Assembly (NCBI GenBank): GCA_019163375.1
Contig: JAFLKK010000005.1
Location: 35,511 to 99,510 of the forward strand
DNA: 64,000 nt
Direction: 5' to 3'
Origin: Paludibacter sp.
GTDB taxonomy: Bacteria > Bacteroidota > Bacteroidia > Bacteroidales > Paludibacteraceae
The notes beneath the pieces are model-generated. The model was given only the letters and a program-made list of their open reading frames with translations. It did no database searches and was not told the origin of the DNA. Below, in pieces: positions 1 through 64,000 of this stretch (within the stretch, counting starts at the first letter, position 1; each line of letters starts with the position of its first letter). A program made the translations under genes and the position numbers.

Positions 1-44
1 CCGACAACACTAGCTCCTAAACCTGCTATTCCTAATACACTCAT
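1..44 (-). CDS. N-terminus of a phage virion protein, cut by the window edge
   Basis: Reading leftward, an ATG at 44 opens a frame that runs off the window with about 14 small and hydrophobic residues (Gly, Ala, Val, Leu, Ile rich). It lies downstream of two virion-type genes on the same strand, so it probably continues the structural operon. Glycine-rich hydrophobic N-termini occur in internal virion and tail proteins, but this is too little sequence to assign a function. Confidence 0.4.
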   Translation of the reverse strand, partial: MSVLGIAGLGASVV

Positions 45-103
45 AATTGTAAAGTTTTCACGAAGAAAGGAAATTTCTACGTGTGGTTTATGTTGAAAAT
101 AAG

Positions 104-379
104 TTATTTTTGATTGTCGAGGATTTGTTGAATTATATCGTCTGAGTTGCCTTCCTCTACTTTTACTGATGCAAGCGTAGGCATTACATATTTGACTAGA
201 GAGAAATATACTTTCACTTTGTCTGCGCCTTCCATTTTATCAAATTCCTTTATGACTACAGGTAATTTATCTTGCATGAATTTTGCTATAAGCTCCTTTG
301 TCTGCTTTGTGGTTTTGTTTGGAACTCCTTTGCGATTACTTCTTCCCTTGTTGACTTCATGTCCTTTTGGTAGTGCCAT
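104..379 (-). CDS. small basic phage protein, terminase-small-subunit-like N-terminus
   Basis: This 91-residue protein has a Lys/Arg-rich start, including KGRSNRKGVPNKTT (about residues 11-24), followed by a helical acidic region. The GxPNKTT pattern is seen at the start of many small phage DNA-binding proteins that sit near terminase genes; that is a family resemblance, not a proven role. Its ATG overlaps the stop of the 956-residue upstream gene by one base (TAATG), so the two are translationally coupled. It could equally be a small head-associated protein. Confidence 0.5.
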   Translation of the reverse strand: MALPKGHEVNKGRSNRKGVPNKTTKQTKELIAKFMQDKLPVVIKEFDKMEGADKVKVYFSLVKYVMPTLASVKVEEGNSDDIIQQILDNQK

Positions 380-3249
380 TATCTTTCTTTTTTTGATAGT
401 ATTGATTGTTTTCCTGTTATTTCGATATAGTCGATTGTAGAATCGAGCGATAGATTACCGACAAAGCCTACACGGAAGTATTTACAGCTAGTTTTCTCGG
501 TAATGGTTCCAATGTCCCTTCGTTCACCCTTTAGCTCTGTACCTCCTAGAAATTGCCAACGCTGACAGTCGTACGAGCCGAATACATAAAGGCCTGTGTA
601 TCTTTCATAGTCAAGTGTAAGCGCATCTCCTACCAATTTAAAGGCATTCTCAGGCTTGAAATGTCCATGAAGTATACAAGTGAGCATCTGTTTGAAGTTC
701 TGATCTCCTAGTTTAAGTGGACGTGTCAGGAACATTGTTTCGTTTCCTGTACCTGTTTCGCTGCTTAGGTCGATAAGATCACCTGAGCTAAGAAGGTATT
801 GTTTAGGGTAGTCGTTTATAAACTCCTGTCCTGTTTGCTTTACCTTGTGCCATATTCCATGGGCGAAAACGTATGAGTAGGACTTAGAAGGGTTAGTGAA
901 CCAAAGTTCCTTGTAGTCGCCTTTCTTATTGTATCCAACAATAGACGAAGCTATGTATTCAAGTATGCTTTCGGCTGTGATCTCCGGTGTAAGTTGTACG
1001 AGTGCTTTATGATCTACGGCCTTTTGGAATAGCTCTGTTTTGGCTATGTCGAAGTAATCACCACGTAATACCTCGCTAATGTCATTCACTTGCGCCCCTG
1101 CAATTACTTTTATTCCTTCGTCTGTGGTAAATAGAACTCCACTGTCAACAGGTTTGATCGAAAGAGCGTTATTGCACACCTCTCGACTGATTGGCCGGGA
1201 AGAAGCATAGTTCACCTCTGCACCGCCAATATACAAGGCGTAGATACCATCCGTACAAAAAATGTATACCGGGAACTGTCCGGCCTGTCCTGTTGATAAT
1301 GCAATAGTGTTTGTTGCAAAACCAATTATCTGACCATTACCAATAGGGTATGTGTTCTCTATAGGGAATACGAAAGGGTTGTTTACCTCAGATACTTTGC
1401 ATACGTTCGAATAAGACTGTTCTCGCTGTGTTTCGTTGGGAACTGCAAAGGGTATTGCAGCAGAATCATTGGAAATTGGTTTCAGGTCATTCGATATGTG
1501 ATACGCATAGTTCTGCGTTTTGTGAGCCGTTAGCTTGTATTCCTTTTCCCAACCCTTCCAACCGTCAGCAATAGAGTAGTACTCGCAATGAATCTTCATG
1601 CTTGTGGCTCTAGCATCAGGATAAGACAAGAATGCAGATAAATTCGACTGATACGCTTCTTGAATGGCTTTATCCTTGTAGCGAACTACCTTAGAATCTC
1701 CGTTGTTTGTCTTGATCGTTACTTCAATCCAGTAAGCAAGCCCGGGAGTGGCTGAGTAATTGCTATTGAACTGTGCAATCCCTGACTTACAGAAGAAACT
1801 CGACAAAGGGAATCCACGAGAAAGAATGTTCTTGTACTTTCCAATGTGTAGCTTTGAGTTGTATACGAATTGAACCTCCGGCAATAACTGGTGGTGTGAG
1901 AAGTTATCGTAAGTCAATACCTCTTGTGCTGTTATGTTTTCGAGTATACCGTTAGACATATCAATGGTAACCCACCCTTCATTGTCTGCTGTTGTCTTTA
2001 TATCGTCAAAGTCAATTGTCTTTACCTTGTAGAAGGTTGACAGTTCAGATAATTCAGCAATAACCTCTTTGTCGGTTTTTATAACTCCGATATAGTTTGC
2101 ATGCCATTCATCGAAGTATATCATTCTTCCTACATACTTGACTTCATCTTTGTACATGCTGACCTGCCGGGTTGTGAATACTGATATAGACTTAATGATC
2201 GGTCGCAAATCCTCGCTGATATTTGAGTTTACTTTGTACTTCAGTATGTTTGAATGCGCATAGAGGGCAGTCTTTTGTGTGCTGTGGAAGTTTATACCCA
2301 ACATGTTTGGAGTATAGAGTGAAAGAGCACCATTTACCCACGTTTGACCTTCCAAATCTGCTGCACCCTTCAAAGCATTTCTACCGCCTAGTTCACCATA
2401 GAGAGCGTATTCCCACCAGTTCTCTATCTCTTTGTAACCTTTTGTCAAATCGGGGTTATAAGTAGGACTCATGAAAGGGTCGGCTATAATGGCCTTGTAG
2501 CTATCATAGTTGATATTATTCGTAGTTCGTATAGTTTTGTTCAGGTATCTTGTTTCAGAATCACCTGCCTGACCTAGCAAAATAGGATTAGAATGCATTA
2601 TGTATGAACCATCGTACAACTCAATAGCCGTACATGCTAGGCAATAGCCACTAAGAAGGCCGTCTTTAGTCAGACTAGCCAATGCTTTTGCGTGTAGTCC
2701 CGCATAACCATCTGATTTTAGTTTAATGCTTTCTGCATCTATGCCTACAGGAAATGTTGAATCTGTCAAGTATCTTCGTGTAATCGGGTTCATGTCCACC
2801 TTTAGATCAACCTTTGCGAACATTGCTGTATCTGTAGCATTGCCGTCAAAATTCGAGTTAATCAGTTTGTATGAGTTGTCGTACCAAATAGCATGTTTAA
2901 GGCCGTCAGAATCGAGCATGTTCACTACGTTGCCTATCTGTGTGAATGTAACGGTACCACTGATAGCACAAATTAGAACCGGGGTAACTTTCTGTTCAAT
3001 ATTATGTCCGGGAACTTCATCAGCAAAGTAATACAGGTTATTGTTTGACACACCTAAGAAGTGTTTAAACCCGCTGTTTGTGTGAATATAGATATTCGTG
3101 TGTACTACGTTCGATAATGCCTTAGATCGCAAAGGAACTGGTCTGAACGTACCATCTTTGAAGTGTACGTTCACCAGTTCTTCTAATTCACCATCAGGAC
3201 AGATCGCACCGGAAGTATTACGGACAATTCCTTTCAGTTGAATTTTCAT
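379..3249 (-). CDS. large phage tail/virion protein
   Basis: This 956-residue protein has no signal peptide or membrane segment and is rich in beta-strand-like alternation with many Tyr, Asn and Gly residues. Near the N-terminus (about residues 21-38) it reads like podoviral tail-hub or DNA-stabilisation proteins that list elements with a phrase such as KDGTFRPV. It sits between the 254-residue and 91-residue genes with gaps of 2 and -1 bases, as expected for a late operon. A structural role is inferred from size, context and composition. I cannot assign it to a named family, and a receptor-binding or tail-tube role is equally possible. Confidence 0.55.
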   Translation of the reverse strand: MKIQLKGIVRNTSGAICPDGELEELVNVHFKDGTFRPVPLRSKALSNVVHTNIYIHTNSGFKHFLGVSNNNLYYFADEVPGHNIEQKVTPVLICAISGTVTFTQIGNVVNMLDSDGLKHAIWYDNSYKLINSNFDGNATDTAMFAKVDLKVDMNPITRRYLTDSTFPVGIDAESIKLKSDGYAGLHAKALASLTKDGLLSGYCLACTAIELYDGSYIMHSNPILLGQAGDSETRYLNKTIRTTNNINYDSYKAIIADPFMSPTYNPDLTKGYKEIENWWEYALYGELGGRNALKGAADLEGQTWVNGALSLYTPNMLGINFHSTQKTALYAHSNILKYKVNSNISEDLRPIIKSISVFTTRQVSMYKDEVKYVGRMIYFDEWHANYIGVIKTDKEVIAELSELSTFYKVKTIDFDDIKTTADNEGWVTIDMSNGILENITAQEVLTYDNFSHHQLLPEVQFVYNSKLHIGKYKNILSRGFPLSSFFCKSGIAQFNSNYSATPGLAYWIEVTIKTNNGDSKVVRYKDKAIQEAYQSNLSAFLSYPDARATSMKIHCEYYSIADGWKGWEKEYKLTAHKTQNYAYHISNDLKPISNDSAAIPFAVPNETQREQSYSNVCKVSEVNNPFVFPIENTYPIGNGQIIGFATNTIALSTGQAGQFPVYIFCTDGIYALYIGGAEVNYASSRPISREVCNNALSIKPVDSGVLFTTDEGIKVIAGAQVNDISEVLRGDYFDIAKTELFQKAVDHKALVQLTPEITAESILEYIASSIVGYNKKGDYKELWFTNPSKSYSYVFAHGIWHKVKQTGQEFINDYPKQYLLSSGDLIDLSSETGTGNETMFLTRPLKLGDQNFKQMLTCILHGHFKPENAFKLVGDALTLDYERYTGLYVFGSYDCQRWQFLGGTELKGERRDIGTITEKTSCKYFRVGFVGNLSLDSTIDYIEITGKQSILSKKER

Positions 3250-3251
3250 AG

Positions 3252-4016
3252 TTAGTTAGGGAAGGTGAATTTGCGTTTGTACTGATTTGAAGTGTTCAGG
3301 GTTCCGCTGATCTGCATTAGCTTGTTTGCGTACATAGCTTCATACGCCTGAGCTTGCCCGGGAAGAGTTATCACAAACCATTTAGCCATAATTCCTAGAA
3401 CAATGGCTTCAAAAATGTTTGTGTCTGCTGTAGGGATTGAATTAGCGTTCATCCATGGGTAGCACTCAGCAAATAAAACAAGTTTGTCGTCCGTGTAGAT
3501 TTCGTCTGCCAACTCTACGAACGAGGAAGCAATGTCTGTGAGAGGTGTAGCGGAGATAGTAACGGCCACTGTACAACGATAAACTTTATCACCATAGAAT
3601 CCTTTGGCGTCTACAGCGAATACAGCGTCTTTCTTTATTTCTGCTGCACCTGACGGAGCACGATCTAAATAAGCGGGGGAAATGTTACGAGTGAATGGAC
3701 TAAGGCGTTCTAAGACTTCGGTTGTAGTCTGACGGTAGAAAGGGTCGAATAACTCTTTGTCGTCTTGCGTTAGGGCGATAACACCCATCATGCGCTCTTC
3801 TTGTGCTTTGTCAGCTTGCATCTTTGCAATGTAGTAGGTACGTTTGCGAACTTCATCGAAAAGATCTTCTTCTTTGTATGCAAAACGCATGAAGTTTACA
3901 TCTCTGTTTGCAATGCTAGTGTACTGATAAAGAGTAAGATCACTTTCTTTCATTAGCCCAATTGCTATAGAAAGAGCAAAGAAATACGATTGTTTTGTGA
4001 TTAATGGAGTAACCAT
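3252..4016 (-). CDS. phage structural protein of unknown family
   Basis: The longest frame begins at a TTG at 4052, but an ATG at 4016 follows an AT-rich leader typical of this phylum and gives 254 residues, so I prefer it. The protein is soluble and mixed alpha/beta with a helical start. It contains an EERMMGVIAL segment and a C-terminal half rich in Ala and aromatic residues. It is separated by 2 bases from the 956-residue virion gene and heads the leftward late operon in this window. Function is unknown; a tail-completion or adaptor role would fit its position. Confidence 0.5.
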   Translation of the reverse strand: MVTPLITKQSYFFALSIAIGLMKESDLTLYQYTSIANRDVNFMRFAYKEEDLFDEVRKRTYYIAKMQADKAQEERMMGVIALTQDDKELFDPFYRQTTTEVLERLSPFTRNISPAYLDRAPSGAAEIKKDAVFAVDAKGFYGDKVYRCTVAVTISATPLTDIASSFVELADEIYTDDKLVLFAECYPWMNANSIPTADTNIFEAIVLGIMAKWFVITLPGQAQAYEAMYANKLMQISGTLNTSNQYKRKFTFPN

Positions 4017-4131
4017 GTTTTTGATTTTAAGCAGTTTATAAATAAATTGCAAATAAAATCATATTACTTTCATTTGAAATGTTTAAAATACAGTTTGATT
4101 TGTTTGAAATAACTTTTCTCAAACATGGACA

Positions 4132-4163
4132 TAAAAAAAGCCGTCCAAACTAATGAACGGCTT
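4132..4163 (-). terminator. Rho-independent terminator after the XRE regulator
   Basis: On the minus strand AAGCCGT pairs with ACGGCTT across a short AT-rich loop and is followed by a run of seven T. It lies just past the stop of the 180-residue regulator at 4182, separating the regulatory unit from the virion operon that starts at 4016. Confidence 0.8.
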
Positions 4164-4181
4164 CTTATTCTATCTATACTA

Positions 4182-4724
4182 TTATTTCTTTGTTTGTTCT
4201 TTGTGCTTTAGGAACTCTATACCGGTCAAAAAACCTTTTGAGAAAACCCCATGCAATATTGGTTCCTCTTCTTCACTGTAAAACTGATCTGCACACATCA
4301 TAGAGTCTAGTTCGTATTCGTTATATGTGCATGTTGCAACGTCAGTACCTATAACGAAAGTAGGTGTTTGCAAAATTTGATTTACGATACCATTTGCTTT
4401 TGCTTTTACCTCTTCTCCGTACTTAGTTCCTGAATACCTTTTTATGTACTCTTCCTCCGTGATCTCTTGCTTTGTGTCCCTGTCGTAGAACTTTGTGTCC
4501 CATGGCTGCAATACGTCTGCATAGTCAAGCTCTGCGCCTAGTGCTGTCCCTATCTTGTTTAGAATGTCTAACCCTACGTTGAACTTACCATTCTCAATGC
4601 GATTGATCGTTACCCGGTCAAGGCCTGCCTTTAGTGCCAGTTCCTCCTGTGTGAGTTTCATTTGTTTTCTCTTTCGAGCTAATCTCTTCCCGAAAGCAAT
4701 TCTTCCTGTGCTGTCCTCTTTCAT
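4182..4724 (-). CDS. XRE-family helix-turn-helix regulator
   Basis: This 180-residue protein has an N-terminal XRE/Cro DNA-binding domain at about residues 9-65. The two helices are visible around LTQEELALKAG and DRVTINRIENGK. The C-terminal two thirds is acidic and unrecognised. Its ATG overlaps the stop of the 85-residue gene upstream by four bases (ATGA), so the pair forms a two-gene unit. The unit is driven from 5062-5094 and closed by the terminator at 4132. Sitting between the early and virion blocks, it may control late expression, or it may be the regulator half of a two-gene addiction-like pair; neither is proven. Confidence 0.75.
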   Translation of the reverse strand: MKEDSTGRIAFGKRLARKRKQMKLTQEELALKAGLDRVTINRIENGKFNVGLDILNKIGTALGAELDYADVLQPWDTKFYDRDTKQEITEEEYIKRYSGTKYGEEVKAKANGIVNQILQTPTFVIGTDVATCTYNEYELDSMMCADQFYSEEEEPILHGVFSKGFLTGIEFLKHKEQTKK

Positions 4725-4978
4725 GCTGTGCGTATTAAGTGTAGTTGATAATCATTCAAGTGCCTGAGCAACGTTCTAACCTCTCTAAGAGTTCTTATAA
4801 GCGTTTGCTTGCTTATGTTGTTTTTCCTCTTCTTTGTAAAAACGAATGCTTCTAAAACGTAAAATTCAATTTTGCTGCATCTGCTTACAGGTTCCAATCC
4901 TGTTGAAGTGTCCTGAAACAAATTAATTCGATACTCTTTAATCTCTTCGTTGTACTCTAAATTGTAACTGTCATCCAT
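4721..4978 (-). CDS. small acidic/basic protein paired with XRE regulator
   Basis: The frame can start at a GTG at 4993, but the ATG at 4978 is the better start and gives 85 residues. The first half is acidic and the second half is basic, with a helical KKRKNNISKQTLIRTLREV segment. There is no recognised domain. It overlaps the XRE gene by ATGA and has a strong phylum-type promoter and a 12-bp hairpin in its leader. The arrangement resembles toxin-antitoxin or small regulator pairs, but no catalytic motif is visible, so I leave the function open. Confidence 0.5.
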   Translation of the reverse strand: MDDSYNLEYNEEIKEYRINLFQDTSTGLEPVSRCSKIEFYVLEAFVFTKKRKNNISKQTLIRTLREVRTLLRHLNDYQLHLIRTA

Positions 4979-5002
4979 ATTCGAAATACCCACTTTATAG
5001 AA

Positions 5003-5033
5003 ACACTAACGAGTGGGGTTTACTCGTTAGTGT
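5003..5033 (-). promoter_or_regulatory. perfect 12-bp hairpin in the leader of the regulator pair
   Basis: ACACTAACGAGT at 5003-5014 pairs perfectly with ACTCGTTAGTGT at 5022-5033 across a 7-base loop. It lies between the predicted leftward start site near 5055 and the ATG at 4978, so it would be transcribed. In the plus direction it is followed by TCTTTT and could terminate rightward transcripts. As DNA it could be an operator for the XRE protein; as RNA, an attenuator. Confidence 0.6.
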
Positions 5034-5061
5034 CTTTTGCTATGATTTATCATTTATTTTG

Positions 5062-5094
5062 CAAAAGTATTATTATAAAGCGAATACTAACAAA
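5062..5094 (-). promoter_or_regulatory. promoter for the XRE regulator pair
   Basis: Reading leftward, TTTG (5091-5094) is followed after 21 bases by TACTTTTG (5062-5069). This is an exact match to the Bacteroidota primary sigma consensus. The predicted start near 5055 gives a leader of about 75 bases that carries the 12-bp hairpin. Confidence 0.75.
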
Positions 5095-5171
5095 ACATTA
5101 AGTTATATTACTAAATAATTTGCTGACATTTTAAGAATGTAGTAGTTATTATTAGCGGTGTAGTAAATAAT

Positions 5172-5561
5172 CTATGTAGTTTTCAAGAGCAAACTAATGC
5201 CTAAAATGATAATAAAAACTATGTTCGACCAGTTGAAAAACTGAACATTATTGTACCACGAAGTATCTCTTACGAAGTTATAACCACCATTGAAGTATCT
5301 GTACGGAAAATAGGATAACAGTACGAACGTTACTACCAGTATGTTTACTAAAACCATTATCGTTGGCATTGTAACTCTATTCAACCCCCAAAGCCTTTTC
5401 TTTCCCTTGTACACCCGGAAGAGTGTGTTTAAATCCAAAATAGATAATACCTGATAAATGTAGTATTTATTCTCGTTGTCGTCTATTCTTATCACTCTCC
5501 AAGTGTTATTCATAAATGAAAGGCCACACGCTGTCTTTTGTCTGTTTTTAAATCTTTTCAT
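5172..5561 (-). CDS. membrane protein with two predicted transmembrane segments
   Basis: This 129-residue protein has a soluble basic N-terminal half, then a hydrophobic stretch at about residues 65-85 (rich in Val, Leu and Ile, ending at the FPYRYF motif) and a second at about residues 110-127 at the very C-terminus. The loop between them is aromatic. It is the last gene of a leftward four-gene run, 7 bases after the 604-residue protein. A holin role is possible from topology, but no endolysin neighbours it; it may instead anchor the large upstream protein. Confidence 0.5.
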   Translation of the reverse strand: MKRFKNRQKTACGLSFMNNTWRVIRIDDNENKYYIYQVLSILDLNTLFRVYKGKKRLWGLNRVTMPTIMVLVNILVVTFVLLSYFPYRYFNGGYNFVRDTSWYNNVQFFNWSNIVFIIILGISLLLKTT

Positions 5562-5568
5562 TGGATAA

Positions 5569-7383
5569 TTATTTTGTAAGTTTTGATTTAATCATTCTGT
5601 AGGCTTTCGCATCGTCTGAATTGATATACCGTTTCCATTTATTTTTATACTTCCACCAATTAATCGATTCTAAGATCGTTTCAATTGACTTTCCGGTTTC
5701 TCCTTGAAGCATTAGCGCAAATTGCTGCTCCTTCTCCTGTTCTACAACTAACAGTTTTCTAATGTTCTTTAGAATTGGCATCATAGAAAGATAGTTCTTT
5801 CTGTTTACTCTATCCTTTAGGTAATAGTCGATCATATTCATATCTAGTTGGTCGTAATTAAATACGAATGAATCATGTGTATAAATAACAAAAGTAAGCC
5901 TATTCTTTCGCTCTGTAGCATACTTACCCCAACTGTAAACTTCACCACCCGGCTGATACTTTATGCATAAGCATTTTGATTTATCTTTCCATGAGTTTGG
6001 GTTATAATCTGTAGTTCCAACCGTATAAATGTCAGTACTTGGCATATCGGGAACACTCCATTCGCTTGAATAATATCTTACGAGCCTGTCCTGATAACCC
6101 TTCTTTGAATATGGATTTACTACAAGCACACGGCTACCCTCACATATCAATTCAGATGTTTGTTTTTTCCAATCAGAAAAAGAGATCATTCCATTTGTAA
6201 GTACATTATCTGCATCGTATAGAAATTTTATAAATCCGTTCGAATTATCAACATCAAAAATAGAAACACCTAACGGAATAGGACTGAAAATTTCTGTACG
6301 ATCTAAAATTCCCTGTAGAAATATACCTATACGCATGTATTGATATGTAAATTCTTCTTGCGCTTCTTGTTCGTATTTTTTAAAGTTAGATTCATCAATC
6401 TTTGATTGTATTTTCTGAGCTTCGTCCTTACTAGGTATTAATTGGTCGATAATGTACAAATAGTCTGTTTGAACACAATAGATATTATCCCCATTACGCA
6501 TGTAGATAAAGCACATCTTATTATACAATTCCATTTGTGCCGTCATTCTTGCATCTGCATACTCTTTCCTGTATCTTCTTGGCCTGAATGATACAACACA
6601 CTTATCATTTGGTAAAAGCTCTTTATAGGCGTCTGAAATAAGCCATTCGTTGAACTTGTCAATATCATTAACATCAATCCCACCGTCAGAGTAGTCGGCA
6701 TACTCTTCATCCATGTAGATTGTCATTTGACGGATATAAATTGGAGCGTCATCCGGGGCGTTGGCTCCTTCCTTAAGACAAACTAACTCCTCTGATATTC
6801 CGGCATACAGTTCTATCATACCAATAACACGACCAATACGTTTCATTTGCTTTTGAATAACTGCTAACTGTGTTTCAAACTGTCGTCTGATAACATCCAT
6901 TTCGTTTTTCTTTTGCTCAATTTTCATTTGAACAGCCCTTTGTATGTTTCTAACCTTAGCTTCGGCAATCTCAGCACTGATTTTCATTCCCTCTAAGTTA
7001 GCTTTGCTTTTAGTCGAAACGAGTGCGAACTCATTGTTCTCAGAAACGTCTGCAACAGATTCCATGTATTCGGATAATACATTCTCTCCATTCATAGAGC
7101 GATCAGCTAGATCATTCAACAACTCTTCATCTTCGAATACAATCTTTAATAGTTTGTTTTTATAGCAATTTTCAATTACAAATTCATTACCGCTATAGTT
7201 ATAGCTATGTAATTTAGTAGCTTTTATGTCCTCGTATAAAGTTCCAACTAAGCCACGTGGTTCAGTTCTATCATAAACAAATACGATTGTTGAGCTACCA
7301 CTATAATAAAAGAATTTTTCGCCTTTATAGTAGCCATCATCTACCTGCTCAGCAACATTATTTTTTGTCTTTTCTAAATTCAT
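5569..7383 (-). CDS. large phage protein of unknown function with coiled coil
   Basis: This 604-residue protein has three visible zones. The N-terminal zone (about 1-125) is beta-rich with repeated Tyr/Phe. A long charged coiled coil occupies about residues 130-190, rich in Lys, Glu, Gln and Arg. The remaining C-terminal part is alpha/beta with many Tyr and Trp residues and ends in a basic helix. No Walker, nuclease or protease motif is visible. It overlaps the 84-residue upstream gene by four bases and is followed by a two-segment membrane protein. I do not recognise the family; it has the size and coiled coil of a scaffold or large complex component. Confidence 0.6.
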   Translation of the reverse strand: MNLEKTKNNVAEQVDDGYYKGEKFFYYSGSSTIVFVYDRTEPRGLVGTLYEDIKATKLHSYNYSGNEFVIENCYKNKLLKIVFEDEELLNDLADRSMNGENVLSEYMESVADVSENNEFALVSTKSKANLEGMKISAEIAEAKVRNIQRAVQMKIEQKKNEMDVIRRQFETQLAVIQKQMKRIGRVIGMIELYAGISEELVCLKEGANAPDDAPIYIRQMTIYMDEEYADYSDGGIDVNDIDKFNEWLISDAYKELLPNDKCVVSFRPRRYRKEYADARMTAQMELYNKMCFIYMRNGDNIYCVQTDYLYIIDQLIPSKDEAQKIQSKIDESNFKKYEQEAQEEFTYQYMRIGIFLQGILDRTEIFSPIPLGVSIFDVDNSNGFIKFLYDADNVLTNGMISFSDWKKQTSELICEGSRVLVVNPYSKKGYQDRLVRYYSSEWSVPDMPSTDIYTVGTTDYNPNSWKDKSKCLCIKYQPGGEVYSWGKYATERKNRLTFVIYTHDSFVFNYDQLDMNMIDYYLKDRVNRKNYLSMMPILKNIRKLLVVEQEKEQQFALMLQGETGKSIETILESINWWKYKNKWKRYINSDDAKAYRMIKSKLTK

Positions 7384-7634
7384 TTTTTAAATTCTTTGAA
7401 GGCCAACCGGTACACATCAAACCGTATTCCGATAACATGGAACACTATCAATGCGCCCTGATCGCCTGTGTTGTTTATTGTAAGTGTTTTGAATGGTTCG
7501 CCATCTGAAAGTACAATCGTGCCGTTGGCCTTGAAATGATCGTCAAGCGACTTAATTAAACCATTGAGCACCTCAACCCCTTTTGGATTGAAATGCTCAA
7601 CGATCTTTTTTTTGTTCCTTAGTGCGTATCTCAT
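7380..7634 (-). CDS. small phage protein of unknown function
   Basis: This 84-residue basic protein has a pattern of two helices and a beta hairpin, and no recognised motif. It overlaps both neighbours by four bases (ATGA at each junction), so it is translated together with the 241- and 604-residue proteins. Those overlaps are the main support that it is a real gene. Confidence 0.5.
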   Translation of the reverse strand: MRYALRNKKKIVEHFNPKGVEVLNGLIKSLDDHFKANGTIVLSDGEPFKTLTINNTGDQGALIVFHVIGIRFDVYRLAFKEFKK

Positions 7635-8356
7635 TTCAGAGTAGCTTGTTTTATCTCATATTTAATCTCTTCTGTTATTTCGTCTGACGTTTCAATAGGA
7701 ATGCCGGCTTCTATTGTTTTAAGTACTTTTTTAAGTACAGATAATAATCTAGGTGAAGCAGTCATTACCCTTGCCCTAGATTTAGCTTCATCTACTATTC
7801 CTTCCGGGGCGTATACCTCAGCAAAACTACCTTCTTTCTCACTACCTATAAAAATGCGATCACCTATTTTCAAGAACCCCCAACTTTCCAATGAAGATAT
7901 AGTATCATTCTTATTCTCAACTTCTATTCTTATTTTACATTCTAGTTGCAACCCTCTTTCGCATGCTTCAAATGCCGTCTTAAATACTCCTTCGACATCT
8001 ACAACAACTCCTGTTTCTTTGTCCTTTACATAAAGAGCAAAAGGGTTAGTCGGTTCAAAAGTTCTTTTGATTAAATAATTATCACTACTCCAGTTCTCGC
8101 ACCTTTCGTCTAAAATAGCATCTAACTCCTCTAACTCTTTCTCATAACTTAGATTGTCTGAATCATCACCAACTAGATTTACAGACATCATTAAAGAAGC
8201 ATAACGACAATATTCTTCTTCTGAAAAAATTGTTTGATAAACGTTGAAATGCTTGTCTTGATTAATCGGCAGTTCAATACACGCACTTTTGTTATCATTT
8301 AAACTGACTTTAAAATCATAAAAGTGTGTATATTGATGATAACAAACTGTTATCAT
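7631..8356 (-). CDS. acidic phage protein with start codon inside a hairpin
   Basis: This 241-residue acidic protein has a C-terminal ASPRLLSVLKK segment, a short motif that recurs in many phage early proteins of unknown function. The middle is beta-rich around a GDRIFIG sequence. The ATG at 8356 lies within an inverted repeat (8326-8363), so the start codon would be paired in the RNA. It begins the four-gene leftward run that ends at 5172. No function can be assigned. Confidence 0.55.
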   Translation of the reverse strand: MITVCYHQYTHFYDFKVSLNDNKSACIELPINQDKHFNVYQTIFSEEEYCRYASLMMSVNLVGDDSDNLSYEKELEELDAILDERCENWSSDNYLIKRTFEPTNPFALYVKDKETGVVVDVEGVFKTAFEACERGLQLECKIRIEVENKNDTISSLESWGFLKIGDRIFIGSEKEGSFAEVYAPEGIVDEAKSRARVMTASPRLLSVLKKVLKTIEAGIPIETSDEITEEIKYEIKQATLK

Positions 8357-8363
8357 GTTACAC
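8326..8363 (-). promoter_or_regulatory. inverted repeat that buries a start codon
   Basis: On the plus strand ATGATAACA (8336-8344) pairs with TGTTATCAT (8348-8356) over a 3-base loop. Flanking GTGTA (8326-8330) pairs with TACAC (8359-8363). On the minus strand the ATG of the 241-residue gene is the first part of the inner stem. This could be a protein operator or a translational switch. Confidence 0.55.
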
Positions 8364-8583
8364 GCACTTTTTGTTTTGTCGTTGTGCCTCCATCTGGTAT
8401 CCGCTTAAAGCCTTTATTACTGGGCATTTCTCAATCAAACTATCCAGTCATTTGGTAGTGTTTTACCAGTGCCCTGTATCAAGTCGCTTTTGTAACTTCC
8501 TGTTTAATAAGGTTTTTGTGTTTGTTGCAAATATGTCTATATTGTACTGCCCCTCAATCTTGTTTCTCTTTAAATGTTTTCAT
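8360..8583 (-). pseudogene. possible degraded small phage gene
   Basis: No intact frame of useful length exists here, yet the minus strand reads protein-like across it. An ATG at 8583 gives only 9 codons. The adjacent frame continues with plausible sequence (ending GHW, then SLIEKCPVIKAL and GYQMEAQRQ) interrupted by one TAA and one TGA. Together these would make a protein of about 70 residues with one frameshift and two stops. Because both TAA and TGA interrupt it, decay is more likely than codon reassignment. Confidence 0.3.
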
Positions 8584-8584
8584 G

Positions 8585-8782
8585 TTACTTTCTTTTATTT
8601 ACTTTATCTATGATCTCGTCTACCTCTTTATCCTTTAGCTCTTCGGTCGTTTTGTAACCAACCTGATTGGCGTATTCTAAGACGGCTTTCACCTGCTCTT
8701 TGGTCATTGGCTTACCTCTGTGTTCAAAAGCTTTCCAACTGGTCTGTATTTGCGCCAGTGCGCCTTTTATATTTGCGTGCAT
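8585..8782 (-). CDS. small helical phage protein
   Basis: This 65-residue charged protein reads as three predicted helices, with TKEQVKAVLEYAN in the middle and a basic end. No domain is recognised. It follows the radical SAM gene by 6 bases and precedes the degraded stretch at 8360-8583. The tight spacing in a leftward operon is the main evidence that it is real. Confidence 0.5.
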   Translation of the reverse strand: MHANIKGALAQIQTSWKAFEHRGKPMTKEQVKAVLEYANQVGYKTTEELKDKEVDEIIDKVNKRK

Positions 8783-8788
8783 AATACT

Positions 8789-9619
8789 TTACTTTTCGAA
8801 TAGGTTATAATCACGGTTTACACAATTTGCAGGCAATTCTTCACGGCTTATACATGCTTGTTTAAGCAATGAATCTTTGAAGTAAATAGGATATTCAATG
8901 TTCTCTGTAAGCATTTTTACAAAATACTTCACATCTAATCTTTTGTATTGTTTTCCACTTTCAAGTCCAACCTTATACAAATCACAAAATCCTCTAGTTT
9001 CTTTCATTATTTCATAACTAATCGAAAAATCTATTACCGGTTCAATACTTGCAAAAGTTTTAAATCCACCTTCGTGTAATATCTTCATTGCCTTAATACG
9101 TTCAGTATTTGTACTTGCACCCGGTTCAAGTTCATCATGTCCTGTAAGGGAAAAACCAAATGCAACATAAGACTTATTTTGTTCGTAAAGAATTGTTTCT
9201 TTTATTGGGCTACCGCTAAGAAGCCGTTTAAAGAACTTTTCGTAAAAATCTGCACGTTTAGTGAGTACCTTAACCGGAATAGAATTTTGTATACAAATAT
9301 CAATAGCCTTTATAGTAAGATCGATTGTTTCCGGTAGAAATGGGTCGCTTGTAAAAGTAAAGAATAACCCATGCTTGCGTAATTCTATAAGGTTTAAGAA
9401 AATCTCGTTTTGGAAGATTCGCAATGCGTCTTCTTCATCTTTGAAACACTTTTTCAGTGTTGGTACTTCTCCACCCATTACGTGGCCTAGTACGCCTTTC
9501 TTTAGGTAGCAGTATGTACAGCAATTGGAACAGCCTGTATAAAAATTACATGCCCAGTACGAGTACTCTCCGGCCTTTCCCGAAGGGTTATAAATAGATT
9601 TCCCGTTGAATTTTTCCAT
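8789..9619 (-). CDS. radical SAM protein of the SplB type
   Basis: This 276-residue protein carries the radical SAM signature CxxxCxxC at C30, C34 and C37 (in TGCSNCCTYC), which binds a [4Fe-4S] cluster and S-adenosylmethionine. The layout after it, including SLTGHDELEPGAS and FASIEPVID, follows the spore-photoproduct-lyase-like group (COG1533). Relatives repair thymine lesions or act on unknown nucleic acid or protein substrates. The catalytic class is supported by sequence; the substrate is not. It lies in the early region among small unknown genes, which favours a DNA or RNA modifying role. Confidence 0.8.
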   Translation of the reverse strand: MEKFNGKSIYNPSGKAGEYSYWACNFYTGCSNCCTYCYLKKGVLGHVMGGEVPTLKKCFKDEEDALRIFQNEIFLNLIELRKHGLFFTFTSDPFLPETIDLTIKAIDICIQNSIPVKVLTKRADFYEKFFKRLLSGSPIKETILYEQNKSYVAFGFSLTGHDELEPGASTNTERIKAMKILHEGGFKTFASIEPVIDFSISYEIMKETRGFCDLYKVGLESGKQYKRLDVKYFVKMLTENIEYPIYFKDSLLKQACISREELPANCVNRDYNLFEK

Positions 9620-9630
9620 CTTTATTGTTT

Positions 9631-9924
9631 TTATACGTGGTTAGTTTTTCTAAAATTTGATTGAGGAACATGTCCAATTCTCTTTTCAAACTTCTGTCTG
9701 ATCTCTTCATCCGAAAGGATAGGGAGTACAAGCATGGATAATGTGCTACTTGGATAGCCGAAATTCTTTGCCGACACGCTCCGGGTTCTTTCATCGGGAA
9801 CTAGCTTTTGTTTGCTTAGTTTTTCATTGGCCGATCTTACACCTCGCTTTGGTACGATCTGATCTAACAGTTCATCCTTAGTTATTGCGGGGGTATTTGC
9901 TGTTTTGCGTTTTATATTTCTCAT
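9631..9924 (-). CDS. basic phage protein of unknown function
   Basis: This 97-residue, strongly basic protein has a disordered-looking Lys/Arg-rich first half and a short hydrophobic patch (STLSMLVLPIL) before a charged helix. It overlaps a shorter alternative frame on the same strand; the ATG at 9924 was chosen because it sits 5 bases after the upstream gene. No family is recognised. Its charge suggests nucleic-acid contact, which is an inference only. Confidence 0.45.
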   Translation of the reverse strand: MRNIKRKTANTPAITKDELLDQIVPKRGVRSANEKLSKQKLVPDERTRSVSAKNFGYPSSTLSMLVLPILSDEEIRQKFEKRIGHVPQSNFRKTNHV

Positions 9925-9929
9925 TGTGT

Positions 9930-10298
9930 TTAAAATAATCTTGTGTAAAGTCCTGTAACCTCTGTAAAAACCTTTTGTAAGTCCTCTGCGTAAACGTTGT
10001 CTATCTCTCTGATAGTTTCAACGTATTGAGCATACTTTTTTCCTGACAGCTTAGTGAACGTCATTTTGTATGTGTCCATTACTGTGAGTTCAATTCTTAG
10101 ATACTTTGCTTTTGATCTATTTTGGACGAGGTGCATTGAAAGGTAGTTGTTTTGCATTTCTGAATAGGCAAGGTGTTTGGAGCCTGTCATTGTCAAAAAC
10201 TTTCTACCTCCTAGTTGTTCGAGGATGATTGCATGTACAGGTGTTATTTTTACCTGTACATTGAAATCGAATTGTAGTTGGAGTGCTGCGCTTTGCAT
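9930..10298 (-). CDS. conserved-type phage early protein, function unknown
   Basis: This 122-residue protein has the motif ILEQLGGRKFLTMTG (residues 25-39), followed by a strand-rich segment and a C-terminal helix with EDLQKVFTEVTGLYT. I recognise this pattern from small uncharacterised proteins that recur in the early regions of many tailed phages; no function is established for them. It lies in the leftward early block, 47 bases after the 92-residue gene. Confidence 0.6.
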   Translation of the reverse strand: MQSAALQLQFDFNVQVKITPVHAIILEQLGGRKFLTMTGSKHLAYSEMQNNYLSMHLVQNRSKAKYLRIELTVMDTYKMTFTKLSGKKYAQYVETIREIDNVYAEDLQKVFTEVTGLYTRLF

Positions 10299-10345
10299 AG
10301 CTGTGTTACCGTATTTACCCTGTTGTCGCCAGTTCTTATGTTTAA

Positions 10346-10624
10346 TTACTTAACCCAGTACTTTGAATCTTCAATTACAATTCCTAATTTCTCAACTGCA
10401 GCTCTCGTTATGATCTTTACAGTCTTTTTGTCGAAATCATCGAACCAGTCGGCTAGATCATTGAAGAAATAGTATTCTTTGTCTAATTTCAAATCTTCTT
10501 TGTCATACCCTTTGTAGTCCCAACCCGACAAAATGAGGTTAGTTTCTTTGTTTACAGCAAAGTGCGTATAGCCTTTACCTAGAACAAATTTTCTTTTTCT
10601 TGTTTTTAATTTGCTGATTGTCAT
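10346..10624 (-). CDS. small phage protein under an operator-bearing promoter
   Basis: This 92-residue charged protein has a basic start, an aromatic centre (YYFFNDLADWFDDFD) and no recognised domain. It is the first gene downstream of the regulatory region 10680-10776, which holds a TAnnTTTG element and two matching inverted repeats. It is therefore separately regulated from the genes further upstream. Function is unknown. Confidence 0.5.
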   Translation of the reverse strand: MTISKLKTRKRKFVLGKGYTHFAVNKETNLILSGWDYKGYDKEDLKLDKEYYFFNDLADWFDDFDKKTVKIITRAAVEKLGIVIEDSKYWVK

Positions 10625-10679
10625 TGTCTTATTACCGTATTGTTAACAGTTGTCGCCTGCTTTAGTTGTTTATTGAGTG

Positions 10680-10687
10680 CAAACATA
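10680..10687 (-). promoter_or_regulatory. -7 element of an internal leftward promoter
   Basis: Reading leftward, TATGTTTG matches the phylum -7 consensus TAnnTTTG. The -33 position, about 21 bases upstream, is not a good TTTG and falls in the first inverted repeat at 10701-10726. A repressor bound there would therefore block the promoter. It drives the 92-residue gene and those beyond. Confidence 0.55.
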
Positions 10688-10700
10688 ATCATTTTATTTG

Positions 10701-10726
10701 AAATGTATATCAATTCATATACATTT
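10701..10726. repeat. operator-like inverted repeat, copy 1
   Basis: AAATGTATAT and ATATACATTT flank a 6-base spacer. The same arms recur at 10745-10770 with a different spacer. This copy overlaps the expected -33 region of the promoter at 10680. Identical arms with unrelated spacers are typical of a protein-binding site rather than a chance hairpin. Confidence 0.65.
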
Positions 10727-10738
10727 GTAGCAATTATT

Positions 10739-10776
10739 AACGATAAATGTATATTGATTGATATACATTTATCGTT
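10739..10776. repeat. operator-like inverted repeat, copy 2, 16-bp arms
   Basis: A perfect 16-bp stem (10739-10754 with 10761-10776) has a 6-base spacer. Its inner 10 bp are identical to the arms of the copy at 10701. The centres are 44 bp apart, close to four helical turns. It begins just past the stop of the 75-residue gene, so it could also fold at the end of that transcript, but no T run follows. Confidence 0.65.
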
Positions 10777-10780
10777 TTGT

Positions 10781-11008
10781 TTATTCACTAACTCTTAACT
10801 TAGCTCTTTGATATACAGACAATGAAGATTCTATACTTTTTTCTAAAGTGTAAATACTTGTTTTTATAGCTCTATAATCATCCGCTAACTTTTCATCAAG
10901 TGGATTTTTTTCCATAAGATCAATTGTTTTATCTAATAGCGCATATTGATCTTCAAGTCTATTCTCAGGTGAAGAAACCCTACACGTTTTTACTTTCTCA
11001 ACTTCCAT
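10781..11008 (-). CDS. small helical phage protein
   Basis: The frame could open at a TTG at 11035, but the ATG at 11008 gives 75 residues and a smaller, more usual overlap (11 bases) with the upstream gene. The protein is almost entirely helical and charged. No domain is recognised. It ends just before the large inverted repeat at 10739. Confidence 0.5.
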   Translation of the reverse strand: MEVEKVKTCRVSSPENRLEDQYALLDKTIDLMEKNPLDEKLADDYRAIKTSIYTLEKSIESSLSVYQRAKLRVSE

Positions 11009-11342
11009 GTTTATCTTCTTGTGGTTTAAATTCAATTTGTCTAAAACTCTCTACAGTTTCGTAACATCTCACATAGGAGCTACCTTGGCCGTTTACATCA
11101 AAACCATCAAACTCTAAGAAGTGATCTCCTGCTTTTTGACCCCGGAACATTCTTCCGCTAGTCGTTTGCATAATTACATCTTCAGTTGAAGTCAGTGTGT
11201 TGATCGGTTCCCATTCAGTCGCCCAGGATAATGTATTTTTTATTGCAAGTTTTAGCAAATGCTTAAGTTTATTATCCTGATCTTTCCCCGGGGTTTTACC
11301 CATTGTATCGGAGTAACGTATTCTATCTTCAAATTTTTTCAT
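10998..11342 (-). CDS. phage protein of unknown function
   Basis: This 114-residue soluble protein has a helical basic N-terminus and a beta-rich second half with several Gly and aromatic residues (GRMFRGQKAGDHFLEFDG). No family is recognised. It overlaps the DUF1064 nuclease gene by four bases upstream and the 75-residue gene by 11 bases downstream, so it is part of the replication/recombination operon. Confidence 0.5.
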   Translation of the reverse strand: MKKFEDRIRYSDTMGKTPGKDQDNKLKHLLKLAIKNTLSWATEWEPINTLTSTEDVIMQTTSGRMFRGQKAGDHFLEFDGFDVNGQGSSYVRCYETVESFRQIEFKPQEDKHGS

Positions 11343-11695
11343 ACTTCCACTATTTTGATTCCATGAATAAATAACATTAGTTTCTTTTTAATTCGATACA
11401 CTTCTGTTTTCATGCCTTTAGCATCAACAACGACTAATTTTCCATTCTCGTAGTAAACAAAATCAGCCTTGTATGTACAAGGCTGTTCAACTGTTCTCAA
11501 CTTTTCTACGATCTTAGTTTTCTTTTGAATCTCGATCGTTTCTGTCTGCTTAGGAAGTAACTCAAATACTTTCTGCTCATCTAAGCCTAGTATCTCTCCG
11601 GCTTTCTCACGTAGCTTTAAAATTACTGAGTGTTCGTACTCACGCTTTGAATCGTAACCTTTATACTTCGTTGCGTTATATTTATTCTTTGCCAT
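11339..11695 (-). CDS. DUF1064 PD-(D/E)XK nuclease-like protein
   Basis: This 118-residue protein has the usual length of the phage DUF1064 family. It opens with KYNATKYKGYDSKREYEH, the family's substitute for the usual FDSKxEA start. The nuclease core is visible as D78 in YKADFVYY and D91-x-K93 in VVVDAKG. Family members are predicted endonucleases that may resolve branched DNA in phage replication, in the place occupied by RusA in other phages. It overlaps both neighbours and belongs to the recombination block with NinG and HNH genes. Confidence 0.8.
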   Translation of the reverse strand: MAKNKYNATKYKGYDSKREYEHSVILKLREKAGEILGLDEQKVFELLPKQTETIEIQKKTKIVEKLRTVEQPCTYKADFVYYENGKLVVVDAKGMKTEVYRIKKKLMLFIHGIKIVEV

Positions 11696-12125
11696 CTTCT
11701 TGTTTCTTTTTGGGTGGAACTATCATTTTTAATCTATACTCAAATATTGCATCGTCTATTTCGTCATCGCTTAACGGCTCTATATTTATTACCGTGTAAT
11801 TCTCTTGATCTCTATCTCTATTTGAATCTATTAGCAGATGAATCAGGGCGTTATTAAATGCTTTCTCTTTTTCGCAAATACGAATCAGCCACTTTCTAAT
11901 AAACCTAGACGTTGAAGTATCTAACAATGTCCTTTGCTTATAAGAACTCAGGATACGGGTTACCTCATCTCTTGTAAGCTTACTTGAAACCATTACTTTA
12001 CTTATATTGTCTATTTCATCTAACAGTAACCTATTGAACTGTTCATAAGTATAGTTTAGTCCAAGTCGTTTTAGTTCATTTTCAATGACAACTTTATTTA
12101 ATTCTAAAAAATCTTCAATACTCAT
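11682..12125 (-). CDS. helical phage protein of unknown function
   Basis: This 147-residue, mostly helical, charged protein has a KLTRDEVTRILSSY segment and a Lys-rich tail. No recognised domain is present. It overlaps the DUF1064 gene by 14 bases and follows the MazG-like gene by 7. Its position suggests a replication accessory role, but nothing in the sequence shows it. Confidence 0.5.
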   Translation of the reverse strand: MSIEDFLELNKVVIENELKRLGLNYTYEQFNRLLLDEIDNISKVMVSSKLTRDEVTRILSSYKQRTLLDTSTSRFIRKWLIRICEKEKAFNNALIHLLIDSNRDRDQENYTVINIEPLSDDEIDDAIFEYRLKMIVPPKKKQEDGKE

Positions 12126-12132
12126 TTCTATT

Positions 12133-12465
12133 TCACTTGATTTTAGGATATCGTTTGTAACCCGGGTCTTTCTCTCTTCCTTTCACCTTATCAATGGCCA
12201 TGTCTAGCATCTGTTCTGAACATAGTCCTAGCATGTTTGATATGTGTATGTCAACTGTATGTAGATCGCTCTTCTCGTCTTTTAGGTGAGCTAGGTTTTC
12301 AGGTGTAGGATTGTTCATAAATTCTTCCAATGCTTCTTTGAACTCTATGAACTCTTCTTGTAGCTTTAGAAATCTACTTGCTAAATCTCTGCCGTATTTT
12401 TCGTCAAATAGCTTCACGGCCTTAGCTTCTGTAATGTCGATTGTGTACTGTTTTTTGTTACTCAT
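12133..12465 (-). CDS. MazG-like nucleotide pyrophosphohydrolase
   Basis: This 110-residue all-helical protein has the metal-binding pattern of the MazG/dUTPase-like helical superfamily. EEFIEFKEA (about 37-45) gives the ExxE part, and DEKSDL (about 63-68) gives the second acidic pair. The family hydrolyses nucleoside triphosphates to monophosphates and pyrophosphate. In phages it is thought to adjust nucleotide pools or blunt ppGpp-linked stress responses. The gene overlaps the 137-residue upstream gene by 8 bases. The substrate cannot be told from sequence. Confidence 0.75.
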   Translation of the reverse strand: MSNKKQYTIDITEAKAVKLFDEKYGRDLASRFLKLQEEFIEFKEALEEFMNNPTPENLAHLKDEKSDLHTVDIHISNMLGLCSEQMLDMAIDKVKGREKDPGYKRYPKIK

Positions 12466-12871
12466 AAATTTTAATTTCTTTTGTTCTTATTAAACTTATC
12501 ATTGCATTTATTGAAAATTTTCCTTTGGCCGGTTTCCATGGTCTACCGTTGAACAATCCATGTTTTTCAGTATATTCATCAATGTTACATTGCTTATAAT
12601 TAACTGTAAACTTTTCAAAGTTTATGTGAGTTATTTTTGCTACAATATCCTTATTGCTACCTTGAAACTTTTGTCCCTTGTTTATGTATTTTTCATAAAT
12701 CTCCTTAGCTTCGTTGTAGTCAATGCGTTTTGCTTCAATTTCCTTTTCTGTTGGTTCACAAAGCCTTATAGAAGCTAACTGTTGAAGTCCAACTGCATTG
12801 TTTCCATGACCCCAACATATTACTTTTTGGTAGGGAATATGAGTGAAATCTAATTTCTTATTTTTCTCCAT
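12458..12871 (-). CDS. phage protein of unknown function
   Basis: This 137-residue basic protein has a long central helix (EKEIEAKRIDYNEAKEIYEKY, about 42-62) and a strand-rich C-terminal third. No family is recognised. It overlaps the hidden 59-residue Cys gene by 14 bases and the MazG-like gene by 8, and belongs to the replication operon. Confidence 0.5.
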   Translation of the reverse strand: MEKNKKLDFTHIPYQKVICWGHGNNAVGLQQLASIRLCEPTEKEIEAKRIDYNEAKEIYEKYINKGQKFQGSNKDIVAKITHINFEKFTVNYKQCNIDEYTEKHGLFNGRPWKPAKGKFSINAMISLIRTKEIKIYE

Positions 12872-13037
12872 CTTTCTTTTTTATTACATACGGTTTGTTA
12901 TACGTTTTGCAATTAACCTGAGAATGTGTTCCATGACCCAAATAGGGACAGTAGAACACATTCTCATAAACTTCCTTCCCTGCATTTATACAGGTTCGGC
13001 AATATCTAACTATAGCACTACTCTGCTTCGATGCCAT
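12858..13037 (-). CDS. small four-cysteine, probably zinc-binding, protein
   Basis: This 59-residue frame is just under common ORF length cut-offs. An ATG at 13037 opens it and a TAA at 12858-12860 closes it. It has CRTC at residues 13-16, then C30 in FYCPY and C43 in VNCKTY, followed by a Lys-rich tail, a layout that suits one zinc site. It overlaps the 76-residue gene upstream by 20 bases and the 137-residue gene downstream by 14, filling the gap between them exactly. Protein-like composition and coupling make it convincing; function is unknown. Confidence 0.65.
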   Translation of the reverse strand: MASKQSSAIVRYCRTCINAGKEVYENVFYCPYLGHGTHSQVNCKTYNKPYVIKKKDGEK

Positions 13038-13248
13038 TGTCCAGTAATTTTATAAGCCTATCTATGTATAGTTTATTCCAGTGGTAGCAATAAACACCTC
13101 CCATTTTCGGCATTCTGTTTTCTTTCTTCATTCCTAGCATTTCAGCATATTTGTCCCACTGTACAGAAGGAACTCTTCTTTTACCTGATTGCTTCATTCT
13201 GTTAGCAAGCTGTCCGCTTGTCCATTCTTCATTCTCAGATATGTTCAT
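13018..13248 (-). CDS. small phage protein of unknown function
   Basis: This 76-residue basic protein has an N-terminal segment (WTSGQLANRMKQSGKR) that could form a helix-turn-helix-like unit and a later YIDRLIKLLDNG helix. No family is recognised. Its start overlaps the stop of the hidden 42-residue membrane gene (ATGA), and its end overlaps the 59-residue Cys gene. DNA binding is a guess based on charge and helix spacing. Confidence 0.5.
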   Translation of the reverse strand: MNISENEEWTSGQLANRMKQSGKRRVPSVQWDKYAEMLGMKKENRMPKMGGVYCYHWNKLYIDRLIKLLDNGIEAE

Positions 13249-13373
13249 CTCTTTTTATTATTAGGCCTACTACGGTAATTCAGATACCAAAAAACAAATA
13301 GTAAGAAGTAAAACACTAATACGAATTTCCATGCATTGAATGGGTTAATCAGGAAGTCTATTATTATTTTCAT
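13245..13373 (-). CDS. 42-residue single-span membrane protein
   Basis: A short frame is opened by an ATG at 13373 and closed by a TGA at 13245-13247. It has a short amphipathic start, a strongly hydrophobic segment at about residues 15-33 (rich in Phe, Leu and Val), then an Arg/Lys tail. The orientation predicted by the positive-inside rule leaves the C-terminus in the cytoplasm. Its start overlaps the stop of the NinG-like gene (ATGA), and its stop overlaps the start of the next gene (ATGA). Double coupling supports it as real; function is unknown. Confidence 0.6.
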   Translation of the reverse strand: MKIIIDFLINPFNAWKFVLVFYFLLFVFWYLNYRSRPNNKKR

Positions 13374-13765
13374 TTCGATAATCTTTCTTTAAGTAATTCC
13401 CTGAGTTTAATTTTGAACTCATTTATAATCTCTTTGCCTTCACTGTCAGATATTTTACATACCGATCGGCTAAGCCTTTCAAGTTCCTCGACACGTTCTA
13501 ACCCTTTTATCTTGATTAGCTCTTCCCGGAACTTCTTGTCTTTGTTTTCAGTTCCCCGGTTGCACTCTATACATTGAGGTCTGCAGTTGTCCTCTTCGTA
13601 GCGTGTAGCATGGTTACCTCTTTTGCAGAAGTGTCCGTTATCTATCTCGCTGATCGGGAATGTTCGCTTACAGGTAATGCAGGTGCAAATACCATTTACT
13701 GAGTTCAGGTTTCTGATATAAATACTGAAAACTCGATCGGCTTCTTTTTCTATTTTTGCATTCAT
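13370..13765 (-). CDS. ninG: NinG/Rap-like recombination endonuclease
   Basis: I use the ATG at 13765 rather than a TTG at 13774, giving 131 residues. The protein has a CTCITC cysteine pair (about 27-32), then a GHFCKRGNHATRYEEDN segment and CRPQCIECNRG (about 61-71). This matches the order seen in lambda NinG (Rap): a first zinc ligand pair, a GH motif, the RGxH and EDN core, and a second Cys set. NinG nucleases cut branched recombination intermediates. It sits between replication genes and the small membrane gene, consistent with a role in late replication or recombination. Confidence 0.75.
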   Translation of the reverse strand: MNAKIEKEADRVFSIYIRNLNSVNGICTCITCKRTFPISEIDNGHFCKRGNHATRYEEDNCRPQCIECNRGTENKDKKFREELIKIKGLERVEELERLSRSVCKISDSEGKEIINEFKIKLRELLKERLSK

Positions 13766-13766
13766 T

Positions 13767-14291
13767 TTACTCAAACATTAATATTTTAATAACTTCATTG
13801 AATTTTATAAGCAGGTCTTTGTCTATCTCGTATAGGTCTGCACTAGATTTAAGGGCGTTTGCAAGGTCTTTTTGGTAGAAGTCAAAGTGTGGGTCTTTCG
13901 ATCGGAAAACTTCTTCCATTTGGCGGGAAAGTCGATATATCTTTTCGCAAATTATTGGAAAGAGTTTGTCTTTACTTGATAGAGGTAGTAAGTGTTCAGC
14001 AACATGATCTGACCAATCCCCAAAACTTTCGGCTGATTGCTCGCTTGTACCCTTTACCTGTTCTCGTAGCTTTACTGCTATGTTGTAAATATCTTCTTTC
14101 CCGCCTAAATCCAGTGTTAAGCCTTCAAGTATCATTGACAAGGCATAGATCATATTCACCTTTGGAGCTTGTTTCTGATTTATGATCTTTTCTTGTTTCT
14201 TAGTAAGTTTGGGTTTAATTATTCGTTTGGGTTGTGGTCTGTCAATCTCTCGAAAGAACTGCGACATCCCTCTTGTGCCAATTGTTATCAT
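13767..14291 (-). CDS. phage replication-region protein of unknown function
   Basis: This 174-residue protein has a basic, proline-containing N-terminus (about 1-45) and a helical remainder. No motif is recognised. It overlaps the DnaC-like loader gene by four bases and abuts the NinG-like gene, so it is made with the replication proteins. A helicase-loading partner or single-strand-binding role would fit the position but cannot be shown. Confidence 0.5.
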   Translation of the reverse strand: MITIGTRGMSQFFREIDRPQPKRIIKPKLTKKQEKIINQKQAPKVNMIYALSMILEGLTLDLGGKEDIYNIAVKLREQVKGTSEQSAESFGDWSDHVAEHLLPLSSKDKLFPIICEKIYRLSRQMEEVFRSKDPHFDFYQKDLANALKSSADLYEIDKDLLIKFNEVIKILMFE

Positions 14292-14923
14292 CTTCTTGAT
14301 TCTCCTTTCATTTCTATAAAATTAAATATCTCGAAACAGCGATCATGTATGTGGGTTCCATACATTTTTTCTATTATTCCGGGGTCTATGTTTGTTGTTA
14401 CATGAGTTTTCAACTTTAGATCATATCGTATTTGAATTACATGTTGCATTATATTCAGTTCATTACCGAAGTACTTTGCCGGTATAGTTTCCCTACCTAG
14501 TTCATCGAATGCTCTTTCTACTGGCAGTGAACCGTAAGCCCCCTCGTTCCATGTACTTTCATTGAGTGCAGCAATTCCATGAGTAGAAAACTGTGCTGCC
14601 AACATTGCACAATTGACACACTTGAATCCTTTATCGTAAATTCGTTGATATTCTCCAAGAATTTTCATCAATGTACTTTTACCAGTTCCCACATCTCCAT
14701 AGAGCCAAATCCCTTTGTTTGGGTCTAGTTTACCTTCACCATGGACATAAAAAAACAGCTCATTAAGGATTTCCTTATTTGAACTGTCTACTTCGAAATT
14801 GGGGCATACTTTATAAACAACTTGTTTAAATAGCTGACTTGATTTCTCTTTTTTGGGTAACCCCCCTGAAGTTGGCGGATTCTTCATTAATTCCTTTGCT
14901 TGATCTATTAGCTCTTGTTCCAT
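14288..14923 (-). CDS. DnaC-like helicase loader ATPase
   Basis: This AAA+ protein has a Walker A GDVGTGKST at about residues 76-84 counted from the ATG at 14923, a Walker B-like FDELG further on, and a VTTNID sensor-like segment. Members of the DnaC/IstB group load the replicative helicase onto the origin. It lies directly after a primosome-type initiator, the usual phage order. A longer start at 14968 is possible but would raise the overlap with the initiator from 98 to 143 bases. No helicase gene is seen, so the phage probably recruits host DnaB. Confidence 0.8.
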   Translation of the reverse strand: MEQELIDQAKELMKNPPTSGGLPKKEKSSQLFKQVVYKVCPNFEVDSSNKEILNELFFYVHGEGKLDPNKGIWLYGDVGTGKSTLMKILGEYQRIYDKGFKCVNCAMLAAQFSTHGIAALNESTWNEGAYGSLPVERAFDELGRETIPAKYFGNELNIMQHVIQIRYDLKLKTHVTTNIDPGIIEKMYGTHIHDRCFEIFNFIEMKGESRR

Positions 14924-15584
14924 TCTTTTGATTATTATACCAGTTATAAAAATGACTTTTTGATTCATTCAGTGATTTTGTTTCTTCACCTCTTCCGATT
15001 AGTGTTTTGACAAACTCTTCAATTTTTTCATCTAGTTTCTCTATTGTGATTTTATTCTGCATGCAAATTGATTCTTTCCACACCTGTTCAGATTTTAGAA
15101 ATTCTTCAACTTCTAAAATATCAAGTTTAAACCTTTGGGAAAATGGGGGAATTTCTTCTTTTATCTTTTCTTTATCATTATAGTTATCTTTATTATTATC
15201 TTTATCTTTATAGCTAGGGTTTTGCTGTGGCTTTGTTGTAGCAATGCTAGAGTTTTGCTTCTTCTTCTTACCACCCTTAGAGCCAGCACTTTGACGCTTT
15301 TTTCGTGCTTCTGACAAACTATCAAACTGTTCATTTAAGAATGAAATTGTAATGAAATCAGTGTCCTCGTTATGTTGAAAAATCTCCAAACTAAAGCACT
15401 GTTCTATCAATTCTAAATCATGTCTATAGCGTTTCTGTAGCATTGCTAGAGTTATGCTACAATCCGAAATCCAATAGTAGCAACACACTTGCAAGAAAAA
15501 CCCCTGCAAATTGTAATCTTCTAAGGATATTTTACCGTTTTGCCATTCAGAAGGTGTAAACCTAAAATATGGTAGTTCTTTCAT
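14826..15584 (-). CDS. phage replication initiator / primosome protein (DUF4373-type start)
   Basis: This 252-residue protein has an N-terminal winged-helix-like domain (about 1-90) that begins with [16 protein letters not shown], the form seen in Lin1244/Lin1753-like phage initiators. A Lys/Asn/Asp-rich linker (about 100-145) encoded by near-repetitive AT-rich DNA follows. The C-terminal helical domain contains [11 protein letters not shown], as in DnaD-like replisome organisers. It precedes and overlaps the DnaC-like gene, and together they would load host helicase. The last 30 or so residues lie in the overlap and are the least certain part. Confidence 0.75.
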
Positions 15585-15889
15585 TTATTTGATTTTATAA
15601 TGTTACATTTTTGACAAAGAACTTGAATATTAGAAAGAGAATTTTTCCCACCTTTTGAAACTGCAATTATGTGGTCAGGTTGGAGTTTGTCTTTTGAACC
15701 ACATTTTACACACACATCCATTTTTAGAAGTCCTGATTTCTTTATATCCCGATTGTATAGGTTAGCGTACATTCTAATCCTTTGCTTAGCATCTCTTCTA
15801 GCTTCTCTTTCATTTCCATTGAAAAGATGAATAACCTCTTCAAATAAGTACTGCTCATCTTTGTCGTAGTAGAATCTAAATCCTGTCAT
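15581..15889 (-). CDS. HNH endonuclease
   Basis: This 102-residue protein has a helical N-terminal half followed by a compact HNH core: C60-x2-C63, DHI at 72-74, VSKGGKN, an Asn in SLSNIQ, and C92-x2-C95. The Cys pairs bind structural zinc and the DH...N...(N/H) residues form the metal-dependent nicking site. The gene overlaps the initiator by four bases. It could be a packaging-associated nuclease or a free-standing homing-type enzyme; its firm place in the operon favours a phage function. Confidence 0.85.
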
Positions 15890-15975
15890 ATTATTTCGTA
15901 TTTGGTATTTAATTAGCTCCTATAGTCCCGATCAAAGGACTATAGGTTTATTCGTCTTTCCGAAAGTCATTTATT

Positions 15976-16780
15976 TTACTGCTCGATTATCACGATATTT
16001 GGAGCAATTTCACGTATTTGTGCTAACTCCTCGTCAATAACCTTATCACGAAGTGTTTCAAATATTTCATTTGCACCTGGCGAAACTAATTGAAGAGAAA
16101 CTTCACGGCCACTTACTGTAGAGTAAAATTCAACATCAATTAATTCACGTTCTGTGCCTTTAAATATTGGAAGGCTTACGCTGAACGATTCAGGAAGGTT
16201 TGAGCTTACAACTGCGCTAAAATTGTCTTTTTCCTACATTTATGTCATCTATTTTAAAGCTACCTTGATCTTCTTTCTGTTTCTCAATAGTTTGATCTAC
16301 TTTTGCAAAGAAATTTTTCAAGTCCGCTACAAGTTGCATGTTCTTTGATTTGTCCGGGAAAAATGCACGATTCATCTTCAAGAACTGACCTAGTGCGTTA
16401 GGTTCCCATGTCTTTTTGCTGTCGTTTATACCGAACTCGACAAACTTGGGGTGAAGTGTGAGTATTCCTTTTACAGTCCCTCTCTTGTATTCATCGTGTT
16501 CGTCTATAATCAGCGTTATAGAAACGTTTTCACGATCTACCAGCACATGTAAGCGGGTTGGGTCGAAGTGAGCATCTATGAGTACAGGCTCATACGCATA
16601 AGCTGCAGTAAAGTTGTGAGGAAATCTTCTTCTCAGAAATTCAACCGGTGAACCGATATTTCCAATAATAGCAATTTTTACTGGCGGTTTTACATCTGAA
16701 ATGTTTTTTGCTTTACCTTCTCTGATAACTAATTCTGTTTGTCCTTCGTTAAGGACAACTTGCAATTTTTCGTTTTCCAT
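15976..16780 (-). pseudogene. DUF2303/YfdQ-like phage protein split by a frameshift
   Basis: The intact-looking frame from the ATG at 16780 ends at a TAG at 16217 after 187 residues. The minus strand then stays coding in another frame, with protein-like sequence (LPESFSVSLPIFKG, EVSLQLVSPG, RDKVIDEELAQI), to a TAA at 15976. The switch lies at a run of five A (plus-strand T run 16228-16232). Removing one A joins the parts into a 267-residue protein, close to the usual length of DUF2303 proteins, whose C-terminus it resembles. This could be a mutation, a sequence error or programmed +1/-2 frameshifting. Family assignment is moderate. Confidence 0.6.
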
Positions 16781-16803
16781 AAATTTTAATTTGTTTGAGT
16801 GAA

Positions 16804-17253
16804 TTAATTGTTTGTACCTGTTTGTCTATCCATTGAATAGATTGTCGCCTGTGCTTCGTCAGGTGTCATTGGTCGTGCATTTACCAACTCGCCTTCTGAG
16901 TTATAAAACCCGGTCATTCTAGCATCATGATCTACGAACTTGTAACATCTTTCATTTACTAGCTCGGCTTTCTCTTTGATGTTTTTCAAAAGTTCAGTCT
17001 TTTGTTTTTTGAGAGGTTTCAACTGATCTGAGAATGCCTTAGCAGTTTCTTTTTTGTCAATTTCAACATCGTTGATAATGATAGAAAGATCAGAAAGATC
17101 ATTCTTTAAAAGAGTAACCTTTTCGGGGTCAAACCGCTTCATGTATTCAAGCGATTCAATTCCGTCAGCATTCGCTCTCAAATAGTTCTCTCTTTCGTTT
17201 AGGTCTGCAATTTCTTGGCCTAATGCCTTGTCTAATGAATTTTTCTTTGCCAT
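16804..17253 (-). CDS. coiled-coil phage protein
   Basis: This 149-residue Lys/Glu-rich protein has a long predicted coiled coil (about residues 10-105) and a short globular end containing ARPMTPDEAQATI. No catalytic motif is seen. It lies between the DUF2303-like gene and the nuclease-FtsK fusion, 36 bases from the latter. The arrangement suggests it is an accessory protein of the recombination module, but this is inferred only from position. Confidence 0.55.
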   Translation of the reverse strand: MAKKNSLDKALGQEIADLNERENYLRANADGIESLEYMKRFDPEKVTLLKNDLSDLSIIINDVEIDKKETAKAFSDQLKPLKKQKTELLKNIKEKAELVNERCYKFVDHDARMTGFYNSEGELVNARPMTPDEAQATIYSMDRQTGTNN

Positions 17254-17289
17254 TTTTTTTTGATTTATTTAGTGCCTTACGGCTGTTTG

Positions 17290-19368
17290 TTATTCTTTGT
17301 AAAATGCTTGAAATCTAGTCACGGAAAGGTATTCGGGCGACTTTATAAGTCCATCACCTCTTCCGTTAAGGGCTTCTGCTCCCGGTTCGTCAATTACTAC
17401 AATTGAATCAATATCCTTTGGAACTCTAAAGCATATTTGAACAGGGAAATTCACCTTAGCGTCTCCGGTGATTACTTTTGTGGACGCTCTTTGTGTTGCT
17501 GCGATAATACGGAACCCGGACGAACGGCCTTTCTGCAAAAGCACACGAAGATTTTCTTCAAGTGGTTTGTCTACGCTTATACATTCTCTTCTTGTCTTTT
17601 CCCTTCCATCCTTGTAATGTCCGTAAACTACATCTTCGTAATTTTTCAATTCATTTCCTTTTCTTGAATTGGCCACTGCATCTGCGAACTCGTCAAATAT
17701 CACAAGTGTTTTTACAGATATTTGAGATTTTACACGTATCTCCATTTCTTCTACGAGCTTTTTCATCTCTCGTTCAATGTCCTCAATGTCGTTTATTACG
17801 TCCACACCCTGAATCCTTGCGTACTGTGTAAATTCAAACTTAGGGTCGAAGATCACAACCTTTCCGAATACTCCTTGAAGTCCGTATTCCAGTGTAGATT
17901 TTATCCATACTGATTTACCTGAACCGGTAGCACCACAAACAAGGGCATGAGGTGTAGAGTGGTTGTCTGTGTCCCATATCAATGTTTGGCCGAAGTTGTC
18001 AACTCCAATCGGTATTTTGTTGCCGATCAGTTTTGTTTTATCCCAAAACAGCGTTGAAGTGCTTTTCTTTCCTGATTCAATTGTGAGGTAAGATTTTCCT
18101 CCATAAACTAAAAGGTCTTTCTGAATGCGGACGTTTGGAACGTTCAGGGCATTTGCAATATCAAGTTTATACTTGCTTATAGCACTTATAGAAGTACCGG
18201 CATTTATTGCTAGTAAGTATGAAGAGCTTGAATAGCCGTCAAATGTGTGTTGCACTTCGGTAACGATACCGAACGATCGCAAAACGTGTTCTATTTTTTG
18301 TTGATTTGTCATGTCTTTGTTTGATAGATCATACGGAATGAATTGTTCCGCATATTTTTTGAAGTTTTTAATAACAGTAGGAGTGATGCTGCCTAGTGAA
18401 GCATCCCTGATCTTTCGAAGTCGGGCTTCGATAAGAGGTTTTTTATTTTCCGGCACATTGAAACTTTCAATTTCGGCCAACATTGTTTTAGCCCAAAACT
18501 CGTACATCTCGGCCTTGTCTATGAAGTTATCGCTATCATTGATAAGGTAGACGTAATCGGGGTCATTGACTGCTGTAATCATTCTCTTAAGTGGTTCATA
18601 CAGCAATGCTTCATAGAGCCTTCTTGTGCTTTTATCCATTATAGATTTAAAGCATAGTAATTGCGGTGATCTATCCTTATTCTTTGGCAGTTTGTTTTCG
18701 ATAAACCAAACTTCGTCAACTGTGTTTCCTGTTTCTGATTCGTAGCCTAGAACATAGGTTACGGCCTGTTTTCCGATAGAGAAACGCAATTCTGATTCGT
18801 CCGTAAATCTGCTCCTGGACTTGTGATCTATAATCACACGTTTATCATCATTTGTGATTATCACTAAGTCAATAACTAGGTAGCATGGTAGTGGAATATC
18901 TACACCGTTGACCCTTACCCATGATTTCATTTTTACTTCGGAATGAACAACTTCTTTGATCTCTGAAAGGTACACCTGTGCTTCTGACATAAAGTTGTTT
19001 ATAAGTGTGGAAGTGTTCTTGATTGCACTTTGTATGCAGTCGTCTACGGTTGGGTTCGTTTTTTGTATCTTCCATGTGTCTGCCGGTTTTTCGTCAATGT
19101 ATGCGAATGCGATCTGTTCCAGTTCCACAATATCTGTGGACATTCCAACCTTAAGATTATTGAAAAACAAGTCTAAGGCTTTGTGATAGGCTTGCCCGGC
19201 TACAGTGGTTGCAGACGATTTCCCTTTGTGTCCATACACGTATGACATTTCAAATCCTTTTTCATTACGTGAGAAAGAATCTACCCGGGAATATGACCAA
19301 TAATCAATAAGGTAGTTTGACAATAACTCCTCAATCTGTTCGTGCGTTAGGTTTTTGTATCTACTCAT
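17290..19368 (-). CDS. RecB-type nuclease fused to an FtsK/HerA-type motor ATPase
   Basis: This is a 692-residue fusion. Residues 1 to about 300 form a PD-(D/E)XK nuclease of the RecB/Cas4 kind: H62 in GQAYHKAL, D167 in YLVIDLV, D181-x-K183 in IIDHKS, and the QxxxY helix at Q201-Y205. Residues of about 365-445 resemble the domain before the FtsK motor. The motor follows with Walker A GATGSGKS (479-486), Walker B LVIFDE (555-560), AATQR (623-627) and a GxGDGL end (670-674). FtsK-type motors translocate on double-stranded DNA, so the protein probably resects or degrades DNA ends while moving. Its ATG overlaps the stop of the annealing-like gene (ATGA). Confidence 0.85.
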   Translation of the reverse strand: MSRYKNLTHEQIEELLSNYLIDYWSYSRVDSFSRNEKGFEMSYVYGHKGKSSATTVAGQAYHKALDLFFNNLKVGMSTDIVELEQIAFAYIDEKPADTWKIQKTNPTVDDCIQSAIKNTSTLINNFMSEAQVYLSEIKEVVHSEVKMKSWVRVNGVDIPLPCYLVIDLVIITNDDKRVIIDHKSRSRFTDESELRFSIGKQAVTYVLGYESETGNTVDEVWFIENKLPKNKDRSPQLLCFKSIMDKSTRRLYEALLYEPLKRMITAVNDPDYVYLINDSDNFIDKAEMYEFWAKTMLAEIESFNVPENKKPLIEARLRKIRDASLGSITPTVIKNFKKYAEQFIPYDLSNKDMTNQQKIEHVLRSFGIVTEVQHTFDGYSSSSYLLAINAGTSISAISKYKLDIANALNVPNVRIQKDLLVYGGKSYLTIESGKKSTSTLFWDKTKLIGNKIPIGVDNFGQTLIWDTDNHSTPHALVCGATGSGKSVWIKSTLEYGLQGVFGKVVIFDPKFEFTQYARIQGVDVINDIEDIEREMKKLVEEMEIRVKSQISVKTLVIFDEFADAVANSRKGNELKNYEDVVYGHYKDGREKTRRECISVDKPLEENLRVLLQKGRSSGFRIIAATQRASTKVITGDAKVNFPVQICFRVPKDIDSIVVIDEPGAEALNGRGDGLIKSPEYLSVTRFQAFYKE

Positions 19369-20222
19369 GGCATTTCGGGTGGGGTGGTTATTTTCTTGCT
19401 AGAAGTAGCCTGTTTCTTTTTAAGGGTTACTTTCTTTACTTCCGGTGTGGGTTTTACAGTATTTCTCTTTAGTAAATCTTCTACTGTAAATTCCTTGTCC
19501 TTTAGAGATTGTAAATATCCTTGCAAGTCTGCTATATTTTCAGCAGTTACAGCTTCCTTTGTATTCAGGCCTATACATTTTATCACATCTTGTTCAGACA
19601 TAGCGTAGGTGTTCTTGAACACGTTGAAAATTCTGTTTCTCTCTTTGAGTAGCATTGCATTATCAGAAAGATCACCGTAGGCAAATTTGAATGCTTCAGC
19701 ATACACTATGTCGATGATTGACTTAGGTATAATTTTAAATATAGCATTACGCTCAGCTATTGCCATTACGGCCATAGCGTTAGTTTCTATAGTAGAATCA
19801 TCGTATCTTGTTCCATCCCTCTTAATGATAGATCGCCTTGCTTCTACACATACAGCGTAGTTTGTTTCCAAGTCGAATGCTACTGCTTCTGCAACTATAA
19901 CTTTATGTTCAATAGACTTAATTCTCTGTTGAACTCGTATGTTTCCGTATTGCTGACAAATTATCCGGGCTAAGTGAACACTGGCACCGTTTATGGTTTT
20001 AGTTCCAACAGGCTTAGCATATCTGCAAGTTAGAGCAGTTTCTTTATTGAATGTTGCTATCACAATACTTTCATTTAGTACTCTTTTCAAAGTACGTGGA
20101 AACTTCCTAGCTGTCGCTATCTGAGAATTTATCGATGCACGCTCTTGCGCTTCGAAAATGTCTACTCCAGTCGTTTCAATAACCTCTATATCTTCATCTT
20201 GAATTGTTACTTCTTTTGGCAT
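19365..20222 (-). CDS. conserved phage protein, possible single-strand annealing protein
   Basis: This 285-residue protein has a core that runs from INGASVHLAR (77-86) through QQYGNIRVQ to IETNAMAVMAIAERNAI, then a Lys/Pro/Thr-rich tail (about 255-285). The pattern of a GxSVxLAR motif followed by YGN and a long beta-helix core is one I associate with a widespread family of uncharacterised phage proteins found next to exonucleases. No RecT, Erf or Rad52 motif is clear. The stop overlaps the start of the nuclease-motor fusion. That tight pairing is what suggests an annealing function; it is not shown by the sequence. Confidence 0.55.
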   Translation of the reverse strand: MPKEVTIQDEDIEVIETTGVDIFEAQERASINSQIATARKFPRTLKRVLNESIVIATFNKETALTCRYAKPVGTKTINGASVHLARIICQQYGNIRVQQRIKSIEHKVIVAEAVAFDLETNYAVCVEARRSIIKRDGTRYDDSTIETNAMAVMAIAERNAIFKIIPKSIIDIVYAEAFKFAYGDLSDNAMLLKERNRIFNVFKNTYAMSEQDVIKCIGLNTKEAVTAENIADLQGYLQSLKDKEFTVEDLLKRNTVKPTPEVKKVTLKKKQATSSKKITTPPEMP

Positions 20223-20225
20223 AGT

Positions 20226-20360
20226 TCATTTTGTATAATGGGTGAATCTCTCGCACCCTTGTTTTGCTTTATTTACTTTAGGGTCATGTTCTTTGCATGA
20301 CTTCTCAAATTTGCAATACCCGCACCCAATTTGAGTGCGGGTAACATCATTGTCAACCAT
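20226..20360 (-). CDS. 44-residue four-cysteine protein
   Basis: A short frame has its ATG at 20360 directly after the TAA of the 62-residue gene and ends in TGA at 20226-20228, 3 bases before the next start. It encodes CGYC (13-16), then Cys in KSCKEH and QGCERF, about 22 residues apart, with Lys-rich spacers. The four Cys could bind zinc or an iron-sulfur cluster. The inverted repeat at 20318-20342 (ACCCGCAC/GTGCGGGT) falls inside its coding sequence. It sits immediately upstream of the recombination module, and its exact fit between neighbours supports it. Confidence 0.6.
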   Translation of the reverse strand: MVDNDVTRTQIGCGYCKFEKSCKEHDPKVNKAKQGCERFTHYTK

Positions 20361-20549
20361 TTACTTTTTTGTTTTAGGTTCCGTGTAAGTCCAACCATTA
20401 AGCCTGTAGGTTTCTTTTCGAGCTTCTTCAAAGGTCAAATCACCCGAAGCCTTCTCACCGTGTTCGGCATTTTCGAAATATTCCATTTTCCACACGTACC
20501 ACCAGTGGCCACACCGGTCGTATTTGTATGGTGGTTTACTTCTCGACAT
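20361..20549 (-). CDS. small phage protein of unknown function
   Basis: This 62-residue protein is rich in Trp, Tyr and charged residues, with an aromatic GHWWYVWKMEYF core and a helix containing TFEEARKETYRL. No domain is recognised. It overlaps the 160-residue gene upstream by 14 bases and abuts the 44-residue Cys gene, so it is part of the early operon. Confidence 0.5.
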   Translation of the reverse strand: MSRSKPPYKYDRCGHWWYVWKMEYFENAEHGEKASGDLTFEEARKETYRLNGWTYTEPKTKK

Positions 20550-21018
20550 TGGTTTCCTTATCGTTTAATTTGTAAATCTCAACGAACTGGCGTATATTAA
20601 TTTCAGGAAGATCATATTCTTTGAAAAATTTTTCTTCATCCGTATATCTGACTAAGTGTCTTTCAGTATAAACAAATAGGAATAATGGATGATCTTCAAA
20701 AATTACAGTATTGAAATTACAACCAAAATCAATTGAGTGTTTTAAAAGTGTTCTCTGAATAAGGATTGTATTCTCTATGCTTACAGTTTTAATCTTGAAA
20801 TTATCTCCAATTTTAAATGCATTTGTTTCTCCCTCCAATTCTGCCAACTTTTCTTCAAGCCTTTTTATTCTTTTAGCTTGATTTATTGAAAGTCGTTCAA
20901 GCATTTTGATTCTTACTGTTTTGAATACGCTATCTAATCCAGTGTAAAACAACTCTGATTCGATGCGATTTAATTTTTTAGAACTAACTACGTGATAATT
21001 AAAAAATAAGATTTTCAT
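20536..21018 (-). CDS. phage protein with central coiled coil
   Basis: This 160-residue protein has a strand-rich start, a charged helix with a heptad pattern (about residues 38-65, including IKRLEEKLAELEG) and a second alpha/beta half. No motif is recognised. It follows the structured noncoding stretch at 21058-21248 and its ATG lies 40 bases after it, so that stretch would be the leader of this gene. Confidence 0.5.
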   Translation of the reverse strand: MKILFFNYHVVSSKKLNRIESELFYTGLDSVFKTVRIKMLERLSINQAKRIKRLEEKLAELEGETNAFKIGDNFKIKTVSIENTILIQRTLLKHSIDFGCNFNTVIFEDHPLFLFVYTERHLVRYTDEEKFFKEYDLPEINIRQFVEIYKLNDKETNVEK

Positions 21019-21057
21019 TTTGTTTTGTTTTTAAATGTTTATAATAAAAATAAATTT

Positions 21058-21248
21058 GAAAAGAGAGGGGGTGTCGAACCGCCCAACCTTGTTACAGGTA
21101 CGCCTGTTTATCTCTTCCTAAAACTTCATACTACCATATTGGATAGCTGCTGTTTCTATGTTTGCTTCCTCGTCCATTAGAGGAACTCGAACTAATATGT
21201 CAATGATCGCTTTATTGTAGGTAGTGAGGTTCGATCAGGAACACTCAC
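21058..21248 (-). ncRNA. candidate structured RNA with a tRNA-like end
   Basis: This is a 237-base gap between coding genes. On the minus strand it holds a 9-bp hairpin with one bulge (21224-21248), a 6-bp hairpin (21166-21185), and a distal element at 21058-21118. There a 7-bp outer stem encloses a 5-bp hairpin with a 4-base loop and a T-arm-like hairpin whose loop begins TTCGA. It resembles a tRNA missing its anticodon or D arm. A 19-codon open frame (ATG at 21177, stop at 21118-21120) also crosses it, so a degraded gene is an alternative. No T-run terminator is seen. Confidence 0.3.
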
Positions 21249-21255
21249 CCGGGTT

Positions 21256-21438
21256 TTATTTGTAAATCTTTTCGTAGATTGTCATTCCTAAGAATTTTAC
21301 TACGACTGATTTATTTTCATTCTTAGTAGATCGGTTTTTATTGCTAGCAGGTTGTCTGATTATTTTTGAGCCTGTATTACTTGGCTTATGAGTTGGGTTT
21401 GTTGATTCCATAATCTCAGGAAATTCGATCTCCTTCAT
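21256..21438 (-). CDS. small basic phage protein
   Basis: This 60-residue protein is mostly polar and disordered, rich in Asn, Lys, Ser and Thr, with a short ordered end (VVVKFLGMTIYEKIY). It abuts the 120-residue gene upstream without a gap. No function is recognised, and support comes mainly from its fit in the operon. Confidence 0.45.
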   Translation of the reverse strand: MKEIEFPEIMESTNPTHKPSNTGSKIIRQPASNKNRSTKNENKSVVVKFLGMTIYEKIYK

Positions 21439-21801
21439 TTATTCGGAATTTCCAACGATCACTATTGATTTATTTTGAGAATATCTTTCTCTGTACTTAT
21501 CCTTATAGGTTTCTAGGGCTAGTCTGACTTCGTATCTGTCAACATTTGTAAAGTCTGTGTATATCGGATATCTTCTAGTTCCTGAATTTTTAAAGAACCC
21601 TGCTTTATTCAGGTTCCTGAAAATTGAATAGTATGGGTCGGCATTTGCACTGTTTGATTTAATGAACTGGTACATGTTTACAAGTCCTTCGTTTTCCTCG
21701 CATTCCTTTTGAAATGCTGTAAGTAAAATCAATGCTTCGGATATGATTTCGATCTCTTTTTTTGTGCTACTTGTCAATGTAGCCGTTGCTTGTTCTGTCA
21801 T
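21439..21801 (-). CDS. phage early protein of unknown function
   Basis: This 120-residue protein has a long N-terminal helix (about 13-40) followed by a compact domain with FRNLNKAGFFKNSGTRRYP, which reads like a small winged-helix wing, and a basic helix with KDKYRERYSQN. A DNA-binding role is plausible but unproven. It lies 7 bases after the 109-residue membrane-tailed protein in the early leftward operon. Confidence 0.5.
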   Translation of the reverse strand: MTEQATATLTSSTKKEIEIISEALILLTAFQKECEENEGLVNMYQFIKSNSANADPYYSIFRNLNKAGFFKNSGTRRYPIYTDFTNVDRYEVRLALETYKDKYRERYSQNKSIVIVGNSE

Positions 21802-21808
21802 TTTGTGA

Positions 21809-22138
21809 TTACTTGTTTGATATTGTTGTGAAAAATACTACTATTGCTGTGGCGATTAGAAAGCCGATTATTACTTTTACGGTGTTATGACCTTTTTTGT
21901 CTTCTACAAATTCAAATACTTTTGATTCTAATTTGCTGCGAAATTCTATAGCACTGGTTATTGTTTCTTTCAAAAATCTCTTTGCTGTAGGCCAAATGCA
22001 CTCTGTCAATTCGCTTGTATTGTATTCAAGTTCTCTTTCGTTTACATCGATCGTACATTTGTCGCAACCAATCTGAACTATTTTGCCCTGAATGAGTGTG
22101 TTTTTTACTCTTACTTTAGTCCCATTTGTGATATTCAT
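21809..22138 (-). CDS. tail-anchored small protein
   Basis: This 109-residue protein has a beta-rich N-terminal part (about 1-50) with a short KVRVKNTLIQGKIVQIG stretch resembling small SH3-like folds. A helical middle follows, and a C-terminal hydrophobic segment (about 88-105, VKVIIGFLIATAIVVFF) would anchor it in the inner membrane with the body in the cytoplasm. The gene lies 2 bases after the excisionase-like gene. Function is unknown; membrane-anchored early proteins sometimes act against competing phages. Confidence 0.5.
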   Translation of the reverse strand: MNITNGTKVRVKNTLIQGKIVQIGCDKCTIDVNERELEYNTSELTECIWPTAKRFLKETITSAIEFRSKLESKVFEFVEDKKGHNTVKVIIGFLIATAIVVFFTTISNK

Positions 22139-22140
22139 TC

Positions 22141-22404
22141 TTATTTCCTCCTTCTATTTTTAGGTTTTATTATGGCAGGTGTAATCTCTAATTTCCTTTT
22201 ATTCCAGTCTAGTACATCGTTTGGAGTGTATAGTATCTTTCTTCCCCTTTTATAATATGTTATCTCTCGATCGGCTCTAGCCCCTTGGAGAACTCTTATA
22301 CAGCATACAGCCAACTTTGCAGCTTCTTTTTCATCGATATAGGGTTTTGTTGCTATATCATCTACTATCGAGATATTTCCGTTGTATTTGTTTTTTTCAA
22401 TCAT
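22141..22404 (-). CDS. excisionase-like helix-turn-helix protein
   Basis: This 87-residue protein has the small winged-helix layout of excisionases and MerR-like binders. A PYIDEKEAAKLAVC helix pair (about 21-34) is followed by the ITYYKRGRKILYTPNDVLDW wing and end (about 48-67), then a basic tail. In this family the YxRG(R/K)..Y...DV..W pattern recognises DNA by an N-terminal helix and a hairpin. It lies next to the antirepressor near the attachment site, so directing prophage excision is the likely role, although transcriptional control is also possible. Confidence 0.65.
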   Translation of the reverse strand: MIEKNKYNGNISIVDDIATKPYIDEKEAAKLAVCCIRVLQGARADREITYYKRGRKILYTPNDVLDWNKRKLEITPAIIKPKNRRRK

Positions 22405-22411
22405 ACGTCAA

Positions 22412-23194
22412 TTAGATTTTAGATTGTGGAAATAGTGAGTGTATAAATTGTCGGCCTTTTTCAGTCCATACAGTTTGTGTATTTGTTCCGGTTTCACCGT
22501 TAGATTTGGTGTATGTAGTAGTGTGGGATTTAGTATATCCGTTTCCTACATATTGTCTGTATAGCATCCATTGTCCGTCAACTTTTCGCTGAACTCTCAT
22601 TTCAGCTAGTTTTCTGTTCATAGCTACTGCGCTAACACCAAGTTCCTGTGCAATACGAGTTATGACATAAGTTTCAGTGCTTTGAAGTACAGTGTCGAAA
22701 TATTCAGCTTTTGGGGCTATAGTGGCAATCTCACGCTGTTGTAGTACGTTTTGATTCAATAGCCGTTGCTTTTCTTCTCTTTCAACTTTTAATGCTGTGA
22801 GGGCATTAATCATGGCATCAGGATTTGTAAGCATTTGCTCCATCATCTGATTTGTAGTCGTTACTCCATGGCGAAGTAGTTCTTTTATGCGATCGTTTGC
22901 CCAAATTGCAAATGATGGGGATAGCCAACGTGCAAACTCAATCGCAACATCTTCTTGCATCCATGTTCCATCATTCAATCCACCTTTTCTAATGCTCACT
23001 AATTCAGCCGAAGTACAATTTCTCACTTCGGATAGCTCGTTTATGAAATTTTGAGCACTTTGAGTTCTCAAAAAGTCTACAGGTCTTTTACCAAACTGTT
23101 GCGCCATTTCAGTTGCTGAAATAAAAACTACTCCGTTTTCATTTTTGAAAGTTACCGGAGCATTGTTGTAGCTGAATATTTGCATTGCTTCCAT
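22412..23194 (-). CDS. phage antirepressor with KilA-N and ANT domains
   Basis: This 260-residue protein has an N-terminal KilA-N domain (about 1-110) containing FISATEMAQQFGKRPVDFL and a WMQEDVAIEFARWLSPSFA motif that is diagnostic for the family. A helical linker follows, then a C-terminal ANT/KilAC domain (about 145-258) with APKAEYFDTVL and YVGNGYTKS. Antirepressors of this kind counter the lysogenic repressor and promote induction. It is the second gene of the leftward early operon, just downstream of the operators at 23493-23542, where such control is expected. Confidence 0.85.
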   Translation of the reverse strand: MEAMQIFSYNNAPVTFKNENGVVFISATEMAQQFGKRPVDFLRTQSAQNFINELSEVRNCTSAELVSIRKGGLNDGTWMQEDVAIEFARWLSPSFAIWANDRIKELLRHGVTTTNQMMEQMLTNPDAMINALTALKVEREEKQRLLNQNVLQQREIATIAPKAEYFDTVLQSTETYVITRIAQELGVSAVAMNRKLAEMRVQRKVDGQWMLYRQYVGNGYTKSHTTTYTKSNGETGTNTQTVWTEKGRQFIHSLFPQSKI

Positions 23195-23400
23195 TATCGT
23201 GTCCTTTTGATCGTGAAGTATGTATCAAATCGTTTACAAGAAAACTTCTTTGATGAAGTATCCTTTAGTCTTTGTATGGTTCCATTAGCTGAAACTCTTT
23301 GAAAATTAGGCGCTTTAATAACTGCATTTAATCGTAAGGTTTCCAGTGCAGTTGTCATACTTTCTATCGGGGTAATTTTTTCCTTTAAATTATCGCTCAT
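23194..23400 (-). CDS. first gene of the leftward early operon, function unknown
   Basis: This 68-residue basic protein has a helical first half and a C-terminal half rich in Lys, Arg and Phe. Its stop overlaps the ATG of the antirepressor. It is the first gene after the early promoter at 23487, in the position of Cro in lambda-like switches, but no helix-turn-helix is evident. It could be a small DNA-binding regulator or an antirepressor partner. Confidence 0.45.
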   Translation of the reverse strand: MSDNLKEKITPIESMTTALETLRLNAVIKAPNFQRVSANGTIQRLKDTSSKKFSCKRFDTYFTIKRTR

Positions 23401-23486
23401 TTTAAGTTTTTATAAAAGTTTATTTTGTATATTTGCTGTCTACTATCAATTGTGTGTATGTGTAATTGTGTGTATCAATTACGATG

Positions 23487-23517
23487 CAAAAGTAGGTAAT
23501 TATAATTACCTATGAAA
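23487..23517 (-). promoter_or_regulatory. leftward early (lytic) promoter
   Basis: Reading leftward, TACTTTTG at 23487-23494 is an exact -7 match, with TTTC at the -33 position (19-base spacer). The 20-bp palindrome at 23493-23512 fills the spacer and touches the -7 element, so a bound repressor would exclude RNA polymerase. Confidence 0.65.
23493..23512. promoter_or_regulatory. phage repressor operator, perfect 20-bp palindrome
   Basis: TAGGTAATTATAATTACCTA is identical on both strands. It lies in the early promoter between divergent genes, next to a CI-like repressor gene. A second, imperfect copy is at 23523-23542 with centres 30 bp apart, close to three helical turns, as expected for cooperative binding on one face. 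Confidence 0.75.
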
Positions 23518-23522
23518 TAGAA

Positions 23523-23542
23523 TAGGTAATTATAATAACCCA
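23523..23542. promoter_or_regulatory. second operator, imperfect copy
   Basis: This site matches the palindrome at 23493 in its left arm and centre and differs at two positions of the right arm. It lies 18-37 bases before the repressor ATG. A weaker site here would let the repressor tune its own expression. Confidence 0.6.
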
Positions 23543-23559
23543 TTTAACTTCTTTTAACG

Positions 23560-24234
23560 ATGGATTTTAAAACTACTTTGAGTAAAGTGCTTGAATTAAA
23601 GCAAATTACTCCTTACAGGATAGGTAAGGATACTAGTGTTTCAAAGCAATCTGTTATGAATTACATGTCAGGTAAATCAATTCCAAGTGGAGATGCTTTA
23701 AAAGAATTGGCAGATTATTTAAATGTTACAACTGATTATTTGATAGGAAATAGTAGTTCTAATGACGTAGATTCTAGTATGTCTTTTATGGAAAAAAACA
23801 ATGCATTTCCATCTAAACCACATGTAGATTCTACTTATGCAGATTGTGGAAAGCCGGGTGGTTTTAGTTTATGTGTAAAAAAAGAAGAGTGTGAGATGAT
23901 TTCGTTACCATTTTTGAAAGATTATGATTTCTCTATTACGGCTTCAGGCCAAAGTATGATAAATAGAACTGATACCAGTAGATCAATTAGAAGTGGAGAT
24001 ATTGTAGCTTGTAAATTGGTAAAATCAAGAACTCATGTAAGGTTTGGAGAAGTGTATGCTTTGTCAACTGTTGATGGGTTTACAATTAAAAAGGTAGTCG
24101 AATCAAATATGGAAGGTTGCATTAGATGTGAATCTTTTAATGTGGAGGATGGCTTTACACCTTTCGATATTCCAACTAATGAAATATTTGATTGGGCTTT
24201 TGTTATTGGTGTTGCAAGTATAAATAAATGGTAA
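23560..24234 (+). CDS. CI/LexA-like lysogeny repressor with S24 peptidase domain
   Basis: This 224-residue protein has an N-terminal XRE helix-turn-helix (about 10-60, with KDTSVSKQSVMNYMSGKS) and a C-terminal LexA/S24 domain. The catalytic Ser is S132 in SGQSM and the Lys is K177 in FTIKKV. A likely self-cleavage point is C96-G97 in ADCGKPGG, using Cys-Gly instead of the common Ala-Gly. RecA-stimulated cleavage would induce the prophage after DNA damage. It is the only early-side gene on the plus strand and faces two operators. It is followed 4 bases later by a membrane protein gene. Confidence 0.9.
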   Translation: MDFKTTLSKVLELKQITPYRIGKDTSVSKQSVMNYMSGKSIPSGDALKELADYLNVTTDYLIGNSSSNDVDSSMSFMEKNNAFPSKPHVDSTYADCGKPGGFSLCVKKEECEMISLPFLKDYDFSITASGQSMINRTDTSRSIRSGDIVACKLVKSRTHVRFGEVYALSTVDGFTIKKVVESNMEGCIRCESFNVEDGFTPFDIPTNEIFDWAFVIGVASINKW

Positions 24235-24238
24235 GATT

Positions 24239-24736
24239 ATGAATATTACAATAAGTATAATTTTGACGGTTGTAATTTTATTTTTTATAAACAGTTGGTT
24301 TTTTAAAAAGAAGTTAAACCCAATAAATTCTATACGATTTGATGGCTGTATGGGTTTTAGAATAGGTGATAGTCGTAGTCTTGTGATGTCTCGATTGAAT
24401 CATTTGAATATGTTGTCAGAAGATGAAAAGGGAGATATTGAAATAAGTAATAGATTTAAACTTAGTGTAGATTCCATAACTACTTCAACTGGATTGTTCA
24501 ACAATATAAAAAGTGTAAATTTTACTTTTGAAGATGAGTGTTTGAAGTCGATTTTTATACCAATAAATTCAGAACAATCAGATAGCAGTACTGTGGTTAA
24601 TTATTTATTAAAACTAATGTCTAGTAGGCTAGGAAAATGTACATTTGAATTTGAAAATAATACTGTTTGGAGAGTTAAAAATAGAACTATCTCTTTGACT
24701 AAAAACATGGCAGATGCCTACATAAGCATTAATTAA
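24239..24736 (+). CDS. membrane-anchored protein co-expressed with the repressor
   Basis: This 165-residue protein has an N-terminal hydrophobic segment (about 4-22) followed by KKK, giving a single anchor, and a soluble domain with GFRIGDSRSLVMSRLN that looks like small bacterial secreted or periplasmic domains. The positive residues after the anchor suggest a cytoplasmic body. It lies 4 bases after the repressor stop, so it would be made in the lysogen. That position is typical of superinfection-exclusion or lysogenic-conversion genes; the role is inferred from context only. Confidence 0.55.
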   Translation: MNITISIILTVVILFFINSWFFKKKLNPINSIRFDGCMGFRIGDSRSLVMSRLNHLNMLSEDEKGDIEISNRFKLSVDSITTSTGLFNNIKSVNFTFEDECLKSIFIPINSEQSDSSTVVNYLLKLMSSRLGKCTFEFENNTVWRVKNRTISLTKNMADAYISIN

Positions 24737-24743
24737 CATATTG

Positions 24744-24768
24744 TTGTTTCGAAATTGTTTCGAAACAA
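24744..24768. repeat. tandem repeat with palindrome near the attachment site
   Basis: TTGTTTCGAAA occurs twice in tandem (24744-24754 and 24755-24765). The second copy extends to a perfect 14-bp palindrome, TTGTTTCGAAACAA (24755-24768). It lies 50 bases from the tRNA fragment and just after the membrane gene. It may be an arm-type integrase or excisionase site or a transcript end. Confidence 0.5.
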
Positions 24769-24818
24769 AGTATTGTTATGTCGTAATAGTTTATAAATAA
24801 GTCCTTTAAATGTGTTGT

Positions 24819-24868
24819 GCACCTGCTTTGGGAGCAGGGGGTCGTGGGTTCGAATCCCGCTACCCCGA
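24819..24868 (+). other. right attachment site: 3' half of tRNA-Pro(UGG)
   Basis: The sequence contains the anticodon arm with loop TTTGGGA (anticodon TGG), variable region, T arm GGGTTCGAATCCC and the acceptor 3' strand TACCCCG plus discriminator A. The acceptor 5' strand and D arm are absent upstream. This is the remnant left when an element integrates into a tRNA gene and supplies its own 3' end at the other junction. The terminator at 24872 belongs to the original tRNA, so the host side is to the right and the restored tRNA should lie at the left prophage end, outside the window. Confidence 0.8.
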
Positions 24869-24871
24869 CAG

Positions 24872-24909
24872 AAAAAGGATTTACCGTTTATTCGGTAGAT
24901 CCTTTTTTC
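24872..24909 (+). terminator. terminator of the interrupted tRNA-Pro
   Basis: AAAAAGGAT and TACCG pair with CGGTA and ATCCTTTTT, and a T run follows. It lies 3 bases after the tRNA fragment. Confidence 0.75.
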
Positions 24910-24960
24910 TTTTTTAAGAAAAAAAAACATTCATATAAAGAGAGTGTTCAAAAATTAATC

Positions 24961-24968
24961 TATCTTTG
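24961..24968 (+). promoter_or_regulatory. -7 element for the acidic protein gene
   Basis: TATCTTTG matches TAnnTTTG and lies 47 bases before the ATG at 25015. The -33 region is not a clear TTTG. This is the first host promoter right of the prophage. Confidence 0.5.
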
Positions 24969-25014
24969 AACAATAAATACGGTTAGCACAGAAACAAACT
25001 AAAAAATATACATT

Positions 25015-25353
25015 ATGAAAACTCAAGAAGACGATTTGTTAGAATATGACGAAGATGATGCAGTTGCATTTATTCTCGATTTCATCCCTGCGGAGGCAAA
25101 AGAAAGAATCTCTGATGATAAGATTGAATATGTACTCGACGTGGTTTATGAGTATTATGATGAAAAAGGTTTGATTGATGAAGATTCGACCGAAGAGGCT
25201 AGTATCGACGAAGAAGATATGTTTAAATACATTCTGAAATGTTCGAAAAAGGACAAAATGGATATTCAGGAAGAAGATGTTCAACTTATCTTAGATGGTG
25301 AGTTTGAGTATGGTAAATCATTGGGAATTTATCGCGACGAAGAAGAAGAATAG
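25015..25353 (+). CDS. acidic protein of unknown function
   Basis: This 112-residue, very acidic helical protein has more than a third Asp and Glu and ends in a run of Glu. Two similar helical halves are suggested by repeated DDK/EED...YVLD and EEDVQLILDGE patterns. It has its own promoter-like element and terminator and lies just inside the host side of the attachment site. I do not recognise a function. Confidence 0.65.
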   Translation: MKTQEDDLLEYDEDDAVAFILDFIPAEAKERISDDKIEYVLDVVYEYYDEKGLIDEDSTEEASIDEEDMFKYILKCSKKDKMDIQEEDVQLILDGEFEYGKSLGIYRDEEEE

Positions 25354-25390
25354 GACTTCTTGTATTTACGTAACTGAATAATTTAAATAA

Positions 25391-25429
25391 AAAACACCAA
25401 GCTTGTACATTATTGCGTGGTGTTTTTTA
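25391..25429 (+). terminator. terminator after the acidic protein gene
   Basis: AAAACACCA pairs with TGGTGTTTT, followed by further T. It lies between the acidic protein gene and the glycosyltransferase gene. Confidence 0.7.
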
Positions 25430-25480
25430 TTTGTAATATATAACAAGAGTGATCTATGTTATTGCATATTAAAGATATAT

Positions 25481-26503
25481 ATGACTACAGCTATTGTTAT
25501 TCTTAATTGGAATGGAGAAAAATATCTTCAGCAATTTCTTCCAATTCTGACTAAATATACCCCTGATACAGATGTTGAAATAATTGTTGCAGACAATGCA
25601 TCAACCGATTCGTCGTTGCAGGTAATGAAGGACTATTTTCCTGCTATACGAACCATCGTGTTGGATAGAAATTATGGTTTTGCCGGAGGTTATAACAAGG
25701 CGTTGGAACAAGTTGAGGCGGATTATTTTGTTTTGTTGAACTCGGATGTTGAGGTAACTGACAATTGGTTGTCGCCTTTGCTGAATTTCATGAACGAAAA
25801 TGAAAATGTCGCTGCATGTCAGCCTAAAATTCGTTCGTATTTTAATAGAACTTCTTTTGAGCATGCGGGGGCAAGTGGTGGTTTTATCGATCAATATGGA
25901 TTTCCGTTTTGCAGAGGAAGAGTATTCGGTGTTGTGGAGGAAGATAAAGGTCAATATGAAGATAATATCGATGTTTTTTGGGCTACAGGTGCATGCTTGA
26001 TGGTGAGGTCAAAGGTGTTTTGGAAAGTGGGAGCTCTTGATAATGAATTTTTTGCTCACATGGAAGAAATTGACTTATGCTGGCGACTGAAAAGTAGAGG
26101 CTATAGAGTGATGTGCGTACCCGGAAGTATTGTTTATCACATTGGTGGAGGAACCTTACATGTTGATAGTCCACATAAAATTTATCTCAACTTCAGAAAT
26201 AATTTATTGCTGTTGTATAAAAATTTGCCAACGGATTTGTTGAGAAGGACGATGTTTTGGCGTCGTTTTTTTGATTATTCTGCTGCTTTTCAATTTATTT
26301 TGACGGGTAAATTTCAAAATGCGAAAAGTATATTTCGGGCAAGGAGTGATTATAAGAAAATGCTACCGGATTTTTTCGAAAAAAGGAATGAAAATATACT
26401 TTATTCTACCAATCTCAATATTGCAGAAATATATCTTGACAGTATTGTTTTTAGTTACTTTCTTAAGAATAAAAGAACGTATAACTCTTTAAAAAATAAA
26501 TGA
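25481..26503 (+). CDS. family 2 glycosyltransferase
   Basis: The upstream frame opens at 25403, inside the terminator, so I use the ATG at 25481 (340 residues), where the conserved domain starts. The GT-A fold is clear: AIVILNWNGE at the N-terminus, IVADNASTDSS (about 39-49) and NSDVEV, where the first two acidic residues bind the nucleotide-sugar and metal. The family-typical segment ATGACLMVRS and HMEEIDLCWR follow. Such rhamnosyltransferase-like enzymes build surface polysaccharide or lipid-linked glycans in the cytoplasm. It stands alone, so the acceptor is unknown. Confidence 0.85.
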   Translation: MTTAIVILNWNGEKYLQQFLPILTKYTPDTDVEIIVADNASTDSSLQVMKDYFPAIRTIVLDRNYGFAGGYNKALEQVEADYFVLLNSDVEVTDNWLSPLLNFMNENENVAACQPKIRSYFNRTSFEHAGASGGFIDQYGFPFCRGRVFGVVEEDKGQYEDNIDVFWATGACLMVRSKVFWKVGALDNEFFAHMEEIDLCWRLKSRGYRVMCVPGSIVYHIGGGTLHVDSPHKIYLNFRNNLLLLYKNLPTDLLRRTMFWRRFFDYSAAFQFILTGKFQNAKSIFRARSDYKKMLPDFFEKRNENILYSTNLNIAEIYLDSIVFSYFLKNKRTYNSLKNK

Positions 26504-26517
26504 TAATTAAAATATAG

Positions 26518-26563
26518 AAACACAAAAAATGCGAATCAGCAATGATTCGCATTTTTTGTGTTT
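26518..26563. terminator. bidirectional terminator, 21-bp stem
   Basis: A perfect 21-bp stem (26518-26538 with 26543-26563) encloses the loop GCAA and has T runs on both strands. It closes the glycosyltransferase gene on the plus strand and nrdJ on the minus strand. Confidence 0.9.
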
Positions 26564-26577
26564 AAGAGTGCTTATAA

Positions 26578-29145
26578 TTATCCACAACGTGAATATCCGC
26601 AGTTTTTACAAGATAAACAACCTTCTTGGTACACCAAGGTTTTTTGACCGCATTCAGGACAAGGTTTTTCATTGATCTGAGTTCCATCAGGGATGTATTT
26701 CTTCAATGCACGTTCAACTCCTACTTTCCATGTATTGATAGATTCGTTGTCGAGCTGAAGTCCGGAAACTAATTTTATTACCTGATCAATTGGCATTCCA
26801 TAACGCAATACTCCCGAAATTAATTTGGCATAGTTCCAGAATTCCTTATCGAATTTATGCGAAAGACCTTCTACAGTAGTTTTATAACCGCGTTTATTTG
26901 CAAATTGGAAGTCATAACGTTTATTTCCGTTTTCATCGGACGTTTTAATGATTTTTCCTTCGGTAACTGTTTTTGGAAGCAGGATCCCTTCTTCATCATC
27001 GGCCAATCCGGTGAAAATTTCGTAAGGACGACCGTTTGATAATCCTACAAATGCAATCCATTTATCTTTAGCATTTTGGAATCGAACCACATCACATTCC
27101 AGCTCTTTTGGACGTGTAAGGTAATTTTCTTCGTAGCAGAAGCAATTTTCTTTTTTCTTTTCTTCTTTTTCTTCTTTTTTCTCCTCAACGGCAATCAATA
27201 CGCCGGCACGTGAACCATCGCGATATACCGTTACGCCTTTACAGCCACAACGCCATGCTTCTTCGTATAGCTTACCTACAAGTTCCTCAGTGGCATCGCT
27301 AGGTAGATTGATGGTTACGCTAATGGAGTGGTCCACCCATTTCTGGATACGTCCTTGCATTTGCACTTTTTTCAACCAGTCTACATCGTTCGCAGTTGCT
27401 TTGTAGTAAGGCGATTTAGTAACCATCTCGTCAACTTCTTCCTTCGTGTATTTTACATCAATAGGATAGCCGTTGGCTGTCATCCATGTTTCGAATTTAT
27501 GGTGGAAAACAATGTATTCTTCCCATGAATCACCATTCTCATCTACGAAATCAACGCGAACGTTCTTGTCGTTAGGGTTAACCTTGCGTCTTCGCGTATA
27601 AACAGGCATAAATACCGGTTCAACACCCGAAGTTGTTTGGGTCATGATGCTGGTGGTTCCGGTAGGAGCGATGGTTAAACAGGCGATGTTTCGACGGCCA
27701 TATTTCACCATGTCATCGTACAATTTAGGATCTGCTTCGCGTAAACGTTGGATATACGGATTGTTTTCTTCGCGTTTTGCATCGTATACATTGAAAGCTC
27801 CACGTTCTTTAGCCATAGTTACCGATGAACGGTAAGCAGCTAAAGCAACAGCTTTGTGTACTTTCTCTGAAAAGTCAGTAGCTTCATCGGTACCGTAACG
27901 GAATCCCATACCGGCTAACATGTCGCCTTCGGCTGTGGTACCAACACCTGTACGACGTCCTTGTGAAGTTTTGATCTTGATTTTCTCCCAAAGTTGGAAT
28001 TCGGTTCTTTTGATTACGTCATCTTCTGGGTCAGTTTGGATTTTTTCAATAATCTTCTCGATTTTTTCCATTTCCAGGTCGATGATATCGTCCATGATAC
28101 GTTGAGCCAGACCAACATGTTTTTCGAACAATTCGAAATCAAAGCTTGCTTCCGGTGTAAATGGATTGTTGATATACGAATAAAGATTGATGGCCAATAA
28201 ACGACAACTATCGTAAGGACAAAGTGGAATTTCGCCGCAAGGGTTTGTTGAAACCGTTTTGTAACCTAAGTCGGCATAGCAATCCGGAACAGATTCACGA
28301 ATGATAGTGTCCCAGAACAGGATACCAGGCTCAGCCGACTTCCATGCGTTGTGCACGATTTTTTTCCAGATAGAATTGGCGTCAACCTGCTTTGTGTACC
28401 AAGGCTCATTAGAATTGATAGGATATTGTTGAGTAAATGGCTCATTATTTATGGCCGCACTCATAAAGTCATCGTGCAGTTTAACAGAGACGTTTGCGCC
28501 TGTCACTTTTCCCGATTCCATTTTAGCATCAATAAATGATTCTGAATCAGGATGTTTTATAGATACACTTAGCATTAATGCACCACGACGACCGTCCTGA
28601 GCTACTTCGCGGGTAGAATTTGAATATCGCTCCATAAACGGAACAATACCGGTAGACGTCAGGGCTGAGTTTTTTACAGGTGATCCTTTTGGACGAATGT
28701 GTGACAAATCATGTCCAACACCACCACGACGTTTCATAAGTTGTACTTGTTCTTCGTCAATTTTTATGATAGCACCGTATGAATCTGAATCGGAGTCGAA
28801 TCCAATAACAAAGCAATTTGAAAGCGATGCTACTTGAAAGCTGTTGCCAATTCCAGTCATAGGACTTCCTTGGGGTACGATATATTTAAATCCTTTGAAT
28901 AGATCAAATAGTTCGTCCTCGCTCAGAGGATTTGGATATTTCTTTTCAATTCGGGCGATTTCACTCGCCAAACGGCGATGCATATCGTCGGGAGTTAGTT
29001 CATACGTGTTACCGTACGAATCTTTTAATGCGTATTTGGTTGCCCAAACTTTGGTGGCTAAATCGTCACCTTTGAAATACTCCAATGAAGCTTTCTTTAT
29101 CTCTTCCGGAGTGTAGGTTTTAGTTTCTTTTTCAAATAAATCCAT
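26578..29145 (-). CDS. nrdJ: adenosylcobalamin-dependent ribonucleotide reductase (class II)
   Basis: This 855-residue protein reduces ribonucleotides to deoxyribonucleotides using coenzyme B12 rather than a tyrosyl or glycyl radical. Visible features are the active-site motif NPCGEIPL, the loop SNCFVIGFDSDSDS, and RRGGVGHDLSHIRP with the thiyl-radical region. A Lys/Glu insertion precedes a C-terminal zinc-ribbon with CPECG and CLSCKNCGYSRCG ending at the last residue. The Cys pairs reshuttle electrons. It works with or without oxygen and supports DNA synthesis. It is monocistronic with a strong shared terminator; no B12 riboswitch is evident. Confidence 0.92.
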   Translation of the reverse strand: MDLFEKETKTYTPEEIKKASLEYFKGDDLATKVWATKYALKDSYGNTYELTPDDMHRRLASEIARIEKKYPNPLSEDELFDLFKGFKYIVPQGSPMTGIGNSFQVASLSNCFVIGFDSDSDSYGAIIKIDEEQVQLMKRRGGVGHDLSHIRPKGSPVKNSALTSTGIVPFMERYSNSTREVAQDGRRGALMLSVSIKHPDSESFIDAKMESGKVTGANVSVKLHDDFMSAAINNEPFTQQYPINSNEPWYTKQVDANSIWKKIVHNAWKSAEPGILFWDTIIRESVPDCYADLGYKTVSTNPCGEIPLCPYDSCRLLAINLYSYINNPFTPEASFDFELFEKHVGLAQRIMDDIIDLEMEKIEKIIEKIQTDPEDDVIKRTEFQLWEKIKIKTSQGRRTGVGTTAEGDMLAGMGFRYGTDEATDFSEKVHKAVALAAYRSSVTMAKERGAFNVYDAKREENNPYIQRLREADPKLYDDMVKYGRRNIACLTIAPTGTTSIMTQTTSGVEPVFMPVYTRRRKVNPNDKNVRVDFVDENGDSWEEYIVFHHKFETWMTANGYPIDVKYTKEEVDEMVTKSPYYKATANDVDWLKKVQMQGRIQKWVDHSISVTINLPSDATEELVGKLYEEAWRCGCKGVTVYRDGSRAGVLIAVEEKKEEKEEKKKENCFCYEENYLTRPKELECDVVRFQNAKDKWIAFVGLSNGRPYEIFTGLADDEEGILLPKTVTEGKIIKTSDENGNKRYDFQFANKRGYKTTVEGLSHKFDKEFWNYAKLISGVLRYGMPIDQVIKLVSGLQLDNESINTWKVGVERALKKYIPDGTQINEKPCPECGQKTLVYQEGCLSCKNCGYSRCG

Positions 29146-29263
29146 AATAAGATTAAAATAAGTAAATTAAGTTAGTGAGTGCTTCTCAAATATTAGACTA
29201 CAATGTTAGGTATTTATTATTTAATTACCAATTATATTTTATAGTTTTTGATAATAAATATAT

Positions 29264-29342
29264 AAAGTTTTCCAAAATAATTTATAAATATCTATCAATT
29301 AGATAGATAATTTTTTCATTATGGGAAAAAGTTTTCCAAAAT
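29264..29342. repeat. 15-bp direct repeat in the nrdJ upstream region
   Basis: AAAGTTTTCCAAAAT occurs at 29264-29278 and again at 29328-29342. Between and around them are ATCTATC/GATAGAT (29289-29307) and GGAAAA/TTTTCC (29324-29336). The region from 29146 to 29439 has no gene and lies between nrdJ and recF, both on the minus strand. The repeats may bind a regulator of nrdJ; they do not resemble the NrdR box I know. Confidence 0.45.
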
Positions 29343-29439
29343 GATTTTTGTAATTTAGAAAGGGTTGATGTTAATGGGAAATTGTCAGGTGCTTTGTAAG
29401 AAAGCTAGTGCGTGGATATAAACAACAAAATGAAAGGAG

Positions 29440-30531
29440 TTATTGCGATATTTCTCCATTTTCGACCTTGAAAATGGTTGCGTTCTGTCCTAATTGTTCA
29501 AGAATTAAATCTAAATGCTCACGGTTGGTGTCAGTAATAAAAATTTGTCCGAAAGTTTCGCCCGAAACTAATTCTACAATTTGCTTCACTCTGTTCGAAT
29601 CTAGTTTATCAAAAATGTCATCGAGCAATAGTAATGGTGAGATTTCGTGTGTCCGTTGTAGAAAATTGAATTGAGCCAATTTTAGCGAAATAAGATAGGT
29701 TTTGTTTTGACCTTGTGATCCGACGCGTTTAATTGGATAACCGTCGAGGAGCATTTCCAGCTCATCTTTATGAATACCCTGGGTAGTGTAACCGAGCATT
29801 TTATCGCGGTCGCGAGTGGCAAGCATTCTGTCTTTAATATTATGCTCATCATGCTGAGAATGGTAGCTCAGACTTATTTGCTCATTCCCACCGGATATTT
29901 TTGCATAAAAATTTTGGAAGATGGGAATAAATTCGTCAATAAATAGTTTGCGTTGTTCATATATATAATTGCCATGCGAAGCCATTTGCTCTTCCCAAAT
30001 ATCAAATAATGAGTCGTCAACAGGAGTTTCAAGTTTTAATAATGCATTTCGTTGTTTCAATGCATTATTATATTGTAATAGCTGATTGAGGTAGCTTTTA
30101 TTGTATTGAGAAATAACACCATCGATGAATTTTCTGCGCTCTTCGCTTCCTTCCGAAATAAGTACCGAGTCATCGGGTGAAACAAGAACCAGCGGCAGTA
30201 GGCCAATATGATCAGATAAGCGTTCGTATTCTTTTTTATTCCGCTTGAATTGCTTTTTCTGTCTGTGTTTCATTCCGCAATAGATTTCTTCCAGCGAATC
30301 GCCGACTTCATACTTGCCCTGAATTAAAAAGAATTCGGAATGATGAAGTATGTTCTGCGAATCGATAGAGTTAGAATGACTCTTGCAAAATGAGAGGTAA
30401 TAGATGGCATCCAAAATATTTGTCTTCCCCATACCATTATTCCCAATAAAGCAATTGATTTTTGGCGAAAAAACCAAATTTGCTTCACGAATATTTTTGT
30501 AATTAAGTATGGATAGGGAATTTAGGCGCAT
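29440..30531 (-). CDS. recF: DNA replication and repair protein RecF
   Basis: This 363-residue SMC-like ATPase has Walker A GNNGMGKT (30-37) after a short beta sheet, a central coiled segment, the ABC-type signature near KRVGSQGQNKT, and Walker B PLLLLDDIFDKLDSNR near the C-terminus. RecF binds DNA at single-strand gaps and helps load RecA through RecOR. Its gene is often near dnaN, but here it stands alone before nrdJ. Confidence 0.93.
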   Translation of the reverse strand: MRLNSLSILNYKNIREANLVFSPKINCFIGNNGMGKTNILDAIYYLSFCKSHSNSIDSQNILHHSEFFLIQGKYEVGDSLEEIYCGMKHRQKKQFKRNKKEYERLSDHIGLLPLVLVSPDDSVLISEGSEERRKFIDGVISQYNKSYLNQLLQYNNALKQRNALLKLETPVDDSLFDIWEEQMASHGNYIYEQRKLFIDEFIPIFQNFYAKISGGNEQISLSYHSQHDEHNIKDRMLATRDRDKMLGYTTQGIHKDELEMLLDGYPIKRVGSQGQNKTYLISLKLAQFNFLQRTHEISPLLLLDDIFDKLDSNRVKQIVELVSGETFGQIFITDTNREHLDLILEQLGQNATIFKVENGEISQ

Positions 30532-30971
30532 GAAATCGAAGTTTTTGTTCTATTGCAAATGTACGGATAAGCCGTGAATAATTGACAATGAAAATTATAA
30601 AATTATTATTAAATTGATATTTAGATGTTTAAGTGTGAATTTGGCTTAGATTGTTCGAAACCCGATTTTTGAAATGTGTAAATATATTTATTTTACATTC
30701 GTTTGAGTTAAACAAAGTGATGGAGGCAAAAATAATGCGATTTATGCTATGAAATCCTTTTTCTTAATTGTAACTTTGTAGCTATTCAATTGGTAAAAAC
30801 CTCATTTTGTATGTAGAGTGTTTTTAGAATTTGACAAGTCGATTATTCTGAATGATAAGTATTTTCTGTTGAGCTTCACTTTGGTGCTTAAGACTGGGAT
30901 ATCTGCGATTCAGAAACGCTATAACTGCCTTATTTGTATTTTTGTTTGATTTATCATTCCTTTAAGTATTT
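30532..30971. other. 440-base intergenic region
   Basis: This is AT-rich DNA between the divergent recF and the M15 peptidase gene. It must hold both promoters; TAACTTTG near 30774 and TATTTTTG near 30940 are possible plus-strand -7 elements without clear -33 partners. I found no RNA gene, repeat or convincing frame. Confidence 0.4.
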
Positions 30972-31613
30972 ATGAACAAGTGTTTTGTTGGTCTCGTGTT
31001 ACTAATGTTTGGTGTGTTGTATTCTTGTAATTCGCCGAAAAAAGATACTAAGGTTGTTCCAAGCGAGGCAAAACAGAAAGTGATTGTAGACTGTGATTAT
31101 ACTTTTGAAGAAGCATTAGCGGGTACAAAGGCACCTAAATCGATACAAAAAGAGCTGACGTTGTTGGATGTGGAGTATTATTCTACCGACGGCAAAGTTC
31201 ATTCGGGTCAGGTGCTGACGAATAAAAAGATAGCGAAGGATGTGAAAAGGATGTTTCGTTTCATGTTTAAAGCCCGTTTTCCGATTGCAAAGGTAATTCC
31301 GGCGGTGAAGTACCACTGGAATGATGATTTGTCGATGCAGGACAATAATACATACAGTTTTTGCTATAGGGATGCCAGTTATTCAAAGCATGCTTTAGGA
31401 ATGGCTATTGACATAAATCCCTTTTTTAATCCGGTACGTTGGAAAACAGGTTACGAGAATCGAAAAAACAAACCTGTAGGAGCAAAATATAATACGTCTG
31501 TAAATGGTACATTTTACGCTTTACATCCTGTAGTAGTGGAGTTTAGGAGGCGTGGATTTCGTTGGGGTCATACCTTTACACGTAACTTTGATGATCATCA
31601 TTTTGAAAAATGA
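30972..31613 (+). CDS. M15-family D,D- or L,D-peptidase lipoprotein
   Basis: This 213-residue protein has a lipoprotein signal ending at the lipobox LYSC (Cys 19). The peptidase core contains SKHALGMAIDINPF, with the metal-binding His and Asp of the SxHxxGxAxD motif, and near the C-terminus WGHTF with the last metal ligand, preceded by the RGFRWG strand. Such zinc enzymes cut peptidoglycan stem peptides. Anchored to the outer or inner membrane, it would act in the periplasm on cell-wall turnover. The C-terminal position of the His fits the Peptidase_M15_4 group. Confidence 0.8.
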   Translation: MNKCFVGLVLLMFGVLYSCNSPKKDTKVVPSEAKQKVIVDCDYTFEEALAGTKAPKSIQKELTLLDVEYYSTDGKVHSGQVLTNKKIAKDVKRMFRFMFKARFPIAKVIPAVKYHWNDDLSMQDNNTYSFCYRDASYSKHALGMAIDINPFFNPVRWKTGYENRKNKPVGAKYNTSVNGTFYALHPVVVEFRRRGFRWGHTFTRNFDDHHFEK

Positions 31614-31642
31614 TAATTATATTGAAAAAATAGGAATAAATC

Positions 31643-31673
31643 TTTCATATTGATATATTTTTTTGTAAATTTG
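31643..31673 (+). promoter_or_regulatory. promoter of the malic enzyme gene
   Basis: TTTC at 31643-31646, a 19-base spacer and TAAATTTG at 31666-31673 match the phylum promoter with one -33 change. The start near 31680 gives a leader of about 50 bases. Confidence 0.6.
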
Positions 31674-31731
31674 CGACAATTCCCCGAAATTGAACTTATC
31701 TAACTTACAATTTATATTTAATACTAAAATT

Positions 31732-34074
31732 ATGGCAAAACTAACCAGAGAGGATGCTCTTCTCTATCACTCACAAGGAAAGCCTGGAAAAATCGAGGTT
31801 ATCCCAACCAAACCCTACAGTTCGCAACGCGATTTATCATTGGCTTATTCTCCTGGTGTTGCAGAGCCGTGTTTAGAAATTGAAAAAGATCCGAATACTG
31901 CCTATGAGTATACCGCAAAAGGTAATTTGGTAGCAGTAATCTCAAATGGTACAGCCGTTTTGGGACTTGGTGATATTGGCGCAATGGCCGGTAAACCGGT
32001 TATGGAAGGTAAAGGCTTGCTATTTAAAATTTTTGCTGGTATCGATGTGTTTGATATTGAAGTTGATGAAAAAGATCCGGAAAAATTTATTCAAATTGTA
32101 AAAGCTATTGCTCCAACCTTTGGTGGAATTAATCTGGAAGATATCAAAGCTCCTGAGTGTTTTGAAATTGAAGAACGATTGAAGGCAGAATTGGATATTC
32201 CTTTAATGCATGATGATCAACATGGTACGGCTATTATTTCGTCGGCAGGTTTGCTAAATGCATTGGAAATAGTTGGAAAAAAAATAGAAGATGTAAGAAT
32301 TGTGGTGAATGGTGCAGGTGCTGCAGCTAATTCATGTACACAACTTTATATGATGTTGGGTGCTAAATTGGAAAACATCGTAATGGTGGATTCGAAAGGG
32401 GTTATCAACAAACAACGTACGGACTTGAATTCGCGAAAAAAACCATTTGCAACCGATAGAACCATTACTACACTTGCCGAAGCTGTAAAAGACGCCGATG
32501 TGTTCCTGGGATTGTCTATTGCGAATGTATTGAGTAAAGATATGGTACGTTCAATGAATGTAAATCCGATTGTATTCGGTTTAGCGAATCCAAATCCTGA
32601 AATCTCATACGAAGATGCCATGTCTGCTCGTCAGGATATTATTTTTGCAACCGGACGTTCCGATCATCCTAACCAAATCAATAATGTATTGGGCTTCCCA
32701 TACATTTTCCGCGGGGCATTGGATGTACGTGCAAAATGTATTAACGAGGAAATGAAACTGGCTGCTGTATTGGCCATTGCTGAATTGACAAAAGAACCGG
32801 TTCCGGATGTGGTGAATGCAGCTTATGACCTCAAACGCTTGAGTTTTGGTCGCGATTATATTATCCCAAAACCGCTCGATCCACGTTTGTTGACAATCGT
32901 TGCGCCGGCTGTGGCAAAAGCGGCTATTAAATCGGGAGTTGCCCGCAAAGAAATTACCGACTGGGAAGGTTATAACGATAGGTTGCGTGAGTTAATGGGT
33001 AGCGATAATAAGATGATACGTCACTTCTACGATATGGCTCGTCAGAATCCAAAACGTGTGGTGTTCTCTGAGTCCAACCATAAAAATATGATTAAAGCTG
33101 CCGAATCGGCTCTTGCAGAAGGTATTTGTCACCCAATTTTACTTGGAAACGAGGAGAAAATTGCCAATATTGCTGCTGAGAACGACATTGATTTGACAGG
33201 TATTGAAATTATCAATTTGCGTCACGACCGTGAAGAAAAACGCAGAATTGGATTTGCTCATAAATTGGCAGAAAAACGAAGTCGCGAAGGTATGACGTTC
33301 GACGAAGCGTACGAAAAAATGTATGAGCGCAACTATTTCGGTATGATGATGGTAGAAATGGGAGAAGCAGATGCTTTGATCACAGGTGTTTATACTAAAT
33401 ATGCCGATTCTGTACAGGCTGCAAAAGATGTAATTGGTATCCGTGAAGGAACGAAACATATTGCTGCATTACACATTATGAATACCAAAAAAGGTACATA
33501 TTTTCTGGCCGATACTTTGTTCAATCGTCACCCATGCACCGATGCATTGGTAGATATTGCCAAGTTGACACATGATACTGTAAAATTCTTTGCTCATGAG
33601 CCAGTGATGGCGATGCTTTCGTATTCTAACTTCGGTTCGGATAAAAACGGTAGCCCGGCAAGTGTACATCAGGTGGTGGAAACATTGCACAGCAGATACC
33701 CTGATATGACTGTGGATGGTGAAATGCAGGTAACTTTTGCGTTGAACAAGGAATTACGCGATAAAAAATATCCGTTTTCCAAGTTAGCCGGAAAGAACGT
33801 AAATACGCTTATCTTCCCTAACTTAAGTTCCGCAAATACTGCCTACAAAATGTTGATTGAAATGGGCCTAGCTGAAACAATCGGACCTATTCAAATGGGA
33901 TTAAACAAGCCGGTTCATATTCTGGATGTAGAAAGTTCGGTTCGCGACATTGTAAATATGACTGCTATAGCGGTTCTTGATGCAATTGTTGAGGAACAAA
34001 TCAGAACTAATAATTTGGAAAGAATTGGAAAAGTCGCAGAAACCACTAGCAAAGATGCAACCTCGTTGTGTTAG
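31732..34074 (+). CDS. maeB: NADP-dependent malic enzyme with C-terminal phosphotransacetylase-like domain
   Basis: The ATG at 31732 gives 780 residues; an upstream TTG at 31690 is less likely. The N-terminal half (to about 430) is a malic enzyme converting malate to pyruvate with release of CO2. The [11 protein letters not shown]-like start, [23 protein letters not shown] and [10 protein letters not shown] motifs are present, with a nucleotide-binding NGAGAAA. The C-terminal half resembles phosphate acetyltransferase ([15 protein letters not shown]-like text), which in MaeB binds acetyl-CoA as a regulatory site and need not be catalytic. It supplies pyruvate and NADPH and is expressed alone. 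Confidence 0.92.
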
Positions 34075-34106
34075 TATTCTTCTGAACAAATAAGCTTTTT
34101 ATAAAT

Positions 34107-34144
34107 AATAAGCCTCTTCATGTAAAATGAAGAGGCTTATTTTA
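34107..34144. terminator. bidirectional terminator between maeB and hcpR
   Basis: AATAAGCCTCTTCAT pairs with ATGAAGAGGCTTATT over a 5-base loop, serving the convergent genes on either side. Confidence 0.85.
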
Positions 34145-34161
34145 TATTCGATACCAGGGTG

Positions 34162-34830
34162 TTATACCAACAAATCTCTCAATCTCTTGGTATCCATAAT
34201 GGTAAATTCCTTTTTATTGATGCTAATAATTCCATCCTGAACCATTTCCGATAGACTTCGGGCCAACGATGGACGTGCCACACCGAAAAAATCGGCCATT
34301 TCAGTCTGATTACGGTTGAGTGTAAATGTTTTTCGGTTATCAATTACTTGTTCCAGTAAAAAATGTGCCAACTTGCCTTTAATTGTTTTGATAGAAAGCA
34401 ATTGAAGACGATTGGTAAGGAACTGTGTACGATTTGAATTGTGCGTCAAGAACTGCTTCATAAAGTCAGGATTGGTCATCATGAGTCGCATAATTTCCTC
34501 CTTGGGAATACGCATGATTTCCACTTCCTCCAATGTGGTGACATCTACCGGAAAATGATTATTATCGGAAAATAAGAATGCAGGAGCCAGCGGGCGGGGA
34601 GCCTTAATAATCTCAATACCCAATAAACTTCCGTTTTCTGTTATCATTTCTGTTTTTACCGAACCTGACATTAGCATATATAATGCATCACAGACATCCC
34701 CCTGCCTGATAATCAGCTCATTTTTAGGATATGCTTTGATGGTACATTTTAAATCCAAAAGAAAGTCTTCCTGATTTTCAATTTTCAACGTACTACATAT
34801 CGGACAGGCCGACAAATCGATATCTTTCAT
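34162..34830 (-). CDS. hcpR: Crp/Fnr-family regulator, HcpR-like
   Basis: I use the ATG at 34830 (222 residues); the longer frame has an implausible leader. It has an N-terminal cyclic-nucleotide-type sensor domain (about 10-130) starting with CPICST, and a C-terminal winged helix with NQTEMADFFGVARPSLARSLSEM as the recognition helix region. HcpR proteins sense nitric oxide, in some species through heme, and activate hybrid cluster protein genes. The divergent cupin-ferredoxin-hcp genes and the intervening 20-bp palindrome support this identity. The regulator group is clear; the ligand is inferred from neighbours. Confidence 0.8.
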   Translation of the reverse strand: MKDIDLSACPICSTLKIENQEDFLLDLKCTIKAYPKNELIIRQGDVCDALYMLMSGSVKTEMITENGSLLGIEIIKAPRPLAPAFLFSDNNHFPVDVTTLEEVEIMRIPKEEIMRLMMTNPDFMKQFLTHNSNRTQFLTNRLQLLSIKTIKGKLAHFLLEQVIDNRKTFTLNRNQTEMADFFGVARPSLARSLSEMVQDGIISINKKEFTIMDTKRLRDLLV

Positions 34831-34873
34831 CTTATCATTTTTATTTTCCACAAAAATACAAATTAAGTTCGGG

Positions 34874-34893
34874 AGTGTAACAACTGTTACACT
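34874..34893. promoter_or_regulatory. HcpR operator, 20-bp palindrome
   Basis: AGTGTAACA and TGTTACACT are perfect 9-bp arms around a 2-base centre. The GTAAC-N4-GTTAC core is of the kind described for HcpR sites. Its centre lies about 42 bases before the predicted start site of the cupin gene, the place where Crp/Fnr proteins activate. Confidence 0.8.
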
Positions 34894-34912
34894 TTTATTG
34901 TTCCAGTAGCTA

Positions 34913-34920
34913 TACTTTTG
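34913..34920 (+). promoter_or_regulatory. -7 element of the cupin-ferredoxin-hcp promoter
   Basis: TACTTTTG is an exact -7 match, 26 bases before the ATG at 34947. No TTTG is found at -33; the operator takes its place, consistent with activator-dependent transcription. Confidence 0.7.
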
Positions 34921-34946
34921 CATCGTAATTAAAAACAACAAATAAT

Positions 34947-35300
34947 ATGAGCGACTTCAAATTAGCACCTAAAAAGGAAAATAAAGCATTTCCAACCGCT
35001 GAGAAATTCAGCATGACAGATAAAGTGGCTTATGCCGAAGGTTCGGTTGTAAGTAAAATAATTATTCGCAACGAGCGTGGCAACGTAACATTGTTTGCTT
35101 TCGATAAAGGCGAATTTCTTAGTGAACATACTGCCCCTTACGACGCTATTGTGCAAGTACTTGATGGAAAAGGTGAAGTAGTGATTGATGGTAAAGTTTT
35201 TGAATTGAACGTAGGCGAAAGTATTATCATGCCCGCCAACGTTCGTCATGCAGTGGTAGCCATTGAGCAATTTAAAATGCTGCTTACGATGATTAAATAA
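34947..35300 (+). CDS. cupin-domain protein
   Basis: This 117-residue protein is a single cupin barrel. The first motif is seen around GEFLSEHTAPYDAIVQVLDGKGE and the second around NVGESIIMPANVRHAVVA, giving His and Glu metal ligands. It lies first in the HcpR-controlled gene order before the ferredoxin and Hcp genes. Small cupins in such loci may bind metal and protect against nitrosative stress. The exact activity is unknown. Confidence 0.8.
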   Translation: MSDFKLAPKKENKAFPTAEKFSMTDKVAYAEGSVVSKIIIRNERGNVTLFAFDKGEFLSEHTAPYDAIVQVLDGKGEVVIDGKVFELNVGESIIMPANVRHAVVAIEQFKMLLTMIK

Positions 35301-35371
35301 AGACAAAAGATAAAAGACGAAGGGAAATAAGCAAGACACTTGACTATAGACTTTAGACACTAGACAAAAAA

Positions 35372-36265
35372 ATGAAACGAACAATAATAAAAATAGACGA
35401 AGAACTTTGCAATGGTTGCGAAGCGTGTGTAAGTGGCTGCCATGAAGGTGCACTTCAGATGATAGATGGTAAAGCCCGTATGGTCAGCGAATTGTTTTGC
35501 GATGGACTGGGTGCCTGTATCGGTGATTGTCCGGTAGGAGCTATTACTCTCGAAGAACGTGAAGCAGAACCGTACGACGAAATTGCAACGATCGAACGCA
35601 TGATACCAAAAGGGGAAGCCACCATTATTGCTCACCTGAAGCATTTGAAAGATCATGGTGAGATAGATTATCTGAAACAAGGTGTCGGCTATCTGAGAGC
35701 CAATGGTGTTCAAATTGATTTTGCACAAGTTCACAACCATGGTGGTGCAGGATGTGCAAAACCGGTTGAAGCTCCACAACATGCACATACCGGGGGTAGT
35801 TGCCCCGGAAGTCGCGAGATGTCATTTGCTCCGGCAGCAACTCCTTCGTTCAAAATGGCTACTCCAACTGCTACAGGAGGTGCATCACAACTTCGCCAGT
35901 GGCCTGTGCAGTTGCATTTACTGAATCCGCAAGCCGGTTATTTTCGTGGAGCAGATGTGGTGCTGGCAGCCGACTGTGTGGCTTTTAGTTTTGCGGATTT
36001 TCACAACCGTTTTCTTGCCGGAAAGATATTGGCCATTGCTTGTCCAAAGCTCGATTCGAATAAAGAATCGTATGTTGAAAAGCTTAAAGACATGATTCAA
36101 CTATCTTCTATCAACACACTTACCGTTATTATCATGGAAGTGCCTTGCTGTGGTGGATTGCTCCAATTAGCCAGTAAAGCAGTAGCCGAGTCGGGTCGAA
36201 AAATCCCATTGAAACTGGTTATTATCGGTACTCAGGGCGATGTGCTCAGAGAAGAGTGGGTCTAA
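35372..36265 (+). CDS. 4Fe-4S ferredoxin-type protein
   Basis: This 297-residue protein has an N-terminal bacterial-type ferredoxin domain: C13, C16, C19 and C23 in CNGCEACVSGC, then C43, C49 and C53 in the second, altered cluster segment CDGLGACIGDCP. The middle (about 105-165) is flexible, with His, Gly and Ala. The C-terminal part has further Cys (VPCCGGLLQL). It probably passes electrons to the adjacent hybrid cluster protein. A stretch of short repeats of the type TAGAC precedes it. Confidence 0.8.
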   Translation: MKRTIIKIDEELCNGCEACVSGCHEGALQMIDGKARMVSELFCDGLGACIGDCPVGAITLEEREAEPYDEIATIERMIPKGEATIIAHLKHLKDHGEIDYLKQGVGYLRANGVQIDFAQVHNHGGAGCAKPVEAPQHAHTGGSCPGSREMSFAPAATPSFKMATPTATGGASQLRQWPVQLHLLNPQAGYFRGADVVLAADCVAFSFADFHNRFLAGKILAIACPKLDSNKESYVEKLKDMIQLSSINTLTVIIMEVPCCGGLLQLASKAVAESGRKIPLKLVIIGTQGDVLREEWV

Positions 36266-36309
36266 AATAATGGTGAATGATTAATGCTAAATTATAAATG
36301 CCTTTTACT

Positions 36310-36349
36310 ATTTACCATTAATTATTTACCATTTACCATTTACCATTAA
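36310..36349. repeat. short tandem repeat before hcp
   Basis: Four near-tandem copies of ATTTACCATT lie between the ferredoxin and hcp genes. Similar TTTACCA arrays occur in intergenic DNA of this phylum. No promoter element is evident here, so hcp may be read from the cupin promoter. Confidence 0.6.
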
Positions 36350-36382
36350 TAATTTATCATTCACAATTAATCATTATATTAT

Positions 36383-38035
36383 ATGAACATGTTTTGTTAT
36401 CAATGTCAGGAAGCCTCAAAAGGAACAGGCTGTACACTCGTTGGAGTATGTGGAAAAACACCGGAAGTGTCTAGTCTGCAAGATTTACTCATTTATCAAT
36501 TAAAAGGTATTTCTCAATTCAGCACTCGTTTACGTGCTTTGAATATTGAAATGCCTGAAGTAAACAAATTCGTTACTGATAGTTTGTTTATGACGATCAC
36601 TAATGCCAATTTCGATTATGATCGCTTTGTAAATAAGATAATTGAAGGATTTGAATTGCGCGATAAAGCCAAAAGTCTGTTGATCGAAAATGGGGGTGAA
36701 GTGCCTGTATCTGCCTGTGACTGCCTTACATGGAAAACTACCGACGCCAAAGAAATGGAAGCAAAAGCTGCGACTGTTGGTGTGCTTTCAACCGAAAATG
36801 AAGATATTCGTTCGTTGCGTGAACTGGTTATTTATGGTTTGAAGGGAATTGCTGCTTATGGTGAGCACTCTTTTAACTTGGGATACATAGACAATGAAGT
36901 AGATGCATTTATGCAACGTGCTTTGGCTGCTACTACCGATGATAGTTTGACAGGAGACGAACTGACTGCCTTGGTACTTGAAACCGGTAAAATGGGCGTA
37001 CAAGTAATGGCTATGCTTGATAAAGCAAATACTACTGCTTATGGCAACCCTGAGATAACGACTGTAAGCCTTGGTGTGAAAAACAATCCGGGTATTTTGA
37101 TTAGCGGTCACGATTTGAAAGACATGGAAGAATTACTAAAACAGACCGAAGGCACAGGCGTAGATGTGTATACTCACAGCGAAATGCTACCGGCTAATTA
37201 TTATCCTGCTTTCAAAAAATACAAACATTTTGTGGGTAACTACGGTGGCGCATGGTGGAGTCAGGTAACCGATTTCGAAACATTTAATGGTGTTGTGCTA
37301 TTCACTACCAACTGTATTGTTCCACCCCGTAAATCAGCAACTTATGTGGATCGTGTTTATACCACCGGTGCTTCTGGTTATCCTGCATTCAAACATATAG
37401 ACGATCGCGAAGGCGGTAACCCCAAAGATTTTTCGGCAATGATCGCACATGCAAAAACCTTTGCAGCGCCAACTGAGATTGAGACGGGTGAGATTGTAGG
37501 TGGCTTTGCTCATGCACAGGTATTTGCTTTGGCCGACAAGGTAGTTGATGCGGTGAAATCGGGTGCAATACGTAAATTCTTTGTTATGGCAGGTTGTGAT
37601 GGACGCATGAAAGACCGTAGTTATTACACCGAATTTGCCGAAAAACTACCCACAGATACTGTCATTCTAACAGCGGGTTGTGCTAAATATCGTTACAACA
37701 AATTGCCATTGGGCGACATAGGTGGTATTCCACGTGTATTGGATGCCGGACAGTGTAACGACAGTTATTCATTGGTAGTAATTGCTTTGAAACTGGCTGA
37801 AATTTTTAAATTAAATGACGTAAACGAACTACCGATAGCTTATAACATAGCCTGGTACGAACAAAAAGCTGTAATTGTACTGTTAGCCTTGCTTAGCCTG
37901 GGTGTGAAGAATATCCACCTCGGACCAACATTGCCTGCCTTCCTTTCGCCAAACGTAGCCAAAGTATTGGTTGATAATTTCGGAATTGCACCTATCGGAA
38001 GTGTTGATGAAGATATGAAGTTGTTTTTGAATTAA
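36383..38035 (+). CDS. hcp: hydroxylamine reductase (hybrid cluster protein)
   Basis: This 550-residue protein has the N-terminal cluster-binding cysteines C5, C8, C17 and C23 (CYQCQ...CTLVGVCG), of the anaerobe type. The hybrid cluster ligands lie further on, in text such as [38 protein letters not shown] and [10 protein letters not shown]. Hcp reduces hydroxylamine and, in vivo, nitric oxide, protecting against nitrosative stress in the cytoplasm. With the regulator, the cupin and the ferredoxin it forms a complete locus. Confidence 0.95.
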
Positions 38036-38105
38036 GATCTTGTCTCTATTACTGATATGATGACTTCAAATTATCATAACAGTATTGCAAAAGCAAAATC
38101 CTATT

Positions 38106-38159
38106 AAATAAAGAGACTGAACTTTTGAAATTACTTCAAAGGCTCAGTCTCTATTTATT
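38106..38159. terminator. bidirectional terminator after hcp
   Basis: AGAGACTGA and its flank pair with TCAGTCTCT and its flank. A smaller nested stem (TTTTGAAA/TTCAAA) occupies the loop. It serves hcp on the plus strand and the VOC gene on the minus strand. Confidence 0.75.
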
Positions 38160-38179
38160 GATACAACTTACAACCGTTT

Positions 38180-38614
38180 TTACTTTTCTCCGCAATCAAA
38201 CATCCATCTCACTCCAAATTTATCGGTTAAGCTGCCATATAAATCGCCCCAAAACATTACTTGCAACTCTTGTTCAACAATTCCTCCTTCGGACAGTGCG
38301 GCAAATATGCTTTTGGTCTCTTCCTTTGTATCAGGTTCAAGCATGATATAATTATTGTTGCCAAAAGTGATTTTGAATGGCATCGATTCAGGTGCATCGC
38401 TTCCCATTAAAATATGTCCACCCAGGATGGGCAATTGGGCATGCATAACAAGTTTGCCATCTGCTTCGGATAGGGCTTCACATCCTTCCTGAGCTGGCAT
38501 TTCCGAAAATCGCATTATTCCACCTTCAAAATCGGTGTTGAAAACTGTTTTGTAGAAATTAAAAGCTGCTTCTGTTTCTCTCACAAAATTGAGATAAGTA
38601 CTTACTCGTGCCAT
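38180..38614 (-). CDS. PhnB/VOC-family protein
   Basis: This 144-residue vicinal-oxygen-chelate fold protein has two beta-alpha-beta-beta-beta modules: TYLNFVRETEAAFNFYKTVF at the start and FWGDLYGSLTDKFGVRWMFD at the end. This pattern is typical of PhnB-like proteins annotated as 3-demethylubiquinone methyltransferase-like. The metal-binding residues of true glyoxalases are not all present, so catalysis is uncertain. It stands alone on the minus strand. Confidence 0.8.
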   Translation of the reverse strand: MARVSTYLNFVRETEAAFNFYKTVFNTDFEGGIMRFSEMPAQEGCEALSEADGKLVMHAQLPILGGHILMGSDAPESMPFKITFGNNNYIMLEPDTKEETKSIFAALSEGGIVEQELQVMFWGDLYGSLTDKFGVRWMFDCGEK

Positions 38615-38912
38615 GTTAATTGATTTTTAATGGTGACTGTTTCTGTAAATGACTACCCGAATAAATTCTTTCGTTTTTTCGGGTTTGTAGCTATCAGTAA
38701 ACAGAATAAGGCTCAAAATAGTTCAATACTGATTGTTGATAATAATGAGCCATACCAGTCGGAGTATAAAGGTTACATCCAAAAATCGATTTAGTTAGCA
38801 CAACGGATAATCATATTAAATAAAAAGAATAAAACACCCGATATTTGGTAATAACGAAAAACATCACGAACTTTGCATTCTATTAAAAGAAAACAATTAT
38901 AAACAAAGAATA

Positions 38913-39347
38913 ATGAAAACAGCAAAAATTATCACCGAAAAAGGAGAGATGCAGGTTGAGTTTTACGAGCAAGATGCTCCTAAAGCAGTAGCAAACTTTA
39001 TTAAACTAGCTACCAGTGGATTTTACGATGGATTGACTTTTCACCGTGTCATCCCTGATTTCGTTATTCAGGGCGGATGTCCAAACGGGACAGGTGCCGG
39101 TGGTCCGGGTTATACTATTCCTTGCGAATTAGATGGTGGCAATCAGTACCATGACAGAGGTGTATTGTCTATGGCTCATGCCGGACGTAATACCGGTGGT
39201 TCACAGTTTTTTATCTGCCATTCACGCAATAACACTTCTCACTTGGATCGTCAACATACCTGCTTTGGTAAAGTAGTTGAAGGTCTGGAAGTGATTGATG
39301 CTATTCGTGCAGGTGATAAAATTTTGAAAATTGAAGTAGCTGAATAA
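38913..39347 (+). CDS. ppiB: peptidyl-prolyl cis-trans isomerase, cyclophilin type
   Basis: This 144-residue protein is a single cyclophilin domain without a signal peptide, so it is cytoplasmic. Active-site text is clear: [13 protein letters not shown] (catalytic Arg, Phe and Gln), then [19 protein letters not shown] and [15 protein letters not shown]. It catalyses proline isomerisation in protein folding. It is monocistronic with a terminator 17 bases after its stop. Confidence 0.93.
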
Positions 39348-39363
39348 GCTTTCGTTAAACTCA

Positions 39364-39403
39364 AAACGGTCGAAAAGAATTATTCTTTTCGACCGTTTTT
39401 GTT
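39364..39403 (+). terminator. terminator after ppiB
   Basis: AAAACGGTCGAAAAGAA pairs with TTCTTTTCGACCGTTTT, followed by a T run. Confidence 0.9.
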
Positions 39404-39420
39404 TTTTAGAACTTCGAGAA

Positions 39421-40674
39421 TCATGGTTTAGACAATTTTCCTACCGATCCTTCACTGCCCGTCACCAATTCAAAAATCATATCCGGTCGTAAATCATGTT
39501 CATCGCGATGCGAAACATACAGGATAGCTATCTTTTTCTCCAAAGCAATTGCATTTACCATTTCGATAAACAGACTGCTATTTTCATCGTCAAGTTCGAT
39601 TGTTGGTTCGTCTAAAATAAGGAGCGGAGGATGTTTCACCATAGCCCTGGCTACCATCACCATGCGTTGTTGGCCGATGGAAAGTCGCTGAAACGATTTA
39701 TTGCGATATGAAGCGCCAAGCATTTCTATCCAGCTTTTAGCAATATCTTTCTGCATATCACTTGGTTTGCTATACAAACCTATCGAATCCATTAAACCCG
39801 AAACAATCATATTTTCCACTGTATCATCATGCGTAAATTGTTCTATCATTGATGGCGTGAAATAACCAATCTGTCGTTTTATATCCCAAATCGATTCACC
39901 CGAGCCTTTCTTACGGCCAAAAAGAATCATATCCTGACCATAGCCGCGGGGATTATCGCCCGTAATCAACGACAGAATAGTACTTTTTCCCGAACCATTT
40001 GGGCCAACCAGTTGCCAGAATTCGCCACTTTTGATGGTCCAGTTTACTTTATTGAGCACTTTCTTTTCACCGTACTTTACAGAAACATTGTTCAATTGTA
40101 CCAATGGATTTATGTCTATGTGGTTTTCGTCGTACTGTTTTGGTAATCTGAAACGATGTACAGGTTTCTCTGCCTCTGCACCCGACTGTTGAAATGCTTC
40201 TGCCAATTGCTCGTTCACAATGACATTGTTTTCGTCAACCGAATACACTTTCCCGATGCAGGGTAACATATCTCGTTTACGGAAAAACACCTGAATGAGC
40301 AAAGTTGTTTCGGCTAATTGTCTCAAAGTAGTTGTAATGGATTCCTGGGTGGCTTTATCGATATTGCTATACACATCGTCAAGTACCATATATTGCGGCT
40401 TTTGAGCTATCAGATAGTCGAGTAAGGCCTTTTTTTGTTGCCCGCTGGACATAGAACCCAAACTTGAATTCTCAGCGGTCTGAATCAAATACCGATCGTG
40501 ACGCAACTCATTATCTACAAATCGGTTGATGGTTATAGCCGAATGCAAAGCACCTTGCAATACACTCAAATCAATGTATTCCCGCAAAAAATGATTATTC
40601 ATAATTTGCTCCAGAATCAGATTTTTATTCGAACTATTTGAAAGATAAAGTCCTAATGAAGTATGTTGAGTCAT
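39421..40674 (-). CDS. ModF-like double ABC ATPase with degenerate first domain
   Basis: This 417-residue protein is two ABC ATPase domains in one chain. The first (about 1-165) keeps a signature SMSSGQQKK (73-81) and a Walker B YMVLDD (95-100) but has no Walker A at its short N-terminus. The second (about 190-417) is complete: GPNGSGKST (224-232), LSIGQQRM and LLILDEP. The layout follows ModF, a molybdate-linked protein lacking membrane partners. No transporter genes adjoin, so it may act in the cytoplasm on another process. The missing first Walker A probably leaves one active ATP site. Confidence 0.75.
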   Translation of the reverse strand: MTQHTSLGLYLSNSSNKNLILEQIMNNHFLREYIDLSVLQGALHSAITINRFVDNELRHDRYLIQTAENSSLGSMSSGQQKKALLDYLIAQKPQYMVLDDVYSNIDKATQESITTTLRQLAETTLLIQVFFRKRDMLPCIGKVYSVDENNVIVNEQLAEAFQQSGAEAEKPVHRFRLPKQYDENHIDINPLVQLNNVSVKYGEKKVLNKVNWTIKSGEFWQLVGPNGSGKSTILSLITGDNPRGYGQDMILFGRKKGSGESIWDIKRQIGYFTPSMIEQFTHDDTVENMIVSGLMDSIGLYSKPSDMQKDIAKSWIEMLGASYRNKSFQRLSIGQQRMVMVARAMVKHPPLLILDEPTIELDDENSSLFIEMVNAIALEKKIAILYVSHRDEHDLRPDMIFELVTGSEGSVGKLSKP

Positions 40675-40709
40675 TTTTTTTGTTATTGTAATTTTAAATC
40701 GGAAAGCAG

Positions 40710-41096
40710 TTACTTTTTTTTCTTTTTTGCTTCCGCTTTTTGGGTATTTTCAGTTGCTCTAAACTGTACTATTTTACTAATTAAATCAATAGGAAGTGCC
40801 TTATCCAAAGGAAATTGAACAGTACCTTTTGATGTTTTATAGCCTTTCAAATCTTCAGCGAAAGCCACGACACCTGATGCACCGGGATAAAACCCAATAT
40901 GATGTTGATAAGCAGCAAAGTAAACCAACATACCAAACAGTTTAAATGCCGGCATCTGATAGCTGATTGCTTCAACAGCATCCGGAGCAGCGCTTTTGAT
41001 TGTTGCTCTCAGTACTTCCAACAAAGCTTGTGTCGTAGCCGGAAAGGCGTCTATATATTCGTCTATGTTCTTTGGTGCTGCTACAGTTGTTTTCAT
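40710..41096 (-). CDS. DUF1801/YdhG-like protein
   Basis: This 128-residue protein matches the DUF1801 layout: NIDEYIDAFP at the start, AVEAISYQMPAFKLFG in the middle, and a strand with HIGFYPGASG, followed by KGTVQFPLDKALP. A poly-Lys tail ends it. Family members have been linked to iron handling in Gram-positive bacteria, but the biochemical role is not settled. The gene follows the CE2 esterase gene on the same strand but is separated from it by a terminator. Confidence 0.8.
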   Translation of the reverse strand: MKTTVAAPKNIDEYIDAFPATTQALLEVLRATIKSAAPDAVEAISYQMPAFKLFGMLVYFAAYQHHIGFYPGASGVVAFAEDLKGYKTSKGTVQFPLDKALPIDLISKIVQFRATENTQKAEAKKKKK

Positions 41097-41187
41097 ATCA
41101 TTGACATTGATTTAGTTAGTGTATTTCTACTTTAAAGAAACATAAGTCGATATTTTAGTGCAAAGTTAGGATTAAAATTGCCAAAAC

Positions 41188-41226
41188 AAAAATCAGCATT
41201 CAATTTTCGTTGAATGCTGATTTTTG
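41188..41226. terminator. terminator after the CE2-like esterase gene
   Basis: AAAAATCAGCATTCAA pairs with TTGAATGCTGATTTTT. It lies 13 bases after the esterase stop on the minus strand, with T runs on both sides. Confidence 0.85.
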
Positions 41227-41238
41227 TTTTCGACTAAT

Positions 41239-42324
41239 TTACCATTTGATATTTTTATCAATAAATTCGATTAAATCGTCTGCCATAGCTTTTTGTTCAG
41301 CTACTTTTGGGTGTCCGGGAGTATCTTTATACGGAAAGAAATGAGTATAGATTTTAGCATCATTCAACTCTTTCGCTGCTTTTTCAATATATTCCGGCCA
41401 AGCTGAACCAACTCTGGTGGCGTCCATATTGCCTAATGCACAAATAATCGATGAATTCGGATATTTTGCACGAATACTTTTGATGAAATTTTGGTAAGAT
41501 TTAATGATGAATGCTTCTGATGGTTTTGCGGTTCCAAAACGTGCAATAAATTGTGCGTTCTGTGGATTGTTGACTATCCATGAGTCGTTTTGAAATAGAT
41601 TAATAACCACTATGTCAGGTGTATATTTAGAAAAGTTCCATTTGCTGGTCGAATCGGCAGGATTTAATCTATCATACACTTCGGGCATAATTTCAGGAAA
41701 CCAGCTAACCATAATTCCAATTCCACTACGGGCAATGCACGAATATTGTGCGTTGAAATGGCGCGCTGTACGAGCCGCATAGGTCCAATAATTATTAAAA
41801 TAATAGGGACTTCCGGAGTCATCATGTCCGGGCAAAACATCCACACCATGCCCTGCGGTGATAGAGTTACCATAAAACTCAATTTTTCGTTGAGGGAGTG
41901 GAGTTGCTTTTAGTATTTTTGAACCTTTGGCCAATTCAAAACCATAGAAATACGTGTAAGCAGTATTATTCGAAAGCTTAAATAACTGAACCGTATGTTT
42001 GGCGTTTTTCAATCCTTCAGCCAGCAGAATGCTAGATTTAATAGTGTCGGCTTTTATTTTTCGGGCTTCATTTTCTTTACCGTCTACAATAACATAGAAA
42101 TAGCCTTCCTCGTATCCGTTTTTTAAAACAGCTTTTAATTCGGTTCCCTTAAAATTAATCGTAACCGATGTGCCCGGCCAATAGAACTTTGCATACTGGT
42201 TTTGAACGTTTTCAACTCTACCCATATAGCTTAGTTTTTTTTGATTAAATGGCACTAAAACGCCACTATAACTGAACGTTATAGCCATGAATAATAACAG
42301 GGAGACAAAACAAATTTTGCGCAT
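41239..42324 (-). CDS. secreted SGNH esterase, carbohydrate esterase family 2-like
   Basis: This 361-residue protein has an N-terminal signal peptide (about 1-20). An N-terminal beta-sandwich (about 25-140) is followed by an SGNH hydrolase domain with the nucleophile Ser in FYGNSITAGHG (S154), the GxxN blocks further on (NLFQNDSW, ALGNMD) and the catalytic His in GHPKVAEQK near the end. This domain order fits CE2 deacetylases that remove acetyl groups from plant polysaccharides in the periplasm or outside the cell. The substrate is inferred. It is not in a polysaccharide utilisation locus here. Confidence 0.8.
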   Translation of the reverse strand: MRKICFVSLLLFMAITFSYSGVLVPFNQKKLSYMGRVENVQNQYAKFYWPGTSVTINFKGTELKAVLKNGYEEGYFYVIVDGKENEARKIKADTIKSSILLAEGLKNAKHTVQLFKLSNNTAYTYFYGFELAKGSKILKATPLPQRKIEFYGNSITAGHGVDVLPGHDDSGSPYYFNNYWTYAARTARHFNAQYSCIARSGIGIMVSWFPEIMPEVYDRLNPADSTSKWNFSKYTPDIVVINLFQNDSWIVNNPQNAQFIARFGTAKPSEAFIIKSYQNFIKSIRAKYPNSSIICALGNMDATRVGSAWPEYIEKAAKELNDAKIYTHFFPYKDTPGHPKVAEQKAMADDLIEFIDKNIKW

Positions 42325-42538
42325 AATATGATTATTAAATGTATTAAATGTAATTTAGTTGCAAATTTACTATTTTTATTTGAATGCTTGTGAATGATAT
42401 TTTTTAAACTAATGTGGATACACGATATTTTATGTACTCAAAGCACCTAATAAATAAAAATAAATATTTATACATTAATTAAACATTAATTGCTCTTTTT
42501 CGTTTTAAAATCAGATAGCTCTTTTCTCAATCTTTAAG

Positions 42539-43465
42539 ATGTCACCAATGCATTTAAACGTAAAAAATGAAACCTCAACACTTAAAACAGTGGTGTTAGG
42601 ACAAGCCGGCTCAATAGGCAATGTGCCCACTTTGGACAAAACTTTTGATGCCAAGTCTTATGAAACCATTCTCAAGGGTGTTTATCCTAAAGAGGAAGCT
42701 ATCTCTAAAGAAATGAGTGCTTTCGAGAACGTGCTGTTGAAATATAACGTACAGGTTTTTCGTCCGTGGACATTGGAAAATTGCAATCAGGTATTTGCAC
42801 GTGATGTGGGTTTTGTCATCGACGATAAAATTATTAACTCTAATATTATCCCCGATAGAGAGGACGAAAAAGAAGCGTACGAAGTTATTTACGATCAGAT
42901 ATCCTACAATAAAATTTATAATTTGCCCGAAAAGGCACATGTCGAAGGAGGGGATGTAGTGTTGTTAAATGATACTGTTTTTGTTGGGTTGTATACCGGT
43001 GCCGATTATTCTCAGTTGAAAACGGCGCGTACCAATTTATATGCATTTCATTTTTTGGAAGAACTTTTTCCGGATAAAACGCTTGTTCCTTTGGAGTTAC
43101 GAAAACATGATAGTGACCCTCGTCAATGTGTGCTACATTTAGACTGTACATTTATGCCAGTTTCTGATGATAAAGTTATATTGTATAAGGATGGTTTTCT
43201 TAATCTATCAGACTATGAAATGTTGGTTGAAAGGTTTGGGAAAGAGAATGTTTTTGAAATAACACAGGAAGAAATGTATTTTATGAATGCCAATATTTTC
43301 TCCATTTCTCCAACAGTTGTTGTATCCGAAAATCGTTTCACGCGCTTAAACAATCATATGGAAAACGAATGGGGATTAACTGTCGAACGTATTCCTTATT
43401 TCGAAATTTCAAAAATGGGAGGTCTCTTACGTTGCTCCACTTTACCATTGGTAAGGGAGAGTTAA
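42539..43465 (+). CDS. amidinotransferase-family protein
   Basis: This 308-residue pentein-fold enzyme shows FARDVGFVIDDKII near the start, HVEGGDVV with an acidic-His pair, HLDCTFMP and the C-terminal catalytic Cys in LRCSTLPL. Members act on guanidino groups (transamidination or hydrolysis of arginine derivatives). It is followed by ctlX and rocD on the same strand, 81 and 100 bases apart, implying a shared role in arginine or citrulline use. The precise reaction is not decided by the sequence. Confidence 0.8.
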   Translation: MSPMHLNVKNETSTLKTVVLGQAGSIGNVPTLDKTFDAKSYETILKGVYPKEEAISKEMSAFENVLLKYNVQVFRPWTLENCNQVFARDVGFVIDDKIINSNIIPDREDEKEAYEVIYDQISYNKIYNLPEKAHVEGGDVVLLNDTVFVGLYTGADYSQLKTARTNLYAFHFLEELFPDKTLVPLELRKHDSDPRQCVLHLDCTFMPVSDDKVILYKDGFLNLSDYEMLVERFGKENVFEITQEEMYFMNANIFSISPTVVVSENRFTRLNNHMENEWGLTVERIPYFEISKMGGLLRCSTLPLVRES

Positions 43466-43546
43466 AAGCCATTTTTATGTTGGCTATTGTGCTGATTAAT
43501 AGATCTATTATTCATTGGTATTTAAATTGATTAAAATGTAATTAAG

Positions 43547-44518
43547 ATGAACTCCTCCAAGATCATACCAAAAAATTCTCAATTGGAGAATACGGTAACA
43601 AAGCAAACAACAAATACTATTTTGATGATTGAACCTGTGGCTTTTGGATTTAATAATCAAACGGCAGTAAATAATCATTTCCAGCAAAAGGAGCAAGGTG
43701 CTGAAAAAGAGATTCAGACAAAAGCCTACGCTGAATTCGGGAATATGGTCAAAAAAATACGTGCGAGTGGAGTGAATGTATTGGTTGTTAAGGATACTGA
43801 GCAGCCACATACGCCCGATTCGATTTTTCCAAATAACTGGATTTCGTTTCATGAGGGTGGTCAGGTAGTCCTGTACCCAATGTTTGCCAAAAATCGACGG
43901 AGAGAACGTCGCAACGATATTATTCAACTAATTGAAAATAAAGGTTCTATTGTCAATAACGTTGATGATTTTACATTCTGGGAAGAGCAAAATAAATTTT
44001 TGGAAGGAACCGGAAGTATGGTTTTTGATCGCATTCATCGCATTGCTTATGCAGCCTTGTCGGACAGAACCAATAAAGCAGTATTTTTACAATTTTGTAA
44101 AGTATTCGATTTAAAACCGGTTTATTTTTCGGCTAATCAAACTGTTGACAAAAAACGCTTGCCTATTTATCATACCAATGTAATGATGTGTATAGCCAAC
44201 GAATATGCTGTAATTTGTTTAGAATCAATTGATAACGAGAAAGAGTATAAATCTGTTGTTAATTCGTTAATTGCTTCGGGCAAGGAGATTATTACAATTT
44301 CTGAAAAACAAATGCATAACTTTGCCGGTAATATGTTGCAGATTGAAAATACGAAAGGTAAACAGTTTTTAGTCATGTCGCAGTCTGCTTACGATTCACT
44401 AAATCAGTTTCAGATTTATCGATTAAATACTTATAATGAACTTATTGTAGTCGAAATACCAACTATCGAAAAGATAGGAGGAGGTAGTGTGCGATGCATG
44501 ATGGCCGAAATTTTCTAA
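43547..44518 (+). CDS. ctlX: citrulline-utilisation hydrolase CtlX-like
   Basis: This 323-residue protein is of the amidinotransferase/DDAH superfamily in the form annotated as CtlX. Characteristic text includes EPVAFGFNNQTAVNN, DSIFPNNWISFH, FLEGTGSMVFDR, YHTNVMM with the catalytic His, and SVRCMMAE with the nucleophilic Cys near the C-terminus. CtlX releases ornithine from citrulline in species where it has been studied. Placed between the amidinotransferase and ornithine aminotransferase genes, it would feed ornithine to RocD. Confidence 0.85.
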   Translation: MNSSKIIPKNSQLENTVTKQTTNTILMIEPVAFGFNNQTAVNNHFQQKEQGAEKEIQTKAYAEFGNMVKKIRASGVNVLVVKDTEQPHTPDSIFPNNWISFHEGGQVVLYPMFAKNRRRERRNDIIQLIENKGSIVNNVDDFTFWEEQNKFLEGTGSMVFDRIHRIAYAALSDRTNKAVFLQFCKVFDLKPVYFSANQTVDKKRLPIYHTNVMMCIANEYAVICLESIDNEKEYKSVVNSLIASGKEIITISEKQMHNFAGNMLQIENTKGKQFLVMSQSAYDSLNQFQIYRLNTYNELIVVEIPTIEKIGGGSVRCMMAEIF

Positions 44519-44618
44519 AACCAGCATATCAGAATAAGCGAAAAATATTACATAATACAAACTAATATTCTAATTATCTGTCAGTTGTCGGATATATAAG
44601 GGGCTAATACTATTTTTT

Positions 44619-45860
44619 ATGATAAATCCAAAACTCAGTGCTTCGGAATTGATGGAGCTCGAAAATAAATATGGTGCGCACAACTATCATCCACTTCCTG
44701 TTGTCCTCGAAAAGGGTGAAGGAGTTTTTGTATGGGATGTGGAAGGAAAAAAATATTTTGATTTTCTATCAGCGTATTCTGCTGTCAATCAAGGTCATTG
44801 TCATCCCAAAATTATTGATACCTTAGTTCAACAAGCTTCAAAACTAACACTCACTTCGCGGGCGTTTTACAACAGTCAGCTTGGACGGTACGAGGAATTT
44901 GTAACGCAATATTTCGGTTATGAAAAAGTATTGCCTATGAACACAGGAGCCGAAGCTGTTGAGACAGCCATCAAACTTTGTCGGAAATGGGCGTACGAGA
45001 AGAAAGGATTGTCAGATAATACAGCACAAATTATTGTTTGCGAAAATAATTTTCACGGTCGCACTACGACTATTGTTTCATTTTCTGTCGATGCGGATGC
45101 TTTTCATCATTATGGCCCATTTACCCCGGGATTCATAGTTATTCCTTACAACGATGCTGACGCGCTCGAAAAAATTTTAAAGGAAAATGAAAATATTGCA
45201 GGTTTCCTGGTTGAACCCATTCAGGGTGAAGCAGGCGCCTATGTACCTAATGATGGTTATCTGAAAAAATGTTATGATCTTTGTAGTCAGCATAATGTGT
45301 TATTCATAGCCGACGAAGTTCAGACTGGAATTGCACGAACGGGAAAATTATTGGCCTGCGATTATGAAAATGTGCACCCCGATATTTTAATTCTTGGAAA
45401 GGCTTTGTCGGGAGGAGTTTATCCTGTTTCGGCTGTTTTGGCGTGCAGCGAAATTATGGATGTGATACACCCGGGACAGCACGGTTCTACTTTTGGTGGA
45501 AATCCAATTGCAGCTGCTGTTGCCATTTCCGCTTTGGAAGTAATTCGGGATGAAAAATTAGCAGAGAATGCATTCGTTTTGGGTGAAATCTTTAGATCCG
45601 AAATGGAGAAAATTTGCGTGAATTCCGGTATTGCTTCCTTTGTTCGGGGTAAAGGTTTGCTCAATGCTTTGGTAATCAATAATGAAGGCCACAAAAACTT
45701 AGCCTGGGATATTTGTCTTCAGCTTCTAGAAAATGGTCTTTTAGCTAAGCCAACCCATACCAACATTATTCGTTTTGCACCGCCATTGGTTATAACCGAA
45801 TCACAATTGTTTGAATGCGTGGAAATTATAAAGCGTACAATTCAAAGTTTTGAACAGTAA
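44619..45860 (+). CDS. rocD: ornithine aminotransferase
   Basis: This 413-residue PLP enzyme of class III transfers the delta-amino group of ornithine to 2-oxoglutarate, giving glutamate-5-semialdehyde. The text is typical: [70 protein letters not shown], and the PLP-binding Lys in [11 protein letters not shown]. It ends 12 bases before the convergent M50 protease stop. With the two upstream genes it links citrulline breakdown to glutamate and proline metabolism. Confidence 0.93.
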
Positions 45861-45871
45861 ATGCAAAATAG

Positions 45872-46513
45872 TTATCTAAATCCTAACAATTGTATAAAAA
45901 ACGATGTTATTCCTCCAACTAATTCAGATATGTGAAGAATATTGATGTTCAAATTACTTTCAGCTAAGATAATTGCCAATAAAACTAATGTACCGTATTT
46001 ATACATATTCATCATTAGTTTTGGATTAATATCCTTTAAATAAGTGAGATACAAATGTGAACCGTCGAGTGGGGGAATAGGAATTAGGTTAAAAATAAAG
46101 AGACTGAAGTTAATAACTCCCCAAGTCATAATAAGATTTATAACTTGTAAACCAAATTCGCTGTTGAAAAAATCGATAGAATAAAGCACTCGGGCCAGCA
46201 CAAAGAAAAGGCTGGCAATCACAAAATTGGAAATTGGTCCGGCAATGGATATCAAAATTTCATCGCGGTGCTTATTTTTTAAATTATTCGGATTAAAGCT
46301 TACCGGCTTGGCCCAGCCAAATCCCGCAATGATAATCAGGAAAAACCCTAGCCAATCAATATGTTTCAGTGGGTTAAGTGTCAAACGTCCGTCATCTTTC
46401 GCAGTATTATCACCCAGTCTATAAGCTGTGTAAGCATGTGCAAATTCATGAACGGTAAGTCCAATTACTGCAGCAGGAGCAATTTTCAAAATATCAGTTA
46501 AATCTAATCCCAT
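45872..46513 (-). CDS. M50-family site-2 protease homologue
   Basis: This 213-residue polytopic membrane protein has the zinc site HEFAH at residues 22-26 in the first segment and a PPLDGSH motif (about 145-151) carrying the third ligand. It has about five hydrophobic segments and no PDZ domain, like the small Rip/YwhC group. Such proteases cut within membranes, often in regulated signalling. The substrate is unknown. It converges with rocD without a terminator between. Confidence 0.85.
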   Translation of the reverse strand: MGLDLTDILKIAPAAVIGLTVHEFAHAYTAYRLGDNTAKDDGRLTLNPLKHIDWLGFFLIIIAGFGWAKPVSFNPNNLKNKHRDEILISIAGPISNFVIASLFFVLARVLYSIDFFNSEFGLQVINLIMTWGVINFSLFIFNLIPIPPLDGSHLYLTYLKDINPKLMMNMYKYGTLVLLAIILAESNLNINILHISELVGGITSFFIQLLGFR

Positions 46514-46641
46514 TTTTATCGAGTATTGTTTTATTAATTCGGATACAAATATATCTATAAATGCTTAACAAATCAATCAGTTCAACAAGATTTATAGAAA
46601 ATAAAGGTTTTACGGGATACCGATAAGTATTGATTAACTGT

Positions 46642-46673
46642 TTTGCCATTATCTTTCTTTTTTAGTACTTTTG
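46642..46673 (+). promoter_or_regulatory. promoter of hisA
   Basis: TTTG at 46642-46645, a 20-base spacer and TACTTTTG at 46666-46673 give an exact match to the phylum consensus, about 70 bases before the GTG start. Confidence 0.75.
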
Positions 46674-46742
46674 TTCCTCTTTTCGGATGCCTTATTTTTA
46701 AGAGGCAATTCGTAATTTGTAACCAGTAACTCCTGAATAAAA

Positions 46743-47471
46743 GTGATAGAAATTATACCCGCCATCGACTTAATTGATGGAAAATGTGTTCGCTTGTCGC
46801 AGGGCGATTATGCTCAAAAAACAGTCTATAACGAAAATCCGCTAGAAGTAGCAAAAATGTTTGCCGATGCAGGAATTCGTCGTTTACATTTAGTTGATTT
46901 GGACGGTGCTAAAGCGCACCATATTGTGAACCACAAGGTGTTGGAAAGAATAACTTCAGGAACAGACTTGGTGGTTGATTTTGGCGGTGGCTTAAAATCG
47001 GACGATGATTTGCGCATAGCCTTCGAATGTGGAGCCAGCATGGTAACCGGTGGGAGTATAGCCGTTAAAAATACGGATGTGTTTTCTTCGTGGATTTCTA
47101 AATTCGGAGCCGAAAGAATTATTTTAGGAGCCGATGTAAAAGACGAAAAAATAGCAGTTGGAGGGTGGTTGGAAACTACCGAACTGGAATTATTGCCATT
47201 CATTAAAAACTATATCCAACAGGGTATTACAAAAATAATTTGTACTGATATCAGCAAAGATGGCATGTTACAAGGGCCGGCTTTAGAACTTTATAAAAAA
47301 ATGCTTGCCGCTCAGCCCGATATGTACCTAATTGCCAGTGGAGGCGTAAGCTCTATTCGCGATATTGAACTATTGCACGAAGCTGCAGTTCCGGCCGTTA
47401 TAACCGGAAAAGCGATTTACGAAGGACGAATTACTTTGAAAGAACTTAGTCGATTTATCGTTAATTTATAA
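46743..47471 (+). CDS. hisA: ProFAR isomerase HisA
   Basis: This 242-residue (beta-alpha)8 barrel starts at a GTG. It carries [14 protein letters not shown] with the catalytic Asp 8, [24 protein letters not shown] with the second Asp, and the phosphate-binding ASGGVSS and [10 protein letters not shown]. It catalyses the isomerisation of ProFAR in histidine synthesis. No other his gene is adjacent, so it is separate from the usual hisHAF order in this window. It is monocistronic from its own promoter. Confidence 0.93.
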
Positions 47472-47493
47472 AGCACAGTATAATACAGAAAAT

Positions 47494-47524
47494 ATTGCCG
47501 CGTTAAATACTGGTACTATTTTTG
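47494..47524 (+). promoter_or_regulatory. promoter of the DUF5606-Nif3-zinc ribbon operon
   Basis: ATTG at 47494-47497, a 19-base spacer and TATTTTTG at 47517-47524. The start near 47531 gives a leader of about 90 bases. Confidence 0.55.
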
Positions 47525-47623
47525 TTGAATAAAACACACACTCATTAAAATATTTAAATATAATTCAGTCATTCGCAATTTGTTTTGGATAATGAATTAT
47601 GCATCATTAATTAACAAGAAATT

Positions 47624-48040
47624 ATGTTGAAAGAAATTCTCTCCATCCCTGGTAAACCGGGACTTTTCAAACTTGTATCACAAGGAAAAAATATGTTAAT
47701 CGTAGAGTCATTAATCGATGGTAAACGTGTTCCTACTTACACGAAGGATAAAGCTGTGTCATTGGGCGATATCGCAATATTTACCGAAGATGCTGAAATT
47801 CCATTGGGACAGGTTTTCGAAAGCGTAAAAGCAAAAGAAAACGGTGCAGCTTGTTCTACCGATCCAAAAGCAGATAACGATACCTTACGCAAATTCATGG
47901 GTGAGGTTCTGCCTGACTACGATCGCGACCGCGTTTATCCAAGCGATATTCGTAAATTAATCACTTGGTATAATATCCTTATTAAAAGCGACATCACTAC
48001 TTTTGTAGCTGTTGAAGAAGCAGTTGAAGCTGCAAAGTAA
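47624..48040 (+). CDS. DUF5606 protein
   Basis: This 138-residue protein has the Bacteroidota DUF5606 layout: ILSIPGKPGLFKLVSQGK at the start, a small SH3-like strand set (VESLIDGKRVP, VSLGDIAIFT), then a helical end with DYDRDRVYPSDIRKLITWYN. It is the first gene of a three-gene run with Nif3-like and zinc-ribbon proteins, a neighbourhood common in this phylum. No function has been established. Confidence 0.85.
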   Translation: MLKEILSIPGKPGLFKLVSQGKNMLIVESLIDGKRVPTYTKDKAVSLGDIAIFTEDAEIPLGQVFESVKAKENGAACSTDPKADNDTLRKFMGEVLPDYDRDRVYPSDIRKLITWYNILIKSDITTFVAVEEAVEAAK

Positions 48041-48070
48041 TTCGTAATTACCATTGATAGCTAATATGTT

Positions 48071-49165
48071 ATGACTGTAAAATCTATTTGTGAACTTATC
48101 GAAGAAGTAGCTCCGTTGGCATTGCAAGAAAGCTATGACAACGCCGGACTTCTTGTGGGTGACTCGCAAATGGAAGTTACATCTGTACTGGTTTGCATTG
48201 ATATTACCGAGGAAGTATTGGCGGAAGCTATTCAGAAAAAGTGTAACCTGATTATTTCGCATCATCCGCTTATTTTCAGCGGGTTGAAACGGCTGGTTGG
48301 GCACAACGATGTACAACGTTGTGTAATCACGGCTGTTAAAAATGATATTGCTATCTACGCAGCTCATACCAATCTGGATAACGTGTTGGAAGGCGTAAAT
48401 GGTAAAATTGCTGATAAAATAGGACTTGTCAACAGACGTATCCTTCAACCCAAGCAGGAAGCTTTACTCAAATTAGTTACTTACGTACCTCAACTTCATT
48501 CGTACGCGGTGCGTCAGGCTATTTTTGAAGCAGGAGCAGGGCAAATAGGTAATTATGATGCGTGTAGCTTCAATAGCGAAGGCATAGGAACTTTTAGAGC
48601 CAATGATGAAGCTCAACCTTTTGTAGGTGAGATAAATAAAATGCATTCAGAATCCGAAACCCGTGTTGAAGTAGTTTTACCCGAATACTTGAAATACAAA
48701 GTGCTCGAAGCTTTGCTGAAAGCACATCCTTATGAGGAACCGGCATATGACTTTATCCCACTCAAAAATGTATGGAATACGGTAGGAACCGGCATCGTTG
48801 GTGAACTGGAGATAGAGGAAGATGAACTCGATTTTTTGAATCGGATAAAAGTCCTGTTTAATCAACCCAGTATACGGTATACCAAGTTGTTAGGAAAAAA
48901 AATTAAACGAGTGGCTGTATGTGGTGGCTCGGGAAGTTCGTTTTTATCGGACGCCTTGAGAGTGAATGCTGATGTATATATTTCGGGCGATTTTAAGTAT
49001 CATGAGTTTTTTGATGCCCAAAATCGGATACTTATTGCCGATATTGGACATTTTGAAAGCGAACAGTTCACAAAAGACATTTTTTTGGAGATAATTTCAA
49101 AAAAAATGCCTACATTTGCAGTCCAAATTTCAGATATTAAAACAAATCCCATAAATTATTTGTAA
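48071..49165 (+). CDS. Nif3-like dinuclear metal-centre protein
   Basis: This 364-residue protein of the NIF3/YbgI family forms hexameric toroids with a dinuclear metal site. Ligand motifs are visible as SYDNAGLLVG, ISHHPLIFSG, AAHTNLDNV near the N-terminus and DIGHFESEQF near the C-terminus. An inserted YqfO-type domain (about 130-235) with AHPYEEPAYDF separates the halves. It has been annotated as GTP cyclohydrolase type 1, but the true substrate is unclear. It is 5 bases from the zinc-ribbon gene. Confidence 0.9.
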   Translation: MTVKSICELIEEVAPLALQESYDNAGLLVGDSQMEVTSVLVCIDITEEVLAEAIQKKCNLIISHHPLIFSGLKRLVGHNDVQRCVITAVKNDIAIYAAHTNLDNVLEGVNGKIADKIGLVNRRILQPKQEALLKLVTYVPQLHSYAVRQAIFEAGAGQIGNYDACSFNSEGIGTFRANDEAQPFVGEINKMHSESETRVEVVLPEYLKYKVLEALLKAHPYEEPAYDFIPLKNVWNTVGTGIVGELEIEEDELDFLNRIKVLFNQPSIRYTKLLGKKIKRVAVCGGSGSSFLSDALRVNADVYISGDFKYHEFFDAQNRILIADIGHFESEQFTKDIFLEIISKKMPTFAVQISDIKTNPINYL

Positions 49166-49170
49166 TCAAT

Positions 49171-49944
49171 ATGGCTACAGAATTAAAAGCAGAAAAAGAA
49201 ATCACCGTTGAAGAAAAATTAAAGGCTCTTTATGAACTTCAAAAAGCGGTTTCAAAAATAGATGAAATTAAAATCTTGCGTGGCGAACTTCCATTAGAAG
49301 TTCAGGATTTAGAAGACGAGATTATTGGTTTGAATACACGTATGGACAATTTCGAAACTGAAATTGCTGACTCAATAGCTGTTATTGCAAGTAAAAAAAT
49401 CGAGATTGAAGAATCTCGTATGAAAATTGCAAAATACAAAGAGCAACAAGAAAATGTGCGTAATAACCGTGAATACGACAATCTTTCGAAAGAAATCGAG
49501 TTCCAAACACTGGAAATTGAGCTATGCGAAAAACGTATTCGTGAATTTACTGCTGCTCACGAAACAAAAAAGGCAGATCAAAAAAATACAGCTGATAAAT
49601 TATCAGAACGTAAACTTGACCTGGAACAAAAGAAAGGTGAGTTGAACGAAATCGTTTCGGAAACTAAGCACGAAGAAGAAAGACTTCGCGAGCATGCTAA
49701 GCAAATTGAATCGCTTATCGAACCCCGTTTACTAACTGCGTTTAAACGTATCCGCAAAAATGCACGCAACGGTTTAGCTGTAGTATATGTTCAACGTGAT
49801 GCATGCGGTGGATGCTTTAATAAAATCCCGGCACAACGTCAATTGGATATTCGTCTTCGCAAAAAAATTATAGTATGTGAATATTGCGGTCGTATCTTAG
49901 TCGATCAGGAATTAGCAGGTGTAGCTCCGGTAATCGAAGATTAA
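49171..49944 (+). CDS. coiled-coil protein with C4 zinc ribbon
   Basis: This 257-residue protein has a long Glu/Lys/Ala-rich coiled coil (about 10-190) and a C-terminal zinc ribbon with CGGCFN and CEYCGR. The group is annotated as C4-type zinc-ribbon domain (CdsZ-like) and is widely linked to Nif3 genes, as here. Such proteins may bind nucleic acids. It ends the operon, and a terminator follows 24 bases later. Confidence 0.85.
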   Translation: MATELKAEKEITVEEKLKALYELQKAVSKIDEIKILRGELPLEVQDLEDEIIGLNTRMDNFETEIADSIAVIASKKIEIEESRMKIAKYKEQQENVRNNREYDNLSKEIEFQTLEIELCEKRIREFTAAHETKKADQKNTADKLSERKLDLEQKKGELNEIVSETKHEEERLREHAKQIESLIEPRLLTAFKRIRKNARNGLAVVYVQRDACGGCFNKIPAQRQLDIRLRKKIIVCEYCGRILVDQELAGVAPVIED

Positions 49945-49967
49945 TAACCTATCAAACAAAATAAATC

Positions 49968-50004
49968 AAAGAGTTCGAAATTAATTTTTCGAACTCTTTT
50001 TTTT
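49968..50004 (+). terminator. terminator of the zinc-ribbon operon
   Basis: AAAGAGTTCGAAA pairs with TTTCGAACTCTTT and is followed by eight T. Confidence 0.85.
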
Positions 50005-50870
50005 ATGCCTGTCATTCAAATTTTCGTGTATAAATTCCCAGGAGCAAATAAATATTTAATTCTCAGAAGCTCAAAATTAATCCAATTACCTCTATGTGTG
50101 CACATTATACCGTATTTTTACTAGTATAAAATTTACACAACTAGAATATTGCCTTCAATTTGTCTGTTTTTATCCCATTTTCCTCATTTATATATCCTCA
50201 TCAGCTATTAAAATCCACTTTTTCATTTAAGGCAGGAGTGGTTGTATATTTATCTCATGCCAACGGTAAATCTACATTTGCTCTATCTTGATTTTATAAT
50301 CTCAATACACTCTCCATGCCGGTAAATTGATGTGAGTCGAAGTCGGCCATATTTGCTAAGCTCAACTGAAAATCTTGATTCATCCCCAAAACTGAATTTT
50401 AAATCAAATTACAAATGAGCATTCCAATACTATAGAATACATTTGTAACTTCACATAAATGCTAAGTACAAAAGTAAATAATTACACATGTATTAGTTAA
50501 AGTATTTTCACACATTCACAAAGATACAACACAATTCTCACAAATATATTGCCCCATATAGTATGGGTATATATTTATGTGAATACCAATTATACTAGTC
50601 ACATAATACACATAAACTACTATAAACCAACAAAATAGATAATATATATACAAGTATAATTTAAGTGTATATTCATTTTTGTGATAATACTGGCATTATA
50701 CCTTAAATAATATAAACTTATAACATTAAATCACTGATAACTAATACACTTACGTGTTTATATATAATAAATCACTTTATTTAATAGTATACTTTATAAA
50801 TTGGCTATAAAGCCTTTTAAACAAAGGGTTTTATATCTATATGATCATTTTACTTTTCCATTTCTATGTA

Positions 50871-50910
50871 TTACAAATGTATTCATACAAATGTATCAGA
50901 TTACAAATGT
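50871..50910. repeat. three operator-like repeats before the XRE gene
   Basis: TACAAATGT occurs at 50872-50880, 50886-50894 and 50902-50910 with spacings of 14 and 16 bases. Each has TACA/TGTA half symmetry. The last copy ends 6 bases before the -33 element. Confidence 0.6.
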
Positions 50911-50916
50911 GTAAGA

Positions 50917-50948
50917 TTTGCATATGTAAACTAATTCACATATCTTTG
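50917..50948 (+). promoter_or_regulatory. promoter of the XRE gene
   Basis: TTTG at 50917-50920, a 20-base spacer and TATCTTTG at 50941-50948 match the consensus exactly. The start near 50955 leaves a leader of about 37 bases. Confidence 0.8.
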
Positions 50949-50991
50949 TAACGTGATTACAAACATACACTTTACATTTATACTGTAAATT

Positions 50992-51477
50992 ATGGACGAA
51001 AAAGACAGAATTGAAAAGGTTATGCTTACCGAGGGAATGAATTCGGCCCAGTTTGCTGCCGAGATTGGCATTCAAGGTTCTACTCTCTCCCATATTTTGA
51101 ACGGACGAAATAATCCGAGTTTGGATGTGCTAAAGAAAGTGCTCAATCGGTTCCGTACGGTGAGCTCAGATTGGCTTATTTTGGGCGTTGGATCGATGTA
51201 TCGTTCAGAAAAGCAATCTCAGACGCCTACATTGTTCGATTCTATTAATGAAAATAGCTCTAAATCAGCAATTTCAGAACCGAAAACAGTCGAAAAATTA
51301 GTGTCGCTATCTGATGTCATCCAGCAAAATACTCCGCAAATTCCCGATGTGGCTGTTCAGTCGACCTCAGAAGCTCGTTCTATTATTCATTCTGTAATTG
51401 ATGCTCCGGCAAAATCCGTTCGAAAAATAATTGTCTACTATACCGACAATACTTTTCAGGAATTTGAAACGAAATGA
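50992..51477 (+). CDS. XRE-family regulator
   Basis: This 161-residue protein has an N-terminal helix-turn-helix (about 10-65) with MNSAQFAAEIGIQGSTLSHI and NGRNNPSLDVLKKVL, then a low-complexity linker and a short C-terminal strand (VRKIIVYYTDNTFQEFE). This form is common in Bacteroidota. The three TACAAATGT sites before the promoter suggest autoregulation. Its targets are unknown. Confidence 0.85.
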   Translation: MDEKDRIEKVMLTEGMNSAQFAAEIGIQGSTLSHILNGRNNPSLDVLKKVLNRFRTVSSDWLILGVGSMYRSEKQSQTPTLFDSINENSSKSAISEPKTVEKLVSLSDVIQQNTPQIPDVAVQSTSEARSIIHSVIDAPAKSVRKIIVYYTDNTFQEFETK

Positions 51478-51792
51478 TAATTTATAAAATTTCGACTCCC
51501 CTCTTTCTGCTTTTTTGAAACTAAGTGGAATGTTATAGTATTGTTAATAATTTATCCTGACTCGATAAAGCGCTAAAAAGTCAAAGTCACGATATTACAT
51601 CTTTCCTGTTATTTTATTGGATAGAAATCAAAATAACAATTCTTGTTTTATTTCACGGGAGACATTCTCAATTATGCTTTATTTTATCCTTGTCATTTCG
51701 AGATAATTGTGTAATTTTGCAGCCAGTATAAACTGTTATTAATTACAAAATCATATTATTGTATGTAATTGATATATAACAATATAGATTAA
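51478..51792. other. 315-base intergenic region with the pyrK promoter
   Basis: This is AT-rich DNA without a usable frame. It includes the promoter at 51689-51719; no RNA gene or PyrR-type attenuator is visible. Confidence 0.45.
51689..51719 (+). promoter_or_regulatory. promoter of pyrK-pyrD
   Basis: CTTG at 51689-51692, a 19-base spacer and TAATTTTG at 51712-51719. The start lies near 51726, about 67 bases before the ATG. Confidence 0.6.
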
Positions 51793-52569
51793 ATGAAGAA
51801 ATTCATGCTCGATTTGATTGTAAAGAAAAATGAAGCGCTGAACAATCAATACTCTCTTTTAGTACTTACATCGCCTGACAAGCTTCCCGAAATGTTGCCG
51901 GGACAATTTGCCGAAGTGCGGGTCGACAATTCTCCTTCCACGTTTTTACGTCGTCCTATTTCCATTAATTATGTTGATTATGAGGCTAACGAGCTTTGGC
52001 TTTTAGTGCAAATTGTGGGTGAAGGAACCCGTAAGATGTGTGAGCTTAAGGTTGGCGAAGTGGTAAATTTGCTTTTCCCATTGGGAAATAGCTTTACATT
52101 GCCCGAAAGCAAGGATGCGAAGCTCCTTTTAGTAGGTGGTGGTGTGGGTATAGCTCCATTGTTGTTTTGGGGTTCATACCTCAAAGAACGGGGTTACAAG
52201 TGTAATTTCTTGCTGGGCGGACGATCAAAGGACAATTTATTACAGCTTTGTGAATTTGAGCAGTTCGGCGATGTATATACAACTACCGAAGATGGTACGC
52301 ATGGAGAAAAGGGTTTTGTTACCCAGCATTCGCTATTGCAAGGCTCAAATTTCGATTATGTTTATACGTGTGGACCAACTCCAATGATGAAAGCTGTAGC
52401 CGCTTACGCAGCCAAAACAGAGGCTATTTGCGAAGTTTCGCTCGAGAATACTATGGCGTGTGGTTTTGGGACTTGTTTATGTTGTGTAACCGATACAATC
52501 AAAGGGCATGTTTGCGTGTGTACCGAAGGACCTGTATTTAATATTACAAAGTTGAAATGGCAAATTTAG
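51793..52569 (+). CDS. pyrK: dihydroorotate dehydrogenase electron-transfer subunit
   Basis: This 258-residue ferredoxin-reductase-type protein has [12 protein letters not shown] (FAD binding), the NAD-binding [16 protein letters not shown] and [10 protein letters not shown]. Its C-terminal [2Fe-2S] ligands lie in [11 protein letters not shown] and a final Cys in HVCVCTEGP. It passes electrons from dihydroorotate oxidation at PyrD to NAD. It overlaps pyrD by 13 bases. Confidence 0.93.
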
Positions 52570-53468
52570 ACATCAAAATAGGAAAATTACAATTGAAAAA
52601 CCCGGTGATGACTGCATCGGGTACATTCGGTTATGGAACAGAGTATTCCGACTTCATGGACATATCGCGAATTGGCGGTATAATTGTGAAGGGAACTACA
52701 CTTCGCGACCGTCAGGGCAATCAATATCCACGTATGGCAGAGACTCCATCAGGTATGCTAAACGCTGTGGGACTGCAGAATAAGGGTGTAGATTACTTTA
52801 TTAATCATATTTATCCGACACTGAAGGATATCGATACAAATATACTTGTGAATTTATCAGGTTCAACCATCGAAGACTATGTAGAGGCGGCTGAGAGGCT
52901 AAATGAACTGGAAAAAATCCCCGGAATTGAATTAAACATCTCTTGCCCTAATGTAAAAGAAGGTGGAATGGCCTTTGGAACAAGCTGTTTGTCTGCTGCA
53001 CAAGTAGTTAGAGAAGTGCGAAGAGTGTATAAAAATGACATGATGGTGAAGCTTTCGCCGAATGTAACCGATATTTCGGAGATTGCGCTGGCTGTTGAGG
53101 CCGAGGGAGCCGACTCTGTTTCGCTTATAAACACTCTGTTGGGTATGGCCATAAATGCAGAGACAAGAAAGCCTTATTTGTCTACCATCACCGGTGGACT
53201 TTCAGGTCCTGCTGTAAAGCCTGTGGCATTGCGTATGGTGTGGCAAGTGGCTAACGCGGTAAAAATACCTGTTGTAGGAATGGGTGGTATTATGAATACT
53301 GCCGACGCTATAGAGTTTATCCTTGCCGGAGCCTCTGCCATTCAAATAGGCACAGCCAATTTTATAGATCCTACGATTACCGGTAAAGTAATTGACGGTA
53401 TTGATGATTATTTAAACCGCCATGGATATTCATCAATTAATGATATTATCGGAGCAATGGAAGTTTAA
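52557..53468 (+). CDS. pyrD: dihydroorotate dehydrogenase, class 1B catalytic subunit
   Basis: This 303-residue FMN barrel carries [35 protein letters not shown] with the class 1 active-site loop, [11 protein letters not shown], and phosphate-binding VGMGGIMN. Class 1B enzymes use PyrK and NAD, consistent with the overlapping gene. It makes orotate for pyrimidine synthesis. Confidence 0.94.
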
Positions 53469-53487
53469 TTGTATTTGTAAGCTTTTA

Positions 53488-53515
53488 ATTCTACATTTTG
53501 TATGTAGAATTTTTA
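53488..53515 (+). terminator. terminator after pyrD
   Basis: AATTCTACA pairs with TGTAGAATT, followed by a T run. Confidence 0.7.
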
Positions 53516-53521
53516 TAGTTG

Positions 53522-53567
53522 AACTGCACAAAAGAATATTTCTATTTCTTTTGTGCAGTTTTTATTT
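53522..53567 (+). terminator. second terminator after pyrD
   Basis: A 15-bp perfect stem (53522-53536 with 53546-53560), with a 9-base loop and a T run. It lies 7 bases after the first, making a double stop. Confidence 0.85.
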
Positions 53568-53620
53568 ATAAGGTATTAAAGATTAAAACGAGTACTTATT
53601 TTATTATTGATTAGACGTAT

Positions 53621-54310
53621 ATGGATATAGAATTTGTTATTGAAGAATTGAAATTGCTATCAACGCCTGAGCATTTTGCTAAATTGTCGCACTTTGGTAT
53701 AGAAGATTCTAAAGCTTTAGGAGTAAAGATTCCATTATTGAGAAATCTGGCTAAAACTATCGGCACTAATCATACATTAGCTTTAGAACTTTGGGATACG
53801 GAAATACACGAAGCGAGGATATTGGCCTCAATGATTGAAGATGGTAGAATGGTGACTGAAAATCAGGTAAATAAATGGGTGAGTAGCTTTAATTCCTGGG
53901 ATATGTGTGATTCCTGCTGTGATTTGATCGCAACAATGGAATTTGTTCGCAGTAAAATTGAAGAATACGCCACTGATGAGCGCGAGTTTGTGAAACGAAC
54001 AGCCTTTACTTTGATGTGTAAACTCGCTTTTCATGATAAAAAAGCGAGTGATTTATCTTTTGACCGATTTTTTGATATTATTGAACGGGAAGCGTGGGAT
54101 GAACGTAATTTTGTGAGAAAGGCTGTGAACTGGGCATTACGCCAGATTGGAAAGCGGAATGAGTATTTACGTATCAGGGCTATTGAAGTGGCTGAGCGAA
54201 TTAAATGTCAGGGAACTAAGTCGGCAGTATGGATTGCAACCGATGCGTTGAGAGAATTGAACGATGAGAAGGTGGTGGCAAGGGTAAATCGAACAAAAAA
54301 GAGATTATAA
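53621..54310 (+). CDS. AlkD-like DNA alkylation repair protein
   Basis: This 229-residue helical HEAT-repeat protein carries the family text KALGVKIPLLRNLAKTIG, LWDTEIHEARILASMI, VSSFNSWDMCDSCC and NWALRQIGKRN. AlkD-type glycosylases remove bulky alkylated purines by backbone contacts. The conserved Trp and Asp in these positions are present. It is monocistronic and ends in a strong terminator. Confidence 0.85.
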   Translation: MDIEFVIEELKLLSTPEHFAKLSHFGIEDSKALGVKIPLLRNLAKTIGTNHTLALELWDTEIHEARILASMIEDGRMVTENQVNKWVSSFNSWDMCDSCCDLIATMEFVRSKIEEYATDEREFVKRTAFTLMCKLAFHDKKASDLSFDRFFDIIEREAWDERNFVRKAVNWALRQIGKRNEYLRIRAIEVAERIKCQGTKSAVWIATDALRELNDEKVVARVNRTKKRL

Positions 54311-54316
54311 TACAAT

Positions 54317-54353
54317 AAAAGAGGGTGTTACAAAACATGTAACACCCTCTTTT
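54317..54353. terminator. bidirectional terminator
   Basis: AAAAGAGGGTGTTAC pairs with GTAACACCCTCTTTT. It serves the AlkD-like gene and the secreted paralogue at 54384. Confidence 0.9.
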
Positions 54354-54383
54354 ATATTTAAATACAATGTATTCAGGTCAGAT

Positions 54384-54749
54384 TTATAAACCTGCAATAA
54401 ATGTATCGTTATTGTTGTTATAAACAGATACATTGATAAGTACAAGGTACTTTTTGTATTGTTCTTCGCTTAATACCGATTTTACATTTCCTAAGTTGAA
54501 ATACATTGCTTTCTCTGCAGCAACTTCGTCATCACCTTTCAATGCAGATTTCATTTTCTTTTCTGTCATTGTGAATACTAACTCCAATTGTTCGGCTTGA
54601 TCGTAATCAGCCTCTAAATAACGTACCAAGCCATTGAAAGTACTTGCGTTATTCATCTTGTTAAACACTTCGTATTTGTTTGTATCAACAGCAAATACAC
54701 TAGTTGTGCTGGCAACTAAAACTAAAACAGCAACTAAAATCTTTTTCAT
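54384..54749 (-). CDS. secreted protein, paralogue 1 of a tandem pair
   Basis: This 121-residue protein has a signal peptide ending near the Ala at 20. The mature part is helical and resembles the 122-residue protein at 54790: both have a FNGLV/FTGLVGY segment, a TEKK/TEEEL helix, then LGNVKSVLSEEQYKKYLVLINV against RNAKCILSEEQYKKYLVFVNV. No known domain is recognised. The pair arose by duplication and is probably periplasmic. Confidence 0.7.
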   Translation of the reverse strand: MKKILVAVLVLVASTTSVFAVDTNKYEVFNKMNNASTFNGLVRYLEADYDQAEQLELVFTMTEKKMKSALKGDDEVAAEKAMYFNLGNVKSVLSEEQYKKYLVLINVSVYNNNNDTFIAGL

Positions 54750-54789
54750 AACCTTAACTTTTAAATATACCTTTTTCTTTTTACCTTAC

Positions 54790-55158
54790 TTATTTGTTCT
54801 CTGAGAACATAGCGAAATTATTGTCGTTATTCAAATAAACATTTACAAAAACTAAATACTTTTTGTATTGTTCTTCCGATAGAATACATTTTGCATTTCG
54901 CAAATTGTAATTAACTACATTCTCAGCAGCAGCAATATTTTCTTTTTTTGCCGCATTTGACAATTCTTCTTCCGTAACTTTAAATACACGTTGTAAGAAA
55001 GCAGCTTGCTCTTGGTCAGCATCTATATATCCAACCAAGCCTGTGAAGGTTGCTTTGTTGTTCAACTTGTAAAAGCTCTTGTAATCACTGGGATTAAATG
55101 CAAAGGTTGATACCGAATATCCGATACAAACCGCAATTAGAACTAAAATCTTTTTCAT
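54790..55158 (-). CDS. secreted protein, paralogue 2 of a tandem pair
   Basis: The better start is the ATG at 55158 (122 residues); a TTG at 55164 is less likely. It has a signal peptide, then the same helical body as its neighbour, including CILSEEQYKKYLVFVNV. Its leader contains a terminator-like hairpin at 55194-55243. The gap of 40 bases to the next gene suggests co-transcription. Function is unknown. Confidence 0.7.
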   Translation of the reverse strand: MKKILVLIAVCIGYSVSTFAFNPSDYKSFYKLNNKATFTGLVGYIDADQEQAAFLQRVFKVTEEELSNAAKKENIAAAENVVNYNLRNAKCILSEEQYKKYLVFVNVYLNNDNNFAMFSENK

Positions 55159-55193
55159 AACCAAACTTTTTAAATTTATACCTTATACCTTTT

Positions 55194-55243
55194 AAAAAAA
55201 AACAAAGAATTCCCATGTGATTTTTTACCTGGGCATTCTTTGT
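55194..55243 (-). terminator. terminator-like hairpin upstream of the secreted pair
   Basis: On the minus strand a 9-bp stem plus a 4-bp stem (ACAAAGAAT with ATTCTTTGT, CCCA with TGGG) encloses a 14-base loop and ends in nine T. It lies in the leader of the gene at 55158, so it would act as an attenuator or as the end of a short RNA. Confidence 0.65.
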
Positions 55244-55282
55244 ATTAGATTTGTCATATCAAATTATCTTTGATTGACGATG

Positions 55283-55290
55283 CAAAATTA
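55283..55290 (-). promoter_or_regulatory. -7 element before the hairpin leader
   Basis: Reading leftward, TAATTTTG matches the -7 consensus, but no TTTG is found at the -33 position. A start near 55276 would give an RNA of about 83 bases up to the hairpin T run. Confidence 0.4.
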
Positions 55291-55440
55291 TATGTTTTAC
55301 AACATAAAAATCGCATATTACATGTTAAATATTAGAAGTTGCCTAAAACTTTAACTGTTAAGCTTCTGTGTCACATTGCTTAATTTGTTGATATTTAGAC
55401 TATTAGTTGTTGTTTTTGTGTATGCAGAATTTGATTGAAA

Positions 55441-55487
55441 AATTAAGGCCAAAAACAATGTTTTACAACATGTTTTTGGCCTTAATT
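55441..55487 (-). terminator. terminator after the HsdR_N-like gene
   Basis: AATTAAGGCCAAAAACA pairs perfectly with TGTTTTTGGCCTTAATT. It lies 37 bases beyond the stop of the gene at 55524 on the minus strand. Confidence 0.85.
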
Positions 55488-55523
55488 AATGAATGATTGT
55501 GTATTTATTTGTTATATAGTGGT

Positions 55524-55988
55524 TTATGCGTTTTTGGTGACGATCTGGTTAAAATCAGGAATTTCAGGAAAAAACTCATATCGCGCAGTTTCGAGGTTCA
55601 CTTTGCAGCAAAAATGTTCAATTCCGTTGCTAATTATAAAAAAATCAACCTTTAATTTGGCATTATACACTGCTACCTGGTCGAAAGTGGCTTGTGAAAT
55701 GGCAACATTGGGAGCCTTTAGTTCAATAATAAGAAATGGTAGCGCATGTTCATTATACAGTATAGCATCGCAACGTTTTTTCATTCCATTCATATTCAAC
55801 TGTTTTTCGATAGCAAGATAGGCTGCCGGGTATCCTTTTTCTTCGATTAAAAAGCGGATGAAATTCTGACGAACCCATTCTTCGGGAGTGAGTACCACAT
55901 ATCTTTTTCGTTGCGAGTCGAAAATTACAAGCTTTTCATTCTGTTTTTTTATTCTAAAACTATACTGGGGGAGGTTAAGTTGCAACAT
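55524..55988 (-). CDS. HsdR N-terminal-domain-like protein
   Basis: This 154-residue protein is a PD-(D/E)XK-fold domain of the type I restriction R subunit N-terminus. RCDAILYNEHALPFLIIELKAP gives the Asp and Glu-x-Lys, and a later strand reads FFIISNGIEHFCCKV. It lacks the helicase part, and such stand-alone copies are common beside holA and AMP nucleosidase genes in Bacteroidales. It is probably not part of a restriction system. The gene is divergent from the AMP nucleosidase gene. Confidence 0.8.
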   Translation of the reverse strand: MLQLNLPQYSFRIKKQNEKLVIFDSQRKRYVVLTPEEWVRQNFIRFLIEEKGYPAAYLAIEKQLNMNGMKKRCDAILYNEHALPFLIIELKAPNVAISQATFDQVAVYNAKLKVDFFIISNGIEHFCCKVNLETARYEFFPEIPDFNQIVTKNA

Positions 55989-56172
55989 TTTTTTAGTATT
56001 TTTGTTTCCACTTTAAAATTGAAGGCCGAATTATTTGAATAAATAGTAATTTATTGATATTCAATTGAAGTGTTCGCAGATATGATGGTAAACGATAGAA
56101 TTTGATTTCAATTCATTGTGAAAATCGTATGTTTTGCGAAGATACAAAAACAAACTATAATTATTGATGGTT

Positions 56173-56946
56173 ATGAAAACAAAAAAAGAAATTGTAGAGA
56201 ATTGGTTGCCCAGGTATACTAAACGACCTTTAAATGAATTTACTGACCACATATTGCTAACCAACTTCAATAATTATGTAGAGCTTTTTGCCGAATGGTT
56301 TAATGTGCCTGTTGTGGGCCGTGATGGGAATATGCCCAATGCTTGTGCCAATGGGATAACCATTATTAATTTTGGAATGGGTAGTCCGAATGCGGCAATC
56401 ATTATGGATATTCTGTCTGCAATTCAACCTAAAGCAGTGCTTTTTCTAGGAAAATGCGGAGGGTTGAGAGATAAGAACAAACTGGGCGACTATATTTTAC
56501 CAAGTGCTGCCATACGTGGTGAAGGAACTTCGAACGACTATTTTCCACCTGAAATACCAGCTTTGCCTGCTTTTAGTTTGCAACGTGCTGTTTCTTCAAA
56601 CATTCGTGATTTTGGAAAAGATTACTGGACTGGAACTGTTTATACAACTAACAGGCGTGTGTGGGAGCATGATGAGAAATTTAAAGAATACCTTCGTGCT
56701 AGTCGCGCTTTGGCGATAGATATGGAGACAGCCACGCTTTTTATTGCCGGTTTTTCCAATAGTATTCCTATTGGAGCATTATTATTGGTTTCGGATATGC
56801 CATTGCACGAAGATGGAATCAAAACTTCTGAGAGTGACAAAAAAGTGACAGCCAGTTTTGTAGAAGAGCATTTAAAGATTGGGGTAAAATCCTTGACCTC
56901 ATTATTGAATAATAGTAAGACTATTAAGCATTTACGCTTCGAATAA
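56173..56946 (+). CDS. amn: AMP nucleosidase
   Basis: I choose the ATG at 56173 (257 residues), which starts the conserved MKTKKEIVENWLPRYTKRP; an ATG at 56167 is also open. It is a purine nucleoside phosphorylase-like fold with FGMGSPNAAIIMD, FLGKCGGLRDK, AAIRGEGTSNDY, DMETATLF (the acidic catalytic region) and LLVSDMPLHEDG. It hydrolyses AMP to adenine and ribose-5-phosphate. It lies 40 bases upstream of holA. Confidence 0.9.
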   Translation: MKTKKEIVENWLPRYTKRPLNEFTDHILLTNFNNYVELFAEWFNVPVVGRDGNMPNACANGITIINFGMGSPNAAIIMDILSAIQPKAVLFLGKCGGLRDKNKLGDYILPSAAIRGEGTSNDYFPPEIPALPAFSLQRAVSSNIRDFGKDYWTGTVYTTNRRVWEHDEKFKEYLRASRALAIDMETATLFIAGFSNSIPIGALLLVSDMPLHEDGIKTSESDKKVTASFVEEHLKIGVKSLTSLLNNSKTIKHLRFE

Positions 56947-56986
56947 TAGATTGTTTCTGTATTTTATTTTCTGATATATAATTAAA

Positions 56987-58006
56987 GTGGCTAAACAAGA
57001 TTCCGTCTCGTACGATCAAATATTTACCGATTTACGCAAAAAGCAGTATTCACCCATTTATTTTTTAATGGGTGAAGAGCCCTATTACATCGATTTAATT
57101 TCCGATTTTATTCAAAATAATGTACTTGGTGATGCCGAAAAGGAGTTTGACCAAACTATTTTGTATGGAAAAGATGTGGAAATCAGTACGGTAATAAATG
57201 CTGCTAAACGTTACCCGATGATGGGTACTCATCAGGTATTGATCGTTAAGGAAGCGCAACTGATTAAGGCTTGGGATGATTTGGTTCATTATCTTTCAAA
57301 CCCATTAAAGTCCACTATACTAGTATTTTGCTATAAATACGGAACTCCGGATAAGCGTAAAAAATGGTTTCAGGAGGTTGGAAAGATAGGTGTTACTTTT
57401 GAATCGACTAAATTGCGCGATTATGAAATAGCTTCCTGGATTACTAAATTTGCGAAGACGAAAAATGTAGCTATTGAAGATAAAGCGGTGGCTATGTTGG
57501 CTGAATATTTAGGAACTGACCTAAGTAAGCTGGTGAACGAGATGGATAAGCTTATTCTGACGAAACCGGCTGATATGAGAAGTATTACGCCCGAACTGAT
57601 TGAGAAAAACATTGGAATTAGTAAAGATTTTAATGTTTTTGAGTTGCAGGCTGCTTTAATAAATCGGGATGTATTGAAAGCCAACAGAATAATTCGTTAT
57701 TTCGCTGAAAACAAGAAGGCAAATCCGATGGTGCTGGTACTTGCTCAGCTTTTTAAATTTTTCAGTGATTTGATGATATTTCACTATTTACCGGACAAAA
57801 GTCAGGGAGCAGCAGCTTCCGAACTGAAAGTAAATCCCTATTTTATAAAAGATTATCTAAAAGCTTCTCAGGTTTTCGGGGCATGGAAAACGATGAATAT
57901 TATTACTTATATCAGGGAAACTGATGCCCGATATAAAGGGATAGATAATCCGAGTACCGACGAAGGAGAATTGATGAAAGAATTGATATTCAAAATATTG
58001 CATTAA
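56987..58006 (+). CDS. holA: DNA polymerase III delta subunit
   Basis: This 339-residue protein starts at a GTG (VAKQDSVSYDQIFTDL). The clamp-loader fold is recognised by PIYFLMGEEPYYIDLI near the start, GTHQVLIVKEAQL, FCYKYGTPDKRKK, a helical lid domain and the C-terminal KANPMVLVLAQLF. Delta opens the sliding clamp during DNA synthesis. It has no ATP site, as expected for this subunit. Confidence 0.9.
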   Translation: MAKQDSVSYDQIFTDLRKKQYSPIYFLMGEEPYYIDLISDFIQNNVLGDAEKEFDQTILYGKDVEISTVINAAKRYPMMGTHQVLIVKEAQLIKAWDDLVHYLSNPLKSTILVFCYKYGTPDKRKKWFQEVGKIGVTFESTKLRDYEIASWITKFAKTKNVAIEDKAVAMLAEYLGTDLSKLVNEMDKLILTKPADMRSITPELIEKNIGISKDFNVFELQAALINRDVLKANRIIRYFAENKKANPMVLVLAQLFKFFSDLMIFHYLPDKSQGAAASELKVNPYFIKDYLKASQVFGAWKTMNIITYIRETDARYKGIDNPSTDEGELMKELIFKILH

Positions 58007-58096
58007 TTTATTCCGGTTTATTATTTCACTTTCTCAATGAATATTTCGGGTAGTTTTATATCTGCCCTTATACAAACTTCACAATTTTATTTTCAA

Positions 58097-60238
58097 ATGT
58101 CTACAGATAATTCAACAATACCGGCGAAATTCATTTCGCTGATAGCTTCAGCTCTACACTTAACCGAAAAACAAATCAGAAACGCTATTCAATTATTTAT
58201 TGAAGGAGCTACTATCCCTTTTATTAGTCGGTATCGGAAAGAAATGACCGATGGCATGGATGAAGTGCAGCTTGGCGATACAAAAGAACAGTACGATAAA
58301 CTATGCGAATTGGCAAAACGTAAGTTGGCCGTATTGAAATCAATTGAAGAGCAGGATAAACTGACCGATGAATTAAAGTCCAGAATAGATAATTGTTGGA
58401 ATATCACAGAATTAGAGGATATATATATGCCCTATAAGCCCAAACGACGTACGCGTGCAGAAATAGCTCGCGAAAAAGGACTGGAACCACTCGCTAAAAT
58501 GCTGATGAAGCAGCAGTCGGATGATATTGAAAGAATGGCGCTTAATTTTGTGAAAGGCGATGTGGTTGATGCAGATGATGCGTTGAAAGGTGCGCGGGAT
58601 ATTATCGCTGAATGGGTGAATGAGAGTGAGGCTGCCAGGAATGCAATTCGTACCATTTTTGCGCGCGAAGCTGTTATTTCCTCAAAATTGGTAAAAGGAA
58701 AAGAGGAAGAAGCTCAGAAGTATCGCGATTATTTTGATATGAGTGAAAAATTGGCGCGTTGCTCATCGCATCGTTTATTAGCAATGCGAAGAGGTGAAAC
58801 TGAAGGGTTCTTACGTGTTAATATCACACCTGAAGATGAAAATTGTTTGGATCGATTGGATCGGATTTTTGTAAAAGGAAAAAGCGGGTCGTCTATTCAA
58901 GTGTCTGAAGCTGTAAATGATGCATATAAACGATTATTAAAACCAAGCATCGAAACTGAGTTTGCTTCCGAAAGTAAGGCAAAAGCGGATACCGAAGCTA
59001 TTCGGGTTTTTGCCGAAAACCTTCGTCAGCTATTATTGGCGCCACCATTAGGACAAAAACGTGTTTTAGGAATAGATCCGGGATTCAGAACCGGTTGTAA
59101 GATAGTCTGTTTGGATGCACAAGGTAACTTGTTGCACAATGAAACTATTTATCCTCATGCACCTCAACACGAGACTTCGCAAGCCATGCGAAAAGTACAA
59201 AAAATGGTGGAGGCGTATAAAATTCAAGCCATTGCCATTGGAAATGGTACTGCAAGCCGTGAAACGGAGCAATTTATCCAAAATACTGGTTTTGATAGAG
59301 AGGTTCAGGTTTTTGTGGTGAGCGAGAACGGTGCGTCTATTTACTCAGCATCAAAAATAGCCCGCGATGAGTTTCCTGATTATGATGTCACCGTACGTGG
59401 TTCGGTTTCTATTGGTCGCAGGTTGATGGATCCATTGGCTGAACTGGTGAAAATAGATCCAAAATCGATAGGGGTTGGTCAGTATCAACACGATGTGGAT
59501 CAAACTCAGCTTAAAAAATCACTTGACCAAACGGTTGAGAATGCTGTGAATAAAGTAGGAGTGAACCTGAATACTGCCAGCAAGCATTTACTGACGTATA
59601 TTTCGGGGTTGGGGCCACAGCTAGCGCAAAATATTGTTGATTTTAGAAGTGAAAATGGTGCTTTTAAAAGCAGAAATCAACTGATGAAAGTGCCTAAAAT
59701 GGGTGCTAAAACTTTTGAGCAATGTGCCGGTTTCCTGCGTATTCCGGATAGTGAAAATCCATTGGACAATTCTGCTGTTCACCCCGAAAGCTACGGAATA
59801 GTAGAAGCGATGGCCAAGGATTTAAAATCAACTGTTGCTGAACTGATTCAAAATAAAGAACTCAAGAAAAGTATTGATTTACAAAAGTATATCGGTCAAA
59901 AAGTTGGTTTGCCAACCTTAAATGATATCTTACAGGAATTGGAAAAACCCGGACGCGATCCCCGAAGTGGAATACAGGTCTTCGAATTTGATCCGAATGT
60001 AAAAACGATTGGTGATTTACGTACTGGAATGGAATTGCCTGGTATTGTGACGAATATAACCAATTTTGGTGCATTTGTAGATGTTGGTATCAAAGAAAAC
60101 GGCTTGATTCATGTATCTAATATGGCCGATCGGTATATTAGCAATCCTGCTGAAGTCGTTTCTGTGCATCAGCATGTAAAAGTACGTGTTATTGAGGTTG
60201 ATGCGGTTAGAAAACGAGTTCAATTGAAGTTGCTATAG
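58097..60238 (+). CDS. tex: Tex-family transcription accessory protein
   Basis: The start at 58097 gives 713 residues; an earlier ATG at 58037 adds 20 residues that do not match the family. The order of domains is a helical N-terminus (ALHLTEKQIRNAIQLF, TIPFISRYRKE), a YqgF-like RNase H fold (LGIDPGFRTGCK), helix-hairpin-helix segments (TYISGLGPQLAQNI, MKVPKMGAKTFE) and a C-terminal S1 domain (GIVTNITNFGAFVDVG). Tex binds RNA and DNA and affects transcription and stress survival. Confidence 0.93.
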   Translation: MSTDNSTIPAKFISLIASALHLTEKQIRNAIQLFIEGATIPFISRYRKEMTDGMDEVQLGDTKEQYDKLCELAKRKLAVLKSIEEQDKLTDELKSRIDNCWNITELEDIYMPYKPKRRTRAEIAREKGLEPLAKMLMKQQSDDIERMALNFVKGDVVDADDALKGARDIIAEWVNESEAARNAIRTIFAREAVISSKLVKGKEEEAQKYRDYFDMSEKLARCSSHRLLAMRRGETEGFLRVNITPEDENCLDRLDRIFVKGKSGSSIQVSEAVNDAYKRLLKPSIETEFASESKAKADTEAIRVFAENLRQLLLAPPLGQKRVLGIDPGFRTGCKIVCLDAQGNLLHNETIYPHAPQHETSQAMRKVQKMVEAYKIQAIAIGNGTASRETEQFIQNTGFDREVQVFVVSENGASIYSASKIARDEFPDYDVTVRGSVSIGRRLMDPLAELVKIDPKSIGVGQYQHDVDQTQLKKSLDQTVENAVNKVGVNLNTASKHLLTYISGLGPQLAQNIVDFRSENGAFKSRNQLMKVPKMGAKTFEQCAGFLRIPDSENPLDNSAVHPESYGIVEAMAKDLKSTVAELIQNKELKKSIDLQKYIGQKVGLPTLNDILQELEKPGRDPRSGIQVFEFDPNVKTIGDLRTGMELPGIVTNITNFGAFVDVGIKENGLIHVSNMADRYISNPAEVVSVHQHVKVRVIEVDAVRKRVQLKLL

Positions 60239-60319
60239 ACTCATTTTTGTAATATTTGGCATAAAAATTGGAAGTATTTATCACAGATAGCTTACATAGT
60301 TTAAATAATTTAGGTAAAT

Positions 60320-60904
60320 ATGAAAAATAAAATTGTAATCATTGTTGTAATTTGCTTATTTACAGCTGGTGTGCGAAATATAAAGGCAGAGGATAGTTTT
60401 AAAAGACAATTATTTAAAAACATCAATATAGGTTGGGATGTGAATAAGACCTATGATTATAGATGGAGTAATTTTAGTCTGGGCACTGCCTATGGTCAAA
60501 AATTTGAATTTGATCCACAGGCATCCTGGCAGGTCGGATTAAATTATAATTGGAGCAAATATACTTTGTATGGTGATGGGAATTATGCATTAAGTGCATC
60601 AGATGAGGTGTTTAGAACTCAGTCATTAACTATCCCGCTAACAGTTGAATATAAGCTATTTAATTCGTTTTTCAGTGGTATGAAAGTCTACACCGGACCT
60701 GTTTACGAGCTGATTCTAGCTTCAAGCCTGAATAGAAATTATTATCCCGGTGTGAGTAGCAACCAATTTGGTTGGACATTAGGGACCAAAATTCGATTTT
60801 TTGCCATTTTAAATGCTCGTCTGGCGTATAATTATTACCCGACAGGATTATTCAGTAATGGCAATTTAAACCGTTCTGCAGTAAGTTTTTCGGTCGGATT
60901 TTAA
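60320..60904 (+). CDS. outer-membrane beta-barrel-like protein
   Basis: This 194-residue protein has a signal peptide (about 1-23). The mature sequence alternates polar and aromatic residues in short strands (SWQVGLNYNWSKYTLYG, ARLAYNYYPTGLF) and ends with Phe (SFSVGF), the mark of a barrel inserted by BamA. This suggests an eight-strand outer-membrane barrel of unknown function. It is monocistronic between tex and a methyltransferase gene on the other strand. Confidence 0.7.
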   Translation: MKNKIVIIVVICLFTAGVRNIKAEDSFKRQLFKNINIGWDVNKTYDYRWSNFSLGTAYGQKFEFDPQASWQVGLNYNWSKYTLYGDGNYALSASDEVFRTQSLTIPLTVEYKLFNSFFSGMKVYTGPVYELILASSLNRNYYPGVSSNQFGWTLGTKIRFFAILNARLAYNYYPTGLFSNGNLNRSAVSFSVGF

Positions 60905-60937
60905 ATATCCGAAGAGATATATCAAAAGGGGAAACGG

Positions 60938-62134
60938 TTAGTTCTGTTTTCCCTTTTCACAGTCAATAATTACTTTCTCTTCGTTGGCAAGTGTACAGGC
61001 AAATAAATACGTTTCGCCACCATCTTTAATTTTCAGTTTTTTGCGTAATTCGTCTACACTAATCGGATAATTTCGGGTAGATATATTTGCTTTCGGGTGT
61101 TCTGTTGTAAGTTGTTTTAATGACGATTTGGAGTTTTCCCACACTTTATTCACGTTGAAAATTCGTCCCGGGAATTCAAGTAATAATTCATTTCCTGTAT
61201 ATAAATGGGTATTATCATGCAGTTTACTTAGGCCAAAATAATTTCCGATTAGTTTGAAGCCACCGCTTTTCATCACAGCCGCATTGGGTTCGTACAGGTA
61301 TTTTCCTACTTCCGAACTTAGTTTTGAAGTTGCATTTGATTCCTCGTGTGCATCAAATCTGAATAACTGTTGATGGTCGTTTTTTCCAAAATTGATTGTA
61401 AATACTTGCAAAAACTTTTCAATATTCTTTCTGAGAATAAGAAGAACTTCTTTGCACTCATTTTCAACTGCCACAATATGAACCTCTGTTGTCTGTGGTA
61501 AATCGCGCAGCGCTGCAGATATGTCCATCATTGGAGATAATTTTATCATTACATTCGCTGCTTTTTCCAATAAAAGTGCTGAGAGTGCTGATACATCCGG
61601 TTCGCAGTCTGAAAGTAAAACTACCTTCTTTCCACTGGTAGCACGACGTGCCGGATCAATAAAAATCCAATCAACAGTTTGCATTTCAGGCAAAAAAGTT
61701 TCTGTATCCTGATTAAAAATCTCTATGTGATTTCGACCCAATACTTTGAAATTATGGCTTGCGAGCTCACACAATTCGGATTGACGTTCTACATAGCTAA
61801 CATGCTTAAAATGAGCCGACATAAAACAGCAATCTATTCCGAATCCACCTGTTAAATCAGTTAATGAGTTTCCTTCGCAAAGTGTTGACTTGTAAGTTGC
61901 TGTTGATTGAGACGATGATTGTTCGAGCGAAAGTTGGGCCGGATAAAGAATTTCGTCGGTAGTATAAAAGAGTGGAACTTTGTTTTTTATTTTTTGCATT
62001 CCATTAATCTGACGTATTGCCAGAGCTATATCAACCAGTGGAAAGCGACCGGCTTGAAGCGCTAGTTGATGCACATCAGCGTTAAGATGAGTGCTAATAA
62101 ATTCTTTCGTTTCGGAGTTCATTTCTTTCTGCAA
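60938..62134 (-). CDS. THUMP-like SAM-dependent methyltransferase
   Basis: This 398-residue protein has a helical N-terminus, a class I methyltransferase core starting at LTDLTGGFGIDCCFMS (SAM binding), the family DPARR motif with TSGKKVVLLSDCEPD, and a THUMP-like C-terminal domain with LRKKLKIKDGG. The group is annotated as a predicted RNA methyltransferase in Bacteroidota. The Asn/Asp-Pro-like motif here is DPAR rather than NPPY, so base specificity is unknown. Confidence 0.8.
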   Translation of the reverse strand: MQKEMNSETKEFISTHLNADVHQLALQAGRFPLVDIALAIRQINGMQKIKNKVPLFYTTDEILYPAQLSLEQSSSQSTATYKSTLCEGNSLTDLTGGFGIDCCFMSAHFKHVSYVERQSELCELASHNFKVLGRNHIEIFNQDTETFLPEMQTVDWIFIDPARRATSGKKVVLLSDCEPDVSALSALLLEKAANVMIKLSPMMDISAALRDLPQTTEVHIVAVENECKEVLLILRKNIEKFLQVFTINFGKNDHQQLFRFDAHEESNATSKLSSEVGKYLYEPNAAVMKSGGFKLIGNYFGLSKLHDNTHLYTGNELLLEFPGRIFNVNKVWENSKSSLKQLTTEHPKANISTRNYPISVDELRKKLKIKDGGETYLFACTLANEEKVIIDCEKGKQN

Positions 62135-62260
62135 ATTTGAATCAAAAATACATCAAATTATTCATTCTACGAAGCAGAGCTTACTCATTGTAGGATGATG
62201 AAAAACGCGTTATTTGATTTTACTCAAACAACGCGTCCTAATTATCTATAAATTAAAATA

Positions 62261-62674
62261 TTACCACATAAGAACTATTCTGAAATTCATTGTTTCCGGT
62301 GGGTCGCTCATAAAATCCGAATTGGTAACATAAATATTAACGCCTCCTTTTAAATAGTCGAAATCAACGGTACGTGTCCACATGATGCCATTGCTGTTTT
62401 CAAAATGGCGGACGTAGGGTAGAGCTTGTTGCCTGTCATCCAGTTCAATATATCCCACAACTGCACCATTATTATAAATATTTGAATTTATCTCGTTAAT
62501 GGGAAAGTGATAGGAATAAAATCTGTTTAATCCGGCATTATCGGTATTTTCAACCCAATCGGCGCTATTTACCTTTAAACTGATAATTTGTTTAGTGTCT
62601 AATTCGTCCGAAACCGAATCTCTACACGAGATAAACGTTAAAGCGACTGCTAAAATCAAGAATAATTTTTTCAT
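62261..62674 (-). CDS. lipoprotein of unknown function
   Basis: This 137-residue protein has a lipoprotein signal ending in FISC (Cys 17) followed by RDSVSDELD. The mature domain is beta-rich, with two Trp in the centre and a VLMW end. No known domain is seen. It would be anchored to a membrane facing the periplasm or the cell surface. It is monocistronic. Confidence 0.65.
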   Translation of the reverse strand: MKKLFLILAVALTFISCRDSVSDELDTKQIISLKVNSADWVENTDNAGLNRFYSYHFPINEINSNIYNNGAVVGYIELDDRQQALPYVRHFENSNGIMWTRTVDFDYLKGGVNIYVTNSDFMSDPPETMNFRIVLMW

Positions 62675-62930
62675 TTTAATAGGTGTTATAATTAATAATT
62701 AATGAATGAACGTAAAAATTGAATATAAATTATCAATTTACAAAGTTTGTGCCACAAATTTGATGGACACCATCATCGTTTTTTAGAAAATAAATCTATT
62801 TATTCAGGTTATTCATCGGATAATCGGGTTCTTTACTTCCTGAATTAATTATTTTGAAAAAAATATTTCGCAATAGTTTTCTGAGAATGAATACTGTAGG
62901 GCATTTCCGAAAAAAATATCGTATAAATGT

Positions 62931-62961
62931 TTTGCAGATTAACTCAAAAGTACTACTTTTG
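62931..62961 (+). promoter_or_regulatory. promoter of the SRP RNA-tRNA unit
   Basis: TTTG at 62931-62934, a 19-base spacer and TACTTTTG at 62954-62961. The predicted start near 62967 coincides with the first base of the SRP RNA stem. Confidence 0.85.
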
Positions 62962-62966
62962 TCGTC

Positions 62967-63063
62967 GGGTAAGTCCTGCACGACATGCTCCTTTTGAATT
63001 CCCCCAGGGCTTGATCGCAGCAAGGGTAGAAGGTTGTAGCGGTGCGATGCAGGGTGCTTACCC
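62967..63063 (+). ncRNA. ffs: signal recognition particle RNA (4.5S-like)
   Basis: This 97-base hairpin RNA begins with GGGTAAG (62967-62973), which pairs with CTTACCC (63057-63063). A further pairing joins CCTGCA with TGCAGG, and CCTTTT with AGAAGG. The tip holds the CAGG / GCAGC internal-loop motif recognised by Ffh, in CCCAGGGC...GCAGCAAGGG. The apical loop is TTGA-like rather than the classical GGAA. With Ffh it targets nascent membrane proteins. The stem ends 4 bases before tRNA-Thr. Confidence 0.8.
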
Positions 63064-63067
63064 ACTT

Positions 63068-63141
63068 GCCTCTTTAGCTCAGTTGGCCAGAGCACGTGAT
63101 TTGTAATCTCGGGGTCGTTGGTTCGAATCCGACAAGAGGCT
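63068..63141 (+). tRNA. tRNA-Thr(UGU)
   Basis: This is a complete cloverleaf of 74 bases: acceptor GCCTCTT with AAGAGGC, D arm GCTC...GAGC, an anticodon loop containing TGT, and T arm with GGTTCGAATCC. No CCA is encoded. It is transcribed with the SRP RNA. Confidence 0.93.
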
Positions 63142-63145
63142 CACT

Positions 63146-63182
63146 AAAAAAGCCGTTTCCAACATTGGAAGCGGCTTTTTTC
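63146..63182. terminator. bidirectional terminator after tRNA-Thr
   Basis: AAAAAAGCCG and TTTCC pair with GGAAGCGGC and a T run. It serves the SRP-tRNA unit and the converging BrkB-like gene. Confidence 0.9.
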
Positions 63183-63199
63183 ATCTTTCACCATCAATT

Positions 63200-64000
63200 T
63201 TAGATGTCTTTTACCAATATATGATTGGTTTGTTCAATCGATTGTTTTTTTATCTCCAGCGTTTTTTGCCAAAACGAATCCAATAACTCATTTTTGCTGG
63301 TCAAAAAAAGCTCAGCTCCATTCTTTTCCAGCTTTTCAAATACAAGATTCACAGTCATTTGATTAATGTCAATAGCCGGTTGGTAGGTTTTTGATTTTGA
63401 GCTGTCGTGGTATACTTCAATCAGAATAGCAACCTCAGTTAATTGATTTAGAATTTGGTTTACTAACCTGATAGGGAGTTTATAGTTCGTTGCAATCTGC
63501 TCTGATGATAAAGGTGGCTTTTGCTCTTCAAATTGTTTTACCACCATGTGAGTGATAAAAAGAGTCAGAAAGTTTTTGTATCTGGAGCTGATATTCTTTG
63601 TGTCAACTTCGTAATCGAAGTTTTTAATATTTTGCGAAGCATACGATATTTCTGCTCCAAGTAAAATAATTAAACAGGATATTTGCAACCAGAGTAAAAG
63701 TAAAGGAATGGCCGCAAAACTTCCATATACCACGTTGAAACGCGATAAATAGACCTGACCATTGATATACAGTATTTGAAATAATTGGAAGGCTGAACCG
63801 GCAAGTATGCCTGCCAGCATCGCATTATAGAAGCGAACGCGTGTGTTCGGAATGACCATATACATTATGGTAAATACAATCCAATTGATAATGTAGGGTA
63901 TAAATTTTACGCCAAAACGTAGCACCGGACTCAGTACATTGAAGAAATAGCTGTGTGAAAGTATGGTGTTGATATATATTGAAAAACCGCTTGATAAAAC
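63200..64000 (-). CDS. YihY/BrkB-family membrane protein, C-terminal part
   Basis: The frame is open to the window edge, so the N-terminus lies beyond 64000. At least 266 residues are visible, with hydrophobic segments around IINWIVFTIMYMVIPNTRV, AMLAGILAGSAFQLFQILY and a third with FAAIPLLLLWLQISCLIILLG. The latter are typical of the BrkB/YihY family formerly called ribonuclease BN. A long cytoplasmic C-terminal region follows with a helix-turn-helix-like LSSEQIATNYKLPIRLV segment, as in Bacteroidota members. Function is not established. Confidence 0.85.
   Translation of the reverse strand, partial: VLSSGFSIYINTILSHSYFFNVLSPVLRFGVKFIPYIINWIVFTIMYMVIPNTRVRFYNAMLAGILAGSAFQLFQILYINGQVYLSRFNVVYGSFAAIPLLLLWLQISCLIILLGAEISYASQNIKNFDYEVDTKNISSRYKNFLTLFITHMVVKQFEEQKPPLSSEQIATNYKLPIRLVNQILNQLTEVAILIEVYHDSSKSKTYQPAIDINQMTVNLVFEKLEKNGAELFLTSKNELLDSFWQKTLEIKKQSIEQTNHILVKDI

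What the first reader, a model, noticed from the sequence alone, without database searches (positions are those of the whole stretch)
17290..20222. Two-gene prophage recombination module: annealing-like protein plus RecB nuclease fused to FtsK motor
One chain joins a RecB/Cas4-type nuclease (H62, D167, D181-x-K183, Q201-x3-Y205) to a complete FtsK-type motor (Walker A 479-486, Walker B 555-560, GxGDGL near 670-674). This resembles HerA-NurA resection packed into one polypeptide. Its start overlaps the stop of a conserved phage protein that may anneal single strands, and no Red, RecT or Erf gene is seen in the window. A coiled-coil protein and a DUF2303-like protein follow. Together this could be an undescribed phage end-processing and annealing system.
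Basis: partly seen in the sequence, partly recalled or inferred. Interest (0 to 1): 0.75.

Follow-up and report, generated by a model that had tools for sequence, protein, structure and literature searches.

The report
Shared tail on diverse annealing proteins
Some bacterial viruses, mainly of Bacteroidota where the host is known, carry a DNA-cutting enzyme fused to a DNA-pumping motor beside a strand-joining protein, and although these neighbours come from many different families most end in the same few amino acids, which suggests a shared plug for one common machine.

Summary
The 692-residue protein is a RecB-type PD-(D/E)XK nuclease fused to an FtsK motor; the catalytic and most Walker residues are invariant in 36 of 36 sequences. 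I found 110 distinct fusion loci. The window's own family is at only 33 of 110. Of 51 relatives of it without the fusion, 38 lie near another exonuclease.

These proteins, of families with little or no sequence similarity, share a C-terminal tip, roughly [DE]-[LM]-P-COOH: 82 of 110. In six families it is on 75 of 101 proteins near the fusion and 1 of 346 away from it. I read this as an exonuclease-annealase pair in which a short tail, independent of the annealing fold, docks different SSAPs on one motor-nuclease. The pairing is well supported; docking is inferred, and covariation located no site. Seven literature searches found no account of it.

The parts
19365..20222 (-). 285-aa SSAP-type protein (phrog_3657 family; P0002)
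   Evidence: alpha, hairpin, alpha, three strands, alpha in the AF2 model; slot shared with known SSAPs
19368..19457 (-). C-terminal tail of P0002, KK-L-K linker ending PPEMP; proposed docking peptide
   Evidence: the only one of 164 complete window ORFs >=60 aa that ends [LM]P; tail test; pLDDT < 50 at 255-259 and 272-284
19365..19368 (-). ATGA overlap of P0002 stop and fusion start
   Evidence: same -4 spacing at 62 of 110 loci
17290..19368 (-). 692-aa RecB-type nuclease / FtsK motor fusion (P0001)
18676..19299 (-). PD-(D/E)XK (PDDEXK_1) nuclease domain, residues 24-231: H62, E144, D167, D181-x-K183, Q201-x3-Y205
18334..18675 (-). Connector, residues 232-345, no assigned function
   Evidence: block conservation 0.66-0.80; low confidence at 276-282 and 324-351
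18076..18312 (-). FtsK alpha domain, residues 353-431
17299..18021 (-). FtsK beta (motor) domain, residues 450-690: Walker A 479-486, Walker B 555-560, GRGDGL 669-674; the chain ends here, no gamma domain
16804..17253 (-). 149-aa protein downstream (phrog_12688, unknown); neighbour, probably not part of the module
   Evidence: no match at the 36 other loci
16217..16780 (-). 187-aa protein (phrog_11501, unknown; not DUF2303 by Pfam); neighbour, probably not part of the module
13370..13774 (-). NinG-like protein, same strand; context only
   Evidence: PF05766 2.5e-15
11339..11695 (-). Holliday junction resolvase-like protein (DUF1064 / phrog_190); context only

Best explanation
It is a two-component phage recombination module (an exonuclease-annealase pair). 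The fusion assembles as an FtsK-like ring that pumps double-stranded DNA while its built-in RecB-type nuclease resects the end. The protein from the upstream gene coats the single strand that is exposed and anneals it to a complementary strand. The partners are joined by a short C-terminal tail on the annealing protein (a flexible linker, in several families with KKxxL[KR], ending in [DE]-[LM]-P-COOH) that docks on the fusion. Because the tail is independent of the annealing fold, phages can exchange RecT, Bet, ERF, Rad52, Sak4-like and unnamed annealing proteins (the window's among them) and keep coupling to the same motor-nuclease. Shown here: architecture, conservation, the slot, the shared tip and its near-restriction to fusion loci. 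Inferred: ring formation, resection, polarity, annealing by P0002, and that the tail's receptor is the fusion.
For: Domains and invariant residues. SSAP-type protein upstream at 109 of 110 distinct fusion loci, 102 of them within -20 to +99 bases of the fusion start; 61 of 110 in families whose representatives match known SSAPs. P0002 relatives without the fusion have an exonuclease homologue in the next three ORFs in 38 of 51; in Microcystis phage Mae-JY30 a COG5377 gene lies two genes away. The P0002 model has the five Rad52-superfamily elements in order (elements as in PMC9870868, passages); the named BFVD matches are mostly ERF, SSAP, Rad52, RecT and Bet. Tail: [LMIV]P end near vs not near the fusion: P0002 family 21/31 vs 0/51, RecT 11/17 vs 1/64, Sak4-like 14/16 vs 0/54, phrog_561 16/17 vs 0/52, ERF 7/7 vs 0/65, A7 family 6/13 vs 0/60. 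A score learned on the other families separates near from far in the left-out one, AUC 0.91-1.00. Of 1968 ORFs at the 110 loci 91 end so, 82 of them in the slot. Not simply an overlap by-product: 28 of 46 near proteins without the 4-base overlap have it; 1 of 88 far proteins with an ATGA stop do. Kept when the genes are parted: L018 (523 bases), L025 (1.6 kb). 39 parsimony changes of slot family on the fusion tree (shuffled mean 65). The next commonest other gene family is at 47 of 110 loci.
Against: No activity or binding was measured. The receptor is inferred: the residues most associated with the tail class lie in the nuclease half and connector, but the test ignores ancestry, and tail-class parsimony steps on nuclease, connector and motor trees are 13, 15 and 15, so nothing is located. 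Flanks are short at many loci (80 of 110 have 5 kb downstream, 73 of 110 have 5 kb upstream), so 47 of 110 is a lower bound and another linked receptor gene is not excluded. 28 of 110 do not end in [LM]P: 24 end in L or M plus L, M, A, K or Y, and 4 are other or absent. With spacings other than -4 and -1 only 15 of 32 have the strict tip. The KKxxL linker is in 1 of 16 Sak4-like and 1 of 7 ERF near proteins. Foldseek found no solved SSAP for P0002 and the named BFVD matches have TM-scores of about 0.1-0.3. P0002 has no Pfam SSAP match. Profile comparisons of P0002 with RecT, phrog_561 and A7 align the tail or little more, at low probability (22, 11 and 14%; ERF 0.1%). Families P0002, A7, L114 and L021 count as SSAP-type here mainly because of the slot. 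The tail was noticed on the near set before it was tested; the far sets are the independent half.
Confidence: 0.72

Rival explanations
1. The pair is a recombination module, but the tail binds something other than the fusion: host SSB, a clamp or another host or phage protein. The fusion and the tail are linked because both suit the same hosts or phages.
For: SSB-type C-terminal tips are known recruiters: the last six residues of the HK620 SSB are needed for most of the stimulation of Sak4 (PMC5928155, passages). No receptor site was located here.
Against: SSAPs of the same families without the fusion lack the tip, 1 of 346. The only gene family found at all loci is the fusion (flanks limited). 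The tip lacks the terminal F of the SSB tails quoted in that paper.
Confidence: 0.17
2. The tail is a passive by-product: it is encoded in DNA that travels with the 5' end of the fusion gene (translation coupling, ribosome-binding site, recombination joint), without a docking role.
For: 62 of 110 loci have the 4-base overlap, and 47 of 55 such near proteins have the strict tip against 15 of 32 with spacings other than -4 and -1.
Against: 13 of 14 with -1 spacing have it; it is kept at L018, L025 and L034 where the genes are parted; 1 of 88 far SSAPs with an ATGA stop have it. An ATGA overlap only demands a codon ending in A, not proline (sequence logic).
Confidence: 0.08
3. The fusion is mainly a defence or counter-defence nuclease, or a DNA-segregation pump, and its place beside SSAP genes is a shared early-gene slot.
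For: The motor half matches defence HerA, SspH and Mads profiles; PHROGs files FtsK-like phage proteins under morons and host takeover.
Against: SSAP-type gene at 109 of 110 loci, with a partner-restricted tail; no FtsK gamma domain among Pfam hits.
Confidence: 0.05

Closest known systems
Lambda Red (Red-alpha/Red-beta) and RecE/RecT exonuclease-annealase ('SynExo') pairs
   Same: Paired nuclease and annealing proteins; the annealase C-terminus takes part in the exonuclease contact (PMC5052646, passages).
   Different: The nuclease is PDDEXK_1 fused to an ATP motor, not a YqaJ/lambda-exo enzyme; one nuclease family goes with many SSAP families, whereas Red and RecET partners cannot be swapped (same paper); the contact is proposed to be through a tip of a few residues, not a folded domain.
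HerA-NurA end resection complex
   Same: FtsK-HerA superfamily dsDNA motor plus nuclease; translocation-regulated resection (PMC9960219, passages).
   Different: One chain, RecB-type nuclease rather than NurA, FtsK-type alpha/beta motor, in phages with an SSAP gene.
[quoted passage not shown]
   Same: A C-terminal element shared between different SSAP families, suggested to spread by shuffling (PMC8093625, passages).
   Different: That is a folded domain and no partner specificity is described in the passages seen; here it is a low-confidence, probably disordered tip found almost only near one nuclease family.
SSB C-terminal tip (DDDIPF, NDYPPF)
   Same: Short acidic-hydrophobic C-terminal peptide with proline near the end that recruits other proteins (PMC5928155, passages).
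   Different: Sits on the annealing protein, ends in proline, and tracks the presence of the fusion.

Membership tests
Rad52-superfamily SSAP (P0002) | Five fold elements: alpha1, beta-hairpin, alpha2, three-stranded antiparallel sheet, alpha3 | tested here: met
   Order of elements in the AF2 model: H45-56, H60-64, E67-72, E75-80, H82-92, E95-104, E108-117, E122-131, H142-164; pLDDT 78.7; element list from PMC9870868. Strand packing itself was not inspected
Rad52-superfamily SSAP (P0002) | Structural match to a solved SSAP | tested here: not met
   Foldseek PDB: best E 0.054, no SSAP among the 50 listed; predicted viral SSAPs in BFVD at 5.6e-4 and weaker
Rad52-superfamily SSAP (P0002) | Sequence match to RecT, ERF, Rad52 or Sak models | tested here: not met
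   No Pfam or NCBIfam match; phrog_3657 is unknown
Rad52-superfamily SSAP (P0002) | Gene near a recombination exonuclease | tested here: met
   The fusion, or YqaJ/DUF3799/RecE-like/phrog_5715 exonucleases at 38 of 51 fusion-less loci
Rad52-superfamily SSAP (P0002) | ssDNA binding and annealing | not testable with these tools
   Needs protein
RecB-type PD-(D/E)XK nuclease | Conserved H, D, D-x-K and Q-x3-Y residues (motif names recalled) | tested here: met
   Invariant in 36 of 36; PDDEXK_1 1.8e-7
FtsK motor | Alpha and beta domains with Walker A and B | tested here: met
FtsK chromosome translocase | Gamma (wHTH) domain and membrane N-terminus (recalled) | tested here: not met
   No gamma domain among Pfam hits; the chain ends at the motor; the N-terminus is the nuclease
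HerA-NurA | NurA nuclease with a HerA motor | tested here: not met
   No NurA among Pfam hits at E <= 1; nuclease is PDDEXK_1; the HerA central-domain model DUF87 matches too (4.5e-9), as a superfamily relative, but FtsK chains are the closest solved motors
SynExo pair | Adjacent exonuclease and annealase genes | tested here: met
   109 of 110 loci, 102 immediate
SynExo pair | Physical interaction of the two proteins | not testable with these tools
   Only indirect: partner-restricted tail
SynExo pair (lambda-exo/YqaJ type) | YqaJ/lambda-exo family nuclease | tested here: not met
   No YqaJ match at E <= 1

The most novel reading that the evidence does not exclude
A transplantable docking code: a C-terminal tip of about three to five residues, [DE]-[LM]-P-COOH often preceded by K-x, acquired many times by about eight annealing-type families without detectable core similarity, couples them to one conserved single-chain nuclease-translocase. 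Partner specificity in exonuclease-annealase pairs would then be set by a short linear motif, not by the annealing fold.
Probability: 0.62. Interest if true: 0.87.

Novelty: new variant of a known kind. Interest (0 to 1): 0.78.

Why it matters
How phage exonuclease-annealase pairs keep to their partners is not settled: Red-alpha/Red-beta and RecE/RecT cannot be mixed (PMC5052646, passages). Here one nuclease-motor family appears to go with many annealing families, and the sequence element that marks the right partner is a few residues long, so the question becomes testable with a peptide and a truncation. It also suggests a role for phrog_3657 and three unnamed families, and gives a one-chain analogue of HerA-NurA resection in phages.

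Tried and rejected
DUF2303 for the 187-aa gene: no Pfam support at E <= 1. A fixed four-gene cassette: the 149-aa and 187-aa genes had no match (BLAST 1e-4) at the 36 other loci. Locating the receptor by residue association or by region trees: inconclusive. Second structural look with pdb_via: library not on the machine. Profile-profile comparison of P0002 with RecT, phrog_561, A7 and ERF: no core similarity. Searches for the fusion in hosts: 2 of 200 genomes of the same family, the window's own included, have the full fusion; most other matches cover the motor half only ('more matches are not listed'); 1 of 395 in the phylum at E <= 1e-100, the window's own. Phage records with P0001: 160 matched, none with 80% of the query; in the 40 listed only the part from about residue 261 on matched. 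Literature: seven searches gave no title or passage describing the fusion or the shared tip; only listings, abstracts' beginnings and passages were seen. Iyer et al. 2004 on FtsK-HerA was not held, so a mention there is not excluded.

Rows dropped: L034 from the 36-row alignment; the window's own loci L002 and L039, and duplicates by identical fusion residues 101-300, from the 110 (partial hits L103 and L104 at contig ends did not qualify); L168 and fusions of 640 residues or less from the 107-row tree; 20 SSAPs with under 900 bases downstream left as undetermined, 0 with the tip. Each family scan kept only its best 80 loci, of 392 (P0002), at least 586 (RecT), 133 (Sak4-like), at least 595 (phrog_561), at least 296 (ERF) and 99 (A7) relatives. 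Bet, Rad52, L114 and L021 families had no far set.
Full report
What is there. The window holds two leftward genes with an ATGA overlap: a 285-aa protein (19365-20222) and a 692-aa protein (17290-19368). The long one is a PDDEXK_1 nuclease (24-231), a connector, and FtsK alpha and beta domains (353-431, 450 on), all over Pfam cut-offs. Its closest solved relatives are FtsK motor domains, 2ius at 7e-26 by sequence and 6t8o at 5.7e-24 by fold. Cas4-family ACE1 chains also match by fold at 7e-8, presumably to the nuclease half; the listing does not show the aligned range. The chain ends where the motor ends, so there is no gamma domain.

A family, not a curiosity. One protein query found 35 viral loci at 51-69% identity, 34 over nearly the whole length; a profile query kept 80, many of them the same contigs. 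A scan of one genome per GTDB species gave 36 loci: 32 bear Bacteroidota names, and four are MAGs labelled Sedimentibacter, Ruminococcus (two) and Gracilibacteria, which may be mis-binned phage (inference). Hosts of the viral contigs are not known. After removing duplicates and the window itself there are 110 distinct loci. Among these, incomplete fusions are explained by contig ends (L034, L176) or an early stop (L167); no free-standing nuclease half was seen. The module is rare among hosts: 2 of 200 genomes of the family, 1 of 395 of the phylum, the window's own counted in both.

The slot. I read the genes just upstream of the fusion and ran ten representatives against Pfam and PHROGs. L008 is RecT (3.6e-42), L016 RecT/Bet (5.7e-29), L010 ERF (2e-18), L027 Rad52 (2.5e-8), L011 AAA_24 (1.5e-13) with a weaker Sak4-like PHROG match (1.4e-6), L012 and L078 the RecT-like phrog_561. 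L114, L021 and L028 (A7 family) matched no named SSAP. With profiles of these families the census is P0002 family 33, RecT 17, Sak4-like 16, phrog_561 15, A7 family 12, ERF 7, Bet 3, Rad52 3, L114 family 2, L021 1, none 1 (L006) of 110; in 102 the gene lies within -20 to +99 bases of the fusion start. So 61 of 110 slots hold a recognised SSAP family. The other 48 are counted as SSAP-type because they fill the same slot, an inference. Taking one fusion per 90% cluster (97 clusters, 107-row set) gives the same picture: 73 of 97 with the strict tip.

P0002 itself. It has no Pfam or NCBIfam match and belongs to phrog_3657, unknown. Its AF2 model (12 sequences, pLDDT 78.7) runs alpha, two strands, alpha, three strands, long alpha, the order given for the Rad52 SSAP superfamily in PMC9870868 (passages). 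Foldseek found no solved SSAP: best E 0.054. In BFVD the strongest matches are unnamed; the named ones are mostly SSAPs, from ERF at 5.6e-4 to Bet at 1.8e-2, with low TM-scores. A second context helps more: of 51 distinct relatives without the fusion, 38 have an exonuclease homologue within the next three ORFs, found from ten seeds, of which seven match YqaJ (six) or DUF3799 (one) in Pfam and three match the exonuclease phrog_5715. The one match in 50,697 phage records, in Microcystis phage Mae-JY30, has a COG5377 endonuclease gene two genes away.

The shared tail. The slot proteins have different cores but end alike: PPEMP in the window, VDLP, IDLP, LNMP, VELP, IILP and so on elsewhere. 'Different' needs care: most SSAPs share the Rad52 fold, and RecT, Bet and phrog_561 are distant sequence relatives (L016 matches the RecT model; L012 does so below its cut-off). 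Leaving those three together there are about eight sequence groups, and each of the ten families has at least one [LM]P end. In the 75 strict cases the last residue is P, the one before M (39) or L (36), the third from the end E or D in 46, the fifth K in 29. I then fetched relatives of six slot families from IMG/VR, best 80 each, and split all members by presence of the fusion within about 4 kb. The tip is on 75 of 101 near proteins and 1 of 346 far ones; by family 21/31 vs 0/51, 11/17 vs 1/64, 14/16 vs 0/54, 16/17 vs 0/52, 7/7 vs 0/65, 6/13 vs 0/60, Fisher p from 1e-5 to 9e-15. These p-values ignore shared ancestry, and the tail had been noticed on near proteins first. A five-position score trained on the other families separates near from far in the family left out with AUC 0.91-1.00. 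With a looser definition (also [LM] plus L, M, A or K) it is 97 of 101 and 18 of 346. Across 1968 ORFs at the fusion loci 91 end in [LMIV]P, and 82 of those are in the slot. In the window P0002 is the only one of 164 ORFs that ends so.

Exceptions. Of 110, 82 end in [LM]P, 24 in L or M plus L, M, A, K or Y, and 4 are other: L006 has no SSAP, L037 ends FDLPS, L017 has a stop before the end and L084 a shifted frame. The KKxxL[KR] linker is in 26 of 31 P0002-family, 13 of 17 RecT, 14 of 17 phrog_561 and 11 of 13 A7 near proteins, but in 1 of 16 Sak4-like and 1 of 7 ERF, so only the tip is general.

Is the tail an accident of the gene overlap? The ATGA overlap requires a codon ending in A, which does not force proline. 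Far SSAPs whose stop is ATGA have the tip in 1 of 88. Near proteins with a -1 junction have it in 13 of 14, with the 4-base overlap in 47 of 55, and with other spacing in 15 of 32, so some link with spacing remains. The tail is kept when the genes are parted: by an HNH-like ORF (by eye) at L018, by 1.6 kb at L025, by 196 bases at L034. The slot family changes 39 times by parsimony on the fusion tree (106 labelled tips, no account of branch support; shuffled mean 65), so the tip has been regained or transferred repeatedly.

Mechanism. In the lambda model the exonuclease loads the annealase on the exposed strand, and their contact matters for double-strand substrates; Red and RecET partners cannot be swapped (PMC5052646, passages). 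Here the exonuclease is built into a motor, as in HerA-NurA, where resection is regulated by translocation (PMC9960219, passages). I propose that the fusion forms a ring that pumps duplex into its nuclease domains and hands one strand to an SSAP held by its tail. Ring formation, polarity, unwinding and loading are inferred. That the receptor is the fusion rests on two facts: the tip is nearly absent from the same SSAP families without the fusion, and no other gene family was found at all loci (the next commonest is at 47 of 110; flanks are short at many loci). Attempts to find the receptor site failed.

Novelty. Seven searches gave no account of the fusion or the tip (held open-access papers only). 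[quoted passage not shown] As a kind this is a variant of the exonuclease-annealase pair; the fused motor-nuclease and the fold-independent tip are the new parts.

Noticed in passing
L168:3784-6687: The fusion gene carries an intein with an HNH endonuclease domain inserted inside Walker A (GATG/SGKS) (Pfam Intein_splicing 6.3e-13, HNH_3 2e-9; alignment).
   Followed up: partly
L018:7477-8004: An HNH-like ORF (by eye, not scanned) sits between the SSAP and the fusion; the SSAP keeps its MEMP tail.
   Followed up: partly
A7 family, e.g. L028:7312-7989, L040:337-1263: A family (GNQFNI motif) whose representative L028 has no Pfam or PHROG match fills the SSAP slot at 12 of 110 loci; 16 of 60 far members end in F. 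Possibly another annealing family with a different tip.
   Followed up: partly
L114:5076-5666, L126:4085-4762, L021:7186-8001: Two further orphan slot families with tail-like ends (KPELP/KPEML; NTTMP); possible new SSAPs.
   Followed up: no
L007, L033 and L040 slot proteins: A shared extra region (EARxFFVxxQGF...SLAKEKGF) lies before the tail in both P0002-type and A7-type proteins, so C-terminal parts have moved between families.
   Followed up: no
window 8789-9619 (-): ORF with a cysteine cluster suggestive of a radical SAM protein (by eye); no Pfam match at 0.001.
   Followed up: no
window 22412-23194 (-): KilA-N plus ANT antirepressor, near a repressor-like gene at 23560-24234 (+) (by eye).
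   Followed up: no
window 24733-24930 (-): Small ORF of the 'GSGIRTHDPLLPKQ' kind that often marks tRNA-like sequence (recalled); ARAGORN found no tRNA here. Possibly an att-site remnant at the prophage edge.
   Followed up: no
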